Shown in pieces: positions 1 to 33,191 of a stretch of DNA of 33,191 nucleotides. The translations under genes and the position numbers were made by a program. A model generated the notes under the pieces. It was not told the DNA's origin. It made no database searches and saw only the letters and a list, made by a program, of their open reading frames with translations. Positions within the stretch are counted from its first letter, which is position 1, and each line of letters opens with the position of its first letter. The stretch is from Kiritimatiellia bacterium (GTDB lineage Bacteria; Verrucomicrobiota; Kiritimatiellia; SS1-B-03-39; UBA6053), in assembly GCA_029936175.1 (NCBI GenBank), contig JAPYUI010000021.1, forward strand, positions 4,458-37,648, read 5' to 3'.

Positions 1-1188
1 GGAACGGTCTGGGCCGAGCGACATGCCTCCGCGGCAGGTGTTCGTGCCTGGCAATTGCTGGAAGGCTTTCGCGCATCCGGGTGGACCTGCCTGGTCGCTT
101 CGGGCGCGGCAGATCATCCCGCACGCGAGGAACTGGAAGCTGCGGGCTACCCGACGCGGCGCATTGCCGTGAACGATGACGCCTTCGATGCCTTCATCAC
201 CGGGTGCGCACCGGACATCGTCGTCTTCGACCGCTTCATGACCGAGGAGCAGTTCTCCTGGCGGGTCCGCGAGCAGGTGCCCGCGGCCCTGCGCGTATTG
301 GACCTCGTCGATCTGCACGCCCTGCGCGATGCACGGAAACTAGCGCATGATGCAGGTCGGGATCCCATGCCGGTGATCCCGGATGCCACGGACGAAAAGG
401 TCCAGCGGGAACTCGCGGCCATGTGGAGAAGCGATGTCACCCTGGTGATTTCCAAGGCCGAGATGCCGGTCCTGGACCGGATGGGTTTGCCGGATTCGAA
501 GCGGATCTACTGTCCGCTCGCCTATGAACTGCCGGGTGAATACACGGATTTTTCCACCCGCGCACATTTTGTTTTCATCGGAAATTTTCGGCACCCCCCG
601 AATGCGGATGCCGTTTGCGCCCTCCACGACAGGATCTGGCCGCGTATTCGCGCCGTGCTCCCGCAGGCGGAGTTGCACGTCTACGGTGCATATCCGCCCC
701 GCCGTTTCATGGACTTGAGTGACAAGTCTTCCGGCTTCATCGTAAAAGGACCTGCCCGGGATTCCGTGGACACGCTGGCCGGGTACCGCGTGAGTCTCGC
801 GCCCCTGGGCTTCGGTGCCGGGTTAAAGGGCAAGATCCTCGACAGCTGCCGGGCGGGGACCCCGGTAATTACCACCCCTGTCGGGGCTGAGGGGATTTTC
901 AAGCCTCCGCATCCCGGCGTCGCGATGGATGAGGCCAGCTTTGTCGCCTCCGCGATCGAGGTCTACCAGCACGAAGCGGTTTGGCTGGCGCACCAGGCCT
1001 CCGCCCGGGAAACGCTCTCGACTTTTTCGCCCGCCCTGCTCCACCAGGCCGTGGAGCGGTTGCAGGAAATCCGCTTGGACCTGCAGCCGATCCGCGCGGC
1101 GGACCACACCGGCCAGGCCTTCTGGCAGCAGACCCTGCGCAGCAGTGAATATTTTTCCCGCTGGATCATGGCGAAAAATCAGGCATGA
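1..1188 (+). CDS. Glycosyltransferase, GT4/GT-B type (5' end outside window)
   Basis: The reading frame is open from the first base, so the gene begins upstream of the window; the TTG at 55 is only the first internal start-like codon. The visible ~395 residues look like the N-terminal tail and C-terminal Rossmann half of a GT-B glycosyltransferase. There is a hydrophobic strand with FVFIGNF at about nt 568, then a glycine-rich stretch (GFGAGLKGKILD, nt ~811-843) followed by AGTPVITTPVGAEGI, the usual nucleotide-sugar binding region of group 1 enzymes. The expected role is sugar transfer from an activated donor to a cell-surface polysaccharide or lipid. Donor and acceptor cannot be told. It converges with the next gene on the other strand, 30 nt away, with no clear terminator between them. 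Confidence 0.8.
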   Translation, partial: GTVWAERHASAAGVRAWQLLEGFRASGWTCLVASGAADHPAREELEAAGYPTRRIAVNDDAFDAFITGCAPDIVVFDRFMTEEQFSWRVREQVPAALRVLDLVDLHALRDARKLAHDAGRDPMPVIPDATDEKVQRELAAMWRSDVTLVISKAEMPVLDRMGLPDSKRIYCPLAYELPGEYTDFSTRAHFVFIGNFRHPPNADAVCALHDRIWPRIRAVLPQAELHVYGAYPPRRFMDLSDKSSGFIVKGPARDSVDTLAGYRVSLAPLGFGAGLKGKILDSCRAGTPVITTPVGAEGIFKPPHPGVAMDEASFVASAIEVYQHEAVWLAHQASARETLSTFSPALLHQAVERLQEIRLDLQPIRAADHTGQAFWQQTLRSSEYFSRWIMAKNQA

Positions 1189-1218
1189 TCACTCGGGCAG
1201 GTGGGCACACGCAGGGCC

Positions 1219-2109
1219 TCAGGCCCCGGTCTCCCACACACACTGCTCCTCGAAGCCCTCGTCATCGCCTGCTTCGTATTGCACGGCAAAGACCTTCTCC
1301 AGCTTCCCCTGGTCGCTCAGCGTAAAGCGCACGAAGCCCGCGCGCTGTGCGGGGTGTTCCGATTTCATGCCAGCGGGTCCGCAGTTGATGCAGGCGGTGT
1401 GGACCGTCGAGGGGGGATTCATCAGCCAGCGTATGTGCTTGTGCCCGTGCAGGTAGACAACCGGTTGGTAGGTGGCCACCAGGGCCTCCAGTCGCTCGGC
1501 CTTGATAAGCAGGTGATGGGTCCCGGGAAGTATACCGGGCGGGTAGGCGTAGGGGAAATGCCCGGTCAGGATGATGTTTTTCCCCGCATTCCGCTGTTGT
1601 TCCAGACAGGCTTCGAGGGCATCAGCCAGCTGGTCAGTAAACAGGCCGTTGGACATGACGGCAAAGGGCTCTGAGCAGTCGAAACCGATCACCACCCAGT
1701 TCGGGTCCAGCTCGAGGGTCCGCAGGCGGGTTTCCGGGTCGACGGTGCCGTAGGGAAAGGCCGCCTCGTAGAGCCCCGCCTTGACGCTGCGCGGCGTGTA
1801 GCGGTCGTGGTTGCCCGGTATGACAAAGAAGCGTTCGCCCCACTTCTCGCGCAACGGAGCGAAACGTTCCGCACACCTCGTGAATTCTGAAGGCAGTGAG
1901 GTCGTGGTCATGTCGCCGGAAAATACGACGAGGTCGGCCTCCTGCCTGAGGATCTCCGCCACCACCGCTTCACCGTAGGAAGGGGGGAATTTTTTTCGGC
2001 GGTTGAGCAGCAGGTTTGCCCCGCCCAGCCACCGCTTGAGGTAAAACAAATCCGTCCATGCGACCTTGAGATCCCAGACGTGGATGTCCCCGAAATGAAT
2101 GACTTGCAT
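1219..2109 (-). CDS. Calcineurin-like metallophosphoesterase
   Basis: A 296-residue protein carrying the full metal-binding set of the calcineurin-like phosphoesterase superfamily: GDIH (residues 7-10), GD (65-66), GNHD (99-102), a lone His in TGHFP (184) and GHKH (222-225). These bind two metal ions and hydrolyse phosphomono- or phosphodiesters. No signal peptide or membrane segment is visible, so it is probably cytoplasmic. The substrate is unknown; related families act on cyclic nucleotides, UDP-diacylglucosamine or nucleic acids. The ATG at 2109 has a GGGAGG about 12 nt upstream on the minus strand, rather far for a ribosome site. A 7-bp hairpin (2143-2159) lies in its probable leader. 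Confidence 0.88.
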   Translation of the reverse strand: MQVIHFGDIHVWDLKVAWTDLFYLKRWLGGANLLLNRRKKFPPSYGEAVVAEILRQEADLVVFSGDMTTTSLPSEFTRCAERFAPLREKWGERFFVIPGNHDRYTPRSVKAGLYEAAFPYGTVDPETRLRTLELDPNWVVIGFDCSEPFAVMSNGLFTDQLADALEACLEQQRNAGKNIILTGHFPYAYPPGILPGTHHLLIKAERLEALVATYQPVVYLHGHKHIRWLMNPPSTVHTACINCGPAGMKSEHPAQRAGFVRFTLSDQGKLEKVFAVQYEAGDDEGFEEQCVWETGA

Positions 2110-2220
2110 GGGGGGAAGATGCCTCCCGGGGCTGCGCTTGTAAAGGCCGTAGCGGCCTTCACCGGCGGGCGGACCGGGAAAAAGTGTTTATTCAATCGCC
2201 CCGCGTGCGCGGGCGGCCAC

Positions 2221-2250
2221 AAAAAAGCCGGGGCGCAGGCCCCGGCTTTT
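2221..2250 (-). terminator. Rho-independent terminator of the ThuA-domain gene
   Basis: Read on the minus strand, a perfect GC stem (GCCGGGG / CCCCGGC, 2227-2233 with 2240-2246) with a 6-nt loop is followed by a run of six T. It begins about 25 nt after the stop codon of the ThuA-domain gene. The mirror A/T flanks mean it could also work weakly in the other direction, although no plus-strand gene ends nearby. Confidence 0.9.
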
Positions 2251-2273
2251 CGCGGATCACGGGTGTCGTGCCC

Positions 2274-3143
2274 TCATTTCCCCGGCGTCGCATCCGCATC
2301 CAGGTCACCCAGCACGTACTGGATCCCACGGATGTAATGCTTGAGTACGGTTTCGTTCCACCAGATTTCATTCCGGTGACCGAGCGAGCAGTAGTAAATG
2401 CGGCCATCGCCATAGGTGTCAATCCAGCTGATCGGGTACATGGCATCCGCGCCGTACTTGCCCCGCTTGGTGATCTCTTTCTTGTCGTTGTCGAGCGCGA
2501 GCAGGATCTTGCGGTCGCTGGCTTGTGCGGTGTCTTGACGGAACTGGTAGATCTCATCCTTCACCAGGAAGTCCGCCCCCTCGAGATCGAGGTTGATGGA
2601 ATTCTTCGGGGCGAGATTCTTGATCGGGACGTCCATGTGCCAGGGGTGCCCGGCGAAGGCCCCACCCATCATGTCGTTGAACTCTTTCCAGTTCTTGTAG
2701 GTATCGGTAGCCGAGTGCATGCCCGCCAGTCCGCCGCCGCCCTTTACAAAGTCAACCAGGTTCTGCTTCAGCCGCGCTTCACGGTCCTTGTCTTGTGGCT
2801 GGCCTTTTTTCCCCTTGAAGACCTCGCCGGTGGTGTTCACGAAAATCACCGCATCGTACTGGGAGAGCTTGTCCTTCTCGAAGAAGCTGTCGTCCTCGGT
2901 GTGGTCCGCGGAGAAGGCGCCGGTCTTTTCGCCGAGCTTGGTCAGGCAGACAACGCCGGTCTCGATGGAGCCGTGACGAAAACCCGCGGTCTTGCTGAAC
3001 AGGAGGACTTTGCGGGGCTTTTTGGCCTTGACGGGGGCATTGGGCAGGGCCGCTTCAATTTTGGCCACGTCTGCCGGTTTGGGGGGTCCGGCTTTGACCA
3101 GGCCGCTCAGGGCCATGATTGCGATGAGGGTGTTACGTATCAT
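2274..3143 (-). CDS. Secreted ThuA-domain protein (trehalose-utilization-like)
   Basis: A 289-residue protein. Residues 1-18 form a short signal peptide (Met-Ile-Arg, hydrophobic core, VKA before the likely cut), so it is exported. The body matches the ThuA fold (class I glutamine amidotransferase-like): KVLLFSKTAGFRHGSIETG near the start of the domain, YDAVIFVNTTGE, GGGLAGMHSATDT, GHPWHMDVP, and the C-terminal YYCSLGHRNEIWWNE. Such proteins are abundant in Verrucomicrobia and Planctomycetes and are linked to carbohydrate breakdown, but their reaction is poorly defined. I chose ATG 3143 over the GTG at 3149 because AGGAG lies 5 nt before 3143. A strong terminator follows. Confidence 0.88.
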   Translation of the reverse strand: MIRNTLIAIMALSGLVKAGPPKPADVAKIEAALPNAPVKAKKPRKVLLFSKTAGFRHGSIETGVVCLTKLGEKTGAFSADHTEDDSFFEKDKLSQYDAVIFVNTTGEVFKGKKGQPQDKDREARLKQNLVDFVKGGGGLAGMHSATDTYKNWKEFNDMMGGAFAGHPWHMDVPIKNLAPKNSINLDLEGADFLVKDEIYQFRQDTAQASDRKILLALDNDKKEITKRGKYGADAMYPISWIDTYGDGRIYYCSLGHRNEIWWNETVLKHYIRGIQYVLGDLDADATPGK

Positions 3144-3155
3144 GATCACTCCTAT

Positions 3156-3374
3156 TCATTTGATTTCTTCCACATCCGGGGAATGCCCGCGACGATCACG
3201 GATATCCTGCGGATGCCCTTTCTGCAACAGCTTTCGGTCATGGCTTGAATGTATGACGCCGGTAACGCGTCGGCATTCAGGGAATATGACGTGCAGGAGC
3301 CGCAATGCAGCTTCGCACCTGTGGCATCCGGGGCATGGATCCCAGAGGGCCGTGATGGTCTGGTCAGCAGCCAA
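3156..3374 (-). CDS. Doubtful 72-codon ORF with a CPGCH motif upstream of the ThuA gene
   Basis: The frame runs from a TTG at 3374 to a TGA 12 nt before the ThuA-domain ATG on the same strand. It encodes a Cys-rich segment WDPCPGCHRCEAALRLL, which contains both a CxxC pair and a CxxCH (haem c-like) motif, and ends in DVEEIK. No Shine-Dalgarno is seen before the TTG and no signal peptide is present, so a cytochrome is unlikely. An overlapping ORF in another frame (ATG at 3412) reads through the same DNA. It may be a small redox protein, the remnant of a thioredoxin-like gene, or a chance ORF. Confidence 0.25.
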   Translation of the reverse strand: MAADQTITALWDPCPGCHRCEAALRLLHVIFPECRRVTGVIHSSHDRKLLQKGHPQDIRDRRGHSPDVEEIK

Positions 3375-3392
3375 GTGATGATCAGGTGAGGC

Positions 3393-3422
3393 TTGACGAA
3401 GGGCGTTTTCATTCCCTATTGG
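3393..3422 (+). promoter_or_regulatory. Possible promoter of tRNA-Val
   Basis: TTGACG (3393-3398) is a near-consensus -35 box. Eighteen bases later lies TATTGG (3417-3422), a weak -10. The tRNA begins 20 nt further on, a normal distance for a short tRNA leader. The -10 match is poor, so this is tentative. Confidence 0.3.
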
Positions 3423-3442
3423 TCTCGCCTGTTGGATGACGC

Positions 3443-3519
3443 GGGCGGCTAGCTCAGTTGGCTAGAGCACCTGGTTTACACCCAGGGGGTCGCAGGTTCG
3501 AGTCCTGTGCCGCCCACCA
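3443..3519 (+). tRNA. tRNA-Val (anticodon TAC)
   Basis: A full cloverleaf can be drawn by eye. The acceptor stem is GGGCGGC (3443-3449) with GCCGCCC (3509-3515), then discriminator A and an encoded CCA (3517-3519). The D arm contains AGCTCAGTTGGCTAGAGC, the anticodon loop TTTACAC gives TAC, and the T loop is GGTTCGAGTCC. It reads GUA and, by wobble, other valine codons. It lies 100 nt upstream of the isocitrate dehydrogenase start and may share its transcript. Confidence 0.96.
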
Positions 3520-3549
3520 ATTTCATGTTGACCATTTAACCGTGATGAA

Positions 3550-3564
3550 GGGAGCTTGGCTCCC
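3550..3564 (+). other. Short hairpin between tRNA-Val and the icd gene
   Basis: A perfect 6-bp stem GGGAGC/GCTCCC with a TTG loop lies 30 nt past the tRNA. No T-run follows, so it is not a clear terminator. It could mark the tRNA 3' processing boundary or sit in the icd leader. Confidence 0.3.
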
Positions 3565-3618
3565 CTCCGGCCGGGATCGCCCAGCCTGCAGTTTGATCAG
3601 ATTAGAAGGATGTTTTCG

Positions 3619-4878
<1,260 letters not shown>

Positions 4879-4882
4879 GCCG

Positions 4883-5374
4883 ATGAGCGAAGCGTCCGCC
4901 AAGATTCTTCACCGCGAAGTGCTGGCCGCAACGTGTGAGCGCCTTCGGGCGGAAGGCCGTCGCATCGTCTTCACCAATGGCACCTTCGACATTCTCCACG
5001 CCGGTCACGTGACCTACCTGGCCTTTGCCCGCCAGCAGGGAGACCGGCTCATTGTCGGCCTGAACTCAGATGCCTCCATCCGGCGAATCAAGGGCAATAA
5101 ACGACCGGTGATCAAGGAACCCTTTCGCTCCGCCATGCTGGCGGCCCTGGCATGCGTGGATTATATCTGCGTTTTCGACGAAGACGATCCGTGTGCGTTG
5201 CTGGAAGCCTGCCTGCCCGATGTGCTGGTCAAAGGGGAAGACTGGGCGCAGCAGGTGATCGGCCGCGAAATCGTTGAGGAAAGGGGCGGCGAAGTCGTTC
5301 TGGCGCCGATGGTGGAGGGCTTGTCTACGAGCGCGATCATCGATAAGATCCTCGATGTGCATCGTGACGAATAA
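4883..5374 (+). CDS. rfaE2: D-glycero-beta-D-manno-heptose 1-phosphate adenylyltransferase (RfaE2/HldC)
   Basis: A 163-residue stand-alone nucleotidyltransferase that activates heptose 1-phosphate with ATP to ADP-heptose for lipopolysaccharide core synthesis. It carries the cytidylyltransferase-like signature FTNGTFDILHAGH (residues 30-42, with HAGH 39-42), NSDASIRRIKG, VKGEDW (116-121) and LSTSAIIDKI near the end. It equals the C-terminal domain of E. coli HldE; the kinase domain is not fused, as in many non-enteric bacteria. It starts 4 nt after icd and its last 20 nt overlap the start of the FAD oxidoreductase. It implies a heptose-containing surface glycan, hence an outer membrane. Confidence 0.94.
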   Translation: MSEASAKILHREVLAATCERLRAEGRRIVFTNGTFDILHAGHVTYLAFARQQGDRLIVGLNSDASIRRIKGNKRPVIKEPFRSAMLAALACVDYICVFDEDDPCALLEACLPDVLVKGEDWAQQVIGREIVEERGGEVVLAPMVEGLSTSAIIDKILDVHRDE

Positions 5375-6509
5375 AGCCATCACTGTCGACGTCGTCATTT
5401 TTGGCGGCGGCATCGCCGGCTTGTGGATATTACGCAGCCTGCGGATCAAGGGGTATACCGCCTTATTGCTGGAATCGAAGCACTTGGGCGGGGGCCAGAC
5501 CATGGCTTCACAGGGGGTCTTGCACGGCGGCCTGAAATACGCCTTGAACGGCAAGCTGGGCGAATCCTCCGAGGCGCTTCGCGACATGCCCGGACGCTGG
5601 AAAGCCTGCCTGGAAGGGGTGGGTGAAATCGACCTGACCCGGGTCCGGGTGCGTTCCGATCACCAGGTGCTCTGGTCCGAAGGCAAGGTCGCTTCGCGCA
5701 TCACGTCCTTTTTTGCCACCAAGGCCCTGGCGGGTCGGATTGAAAAGCCAGGCTCTCTTCCACCGGCCCTGGATCATCCGGCGTTCAAGGGGGCGGTGTA
5801 TCGACTGGAAGAATCGGTCATCGATGTGCCCGACCTGGTGCGTGTACTCGCCGAACCGGTCATGGATGCGATCGCCCATTACACCCAGCTCACCTTTTCG
5901 GGGGATGGCGTCGTGGTGGACGGGGTCCAGGTACAGGCGGGGCGTATCGTCTTCGCTGCAGGCGAAGGGAATGAGGCCTTGATGGCGGCAGCAGGTGCTC
6001 CCGGCTTCCCGAAGATGCAGGCCCGTCCGCTGCACCAGGTGATGGTGGCGCATCCGGAACTGCCGCCCTTCCACGCTGTTTGCATGGGTGCGGGTACGAG
6101 GCCCGTGCTGGTTACCACCACGCATGAAAATGCGGCGGGGTCACCGGTCTGGTATCTTGGCGGCCACCTGGCGGAGACGGGTGTTACGCGAAACGCGGCC
6201 GACCAGGTGCTGCATGCACAGGCGGAGCTCAGGCGTTTGATGCCCTGGATTTCCCTGGAAGGTGCGCGGTGGCGTACCCTGGAGATCAACCGGGCGGAGC
6301 CGGCAACGCCGGACGGGGAAAAGCCGGCCGGTGCGTACTGCCGGGCCTTTGAACGTTTTATCGTCTGTTGGCCGACCAAGCTGGTCATGGCGCCACTCCT
6401 GGGCGAGGAGGTGCTTCGCTTGATGCCGCCGCCGACGGGTGCCCGGCCGGTGCTGGACCTTGATTTTCCAAGGCCGGTAATGGCAGAACCCGCCTGGGGG
6501 GACTTGTAA
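5355..6509 (+). CDS. FAD-dependent oxidoreductase, DAO/glycine-oxidase-like
   Basis: A 384-residue protein with an N-terminal dinucleotide fold: DVVIFGGGIAGLW (GxGxxG-type turn at residues 17-22) and an acidic residue, Glu40, at the end of the second strand to hold the FAD ribose. GGGQTMASQGVLHGGLKY follows, a layout typical of D-amino-acid-oxidase-like and glycerol-3-phosphate-dehydrogenase-like flavoproteins. A second FAD contact, GRIVFAAGEGNEAL, is near the middle. The substrate is not known. The start at ATG 5355 puts the Rossmann strand at the right distance from the N-terminus and overlaps the previous gene by 20 nt; GTG 5364 is an alternative. Its TAA overlaps the next ATG by one base. 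Confidence 0.85.
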   Translation: MCIVTNKAITVDVVIFGGGIAGLWILRSLRIKGYTALLLESKHLGGGQTMASQGVLHGGLKYALNGKLGESSEALRDMPGRWKACLEGVGEIDLTRVRVRSDHQVLWSEGKVASRITSFFATKALAGRIEKPGSLPPALDHPAFKGAVYRLEESVIDVPDLVRVLAEPVMDAIAHYTQLTFSGDGVVVDGVQVQAGRIVFAAGEGNEALMAAAGAPGFPKMQARPLHQVMVAHPELPPFHAVCMGAGTRPVLVTTTHENAAGSPVWYLGGHLAETGVTRNAADQVLHAQAELRRLMPWISLEGARWRTLEINRAEPATPDGEKPAGAYCRAFERFIVCWPTKLVMAPLLGEEVLRLMPPPTGARPVLDLDFPRPVMAEPAWGDL

Positions 6510-7291
6510 TGCCCTTCCTCCGTGCACTGGGCAGGACGGGTATCGACGTTTCCGCGATCGGCCTGGGCACGGTCAAGCTGGGTCGGAACCAGCAGGTCCA
6601 GTATCCAGGTGCCTTCCAGATTCCCGGGGACGAGCACGTGGTTGATCTGCTGGGTTTCGCCCGTTCCTCCGGGATCAACCTGATCGACACGGCTCCCGCC
6701 TACGGGATCAGTGAAGCCCGGATCGGTGCCTTGCTTCCGGGACCGCGGGAGGATTGGGTGCTGTGCACAAAAGTTGGCGAAGAATTTGTTGATGGTGTTT
6801 CCCGGCATGATTTTTCCGCAGCTCACACGCGGATGAGTGTCGAGCGCAGTCTGAAGCGACTACAGACCGACTTTCTGGATGTGGTGTTGATCCATTCCGA
6901 TGGAGATGATTGCCAGGTCCTGGACGAGTGCGGGGTGTTGGATGAGCTTCAGCGGTGTAAAGCCGAGGGACTGGTCCGGGCGATCGGCCTGTCGAGCAAG
7001 ACGGTTGAGGGGGGCTTGCATGGGATCGCCCGTGGTTGTGATGTGCTGATGGTGACACACAATCCCTGGTATACGGATGAATCGGACGTGCTGGCGCGAG
7101 CCGCTGAGGCCGGGGTGGGGGTGCTGCTGAAAAAAGCATTTGGCAGCGGACATTTTGGCGGTGGCGGGTCTGCGACGGAGGCGATTCGATTTAATCTGGC
7201 CGTGCCCGGCGTGAGCAGCGTGATGGTCGGGACACTGAGCCCTGACCACTTGCGGGAGAATGTAGACACCGCCAAAGCCTGTTTGGCATAA
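6509..7291 (+). CDS. Aldo/keto reductase family oxidoreductase
   Basis: A 260-residue protein with the (beta/alpha)8 aldo/keto reductase pattern: SAIGLGTVKLG at the first strand, NLIDTAPAYG with catalytic Asp60 and Tyr65, Lys88 in CTKVG, and His129 in VVLIHSDGDD, which together complete the catalytic tetrad. RAIGLSSK and a C-terminal VPGVSSVMVGTLSPDHL (NADPH side) also fit. It is somewhat shorter than the usual ~300 residues. It would reduce an aldehyde or ketone with NADPH, or do the reverse; the substrate is unknown. The start codon overlaps the stop of the FAD oxidoreductase (TAATG), so the two are translationally coupled and probably share a pathway. Confidence 0.9.
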   Translation: MPFLRALGRTGIDVSAIGLGTVKLGRNQQVQYPGAFQIPGDEHVVDLLGFARSSGINLIDTAPAYGISEARIGALLPGPREDWVLCTKVGEEFVDGVSRHDFSAAHTRMSVERSLKRLQTDFLDVVLIHSDGDDCQVLDECGVLDELQRCKAEGLVRAIGLSSKTVEGGLHGIARGCDVLMVTHNPWYTDESDVLARAAEAGVGVLLKKAFGSGHFGGGGSATEAIRFNLAVPGVSSVMVGTLSPDHLRENVDTAKACLA

Positions 7292-7439
7292 GGGTTTGCC
7301 GCCCGTGCAGGTCTGCGTCTCCACCCGGGGCCTTTGCTGCAAATGCCCGCCCAGACTCCCGCTTCGACTGACGATTCTCCGTTGGCTGTACCCTTGGCGG
7401 ATCGCCCTGAAATGAAATGGGAAAGCCCGGATTTGCCCT

Positions 7440-7467
7440 TTGACAGGCAGGTGGCATCTGCTAGCGT
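7440..7467 (+). promoter_or_regulatory. Promoter-like element with consensus -35 and extended -10
   Basis: TTGACA (7440-7445) is a perfect sigma70 -35 box. Sixteen bases later is TAGCGT (7462-7467), preceded by TG one base upstream, making an extended -10. Transcription would start near 7474, right at a 10-bp hairpin. It may serve a small RNA, or the tRNA-Thr-tuf transcript with a long leader. Confidence 0.5.
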
Positions 7468-7473
7468 GCGCCG

Positions 7474-7736
7474 CGTGAGTCCAGATGGCTGGATTCACTC
7501 GATATATTGGGTCAGCAGTGTAAGCTGCTTATGCCTCATTTTTATGTGATTTTCTATTGAAAAGCACGTGGAGGGGGTATAGGTAGGCTTCGCTTTTTTC
7601 GGTAATCTGTGTTGTAAATGTCCTTTTTTAGGTGATTTATAACGTTTTGAGGCTCAGGTGCCTCCTGAATATCGGTACATAAAGTGTCAAAAAAATGTGC
7701 CCGTCGCATGATTTTTTAGCGGCGAGCGTTTTTTTT
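7474..7736 (+). ncRNA. Candidate structured small RNA or long leader
   Basis: The segment lies between the promoter-like element and the T8 end. Its 5' end folds into a strong hairpin (7475-7484 with 7489-7498, ten pairs, one G-U, loop ATGG). Further pairings are AGCAG/CTGCT (7514-7529), GAAAAGC with GCTTTT (7559-7597) and GAGGC/GCCTC (7649-7664). It closes with the 7702-7736 terminator-like hairpin. It does not match what I know of 6S, tmRNA, SRP or RNase P RNA. Whether it is transcribed is inference only. Confidence 0.25.
7702..7736 (+). terminator. Terminator-like hairpin with T8 tract
   Basis: CGTCGC (7702-7707) pairs with GCGGCG (7719-7724), with one G-U. Four bases later comes an uninterrupted run of eight T (7729-7736). 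The 11-nt loop and the 4-nt gap before the T-run are not ideal. It would end transcription coming from the upstream cluster or from the candidate RNA. Confidence 0.5.
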
Positions 7737-7814
7737 GGGCTGGAGCAGGAAACAGAGCAATGCGCAGTGGGTGAGGTACACCCGGGGCGATTGTGGAGGA
7801 TCCGCGTAGCATCT

Positions 7815-7890
7815 GCCCACGTAGCTCAGTTGGTAGAGCACGTCCTTGGTAAGGACGAGGTCAGCGGTTCAATCCCGCTCGTGGGCTCCA
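7815..7890 (+). tRNA. tRNA-Thr (anticodon GGT)
   Basis: The acceptor stem is GCCCACG (7815-7821) with CGTGGGC (7880-7886), discriminator T and encoded CCA (7888-7890). The D arm is AGCTCAGTTGGTAGAGC, and the anticodon stem GTCCT/AGGAC encloses TGGTA with anticodon GGT. The T arm is CGGTTCAATCCCG. A tRNA-Thr(GGT) directly before tuf matches the E. coli thrT-tufB order, so this is an old arrangement. It is probably cut from the tuf transcript, whose coding region begins 115 nt later. Confidence 0.96.
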
Positions 7891-8005
7891 TTTGATGGCT
7901 GCCGCGGTTGAGAGGCCGCAGGGGCTGGATAAAGAAGAGATAAAATTTAGATAGAAAGAACGTGAGAAGGAGCGAGTCTCCGGACAACCGAACAGGAGTA
8001 AGAAA

Positions 8006-9214
8006 ATGGCTAAAGAAAAATTCGAACGCACCAAGCCCCACGTAAACGTTGGCACGATTGGGCATGTAGACCACGGCAAAACGACTTTGACCGCAGCAAT
8101 CACGCATGTGCAATCCCTCAAGGGCTTGGCCGATTCCATTAAGTACGACGAGGTGGCGAAGGCTTCCGAGTCGCAGGGTCGCCGCGATGCAACGAAGATT
8201 ATGACGATCGCGACCTCGCACGTTGAATATGAGAGTCCCGCCCGGCATTACGCTCACGTGGATTGCCCCGGGCACGCGGATTATGTGAAGAACATGATCA
8301 CGGGTGCGGCCCAGATGGACGGTGCCATCCTCGTGGTTTCGGCTGTCGATGGACCGATGCCCCAAACGCGTGAGCACATCCTGCTCGCTCGCCAGGTGGG
8401 TGTTCCCTTTATCGTCGTATTCATGAACAAGTGTGACCTGGTGGATGACGAGGAACTGCTCGACCTGGTTGAGATGGAAGTTCGTGAACTCCTGAGCAAG
8501 TACGAGTTTCCCGGCGACGACATCCCGGTTATTCGCGGCGCGGCCCTCGCAGGTCTCAAATCCACCTCCCCCGATGACGAGGGCTGCAACGCCATCACGG
8601 CCTTGGTGGAGGCCCTGGACTCCTACGTGCCGGAGCCGGAACGCGATGTGAACCTGCCCTTCCTGCTTCCGATTGAGGACGTGTTCTCCATCGAAGGTCG
8701 TGGTACCGTGGTGACCGGCCGGGTTGAGCGCGGCAAGATTAAGACGGGCGAAGATGTCGAGATCGTGGGTCTGAGAGACACGGTGAAAACGACCTGCACC
8801 GGGGTTGAAATGTTCCGCAAGGAGTTGGGCGAAGGCCAGGCTGGGGACAACGTCGGCTGTTTGCTGCGCGGCAGCAAAAAGGAAGACGTCGAACGCGGCC
8901 AGGTATTGGCCCAGCCGGGCTCGATCAATCCGCACACCAAGTTTAAGGCCCAGGTCTACGTATTGAGCAAGGATGAAGGAGGGCGTCACACGCCGTTCTT
9001 CAAGGGCTACCGCCCCCAGTTCTATTTCCGGACCACTGACGTCACCGGTGACATCCAATTACCGGAAGGCGTTGAAATGGTTATGCCGGGTGACGATGTG
9101 ACCATGGATGTTGAATTGATCACGCCAATCGCCATGGAGCAGCATATGCGCTTTGCCATCCGAGAAGGCGGTCGTACCGTTGGTGCGGGTCGTGTAACAG
9201 AAATTGTGGAGTAA
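8006..9214 (+). CDS. tuf: Elongation factor Tu
   Basis: A 402-residue GTPase that carries aminoacyl-tRNA to the ribosome. The P-loop GHVDHGKT (19-26), DCPGH (86-90), NKCD (141-144) and the full domains 2 and 3 ([54 protein letters not shown]) are intact. Switch I is unusual. Where most EF-Tu read EEKARGITINT, this protein has [12 protein letters not shown] (59-70), and the loop is about five residues longer than in E. coli, which accounts for part of the extra length (E. coli 394). The Mg-binding Thr (67) and His72 are kept. ATG follows AGGAG by 7 nt. It is the only tuf in the window and lies between tRNA-Thr and tRNA-Trp. Confidence 0.97.
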
Positions 9215-9217
9215 GAA

Positions 9218-9260
9218 GCAATTGCAGTCGGCCCGTTTGTCGGGCTGGCTTTCTAATTGC
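9218..9260 (+). other. Two-tier stem-loop between tuf and tRNA-Trp
   Basis: An inner 10-bp stem (9226-9235 with 9241-9250, two G-U pairs, loop TTTGT) sits inside an outer 6-bp stem GCAATT/AATTGC (9218-9223 with 9255-9260). Only TTCTA lies on the 3' side, so it is a weak terminator at best. It may be a processing site that frees the tuf mRNA from tRNA-Trp, or a partial attenuator. Confidence 0.55.
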
Positions 9261-9283
9261 CGGTTGAGCCGGAGGATTTTTAT

Positions 9284-9359
9284 AGGTCAGTAGCTCAATT
9301 GGCAGAGCACCGGTCTCCAAAACCGGGGGTTGGGGGTTCGATTCCCTCCTGACCTGCCA
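9284..9359 (+). tRNA. tRNA-Trp (anticodon CCA)
   Basis: The acceptor stem is AGGTCAG (9284-9290) with CTGACCT (9349-9355), discriminator G and encoded CCA (9357-9359). The anticodon stem CCGGT/ACCGG surrounds CTCCAAA, giving anticodon CCA for UGG. The T arm is GGGGGTTCGATTCCCTC. The order tuf-tRNA-Trp-secE-nusG is widespread in bacteria. Confidence 0.97.
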
Positions 9360-9416
9360 TTGAATGTGAATGATTTGTGGACCGGCGTCGAACTGGTTCC
9401 CGTCCCGAAGAAGAAT

Positions 9417-9614
9417 ATGAGTAGCAAGATTCAGGGTTTTAAGAATTTTTTTCACGAGGTCGGCGAAGAGCTGCGTAAGTGCATCTGGCCGACCAAGAAT
9501 GAATTAATCCAGTCCACGATGGTGGTGGTTGTCTCGGTCCTTCTCCTGGCCGCGTTTGTCGGGTTCTGTGATTTCGTTTTGATGAAAATTCTGCGCTTTG
9601 TGATTCCGAGCTAA
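9417..9614 (+). CDS. secE: Preprotein translocase subunit SecE
   Basis: A 65-residue single-spanning inner-membrane subunit that clamps SecY in the SecYEG channel. It has the typical short form: an amphipathic region, FFHEVGEELRKCIWPTKNELIQST (residues ~9-32, the conserved W-P-T/S motif), then one transmembrane helix of Val/Leu/Ala (33-55). The frame is open back into tRNA-Trp, but ATG 9417 gives the family N-terminus. Only a weak AAGAAG precedes it. Its stop overlaps the nusG start by one base (TAATG). Confidence 0.95.
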   Translation: MSSKIQGFKNFFHEVGEELRKCIWPTKNELIQSTMVVVVSVLLLAAFVGFCDFVLMKILRFVIPS

Positions 9615-10183
9615 TGGTGGAAAACGTCATGGAAAAACAATGGTTTGTCGTTCACACGCTCTCCGGCCAGGAGAACAAGGTAGAGCGCCATGTCAAAAAA
9701 CGGGTGCAGATCGAGGAGATGGCCGAGTATGTCGGCGATGTCTTGATCCCGATGGAGAAGGTTTCCGAGGTCAAGCAGGGTAAAAAATTGGAGACCACGC
9801 GAAAGTTTTTTCCGGGCTACGTGCTGGTTCACGTGGCCCTGTATGATGAAGACAGAAATTTGAATGAGCGGGCTTGGCACTTTATCCAGGAAATCCCGGG
9901 GATCATAAAGTTCGTGGGCGGAGAGCTCCCGATGCCGCTGCCGCAGCACGAAGTCGATTCGATCATGAACCAGATCCAGGAAAAGCAGGACCGGGCCACG
10001 CCGAAGGTCGATTTTGAAATCGGCGAAACGGTCAAGATCAACGACGGTGCGTTTTTGAATTTCAACGGAACGATCGAGAAGATCGATCCGGATCGTGGCA
10101 AGTTGGAAGTGGCCGTATCGATTTTCGGACGTTCGGCTCCGGTAGAGTTGGAATATTGGCAGATCGAAAAGGTCATCGATTAG
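9614..10183 (+). CDS. nusG: Transcription termination/antitermination factor NusG
   Basis: A 189-residue factor that binds RNA polymerase beside the beta' clamp and links it to Rho or ribosomal S10. The NGN domain begins KQWFVVHTLSGQENKVERHVKKR and includes TTRKFFPGYVLV, GIIKFVGG and PLPQHEV. The KOW domain (FEIGETVKINDGAFLNFNGTIEKID, ~residues 132-157) ends the protein. ATG 9614 overlaps the secE stop; ATG 9629, after GGTGGA, would give a more usual N-terminus of MEKQWFVV. It acts on the very operons that follow it here. Confidence 0.96.
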   Translation: MVENVMEKQWFVVHTLSGQENKVERHVKKRVQIEEMAEYVGDVLIPMEKVSEVKQGKKLETTRKFFPGYVLVHVALYDEDRNLNERAWHFIQEIPGIIKFVGGELPMPLPQHEVDSIMNQIQEKQDRATPKVDFEIGETVKINDGAFLNFNGTIEKIDPDRGKLEVAVSIFGRSAPVELEYWQIEKVID

Positions 10184-10204
10184 GGGGGATTGTGGATCCA
10201 CCCC
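10183..10204 (+). promoter_or_regulatory. Stem-loop in the rplK leader
   Basis: Starting at the last base of the nusG stop codon, GGGGGGAT (10183-10190) pairs with ATCC and CCCC (10196-10204) around one bulged A, with loop TGTGG. An AT-rich stretch follows. It may be a weak terminator or, as in the E. coli L11-L1 operon, a site where L1 represses rplK-rplA translation. rplK has no visible Shine-Dalgarno, so leader structure may matter. Confidence 0.4.
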
Positions 10205-10238
10205 GATTTGAAAAATTTTAATAATACGGTTCTGAAAA

Positions 10239-10667
10239 ATGGCGAAGAAGATTGACGGATACATCAAGTTGCAGATCGCAGCGGGCCAGGCAAACCCGGC
10301 CCCGCCGGTCGGGCCGGCTCTGGGGCAGCACGGGGTCAACATTATGGAGTTCTGCAAGGCGTATAACGCGGCTACGCAGGACAAGGCAGGCATGGTTATT
10401 CCGGTGGAAATCACGGTTTACCAGGACAAGTCTTTCACCTTTAAGTTGAAGAGTCCGCCTGCGGCCGCCCTGCTGAAAAAAGCTGCCGGACTTGCCAAGG
10501 GTTCGGGTGTGCCGAACCGCGACAAGGTCGGGAATGTAACCCGTCGGCAACTGGCAGAAATTGTGGAAGCAAAAAAAGACGATTTAAATGCGGCCGATCC
10601 GGAGCAGGCCATGAGAATGATCGCCGGAACTGCACGCAGCATGGGAATTGAGGTTATCGATGGGTAA
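10239..10667 (+). CDS. rplK: 50S ribosomal protein L11
   Basis: 142 residues, the family's normal length. L11 forms the base of the L7/L12 stalk and the GTPase-associated centre on 23S rRNA. The N-terminal [36 protein letters not shown] is the conserved segment that contacts factors and thiostrepton. The C-terminal RNA-binding domain ends [17 protein letters not shown]. No clear ribosome binding site precedes ATG 10239, which is unusual for this highly expressed gene. Its end overlaps rplA by 8 nt. Confidence 0.97.
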
Positions 10668-11355
10668 ATCAGGCAAACAACATCGCAAAATTTCAGAGCA
10701 GGTTGACAAGAGTAAACCCCTCGATTTGAAATCGGCGGTTGAGTTTCTCCAGACAAATTCATGCACCAAGTTTGATGAAACCGCAGAATTGGCCTTCCGC
10801 CTGGGGGTTGATCCCGGCAAGTCGGACCAGGGCGTTCGCGGTTCGGTTGCCCTTCCGCACGGCACCGGTAAGGACGTTCGGATCGTGGTCTTTGCCAGTG
10901 GCGAAGCCGCCGACGCGGCCCGCGAAGCAGGTGCGACAGAAGTTGGCTTCATGGAGCTCGTCGAGAAGGTCAAGGACGGCTGGACCGACTTTGACGTGGC
11001 GATTGCCACGGCCGAGGCGATGCAGGAAGTACGTAAGCTTGGCAAGGTGCTTGGTCCGCGGGGCCTGATGCCCAATCCGCGTACCGGAACGGTTACCGAA
11101 GACACCGGCTCGGCGGTTCAGCAGTTCAAAGCGGGTCGGGTGGAATTCAAGATGGACCGGAATGCCAACCTCGCAATTCCCTTTGGCAAGCTCTCCTTCA
11201 GCGTCGATCAATTGCTGGAGAATGCCCGGGCGGCTATTGCTGCGGTTGTCGCGGCCCGCCCCGGCTCGGCCAAGGGTGTTTACATCAAGCGTTTCGCCAT
11301 GAGTAGCACCATGGGCGTGGGGCTGAGTATCGACGGCAAGGAACTGCCGTCTTAG
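10660..11355 (+). CDS. rplA: 50S ribosomal protein L1
   Basis: 231 residues, full length. L1 forms the mobile stalk that guides deacylated tRNA out of the E site, and in many bacteria it represses its own operon. Recognisable parts are [52 protein letters not shown] (the L1 signature) and [24 protein letters not shown] 10660 overlaps the rplK stop and gives the standard MGKSGK start, so the ATG-less extension upstream is discounted. GAGG inside rplK serves as ribosome site. Confidence 0.97.
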
Positions 11356-11387
11356 GGATCGTTGGAATCAACTTCAGGAAAAGACTC

Positions 11388-11909
11388 ATGAGGCCCGAAA
11401 AAAAATCAATGTACACGGAGATAAAGGATCGCATCGACGATTCTGTATTCCTCATCCTGACGGATTATGGTGGCCTTGACGTTTCCACGGGACAGGATCT
11501 CCGTTCCGCGCTTCGCGAGGTGGATGCTGAGTTTCATGTCATCAAGAACCGCGTTTTCAAATACGTCGCGAAGGACGTCGGCGTGGATGCGTTGGAGGAT
11601 GGGCTGAGGGGCCCGACGGCCATGGTTACCGGTAGCGGCGAGGTGACGGAAGTCGCCAAGGTACTGCAGGCCTTTATCAAGGAGCGCGAATTGCCCGTGG
11701 TCAAGATGGGTTCCATGCAGGGTGTTTTCCTGAGTGCCGAAGACATCGGCGAACTGGCCAAGTTGCCCTCTCGCGAGATATTGCTGGCCCAGGTTGTCGG
11801 AGCCCTGGGGGCACCGCTGACAGAATTTGTGAATGTTATGCATGGTATGCTTGGCGGTTTCGTCAACGTCCTGCAGTCACTGGAAGATAAAAAAGCCGAC
11901 CATGCGTAA
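11388..11909 (+). CDS. rplJ: 50S ribosomal protein L10
   Basis: 173 residues. L10 anchors L7/L12 dimers to the ribosome through its C-terminal helix (here LGGFVNVLQSLEDKK). The N-terminal domain has VFLILTDYGGLDVSTGQDLRSALR, EFHVIKNRVFKYVAKD and GPTAMVTG. AGGAAA lies 6 nt before the ATG. The 32-nt gap to rplA is too short for the long L10 leader that mediates autoregulation in E. coli, so control may differ. Confidence 0.96.
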   Translation: MRPEKKSMYTEIKDRIDDSVFLILTDYGGLDVSTGQDLRSALREVDAEFHVIKNRVFKYVAKDVGVDALEDGLRGPTAMVTGSGEVTEVAKVLQAFIKERELPVVKMGSMQGVFLSAEDIGELAKLPSREILLAQVVGALGAPLTEFVNVMHGMLGGFVNVLQSLEDKKADHA

Positions 11910-11959
11910 GTAATTTCGCCATCCGGCGGGTAAAATAGAAACGAATAAGGAGACCCATC

Positions 11960-12388
11960 ATGTCTGAAGAAACAACAGAAGAAGTAGAAGCTCCGGCTGT
12001 AGAGCTGGAAGGCAAAGCGGCTGAGTTCCTGGAATGGCTGGAAGGTATCAGTGTGCTTGAGCTGTCCCAATTGAAGAAGGCCATTGAAGAGAAGTTCGAC
12101 GTCACGGCCTCTGCCCCGATTATGATGGGTGGAGTAGCGCCCGCTGCGCCCGCCGACGACGGCGCTGCAGAGGAACAAACGGAATTTGACGTCATTATCA
12201 CCGGTGCCGGCGATTCCAAGATCCAGGTTATTAAAGAGCTTCGCGCGCTGACCAGCCTGGGCTTGAAAGAAGCGAAAGAACTCGTGGACACCTGCCCCAA
12301 GCCCGTCAAGGAAGGCGTTACAAAAGAGGAAGCCGAAGAAGCCAAGAACAAGCTGGAAGCAGCCGGCGCAAGCGTAGAAATCAAGTAA
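11960..12388 (+). CDS. rplL: 50S ribosomal protein L7/L12
   Basis: 142 residues, slightly longer than the usual 120-130 because of an acidic N-terminal extension ([18 protein letters not shown]). The dimerising helical domain ([27 protein letters not shown]), a flexible Ala-rich hinge (~residues 55-70) and the C-terminal domain ([35 protein letters not shown]) that recruits elongation factors are all present. A strong AAGGAG lies before the ATG. A terminator-like hairpin follows its stop. Confidence 0.97.
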
Positions 12389-12409
12389 GCTGAATCCAAC
12401 CTATTGAAG

Positions 12410-12452
12410 CCATGTCCTCTCCGTTTTTGGCGTAGAGGACATGGGTGTTTTT
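12410..12452 (+). terminator. Attenuator/terminator between rplL and rpoB
   Basis: A perfect 11-bp stem CCATGTCCTCT/AGAGGACATGG (12410-12420 with 12434-12444), loop of 13 nt, is followed by GTGTTTTTA (T5 at 12448-12452). By shape it is an intrinsic terminator, with a 3-nt gap before the T-run. No new promoter is visible before rpoB, so it probably terminates only part of the transcripts. That would lower rpoBC relative to ribosomal protein mRNA, as does the rplL-rpoB attenuator of E. coli. Confidence 0.75.
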
Positions 12453-12493
12453 AGAACCGTCAGAGCAGGGTGCGCGAATTTGAAGGACACAGT

Positions 12494-15400
12494 ATGGCCG
12501 AACGAATAAATTACGGAAGTATCAAGGAGGTTATTGAGCCTCCGTATATGATTGAGATCCAAAGCAAGTCCTACAAGGACTTCCTGCAGGAGGATATCGA
12601 GCCTGCCCAGCGGAAAGACATCGGGTTGCAATCGGTTTTCAAGGAAGTCTTTCCGATTGAAAGCTATGACGGGCAGTGCCTGCTGGATTTTGTCGAATAC
12701 GAGATTACCGACCCGAAGATGACGGCACTGGAATGCCTGCGTGAAGGCGTGACCTTTGCGGCCCCGCTCTATGTTGAGTTCCGGCTCAAGGAGGGCGAAG
12801 AGTATCGCCAGGAAAAAATATACATGGGCGAAATTCCGCTGATGAACGAGCAGGGTAGCTTCGTGATCAACGGTGCCGAGCGCGTGATCGTAAGCCAGCT
12901 ACACCGTTCCCCGGGGATCTGCTTTGAGCGCAGTGAGCACGCCAACGGATCCTGGTTGTTCTCTTTCCGTATTATCCCTGATCGCGGGTCCTGGCTGGAA
13001 GTCCAGTTCGATACGTCCGACTTGATGTATATCTATCTCGATCGAAAGCGTCGGCGGCGTAAGTTCCTCGTCCCCACACTCCTTCGCGCCCTCGGGCACA
13101 GCACGGATGAAGAAGTGCTCTCCGTGTATTACACGTTCGAAAAACTCTCGCTTCGTGGCAAGGCGAAGATCAGTGAAGAGAAAATCGAAAACCGCGTGCT
13201 GAAGGATGATATCGTCGATGCGGATTCGGAGACCTTGATCGCCCGAAAATACGAGCAACTGAGCGACGATCTGCTCACGCAGATTAAGGCTGCCGGTTAC
13301 AAGAATATTGACCTGGTAAACGTGAGTTGGGACAAGGGCTTGTACCTCAAGAGCGTGCAGAAAGATCCATCGATGTCCCAGGATGATGCGCTCAAGGAGA
13401 TATACAGCAAGTTGCGCCCGGGCGATCCGCCAAGTGTCAACAACGCCAAGCAGATGTTGAAGCGTATTTTCTTCGACCCGCGTCGGTACGACCTCGGACG
13501 CGTGGGCCGATACAAGATGCAGCAAAAGCTGGGTCTTGATAAAAAAGGTGTTTCCCGTGTGCTGGAGACCGAAGACTTGATCGAAGCCGTTCGTTACCTG
13601 TTGAACCTTCGCATGGACGAAGGAACGATTGACGATATCGATCACCTCGGCAGTCGGCGTATCCGGACCGTGGGTGAATTGCTCGAGGGCCAGTGTCGCG
13701 TAGGCCTGGCGCGTACCGAACGACTGGCGCGTGAGCGCATGACCATTTTTGATGCAACGGTCGAAAAGTTGACCCCGCAGAAGTTGATCAACCCGAAGGC
13801 CCTGTCCGCCGTGATTAAGGACTTCTTCGGTCGCAGTCAACTGTCCCAGTTTATGGACCAGACGAATCCCCTCTCCGAGTTGACGCACAAGCGCCGTCTC
13901 AGCGCGCTGGGCCCCGGTGGCTTGAGTCGTGAACGCGCTGGTTTTGAAGTGCGGGATGTACACAGCAGCCACTACGGCCGAATCTGTCCGATCGAAACTC
14001 CGGAAGGGCCGAACATCGGCTTGATTTCCTCCTTGAGTTCCTATGCGCGCGTCAATGAATTCGGCTTTATCGAGAGCCCTTACCGCAAGGTGGTTAGTGG
14101 CCGGGTAACGGACAAGGTCCATTACCTGACGGCGGATGAAGAAGAGAGCTTTGTAATCGCCCAAGCGAACGCGGTCCTCAAGGAGGACGGCAGTTTCAAG
14201 AACAAGGTGGTCATGATTCGATATCGCGGGGACTTCCTCGAGGTTGAACCGGATAAGATTCACTACATGGACGTCTCGCCCAAACAGTTGGTCAGTGTGG
14301 CGACCAGCCTGATCCCGTTCCTTGAGCACGATGATGCAAACCGGGCCCTCATGGGGGCGAACATGATGCGTCAAGCCGTGCCGCTGCTTCAGACGGATCG
14401 ACCCTATGTGGCAACAGGGGTTGAGCAACGGGTTGCCCGGGATTCAGGGGTCATGGTTATTGCACGTAACGGAGGCAAGGTCGCTCGCGTAACCGCAGAT
14501 GAAATCGTTGTTTCCAAGGACGGTGACCTGCCCAAGCGGGGTAGCAAAGATGTGGAGGTCTACGAGCTGCGCAAGTTCATGCGCACGAATGCGGGGACCT
14601 GCAATAACCAGAAGCCCTTGGTGGAGGTTGGCCAGCGGATCAAGAAGGGCGACATCCTGGCGGATGGTTCTTCCACCGATCAAGGCGAACTCGCATTGGG
14701 ACGCAACATCATGGTGGCCTTTATGCCGTGGTGTGGTTACAATTTTGAGGATGCGATCCTGATCAACGAACGCCTGGTCAAGGAAGATATCTATACGTCC
14801 ATTCACGTTGATGAATTTGAGTGTGGTGCCCGCGATACAAAGCTGGGGCCGGAGGAGATCACGCGGGACATTCCGAACGTTGGTGAAGAAGCCCTGAAGA
14901 ACCTCGGGCACGATGGGGTGATTCGCGTGGGTGCGGAAGTGAAGCCGGGTGATATCCTCGTGGGCAAGATTACGCCGAAAAGCGAGACGGAGCTGGCCCC
15001 GGAAGAGCGTTTGCTCCGGGCTATCTTTGGAGAAAAGGCCGCTGATGTTCGCGACACTTCGCTGACCGTTACCTCCGGGACCGTTGGCATGGTGATGGAT
15101 ATCAAGGTTTCCTCGAAGCATTCTTCGCAGCGCAACAAACTCTCGCCGAGTGAAAAACGTCGCCAGGCCAAGCAGTTCCAGGAAGAGTATAAGCAGAAGA
15201 TGACGGAGTTGACCGAGGATTTGACCGAGGCACTGAGCAATATCCTGCTGGGCGAAAAGATCCCGCTGGATGTCGTGAATGCTGAATCCGGTGAAATCAT
15301 CATTCCGGCTAACCGGAAGATTACCAAGACCCTCCTCCGGAAACTTGCGGCTGCCCATAAACACGTGGAAATCGATCCGAGCCCGATCCAGATTAAGATC

Positions 15401-16240
15401 AAGGGCATCATCGATGAATACAACTCGAAGTTTTCTGAGATCGAGACCGATAACGAGCGCTCGATGGATCGGCTTGAAAGCGGCGATGATATCGATCCGG
15501 GCGTGATCAAGAACGTGAAGGTTTACATCGCCAGCAAGAAAAAATTGTCGGTCGGTGACAAGATGGCCGGTCGTCACGGGAACAAGGGTGTGATCGCCCG
15601 TATCGTTCCCGAGGAGGATATGCCTTTCCTTCCGAATGGCGGCGCGGTGGACATCGTGTTGAATCCCCTGGGCGTACCTTCACGGATGAATGTGGGCCAG
15701 GTATTGGAAACCCACCTGGGCTGGGCCTGCCACGTACTCGGCATGCATGCGGCAACACCGGTCTTTGACGGTATTTCCGAAAAAGAAATATGGAAGCATA
15801 TGAAAAAAGCGGGCCTGCCGGAAACCGGTAAAACCCCGCTTTATGATGGCCGGACCGGCGATGCCTTCGACCAGGAAGTGGTCGTGGGCCAGATCTATAT
15901 GTTGAAGCTGCACCACTTGGTCAGCGACAAAATTCATGCCCGCGCAGTGGGTCCGTATTCGCTTGTCACCCAGCAACCGCTGGGGGGTAAGGCACAGTAC
16001 GGAGGCCAGCGTTTCGGGGAAATGGAAGTATGGGCAATGGAAGCCTACGGCGCAGCCTACTCGCTTCAGGAACTCCTCACGGTAAAGAGTGATGACCTGG
16101 CTGGGCGGACACGCATTTACGAGTCCATTGTGAAGGGGGAGAATGTGCTGGAAGCCGGCCGACCCGAGTCCTTCAATGTGCTGATGAAGGAAATGCAGAG
16201 CCTTGGGCTGGATATCCGGGTAGTACGCAGCCAGGGCTGA
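12494..16240 (+). CDS. rpoB: DNA-directed RNA polymerase subunit beta
   Basis: 1248 residues. It forms one pincer of RNA polymerase and part of the active centre. The rifampicin region is at residues 446-472 ([20 protein letters not shown] onwards), followed by [18 protein letters not shown] and [14 protein letters not shown]. The catalytic-lysine segment [15 protein letters not shown] begins at 1023, and the C-terminus has [20 protein letters not shown]. Most rifampicin contact residues (E. coli Q513, D516, H526, R529, S531) are kept, but E. coli S508 is Arg here. ATG 12494 has AAGGA 6 nt upstream; an in-frame start at 12470 is less likely. rpoC follows after 47 nt. Confidence 0.98.
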
Positions 16241-16287
16241 GCCCAAGGGAACAATGGACCTGAACCAGATTTTACGGAGAGACACAC

Positions 16288-19200
16288 GTGGATAAAACGA
16301 CAGCTGAAGCGGAACAGATTCTCGGAATAGAACCCCAACGCGGGTTTGACTTTGCCAGTATAGCGATTGCCTCGCCCGAGGTCATTCGATCGTGGAGTCA
16401 CGGCGAAGTTAAAAACCCGGAAACGATCAATTACCGCACCTTCAAACCGGAGAAGGGCGGCCTGTTCTGTGAGCGCATCTTTGGACCTACGAAAGACTGG
16501 GAATGCGCGTGCGGGAAATACAAGAGGATCAAGCACAAGGGGGTCATTTGCGACCGTTGTGGCGTTGAGGTTACCCTCGCACGGGTTCGCCGCGAACGGA
16601 TGGGCCATATTGAACTCGCTGTTCCGGTCTCACACATCTGGTTCTTCAAGTGCACGCCCACTCGGATCGGACTGGTGCTGGACATGCCGGCGCGGGCATT
16701 GGAGCGCGTGCTTTACTACGAAGACTACGTGGTGATTGAGCCGGGCGATACGCCGCTCAAGGAAAAGCAGCTACTCAATGAAATGGATTACCGTGATGCC
16801 GTGGAAAAATACGGCGATGGGTTTGTGGCCAAGATGGGTGCGGCCGGTGTGCGCGACCTGCTGTCGACGGTCGACATGGACGAGGTGATGGACGAAATCA
16901 GCGAGGCCATGGAGATTACCCGCAGTAAGCAGACGCGCAAAAAACTCACCAAGCGGATGAAGACCGTCCAGGCCTTCCTGGAGGCCAATACGCGTCCGGA
17001 ATGGATGATTCTTGAGGTGCTGCCGGTTATTCCTCCGGATTTGCGTCCATTGGTGCCCCTGGAAGGCGGCCGCTTTGCGACCTCCGACCTCAATGACCTG
17101 TACCGCCGTGTGATCAACCGCAACAACCGGTTGAAGAACCTGCTCCAGTTGAAAACGCCTGATGTGATTATTCGTAATGAGAAGCGCATGCTCCAGGAAG
17201 CGGTCGATGCCCTCCTGGATAATGGACGCCATGGCCGGGCCGTCACCGGTGCAGGCAATCGACCGCTCAAGTCGCTCAGCGACATGCTGAAAGGCAAGCA
17301 GGGACGCTTCCGCCAGAACCTCCTGGGTAAACGGGTCGACTATTCGGGTCGTTCCGTGATCGTTGTTGGTCCCGAGTTGAAGATTCACCAGTGTGGTCTC
17401 CCCAAAAAGATGGCCCTGGTTCTCTTCGAGCCCTTCATTATCCGTCGCCTGAAAGAACTGGGTATCGTGCACACGGTCCGAAGCGCGAAAAAGATGATTG
17501 AGCGGGAAGCGGAAGAGGTCTGGGATATTCTGGAAGAGGTGACCAAGGGGCATACGATTCTGTTGAACCGCGCGCCTACGCTTCACCGCCTCAGTATCCA
17601 GTCTTTTGAGCCGACCCTGATTGAAGGTTCCGCCATTCGAATTCACCCCCTCGTGTGTACCGCCTACAATGCGGACTTTGATGGTGACCAGATGGCTGTT
17701 CACGTTCCGCTTTCCATCGAGGCGCAATTGGAATCCCGCCTGCTGATGCTGGCGTCCAACAACATCTTCTCACCCTCCAGTGGCAAGCCGATTACGACTC
17801 CGACGCAGGATATCGCGCTGGGATGTTACTACATGTGCAGCGAGTCGCAAAGCGACCGGATAAGCCAGCGTACGGACGCGGGCAAAGATGGTGGAATCCG
17901 GCACTATCCACTGCTGAACGATGCGCATGAAGTGCATACCGCTCATGACGAAGGCGTTTTGCACATCCATGAGAAGATTCGGTATCGGAACCCGGACTAC
18001 CAGCGGGAAACGCGTCACGGTGACAAGGATAATTCCGTGATTATTACGACCGTGGGCCGGGTGTTCTTCAACGAGGTCTGGCCGGATTCCGTGGGCTTCA
18101 GCAACTTCAATGTTACCAAGAAGAAGCTCGGTGATTTGATCACGCAGTGTTACGAGATTGCCGGACACGAAGAAACGGTTGCCGTACTCGATCGCCTCAA
18201 GGAACTGGGTTTCGAACACGCAACGCGTTCCGGCATCTCTATCGGAATTGTCGACATGATCATCCCGCCGGAAAAAGACGCGGTCGTCGCTGCGGCGCGT
18301 AAAGAGATCGGCAAGGTCGAAGGCCAGCACAAGAAGGGCGTGATCACCGATGGCGAACGTTACAACAAGATCATCGATATCTGGACGCACGCTACGGAGG
18401 AAATCTCCAAGGTCATGTTCAGCACCATGGAATATAACAATCACCAGCGTCATCTCAATCCGATCTTTGTGATGGTGGATTCCGGCGCGCGGGGCAGCAA
18501 ACAGCAGATCCGCCAGTTGGCGGGTATGCGTGGCTTGATGGCAAAACCGTCCGGTGAAATTATCGAACGGCCGATCCTCGCGAACTTCCGTGAAGGCTTG
18601 AGCGTACTGGAATACTTCATCAGTACGCACGGTGCGCGGAAAGGTCTGGCGGATACGGCACTCAAGACCGCTGACTCCGGGTATCTCACGCGTAAGCTGG
18701 TCGACGTGGCGCACGATATCATCATTATTGAGCAGGATTGTCATACCCTGAAAGGCATTGAGGTTCGTCCCATTCAGGAAGGCGATGAAGAATTGGTTCC
18801 GCTGCGTTCGCGCATTATGGGTCGCACGTCCCTGCACGATGTGAAGGGGCACAAGGGTGACATCATCGTGGCTGCAGGCCAGGTGATTGACGACAATGTG
18901 GCCGACAACATCGACGCGGCCGATATCGACAAGATCAAGATCCGCAGTGGTCTGACCTGTGAATCACGCCGGGGTATTTGCGCGAAGTGCTACGGCCTCA
19001 ACCCATCGACCGGCCACGTATCTGCACTCGGGGAATCCGTGGGCATTATTGCCGCTCAATCGATCGGTGAGCCCGGTACGCAGTTGACCATGCGGACCTT
19101 CCATATCGGTGGGGTGGCGCAGAATATCCTGAGCCAGCCGCAAATCATTTCCAAGCATGACGGGATCCTGCGTTACCACGACATTCGCTGGGTGAAATCG

Positions 19201-20487
19201 GGAGGGGATGTTGAACTTCCCGCCGGTGGACCCAGTGAGCCTGCAGGCGTGCAGAACATCGTAGTGAACAAGAATGGTGTGGTCGGCATTTACGACGAAG
19301 AAGGTCGCGAGCTTGAGCGTCACACAACCGTGATTGGTGCGGTGATCTCGGTCCCAGATGGCGGCGTTGTCAAAAGCGGTGATGCCTTTGTTAAATGGGA
19401 CCCGCACCACGTGCCGATTATCTCGGAATATTCAGGGACGATTGAATACCACGACTTCATCGAGGAGGTAACGTTCCGTAAAGAAGTTGACGAGTCGACG
19501 GGCACGGAGAGTACGGTCATCATGGAGCACAAGGAAGACCTTCACCCGCAGGTCCTGGTGAAGAAGGGTAAAGAGGAACTGAGCCGCTATGCGATTCCCG
19601 CCGGTGCGCACGTGGTCGTACGTCAGAAGGAGAAGGTCAGTGCCGGTAAGACCATCGCCAAGACGCCCCGTAAATCGGCGAAAACCAAGGACATTACCGG
19701 TGGTCTGCCACGGGTGGCTGAATTGTTCGAGGCTCGGAAACCAAAAGATGCCGCCGAGATTGCCAAGATTGATGGGGTGGTTGAATTTGAAGGAACCTCG
19801 CGGGGTAAGCGTCGCCTGTTGGTTCGTGATGCGACCTCGGAGGAACCCGAAGAGCATTTGATCCCGATGGGCAAGCACGTGGTTGTATTCAACGGGGACC
19901 ATGTGAGCAAAGGCCAGCAGTTGACGGAAGGTCCGGTTGTTCCCCATGAAATTCTTGAGGTCTGTGGACCCGAGGAACTCCAGGAGTACCTGGTGAACGA
20001 AGTCCAGGCGGTTTATCGTTTGCAGGGGGTGGAAATCAACGACAAGCACATCGAGATTATCGTTCGCCAGATGTTGCGGAAGGTTCGGATCACGGATAGC
20101 GGTGATACGCCCTTCCTGTGGGGTGAACAGATTGAGCGGTTGAACTTCGAGGACGTCAACAAGCAGGCCAAGGAAGAAGGCCGCCGCCCGGCTAAAGCGA
20201 CCCCTGTGCTGCTGGGAATCACCAAGGCCGCGCTGGAGACGGAAAGCTTCATTTCTGCAGCGTCCTTTCAGGATACCACCCGGGTTCTCACCGAGGCGGC
20301 CTCACTTGGGAAGAAGGATTTCCTACGCGGATTCAAGGAAAATGTGATTATGGGCCACTTGATCCCGGCGGGTACGGGCTTTGAGATGTACCGCAATTTG
20401 AAACTGAACTACCTCGGGGAGCCGGTCTCCGCCGAGGAAATGTTGGGAGATGGATTCCTCGAAGACCATAATTCATCGGAAATCTGA
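16288..20487 (+). CDS. rpoC: DNA-directed RNA polymerase subunit beta'
   Basis: 1399 residues, close to E. coli (1407). It starts with GTG, 8 nt after GGAG. The N-terminal zinc site is C73, C75, C88, C91. The active-site Asp triad is in NADFDGDQ (461-468). The second zinc site is C818, C891, C898, C901. The bridge-helix and trigger-loop region contains [15 protein letters not shown] and [16 protein letters not shown]. The C-terminal part has a long insert of sandwich-barrel type and ends in a short tail after GTGFEMYRN. It lies 69 nt before rpsL with no strong terminator. Confidence 0.98.
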
Positions 20488-20556
20488 CACTTAAACGTTG
20501 TAAGGCCCGGGGCGGTTCTGTAGGTTCCGCGGCTCTTTTGATCACAGGACTATACT

Positions 20557-20934
20557 ATGCCGACTATCAACCAGTTAGTAAGAAAAGGGCGAAAACCCAT
20601 ACGCAAGAAGAGCAAGTCACGCTCCTTGCATCAGTGCCCTCAACGCCGGGGGGTATGCCTGATTGTAAAAACGCAGACACCGAAGAAGCCGAACTCGGCC
20701 CTGCGGAAGATTGCTCGTGTTCGCTTGACGAATGGCGAAGAGATCACGGCCTATATTCCAGGCGAAGGCCATAATTTACAGGAACACAGCATGGTGCTCG
20801 TGCGCGGTGGCCGGATCAAAGATTTACCGGGTGTCCGGTACCACATCGTCCGGGGTGCGTTGGATGCCTTGGGCGTGGATTCCCGTAAGCAGAGCCGTTC
20901 CAAGTATGGCTGTAAGCGCCCCAAGAAGGATTAA
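20557..20934 (+). CDS. rpsL: 30S ribosomal protein S12
   Basis: 125 residues. S12 lies at the decoding centre and controls accuracy. The conserved [19 protein letters not shown] and [17 protein letters not shown] loops carry lysines at the classic streptomycin positions (E. coli K42 and K87 types), so the protein looks streptomycin-sensitive. CAGGA lies 8-9 nt before the ATG. It starts the str-type block and sits 3 nt ahead of rpsG. Confidence 0.98.
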
Positions 20935-20937
20935 TCG

Positions 20938-21408
20938 ATGTCACGAAGACGCAAAGCACAAAAGAAGAATATCGCACCCGATCTCAAGTATGACAGTGAG
21001 ATGGTATCCCGTTTCGTTGCTCATATGATGAAGCAGGGGAAGCGTTCTGTTGCTGAGCGCATCATTTATGATGCCCTTAAAATTATCGAGGAGAAGGCAG
21101 AAGGCAATCCCATTGAGATTTTTGAAGCCGCTATCGACAATATCCGGCCGCAACTGGAAGTGAAATCCCGTCGGGTTGGGGGTGCCACGTACCAGGTTCC
21201 GATTGAGGTGAACAGCGACCGCGGCCTGGCGCTGGGTATGCGCTGGTTAATCAATTTTTCCCGTGGACGTCGAGGCGTGCCGATGGCGAAAGCCCTCGCG
21301 AATGAATTGTTGGATGCCTACAACCGTACGGGCGCTGCAGTTAAGAAGCGGGATGATACTCACAAGATGGCCCAGGCAAACCGGGCATTCGCACATTATC
21401 GGTGGTAA
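20938..21408 (+). CDS. rpsG: 30S ribosomal protein S7
   Basis: 156 residues, the standard length. S7 nucleates assembly of the 30S head and contacts E-site tRNA. It shows SRRRKAQKK at the start, [33 protein letters not shown] and the C-terminal [20 protein letters not shown] at the end of rpsL is 8 nt before its ATG, so the pair is coupled. In E. coli S7 represses this operon; no such site is evident here. Confidence 0.98.
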
Positions 21409-21413
21409 GTCTC

Positions 21414-21496
21414 AGGAGGGGTCCACGTTGGTCAAGTACTATGACAATGGTTATGTCACAAGCGAAACAGAAGAATGCAGAGGCTGGAGGGCGTGA
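21414..21496 (+). CDS. Possible 22-codon leader ORF overlapping the fusA start
   Basis: A perfect AGGAGG (21414-21419) stands 8 nt before a TTG (21428). From there an ORF of 22 codons ([22 protein letters not shown]) runs to TGA at 21494-21496, in a different frame from fusA and past the fusA start codons. The listed range includes the ribosome site. No plausible fusA start lies at normal distance from this AGGAGG. It could be a regulatory leader peptide, or the AGGAGG could act over a longer distance. Confidence 0.25.
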
Positions 21497-23570
21497 AGCC
21501 CCGGGCCGAAGCTGTCGTCTGCACTTGATTCGCAACATCGGCATTGCTGCTCATATCGACGCGGGAAAAACCACCACCACCGAGCGCATTCTTTTCTATA
21601 CCGGCAAGGTTCACAAGATTGGCGAGGTCCATGATGGAACCGCGGTCATGGACTGGATGGAGCAGGAACGCGAACGGGGGATCACCATAACCAGTGCCGC
21701 AACCACCTGTTACTGGCGTGAGCACATGGTCAACATTATCGATACGCCAGGGCATGTTGATTTTACGGTTGAAGTGGAACGCAGCATGCGGGTGCTCGAC
21801 GGGGCCGTCGGGGTTTTTTGTGGTGTCGCCGGGGTGCAGCCGCAGTCCGAAACGGTCTGGCGCCAGGCACGCAAATACAAGGTCCCGTGTATTGCTTTTG
21901 TAAACAAAATGGATCGTACCGGGGCCCGCTTCGACTGGGTGGTCGAGCAAATCGTTGACAAATTGAAGGTTTCAGCGGTTCCGGTTCAAATTCCCTGGGG
22001 TGCGGAAGATCGTTTCAAAGGGGTTTTTGACCTCATCCGGATGAAGGCCTTCGCCTTTGACGAGGAATCCAAGGGTGAAAAGATCGATATTCAGGACATT
22101 CCTGAGGAATTTCGTGCGCAAGCCGAGGCTTCCCGGGCCCGCTTGATCGAGGCCGTGGCTGAGTGCGACGAGCAGGTTCTTGAAGCCTACATGGAAAACC
22201 CCGACCTGTCTGAAGCCGAGATCGTAGCGGGTATTCGCCGGGCAACAGTCAAGGGCACATTTGTTCCCGTACTTGCCGGTTCCGCTTTGAAGAACAAGGG
22301 TATCCAGCCGCTTATGGATGCCATTGTCGATTATCTTCCTGCACCCGATGATATCATGCCCGCAGTAGGTAAAGATCCGAAGACCGGAGAGCCCACGGAG
22401 CGCGTGGCCAGCGACCACGCCGCGCTCAGCGCGCTTTCCTTCAAGATCGCAAACGACGCCTACGTCGGGAAAATTGCCTACGTGCGTGTCTACTCCGGTG
22501 TCCTCGAAAAAGGGCAGAATGTTTATAACCCGCGAACGAACAAGCGGGAACGCCTCGGTCGTATCCTTCGTCTACACGCGAATAGCCGGGAAGACGTCGA
22601 CGCCCTGTACACCGGCGAGATTGGCGGCATCGTTGGATTTAAGAACGTAACGACGGGCGATACGCTGTGCCAGGAGAAGTCACCCGTCGTACTTGAACGG
22701 ATTGAATTCCCGGAGACGGTTATTTCGATGGCGATAGAGCCGAAGTCCCAGGCGGATCGCGAAGCCTTGCACGACACGCTTCGCGTCATGTCCGAAGAGG
22801 ATCCCACCTTCCAGGTTGCATCCGATCTCGAGACCGGACAGACCATCATTCGTGGCATGGGTGAGTTGCACCTGGAGATTATCAAAGACCGGATGTTTCG
22901 TGAATTTAAAGTCCAGGCCAATGCGGGCAAGCCGATGGTGGCCTACCGTGAAACCATCCGGGGAAAAGGCTCGGCCTCGAGCACGTTTGATCGCGAAATT
23001 GGTGGCAAGCGCCAGTTTGCCGGCATTCAATTGTCCGTCGAGCCTCGTCCGCGTGCCTCCGGGAATGAAATCTCCATCGACGTTTCGAAAGGCGATCTCC
23101 CAAGGGAGTTTCACGATGCCCTCGTGCAGGGTATCGAAGACGGCCTGGTTACCGGCGTATTGGGGAGCAGCCAGTTGGTCGATGTCCATGTGCGGGTGCA
23201 GGGTGTGAATGTTCATCCCGTGGATTCCACCGATACGGCATTTCGTTCGGCGGCATCGATGGCATTGCGGGAAGCGGTGCAGGCTGGGCATCCGCAACTA
23301 CTGGAACCTATTATGGAAGTAGAAGTACTCACGCCCGATGAACACATGGGTGATGTGCTTTCAGACCTGGGGGCTCGCCGAGGAAAGGTGAAGGATATGG
23401 ACGCGCAGGAAGGCGTGCAGCTGATTCGTGTCCTGGTGCCGCTGGCAGAATTATTTGGATATTCGACGGCCCTGCGCTCACTCACTCGGGGTCGGGCAAA
23501 CTATACCATGGAACCGGTTCAGTTCGAAGTCGTTCCGGACGATGTAAAAGAGAAGATTATAATCTATTAA
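21453..23570 (+). CDS. fusA: Elongation factor G
   Basis: A ~705-residue ribosomal translocase GTPase. AHIDAGKT (33-40), switch [10 protein letters not shown] (73-80), DTPGH (97-101) and NKMD (151-154) are intact, followed by domain II ([14 protein letters not shown]) and domains III-V ending [16 protein letters not shown]. The family's RNIGI is preceded by a ~26-residue tail. Three in-frame ATGs at 21441, 21447 and 21453 are possible starts. None has a Shine-Dalgarno at normal distance; the nearest AGGAGG is 21-33 nt upstream. I list 21453 with low certainty for the exact start. No tuf follows; rpsJ comes 10 nt later. Confidence 0.96.
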
Positions 23571-23580
23571 GGGTAGCGCA

Positions 23581-23889
23581 ATGGCCAGTCAGAGAATTCG
23601 TATTAAATTAAGGGCGTTTGATCATCGTGTACTCGATCGGTCATCGACCGATATCGTTGAGACAGCCAAGCGAACGGGTGCCCGCGTGGCAGGCCCCATC
23701 CCGATGCCGACCCGTATCGAACGATACACCGTGAATCGGAGCCCCCATGTGAACAAGAAAGCTATGGAGCAGTTCGAGATACGCACGCATAAGCGCATGC
23801 TGGATATTATCGATCCCACCGCGAAAACAGTCGATGAATTGAAAAAACTGAACCTCCCCGCCGGGGTGGATATCCAAATTAAGATCTGA
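23581..23889 (+). CDS. rpsJ: 30S ribosomal protein S10 (NusE)
   Basis: 102 residues, standard length, in the 30S head; it also binds NusB and NusG in antitermination. The conserved start [52 protein letters not shown] and the C-terminal [10 protein letters not shown] are present. The gap of only 10 nt after fusA leaves no room for the long S10 leader through which L4 controls this operon in E. coli. Confidence 0.98.
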
Positions 23890-23897
23890 GATAATCG

Positions 23898-24527
23898 ATG
23901 AAGGCACTCATTGGAAAGAAAATAGGCATGACCCAGGTTTTCGACGAGGCCGGCAACCAGGTACCGGTTACGGTAATCGAAGCCGGACCTTGTGTTGTCG
24001 TACAGCGAAAGACCGCGCAAACGGACGGCTACGATGCCGTTCAAATCGGTTTCAGCGAACAGAAGCCACAGCGGGTCAATAAGCCGAGCACGGGGCATTT
24101 CGCGAAGGCGGGGGCTCCTCCCCAGCGCCGGTTGAAGGAATTCCGCGTAGATGCGGAATCCGAGCTAAAGGCCGGAGACAGCGTTGGCGTGGATACCTTC
24201 TCGGACGTGCATTTCGTCGATGTGACCGCGATCTCGAAAGGCCGTGGTTTTCAAGGCGTCGTAAAGCGCTGGAACTTTGCTGGTGGCCGCGCCACGCATG
24301 GTTCACATCACCATCGCACAGCGGGTTCCATCGGCCAGTGTACCTTCCCGTCCCGGGTTTTTAAGGGCAAGAAGATGCCCGGCCAGATGGGCAGCAAGCA
24401 GGTCACGGTACAGAATTTGAAAGTGATCGCCGTGCGCGAGGAAGATCATGCGATCCTCGTCAAGGGGGCTGTACCCGGCCCGAATGGCGGGTACGTTCAA
24501 ATCCGCAAAGCGACGAAGAAAGCGTAA
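23898..24527 (+). CDS. rplC: 50S ribosomal protein L3
   Basis: 209 residues. L3 helps start 50S assembly and reaches toward the peptidyl transferase centre. It starts with [20 protein letters not shown] and carries the signature [28 protein letters not shown], with the Gln that is commonly methylated in [18 protein letters not shown]. No strong Shine-Dalgarno is seen; the start is 8 nt after the rpsJ stop, so coupling is likely. Confidence 0.97.
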
Positions 24528-24535
24528 GGAAAGAA

Positions 24536-25186
24536 ATGAGCACCATACCGGTAAAAAATACAAAGGGCAAGAAGACGGGTGAGTACACACTCTCCGACGA
24601 TCTGCTGGTCTTTGATAAAGGCCTTCAGTCTGTCCAGGATGCTGTCGTCGCTTACCTGGCCAACCAGCGACAGGGTTCCGCGTCGACCCTGGGCAAAGCT
24701 GAAGTGGCCGGCAGCAATCGAAAGTTGTGGAAACAGAAGGGTACTGGCCGTGCACGGACCGGCTTCCGTCAGTCGCCCATATGGCGAGGGGGAGGCGTGA
24801 CCTTCGGTCCGAAACCCAGGAACTATCGCAAGACGATCAGCCGTCGGCAGGCCCGGTTGGCTTTCCAGCGCGCGTTCAGTGAAAATGTTGCTGCAGGCCA
24901 AGTGTTTGTACTCGAAAATTTGGCGCTTTCCGAACCGAAGACAAAGGAGTTTGCGGCTATTCTGAAAAACCTGGAGGTGCGCGTTGGGTTGGTGATTACC
25001 GATGCGGTCGATCAAAACCTCATTCTGGCATCGCGGAATATTCCAAAAGTTGAAATCACCACGGCGGCCAGCGTGAACACCTATCAGTTGGTGCGTTACC
25101 CGCTTATCATGGTTACAAAAGATGCGCTTCCAGCGCTTGAACAACGGTTATCCAGCGAGAAAGCCGCCTCAACATCAGGCGGATGA
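24536..25186 (+). CDS. rplD: 50S ribosomal protein L4
   Basis: 216 residues. L4 lines the exit tunnel through its extended loop, seen here as RKLWKQKGTGRARTGFRQSPIWRGGGVTFGPKPRNY (~residues 62-97). The C-terminal globular part includes KTKEFAAILKNL and ILASRNIPKVEITTAASVNTYQLVRYP. AAGGA at the rplC stop precedes ATG 24536. The last residues (KAASTSGG) are a non-conserved tail. Four nt separate it from rplW. Confidence 0.97.
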   Translation: MSTIPVKNTKGKKTGEYTLSDDLLVFDKGLQSVQDAVVAYLANQRQGSASTLGKAEVAGSNRKLWKQKGTGRARTGFRQSPIWRGGGVTFGPKPRNYRKTISRRQARLAFQRAFSENVAAGQVFVLENLALSEPKTKEFAAILKNLEVRVGLVITDAVDQNLILASRNIPKVEITTAASVNTYQLVRYPLIMVTKDALPALEQRLSSEKAASTSGG

Positions 25187-25190
25187 CAAG

Positions 25191-25475
25191 ATGAAAAACG
25201 AGAATCTAATCATTCATAAGGTGGTGTTGACGGAGAAGGGAACCATCCTTTCCGAGGTAAACAACCAGTATGTGTTCAAGGTCGCAACGGACGCGAACAA
25301 ATTGGAGATTAAGGACGCCGTCCAGAAGCTCTTTGGCGTGAAGGTTGCGAATGTGAATACCATGCACCGCAAAGGCAAGAAAAAGCGCGAACGTCGGCAG
25401 AGCTACGGCATCACCGCCGCCTGGAAAAAGGCTGTGGTTACCCTGGCTGAAGGCGATCGTATTGACCTGACTTGA
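25191..25475 (+). CDS. rplW: 50S ribosomal protein L23
   Basis: 94 residues. L23 sits at the tunnel exit and is the docking site for trigger factor and SRP. It shows [50 protein letters not shown] and the basic loop KGKKKRERR. The start at ATG 25191 has AGGCGGA 7 nt upstream; the longer frame from 25122 runs through the end of rplD and is rejected. Confidence 0.96.
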
Positions 25476-25494
25476 TCAGGATAAGGATTTATTC

Positions 25495-26319
25495 ATGGCT
25501 GTTAAGAAAAGAAAACCTACGACCCCGAGTAATCGGTTTACGATCCTCTCCGACTTTTCGGAAATCACCACGAATCGTCCCGAAAAGTCGTTGATCCTGC
25601 CCTTGAAGTCCAAGGCGGGGCGTAACTCGGCCGGACGCATAACCGTGCGTCACCGTGGCGGAGGACACAAGCGGGCCTACCGAAAAATTGATTTCAGGCG
25701 TAACAAACACGGGATCCCGGCCAAGGTTGCCTCCATCGAGTACGATCCGAATCGTTCCGCTAATATCGCCTTGCTGCATTACGCAGATGGCGAGAAGCGC
25801 TACATCCTCGCCCCGGGCGGGGTTGAAGTCGGCATGACGCTCTATTCCGGTCCGGATGTGGAACCCAAGGTGGGGAATGCCTTGCCACTGGGGAAGATTC
25901 CCTTCGGCCTGCCCCTGCACAATATTGAGTTGTATCCAAATCGCGGGGGCAAGATTGTTCGCAGCGCCGGCCTGGGTGCACAGATGATGTCGCGCGAAGG
26001 TGGATATGCAAACCTGAAGTTGCCCTCCGGAGAAATTCGGATGATCAATGTCAAGTGCTATGCGACCATTGGCCGGGTGGGCAATCACGACCACATGAAT
26101 CAAGTCATGGGGAAAGCGGGCCGCATGCGCTGGAAGGGCCGTCGCCCGACCGTTCGCGGGGTCGCCATGAACCCGGTTGACCACCCGATGGGTGGTGGTG
26201 AAGGCCGTACTTCAGGTGGTGGACATCCGGTCTCGCCCTGGGGTCAGCTGGCCAAGGGCAAGAAAACCCGTTCGCGCCGTAAGGCTTCCAATAAATTTAT
26301 CGTCAAGCGGAGAAAATAA
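25495..26319 (+). CDS. rplB: 50S ribosomal protein L2
   Basis: 274 residues, standard length. L2 is needed for subunit joining and peptidyl transfer. The RNA-binding part includes [25 protein letters not shown], and the C-terminal signature is [29 protein letters not shown] with the key His in NPVDHP. AAGGA precedes ATG 25495. It is directly followed by rpsS after 3 nt. Confidence 0.98.
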
Positions 26320-26322
26320 GGT

Positions 26323-26598
26323 ATGCCACGTTCAATTAGTAAAGGACCCTATGTCTGTCCGAAACTCCTCAAGAAGGTTGAGAAACAGGCGGGCGGAAAA
26401 AAGCATATCATCAAGACCTGGTCACGCCGGTCGATGATCATTCCGGATTTTGTTGGGCATACCTTTTCCGTGCATAACGGCAAAGTATTCATCAATGTTT
26501 TCGTGACAGAAAACATGGTGGGTCACAAGCTGGGTGAATTCAGCCTGACTCGCGGGTTTAAGCGTCACGGAACAGCCACGGATAAAACCCTTAAGTGA
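26323..26598 (+). CDS. rpsS: 30S ribosomal protein S19
   Basis: 91 residues. S19 binds 16S rRNA in the 30S head with S13. It matches along its length: [68 protein letters not shown]. In nearly all bacteria rplV follows at once; here an unrelated gene comes between. A small GGGG/CCCC hairpin (26601-26613) lies just after the stop. Confidence 0.98.
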
Positions 26599-26632
26599 GC
26601 GGGGTTGTTCCCCACCTTGCGCCCAGGTGATG

Positions 26633-27457
26633 ATGCCAAAGAGTTCTCAGAAGCTTTTCAGCATCCTGCTTGTTGGTGCCCTCCTGGGGGTTTGCCTGCT
26701 TAGTACGATGCAGGCACGTTCTTTGAAGCAACAGATCGCTGGCCTGGAAACGTCCGTTTCCAGGGGGCTGCAGAAGATCGCGGAGCATGTGCCCGTGCTG
26801 GTGACCAATCAGCAGGTGAGGGTGACGGAAACCGCGATCGTAGTGACCAATTTGGTCGTAACCAATGTGCTGGCGGAGGTCCAGGAGACCGATGTCACCA
26901 ATCCGGTGGTTTCGGGTGAAGTTGATTTGAAGGAAGTGGCCGAAATTAAGCTGGTTGCAACGAATATGCACCTGGCGTTGAAAACCAGCCTGATTGAAGC
27001 GGAAGAGGCCCAGACAGCCGTAAAACAGCTTCTGAAGCAGCAGGATAGATTATTGCAGGAAAAGCTGGATTATCAAAAACAAGTCGCTAGGTTGTCCGCT
27101 TCTTTGGCCCGGATGCAGGCCGAGTTTGACCGACAAATGGTCAGAGACGAATCTGCAGAAGTCGGTCCCAGCGTGAGAGTTGCAACGAAATCTAATCGTT
27201 CACTTTTTGATGGTCGGGTAAGTGATTTTCAAGGAGATTTGAACATGGTGATCTTGGATATCGGGGCAGAATCCGGCGTTAAGTCGGGTATGCAGTTCTC
27301 GCTGGTCCAGGAGGGTCAAGGGATAGGAAGAGTACGCGTGATTGATGTGCGCTCAGTCCTGTCCGGCGCGGTGATTGAAATTTTGAAGGACACGGAAAAG
27401 CCCCTGCGAGGCATTCGGGTTATTCCGTATAAAAGCGAAGATTCTGATGGAAGTTAA
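26633..27457 (+). CDS. Membrane-anchored coiled-coil protein of unknown function, inserted in the S10 operon
   Basis: I do not recognise a named family. The 274-residue product has an N-terminal hydrophobic segment (residues 8-25, LFSILLVGALLGVCLLS) that looks like an uncleaved signal anchor; the LGVC is a poor lipobox. Residues ~28-52 and ~112-172 are heptad-rich and probably coiled coil. Between them are repeated VTN/VxNxV segments (57-110). The C-terminus (188-266: DGRVSDFQGDLNMVILDIG, GVKSGMQFSLVQEG, IGRVRVIDVRSVLSGAVIEIL) looks like a small beta domain, a pattern I associate with envelope proteins of PVC bacteria and loosely with MreC. GTG 26627 and ATG 26630 are alternative starts; AGG ends 5 nt before ATG 26633. 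Its last 11 nt overlap rplV, so it is coupled to it. Confidence 0.88.
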   Translation: MPKSSQKLFSILLVGALLGVCLLSTMQARSLKQQIAGLETSVSRGLQKIAEHVPVLVTNQQVRVTETAIVVTNLVVTNVLAEVQETDVTNPVVSGEVDLKEVAEIKLVATNMHLALKTSLIEAEEAQTAVKQLLKQQDRLLQEKLDYQKQVARLSASLARMQAEFDRQMVRDESAEVGPSVRVATKSNRSLFDGRVSDFQGDLNMVILDIGAESGVKSGMQFSLVQEGQGIGRVRVIDVRSVLSGAVIEILKDTEKPLRGIRVIPYKSEDSDGS

Positions 27458-27785
27458 AGCGGTAACAAAATATGCGCGGATTGCGCCCAAGAAGGCACGG
27501 GATCTCGCTCGGGAAATCCAGGGTAGACCGGTCTCTGAAGCGCTGAATATTACTGATTTCAGTGAGCGGAAAGCGGCAAAGCTTTTTGGTAAAACGTTAA
27601 AATCGGCCATTGCCAATGCCGAACACAATAACGGTTTGTCTGCGGAAGACCTGGTGGTCAAACTGGCGGTGGTTGAAGACGGCCCCATTTTACGCCGCGG
27701 CTGGTATGGCGCACGAGGCATGTTCAAGCCGATCGCCAAGCGCACGAGTCACATTCGAATTATTTTAAGCAAAGACGAAGACTAA
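27447..27785 (+). CDS. rplV: 50S ribosomal protein L22
   Basis: 112 residues. L22 extends a beta-hairpin into the exit tunnel, a site of macrolide resistance. It shows VKAVTKYARIAPKKARDLAREIQGRPVSEALNIT, SAIANAEHNNGL and the hairpin GPILRRGWYGARGMFKPIAKRTSHIRIIL. ATG 27447 lies inside the end of the preceding unknown gene, with no separate Shine-Dalgarno apparent, so its translation probably depends on that gene. Confidence 0.97.
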   Translation: MEVKAVTKYARIAPKKARDLAREIQGRPVSEALNITDFSERKAAKLFGKTLKSAIANAEHNNGLSAEDLVVKLAVVEDGPILRRGWYGARGMFKPIAKRTSHIRIILSKDED

Positions 27786-27804
27786 GTTTCAGGAGTACGT
27801 AAAC

Positions 27805-28461
27805 GTGGGACAAAAAGTAAATCCAATTGGTTTTAGGATCACTATTACCAAGGACTGGCGGTCGCGCTGGTATGCCGATAAAAAAGACTTCGGGAACTTG
27901 CTCCACGAGGACCTTCTGGTTCGCGAAATGGTGATGAAGCAGCTGAAAGATGCAGCGGTTCCGGATGTGGTTATTGAACGTTACGCGAATCGTGCACGCA
28001 TTACGATCTATACGGCGCGTCCGGGTATCGTTATCGGCCGTAAAGGGCAGGATATTGAGAAGTTGCGCGAAAAGATTTCGGAAATGACCGGCAAGGAAAT
28101 TTATATCGAGATCAAGGAGATCAAGACACCGGACCTCAATGCGCAACTCGTTTCAGAGAACATTGCGTTGCAACTGGAACGTCGAATCTCTTTTCGCCGT
28201 GCCATGAAGCGTGCGCTGCAGATGGCCATGGAATTGGGTGCCCTCGGTATCAAGGTCGAGTGTGGTGGTCGTCTCAATGGTGCGGAACTCGCTCGCCGTG
28301 AAAGCTATAAGCGGGGAAAAATTCCGTTACACACGTTGCGTGCGAACATTGAATACGGAACGACTCAGGCCGAAACAACCTATGGGGTAATCGGTGTGAA
28401 AGTCTGGATTTGCAAGGAACCGGAAGTACAGGAGGACACGTCTAATGCCCCTTATGCCTAA
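27805..28461 (+). CDS. rpsC: 30S ribosomal protein S3
   Basis: 218 residues. S3 lines the mRNA entry tunnel and has a KH domain. It begins [28 protein letters not shown], has the KH core [24 protein letters not shown], and the C-terminal GVKVEC... region ending [14 protein letters not shown]. It starts with GTG (27805), ten nt after AGGAG. Its end overlaps rplP by 17 nt. Confidence 0.97.
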
Positions 28462-28864
28462 ACGTGTGAAGTACCGGAAGCGGCAACGCGGCAGTAACCG
28501 CGGCGTGGCAACCTCCGGCAACACCCTGGCCTTTGGTGAATACGGTTTGCAGGCCCTGGGCCGTGGAATGATCACCAACATCCAGATTGAAGCCTGCCGC
28601 GTGGCGATCAACCGACACATGAAACGTAAGGGCAAAATATGGATTCGGATTTTTCCCGACCAGCCTTATACCAAGAAGCCGCTTGAGACCCGCATGGGTA
28701 AAGGCAAGGGAAATGTTGATCATTGGATATGCAAGATCAAGCCGGGACGGGTTTTGTTTGAAGTTGGCGGCGTGCCTGAGTCCGGCTCGCGCGAAGCGCT
28801 TCGCCTGGCGGCTTCCAAGTTGCCGCTGCGCACCCGCTTCATCCAGCGTCGCATACACGATTGA
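28445..28864 (+). CDS. rplP: 50S ribosomal protein L16
   Basis: 139 residues. L16 helps position A-site tRNA. It has [88 protein letters not shown], all typical. AGGAGG inside rpsC lies about 9 nt before the ATG. ATG 28454 (MPKRVKY) is a possible alternative and matches the common family N-terminus. Confidence 0.97.
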
Positions 28865-28890
28865 TCGGGACATCATTTGAATTGGACACC

Positions 28891-29097
28891 ATGAAAGCAA
28901 GTCAACTTAGAGAGATGACTCCAGAGGAACTGCAAAGCACCCTGGATGATACGCATAAGGAATTTTTTAACCTTCGTTTGCAGCAGTCCCTTGGGCAGCT
29001 GGAAAAACCCTCCCGGTTGGTTCAGGTTCGCAAGCAGGTTTCCCGGATTCTGACCCTGCAGGCCGAACATACGAAGCAGAAAAGCGAGAGCGCATAA
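28891..29097 (+). CDS. rpmC: 50S ribosomal protein L29
   Basis: 68 residues, two helices, near the tunnel exit beside L23. It starts [56 protein letters not shown], the full family pattern. The frame is open back to a TTG at 28861 but ATG 28891 gives the family N-terminus; only a weak GGA precedes it. rpsQ follows after 2 nt. Confidence 0.96.
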
Positions 29098-29099
29098 CC

Positions 29100-29354
29100 A
29101 TGTCGGAACAAGAAAAACGCGGTAACCGTAAAATACGCGATGGCGTGGTCGTGAGCGACAAGATGGATAAGACCATCGTGGTCAGGGTGGAGCGGCGGAC
29201 CCGCCATCCCCTGTATGGCAAGGAAATCCGGAGTTCCCGAAAATTCTACGCCCATGATGAAGAGAACAGGGCCCAGGTTGGTGATCGGGTTCGCATCACG
29301 GAAACCCGCCCACTTTCCAAGAATAAGAATTGGCGTTTGCTGGATGTCCTATAG
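29100..29354 (+). CDS. rpsQ: 30S ribosomal protein S17
   Basis: 84 residues, an OB-fold protein that binds 16S rRNA early in assembly. It shows [47 protein letters not shown] and [25 protein letters not shown]. It starts 2 nt after rpmC with only a weak GAGAG upstream, so coupling is likely. Confidence 0.97.
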
Positions 29355-29372
29355 GACGAAAGATTTTATCTA

Positions 29373-29738
29373 ATGATAATGCAGGAATCAAAACTACAGG
29401 TGGCGGATAATTCAGGAGCAAAGCTCGTGCAATGCATCCGTGTACTCGGCCAGCGCAAGCGTTATGCGTACGTTGGCGATATTATAAAAATTACGGTGAA
29501 GGAAGCGCAGCCGCAAGGCGTGGTCAAGAAGGGTGAGGTACATGATGCCCTCATCGTCCGGACCAAGCATGCCATTCGCCGTTCGGATGGTTCGCAGATT
29601 CGTTTTGACAGCAACGCGGTAATTATCGTTGACGCCAATAAAAACCCCCAGGGCACCCGGATCTTCGGACCGGTGGCCCGCGAACTGCGCGATCGTAACT
29701 TCATGAAAGTCGTGTCATTGGCACCGGAAGTACTTTAA
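29373..29738 (+). CDS. rplN: 50S ribosomal protein L14
   Basis: 121 residues, standard length; L14 forms an intersubunit bridge. It shows [79 protein letters not shown] and [16 protein letters not shown] 29379 is an equally possible start. The stop overlaps the rplX start by one base. Confidence 0.97.
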
Positions 29739-30025
29739 TGAAAAGAATTAGAAGCCATGTGAAGAAAGGCGACCTTGTTGTCGCCATCGCTGGATCCGAC
29801 AAGGCGAAGTCAGGAAAAGTCCTCCAGGTATACCCGGGGACCCAGCGTGCACTGGTTGAAGGGTTGAATTTCATCAAGAAGCACATGAAGCCCACCCAGG
29901 ACAATCCCGAAGGCGGCATCATTGAGCGCGAGGCATCGATACACGTCTCGAACCTGAAGGTAACGAAGGATGCCAAGGGCTCCAAGCCTTCCAGGGACGA
30001 CAAAAAGAAGGAGGAATCTGAATAA
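29738..30025 (+). CDS. rplX: 50S ribosomal protein L24
   Basis: 95 residues with an N-terminal KOW motif ([46 protein letters not shown]). L24 starts 50S assembly. The end is a lysine- and glutamate-rich tail ([10 protein letters not shown]) and it is slightly short of the usual ~104 residues, lacking part of the common C-terminal RVG region. It overlaps both neighbours by one base (TAATG on each side). Confidence 0.95.
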
Positions 30026-30573
30026 TGGTTCCTGAAAACATAAAGAATATTTACGTCAATACGATTTTGCCCAAGTTTCTCGAAGAGGGCAAATATGCAA
30101 ATCGTTACCAGGTTCCGCGCCTGGAAAAGGTTGTCATCAACATGGGTGTAGGCATCGCTGGCGACCGCGACGACCTGAAAGCACTGGCGGAAGATCTCGC
30201 CAACATTACCGGGCAACGTCCCGTGACGACGTTGGCAAAGAAGAGTATCTCGAATTTCAAGCTGCGTGAAAAGATGCCTATCGGCCTCAAGGTTACCCTG
30301 CGTGGCCAGCAGATGTACGATTTTCTGGAACGGTTGATTTGTACCGCGCTACCTTGTATCCGCGATTTCCGCGGCGTTTCGGAGACCTCTTTCGATGGGC
30401 GGGGTAATTTTTCCCTCGGCCTGGAGGAGCAGACCATTTTTCCTGAAATCAACCCGGACCGGGTAAAGCGTACACAGGGAATGGACATTTCCATTATCAC
30501 CACGGCGCAGACAAACGAGGAAGCTAAAGAGCTACTGACCCTTTTCGGCATGCCCTTTGCCGTCAAGAACTGA
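30025..30573 (+). CDS. rplE: 50S ribosomal protein L5
   Basis: 182 residues. L5 binds 5S rRNA and the central protuberance. Recognisable are RLEKVVINMGVGIA, LANITGQRPVTTLAKKSISNFKLREKMPIGLKVTLRGQQMYDFLERL, RDFRGVSETSFDGRGNFSLGLEEQTIFPEI and GMDISIITTAQTNEEAKELL. In E. coli S8 represses near this start; I see no comparable structure here. Confidence 0.97.
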   Translation: MVPENIKNIYVNTILPKFLEEGKYANRYQVPRLEKVVINMGVGIAGDRDDLKALAEDLANITGQRPVTTLAKKSISNFKLREKMPIGLKVTLRGQQMYDFLERLICTALPCIRDFRGVSETSFDGRGNFSLGLEEQTIFPEINPDRVKRTQGMDISIITTAQTNEEAKELLTLFGMPFAVKN

Positions 30574-30594
30574 TTGGTAGGAAGCATATAAATC

Positions 30595-30780
30595 ATGGCT
30601 AAAAAATCACTGGTAATTAAATGTCAGCGCCCGCCCAAGTTCGGGGTCCGGAAGTACAGCCGATGCCGCAGCTGCGGTCGGCCGCGCGCCTATATCCGAA
30701 AATTTCAACTGTGCAGGATTTGTTTTCGTGAATTAGCCTCATCCGGGAAAATTCCGGGAGTCACCAAGGCGAGTTGGTAA
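30595..30780 (+). CDS. rpsZ: 30S ribosomal protein S14, zinc-binding type Z
   Basis: 61 residues, the short S14 form. Four cysteines as [20 protein letters not shown] (C24, C27, C40, C43) bind one zinc ion. It sits in the 30S head. AGGAAG precedes it by ~9 nt, and the ending GVTKASW is typical. Whether a zinc-free S14 paralogue exists elsewhere in the genome cannot be seen here. Confidence 0.97.
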
Positions 30781-30783
30781 GAT

Positions 30784-31182
30784 ATGAATATGTCTGATCC
30801 CATTGCAGATTTGTTGACCCGCATTCGTAATGCCGCCATGGCCGAGCACCGGACCGTGGAAATGCCGCATTCAAAAATGAAGACTGAAATTGTACGGCTT
30901 TTGAAGGCGGAAGGGTACATTGAGGATTTCGCTGAAGAAGGCGAAATTCCCACGAAAAAGATTGTCGTGTGGCTGAAGTATACGCCCGACCAGGACCCGG
31001 TGATACGCGGTTTAAGGCGGGTGAGTAAGCCCGGCTTGCGCAACTATGTAAACGCTACGGAGATTCCGCGTGTCCTGGGTGGTTTGGGAGTAGCGATTCT
31101 CAGTACTTCTCACGGAATCATGACGGACCGCCAGGCGCGCAAGAAGAACGTGGGCGGTGAAGTCCTTTGTAATATTTGGTAA
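30784..31182 (+). CDS. rpsH: 30S ribosomal protein S8
   Basis: 132 residues. S8 binds the central domain of 16S rRNA. It shows SDPIADLLTRIRNAAMAEHRTVEMPHSKMKTEIVRLLKAEGYI, RRVSKPGLRNYVNATEIPRVLGGLGVAILSTSHGIMTDRQARKKNVGGEVLCNIW. It starts 3 nt after rpsZ; ATG 30790 (MSDPIADLL) is an alternative and matches the usual N-terminus. Confidence 0.97.
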   Translation: MNMSDPIADLLTRIRNAAMAEHRTVEMPHSKMKTEIVRLLKAEGYIEDFAEEGEIPTKKIVVWLKYTPDQDPVIRGLRRVSKPGLRNYVNATEIPRVLGGLGVAILSTSHGIMTDRQARKKNVGGEVLCNIW

Positions 31183-31188
31183 GCGGTA

Positions 31189-31206
31189 TTTAACCCGCAG
31201 GTTAAA
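31189..31206 (+). promoter_or_regulatory. Hairpin at the rplF ribosome binding site
   Basis: A perfect 7-bp stem TTTAACC/GGTTAAA (31189-31195 with 31200-31206), loop CGCA, ends 3 nt before the rplF ATG. It buries the only AGG-like ribosome site of the gene, so it may throttle initiation unless ribosomes arrive from rpsH. Confidence 0.4.
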
Positions 31207-31209
31207 GTC

Positions 31210-31746
31210 ATGTCTCGAATTGGAAATAAGCCGGTAAGCGTGCCCGACGCGGTAACCGTCGATGTAAAAGGTAGCTGCTTCAGCGCCAAGGGGCCCAAGG
31301 GTGAACTCTCGCGAGAGTTTCCACCTTGCGTGACGCTTGAAATGGTCGACGGCGTAGTGAAAGTGGGTCGTAACCAGGAGTCCAAGTTTGCCCGCGCCAT
31401 GCACGGAACGGCACGCAGCCTGATTGCCAATATGATTGAGGGTGTTGGTAACGGATACGCCAAGGTGCTTGAAATCGAGGGCGTTGGTTTCCGGGCCCAG
31501 ATGGAGGGGCGCAATATCGTACTGGCACTGGGTTTTTCACACAATATTCATTATGAACCGCCTGAAGGGGTGGATATGGTGGTAAATAATTCCTCCGAAG
31601 TAGTCATCACCGGTGCCGACAAGCAGAAGGTCGGACAGGCAGCGGCCCAGATCCGGTCCTATTACAAGGCCGAGCCCTACAAGGGTAAGGGCGTTCGTTA
31701 CCAGGGTGAAGTCATCCGTCGCAAGGTGGGTAAAGCCGTATCCTAA
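31210..31746 (+). CDS. rplF: 50S ribosomal protein L6
   Basis: 178 residues, two similar alpha/beta domains, near the factor-binding site beside the sarcin-ricin loop. It begins SRIGNKPVSVPDAVTVDVKGSCFSAKGPKGELSREF, has MIEGVGNGYAKVLEIEGVGFRAQMEGRNIVLALGFSH, and ends with PYKGKGVRYQGEVIRRKVGKA. A hairpin lies over its ribosome site. rplR follows after 45 nt. Confidence 0.98.
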   Translation: MSRIGNKPVSVPDAVTVDVKGSCFSAKGPKGELSREFPPCVTLEMVDGVVKVGRNQESKFARAMHGTARSLIANMIEGVGNGYAKVLEIEGVGFRAQMEGRNIVLALGFSHNIHYEPPEGVDMVVNNSSEVVITGADKQKVGQAAAQIRSYYKAEPYKGKGVRYQGEVIRRKVGKAVS

Positions 31747-31791
31747 GCTCGTTACGGCACAACAAGTCGAAGAATAATCGCTGGCAAAAGC

Positions 31792-32148
31792 ATGAGATTA
31801 AAGACCAAAGCAGATGGCCGTCGTCGGCGGCATTATCGGATTCGAAATAAGATCCGCGGTACCGCGGGGCGCCCTCGCATGGCCGTTTATCGGTCCTGTA
31901 AGCATATCTATGTGCAGTTTATTGACGACGATGCGCAAGTCACTCTGGCGGCAACTTCTACGCAAGCCGGCGAATTAAAAGGCGCAAGCAACAACCGCGA
32001 ATCGGCCCAGAAGCTGGGGACCCTGGCTGCAGAGGTCGCCAAGTCGAAAGGGATCGAAACCATTGTGTTCGATCGCGGCGGATTTGCTTTCGCAGGCAAT
32101 GTGAAAGTTCTTGCCGAATCGGCTCGTGAGGGCGGCCTCAAATTTTAA
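31792..32148 (+). CDS. rplR: 50S ribosomal protein L18
   Basis: 118 residues. L18 binds 5S rRNA with L5. It has the basic N-terminus RRRRHYRIRNKIRGTAGRPRMAVYRSCKHIYVQFIDDD and the C-terminal GIETIVFDRGGFAFAGNVKVLAESAREGGLKF. The 45-nt gap before it holds no clear Shine-Dalgarno and no hairpin that I can see. Confidence 0.97.
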   Translation: MRLKTKADGRRRRHYRIRNKIRGTAGRPRMAVYRSCKHIYVQFIDDDAQVTLAATSTQAGELKGASNNRESAQKLGTLAAEVAKSKGIETIVFDRGGFAFAGNVKVLAESAREGGLKF

Positions 32149-32172
32149 TCATTCCACGAAACGGAAACGAAC

Positions 32173-32685
32173 ATGGCGTTTAGTACTGATAATCGAACAC
32201 CTAATAACAGAGGCCGGAAGAAGGAATCCAGCGAGGTGGAGGAGCGGGTAGTCAATATCAAGCGTTGCTCCAAAGTCGTCAAGGGGGGGCGTCGTTTCAG
32301 TTTTAGCGCTCTTGTGGTGGCTGGCGATCGAAACGGTCGCGTAGGCTATGCCCTGGGTAAGGCCAACGAGGTTGCGGACGCAATCCGTAAAGGCAACGAA
32401 CTGGCCCGTCGGCGAATGGTATATGTGACGCGCAAAGACGGCACGATCCCACACGAGGTTTTTGGTGAGTTTTGCGGAGGCAAAGTGCTTATCAAGCCGG
32501 CGAGTCCGGGTACCGGGGTCATTGCCGGTGGCGCAGTGCGTGCGGTCCTGGAGCTTTCCGGTGTGCGCGATGTCCTGGCAAAGTCTCTGGGAAGCAACAA
32601 TCATATCAATCAAACGAAAGCAGCCTTTGCGGCCTTGGATCAACTGCGTTCAAAGCAGGAAATCGATGCCATGCGAAGGGCTTAG
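32173..32685 (+). CDS. rpsE: 30S ribosomal protein S5
   Basis: 170 residues. S5 affects decoding accuracy and mRNA unwinding. The double-stranded RNA-binding-like domain [49 protein letters not shown] is followed by the C-terminal domain [49 protein letters not shown]. In E. coli rpmD follows; here rplO starts 9 nt later. Confidence 0.97.
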
Positions 32686-32694
32686 GGTAGGAAC

Positions 32695-33191
32695 ATGAAC
32701 TTACATTCCCTAAAAAATACGCCGGGTGCCAAGCACCGTCGCAAGCGGGTAGGACGTGGACACGGATCCGGCATGGGTAAAACCTCCGGTAAGGGACACA
32801 AGGGGCAGATGGCGCGTACAGGCCACAAGCACAAGGTGTTGTTTGAAGGGGGTCAGCTTCGCCTGATCCAGCGTATTCCGCGCCGTGGCTTTACCAATTA
32901 TTGCCGCAAGGAGATGCTTCCGGTGAATCTCTGGCAACTGGAGAACGCCTTTGAAAACGGTGCCGATGTCAGCTTGGCTGCCATGGCTTCCGCCGGCCTG
33001 ACCAACGGGCCCTTTGACGGGGTGAAAATTCTTGGCAAGGGGGAGTTGACGATAAAGCTCAACGTTACTGCGGATGCTTTCAGCGCATCTGCTCGCACGG
33101 CCATCGAAGCGGCCGGCGGGACCTGTACCGTCGTAGAAATCGAGAAAGTCGAAAAGGTGAGGAAGCCCGCCAAGGCGCCTAAAGCTGTCGC
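32695..33191 (+). CDS. rplO: 50S ribosomal protein L15 (3' end outside window)
   Basis: ATG 32695 follows GGGTAGG by about 4 nt. The frame stays open to the window edge (165 codons visible). It begins MNLHSLKNTPGAKHRRKRVGRGHGSGMGKTSGKGHKGQ, the Gly/Lys/Arg-rich L15 start, then GGQLRLIQRIPRRGF and the C-terminal domain (DVSLAAMASAGLTNGPFDGVKILGKGELTIKLNV, AIEAAGGTCTVVE). A basic tail (KVRKPAKAPKAV) extends beyond the usual ~145 residues. L15 is a late 50S assembly protein. Confidence 0.96.
   Translation, partial: MNLHSLKNTPGAKHRRKRVGRGHGSGMGKTSGKGHKGQMARTGHKHKVLFEGGQLRLIQRIPRRGFTNYCRKEMLPVNLWQLENAFENGADVSLAAMASAGLTNGPFDGVKILGKGELTIKLNVTADAFSASARTAIEAAGGTCTVVEIEKVEKVRKPAKAPKAV

Follow-up and report, generated by a model that had tools for sequence, protein, structure and literature searches.

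A recurrent gene between rpsS and rplV of Verrucomicrobiota encodes a predicted envelope protein

Introduction

Why does a gene for a predicted envelope protein lie inside the S10 ribosomal operon of a Kiritimatiellia bacterium, and is it there by more than chance? The gene was noticed between rpsS and rplV in a 33,191-nt stretch of contig JAPYUI010000021.1, hereafter the window. This junction is tight: among 54 other named loci, 43 of which are labelled as other phyla, the rpsS–rplV gap is 7–114 nt and no match to the gene was detected. Our literature search, from which subscription papers were largely missing, found no account of a Verrucomicrobiota gene lying between these two. The site, the family and its phylum-wide pattern seem new, whereas secY is already a precedent for an envelope-related gene in a ribosomal operon. 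By keeping an envelope-protein gene at the rpsS–rplV junction, the phylum would offer a naturally occurring link between making the envelope and making ribosomes.

Results

The window gene and its place in the S10 operon

The window gene encodes a protein of 274 residues and is read on the same strand as its neighbours (Table 1). The operon is unbroken around it, in the order rpsJ-rplC-rplD-rplW-rplB-rpsS-[window gene]-rplV-rpsC-rplP-rpmC-rpsQ. The reading frame and the same-strand interruption described in an earlier note on this DNA were both recovered, with a measured gap of 34 nt after the rpsS stop, and so was the overlap of 11 nt with the start of rplV, which is particular to the window genome. 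The start of the gene is uncertain by one or two codons in the upstream direction (GTG 26627, ATG 26630 or ATG 26633). The genome itself (5.04 Mb, estimated to be 86% complete) carries a single strong copy, on the window contig, and a second match that is weak and partial, covers the domain only and lies at a contig end.

Table 1 Features of the window gene and its flanks, with the loci of related genes
Feature	Position	Strand	Basis or remark
rpsS, flank	26323..26598	+	ORF; tblastn
AGGTG, possible Shine-Dalgarno sequence near the window gene start	26625..26629	+	sequence
rplV-linked gene, uncharacterised	26633..27457	+	ORF; homologues directly upstream of rplV; start maybe 26627 or 26630
N-terminal hydrophobic export/anchor segment (about residues 9-26)	26657..26710	+	hydropathy scan
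Long coiled-coil helix (residues 95-176)	26915..27160	+	AF2 model
C-terminal FlgT_C-like beta domain (residues 194-265), common to all homologues	27212..27427	+	alignment, AF2, Foldseek
Overlap of 11 nt, window gene 3' end and rplV start	27447..27457	+	sequence
rplV, flank, partner kept by the gene	27447..27785	+	homologue loci
Relatives of 165-217 aa in the window's family	L116:5201-5698, L117:5190-5714, L118:5821-6474, L119:5604-6134
WNFVVLDIG family, examples	L111:337-1179, L110:5967-6800, L109:6882-7754, others

Conservation at the rplV site

When 39 genomes were searched with the window protein alone, 14 gave matches, its own genome included, and comparison with the rplV positions of the same genomes places the best of these directly upstream of rplV. 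The loci fetched initially have an ORF between rpsS and rplV that stops 1–13 nt before rplV. A single-sequence search of a genome-contig database with the window protein returned no relative because the protein diverges fast, with identities of about 20–30% across families, and profiles and rplV-anchored searches were therefore needed. Profile A2, made of ten homologues from rpsS–rplV loci, matched the gene below E = 1e-20 in 46 of 146 class genomes, which span 17 of the 45 families sampled. All 46 are found immediately before rplV and share its strand, with 4–101 nt between the end of the match and rplV. Five of the next six matches (E 1e-19 to 1e-16) are on a contig other than that of rplV, and the sixth is in a genome without a detected rplV. 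In about two thirds of these 146 genomes the profile search did not place the gene at the site.

The window gene is real and is no one-off insertion. Neither a chance ORF nor an assembly join of two contigs accounts for the arrangement, because dozens of independent genomes have a homologue at this site, some of them within a single contig.

For the phylum as a whole, profile A3 (31 sequences) was used at a threshold of 1e-8 and matched 158 of the 388 genomes searched, a count that includes some copies elsewhere. The gene adjoins rplV in 41 of the 45 outside-class genomes checked, which were picked for having matches and do not form a census; the 41 represent 17 further families. Across the phylum outside the class, the gene is at this site in at least 17 families, Chthoniobacterales among them. 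Among named genomes, 12 loci labelled Spartobacteria or Chthoniobacterales, or grouping there, carry the gene (E 5e-23 to 7e-27), and four further named loci with the gene group with the window's class. It is also found in loci labelled Verrucomicrobiia (L135), Kiritimatiellota (L133) and, as a weak match, Victivallales (L130). The earlier note had taken the gene for more than a passive insertion and proposed a survey of rpsS–rplV neighbourhoods across Verrucomicrobiota, allowing that no relative might have it at this site. The survey clearly answers otherwise: across the phylum a same-strand gene has been kept at this position, recurring directly before rplV, with homologues in many families.

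The gene is absent from loci labelled Opitutaceae, Pedosphaera, Kiritimatiellaceae and others, where the rpsS–rplV gap is 7–23 nt, and from all 43 loci labelled as other phyla, with gaps of 18–82 nt. It was met only in Verrucomicrobiota in this sample, with Planctomycetota and Chlamydiota lying outside it. Since many lineages lack the gene at the site, among them roughly two in three of the class genomes sampled and several named Verrucomicrobia, it must be dispensable or replaceable there.

A MAG labelled Akkermansia muciniphila (L178) is without the gene and has a 16-nt gap, unlike the genus g95 (genomes of 2–3.5 Mb, many species), which carries it.

Descent, selection and broken operons

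In a tree of 103 beta domains, which is based on a short alignment and carries a long-branch warning with the window sequence among the long branches, a single branch with support of 99/93 divides the 80 rplV-linked copies from the other 23. The rplV-linked copies thus form one clade of common descent. In seven close pairs the dN/dS ratio is 0.05–0.49, with six of the seven at or below 0.3, and these values show purifying selection within the pairs. There is strong evidence that the gene is real, vertically inherited and selected.

The window genome keeps its S10 operon whole, unlike the ten other sampled genomes of its family (L056-L065, L068-L077), in which a break in the operon separates rpsS from rplV. 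None of those ten genomes has a copy upstream of rplV, and none was found after rpsS in the stretches read. The family does have relatives of the beta domain at other sites (165–217 aa, motif HYLI/HYVI; Table 1), and a relocation of the gene was considered and rejected: in the tree these shorter genes fall among the copies not linked to rplV, so the rplV-linked gene appears to have been lost from the split operons rather than moved.

A different outcome of operon breakage is seen in G022 and six other loci, in which no rpsS was found over the preceding 2.8–6.9 kb (0.85 kb for L133) and the gene still lies directly before rplV. Because these breaks leave the pair together, rplV is the lasting partner of the gene. 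In G022 (L290:6142-6797) the hydrophobic N-terminal stretch, which bears a lipobox-like motif, is out of frame with the rest of the gene, possibly through a frameshift in the genome or in the assembly.

Export signal and domain layout

The N-terminal segment of the window protein has a mean hydropathy of 2.75 over residues 9–23, and a strongly hydrophobic N-terminal segment is found by the same scan in 73 of 81 homologues, some of the eight exceptions having doubtful starts. Hydropathy thus shows a product predicted to be exported to the cell envelope. The type of segment varies, being anchor-like in the window protein, similar to cleavable signal peptides in many proteins of other classes, and accompanied by lipobox-like motifs in a few homologues, and the property shared by this mixture is therefore export, not anchoring itself. 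The earlier note had proposed a membrane-anchored envelope protein; the envelope location is upheld, and the anchor applies to some members only.

The AF2 model of the window protein (mean pLDDT 72.5) has one long helix at residues 95–176, modelled for the most part with confidence and preceded by shorter helices of low confidence. This pattern supports a coiled coil in the form of one strong helix, not the two equal stretches first suspected. Most homologues have the coiled coil and some lineages lack it; in the latter, forms of 109–123 aa comprise little beyond the signal and the beta domain, which makes the beta domain the core of the family. Predicted at the outset from the sequence, this C-terminal domain folds confidently on its own (pLDDT 87.6, pTM 0.77). 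The VTN-type repeats also described at the outset are indeed present between the anchor and the coil (four VTN and one ATN, residues 57–111, window 26801–26965), and they are absent from the relatives and so peculiar to the window copy.

Fold and nearest known proteins

Profile searches and structure prediction, both suggested in the earlier note, gave a FlgT-like beta fold and no match to a curated family. In Foldseek the C-terminal domain finds FlgT first, with query TM scores of 0.70 and 0.64 (8z5n, 3w1e) and a probability of 1.00, the E values being modest (1.6e-3 at best, and 3.6e-3); the F1-ATPase crown barrels follow with a nearly equal score, and then MreC. With such modest E values and with the crown barrels scoring so close, the fold names no function. 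No curated cut-off was reached in Pfam and NCBIfam scans of the window protein and of the members scanned, yet the family is spread over many families of Verrucomicrobiota. The best match to the Pfam profile FlgT_C (PF16538) has E 0.0089 and 16.9 bits against a cut-off of 27 bits, a profile that 3 of 31 class members match at E<=0.1. Apart from look-alikes of the coiled coil, a sequence search of the PDB gave only one weak match, to MreC (profile search E 0.0027).

FlgT is the periplasmic H-ring protein of the Vibrio flagellar basal body, and its C-terminal domain is the nearest solved fold to that of the window protein. It has other N-terminal and middle domains, where the window protein has a signal/anchor and a coiled coil, and it belongs to a flagellar gene context, whereas the window gene belongs to the S10 operon. 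We do not claim membership in either FlgT or MreC: the predicted fold is similar, while the defining cut-offs are not reached and the gene contexts differ.

Spacing and expression signals

In 29 of the 30 class loci fetched, the stop codon of the gene falls within a narrow range around the rplV start, from 11 nt past it to 16 nt short of it, a spacing that is consistent with translational coupling to rplV. Outside the class, the distance from the stop to rplV is 0 to 124 nt and often more than 30 nt. The + strand has no terminator-like site from rpsS to rplV, and the promoter and terminator predictions were no better than those for shuffled sequences. Ribosomal genes of the window genome show no more codon bias than the background, and codon adaptation therefore says nothing on the expression of the gene. 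Expression of the exported product presumably goes along with that of the ribosomal proteins.

Discussion

Our best reading, which we hold with about equal measures of confidence and doubt, is that the gene product serves as a scaffold or in assembly in the periplasm and is made in a fixed relation to the production of ribosomes. The N-terminal signal or anchor would export the protein to the envelope, the coiled-coil spacer that most members have may form oligomers, and the FlgT_C/MreC-like beta domain, probably facing the periplasm, could bind an envelope partner, the whole acting as a small scaffold or assembly factor. As a cistron of the S10 operon before rplV, the gene is probably transcribed with the ribosomal proteins, and translation of rplV would follow from it; with such co-transcription and coupling, the amount of protein would track ribosome production and growth rate. 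By its position inside a ribosomal operon before rplV, an envelope part may thus be made in step with ribosomes. Transposon and gene-deletion tools are available in the phylum, as PMC12283558 indicates for V. spinosum, so the gene is testable now. A bolder version, to which we incline less, is that an ancestral S10 cistron of Verrucomicrobiota encoded a growth-coupled periplasmic assembly factor without a known counterpart in other bacteria, with envelope building set stoichiometrically by ribosome synthesis; it is tentative.

The protein could instead be a divergent MreC paralogue that acts with MreB in the morphogenesis of cell elongation. The window protein has the same order of anchor, coiled coil and beta domain as MreC, with the coil lost in some homologues, and weak matches to MreC profiles are found in the PDB search and in NCBIfam (E 0.0066, 15.6 bits against a cut-off of 243; E 0.0016 and 0.0017 in two relatives), alongside the Foldseek match (TM 0.53). 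However, no member reaches the curated MreC cut-off, FlgT is structurally closer, and the genome has a separate MreC well above the Pfam cut-off (E 3.1e-40, 139 bits against 28). The linkage to mreB/mreD typical of MreC is also replaced by linkage to rplV, in 46 of 46 class matches below 1e-20, and we regard this identity as unlikely.

An export-machinery factor on the side of Sec, YidC or BAM seems to us no more probable than an MreC paralogue. It would be placed like secY, a known membrane-protein gene within the spc ribosomal operon, and this precedent fits an exported product whose gene sits in a ribosomal operon. Both are membrane- or export-related genes embedded among ribosomal-protein genes, but secY is near-universal, lies elsewhere in the cluster and is unrelated to the window gene by sequence. 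No sequence or fold match to Sec, YidC or BAM components was found, and the gene is absent from many relatives that must still export proteins.

The product may also serve as a regulatory leader, with export or stalling of the nascent chain setting the translation of rplV and later genes, by analogy with SecM and SecA. A signal/anchor segment recognised by hydropathy upstream of rplV recalls the SecM layout, and the stop-start spacing is tight in the class loci noted above. The arrest site of SecM is short and C-terminal, whereas here the last residues vary between lineages and the conserved part is the folded C-terminal domain, across which the low dN/dS points to a working protein; the wider spacing to rplV outside the class also counts against a leader, which we consider highly improbable. 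A neutral or selfish passenger that entered the operon by chance and was then inherited might explain the patchy presence and fast divergence, but it is scarcely credible for a gene under purifying selection that keeps its site through many families and operon breaks, and no mobile-element features were seen near the window copy.

The scaffold or assembly protein that we favour can be set beside the PVC signature protein CT421.2 by description, as CT421.2 is also lineage-restricted in PVC bacteria and without an assigned function (PMC3444138); that paper states no link of CT421.2 to rpsS or rplV and mentions neither S19 nor L22.

A second family of about 275–305 aa, with an anchor, a coiled coil and a related beta domain bearing the motif WNFVVLDIG, occurs widely within the class, many genomes having one or two copies, and is not linked to rplV (Table 1).
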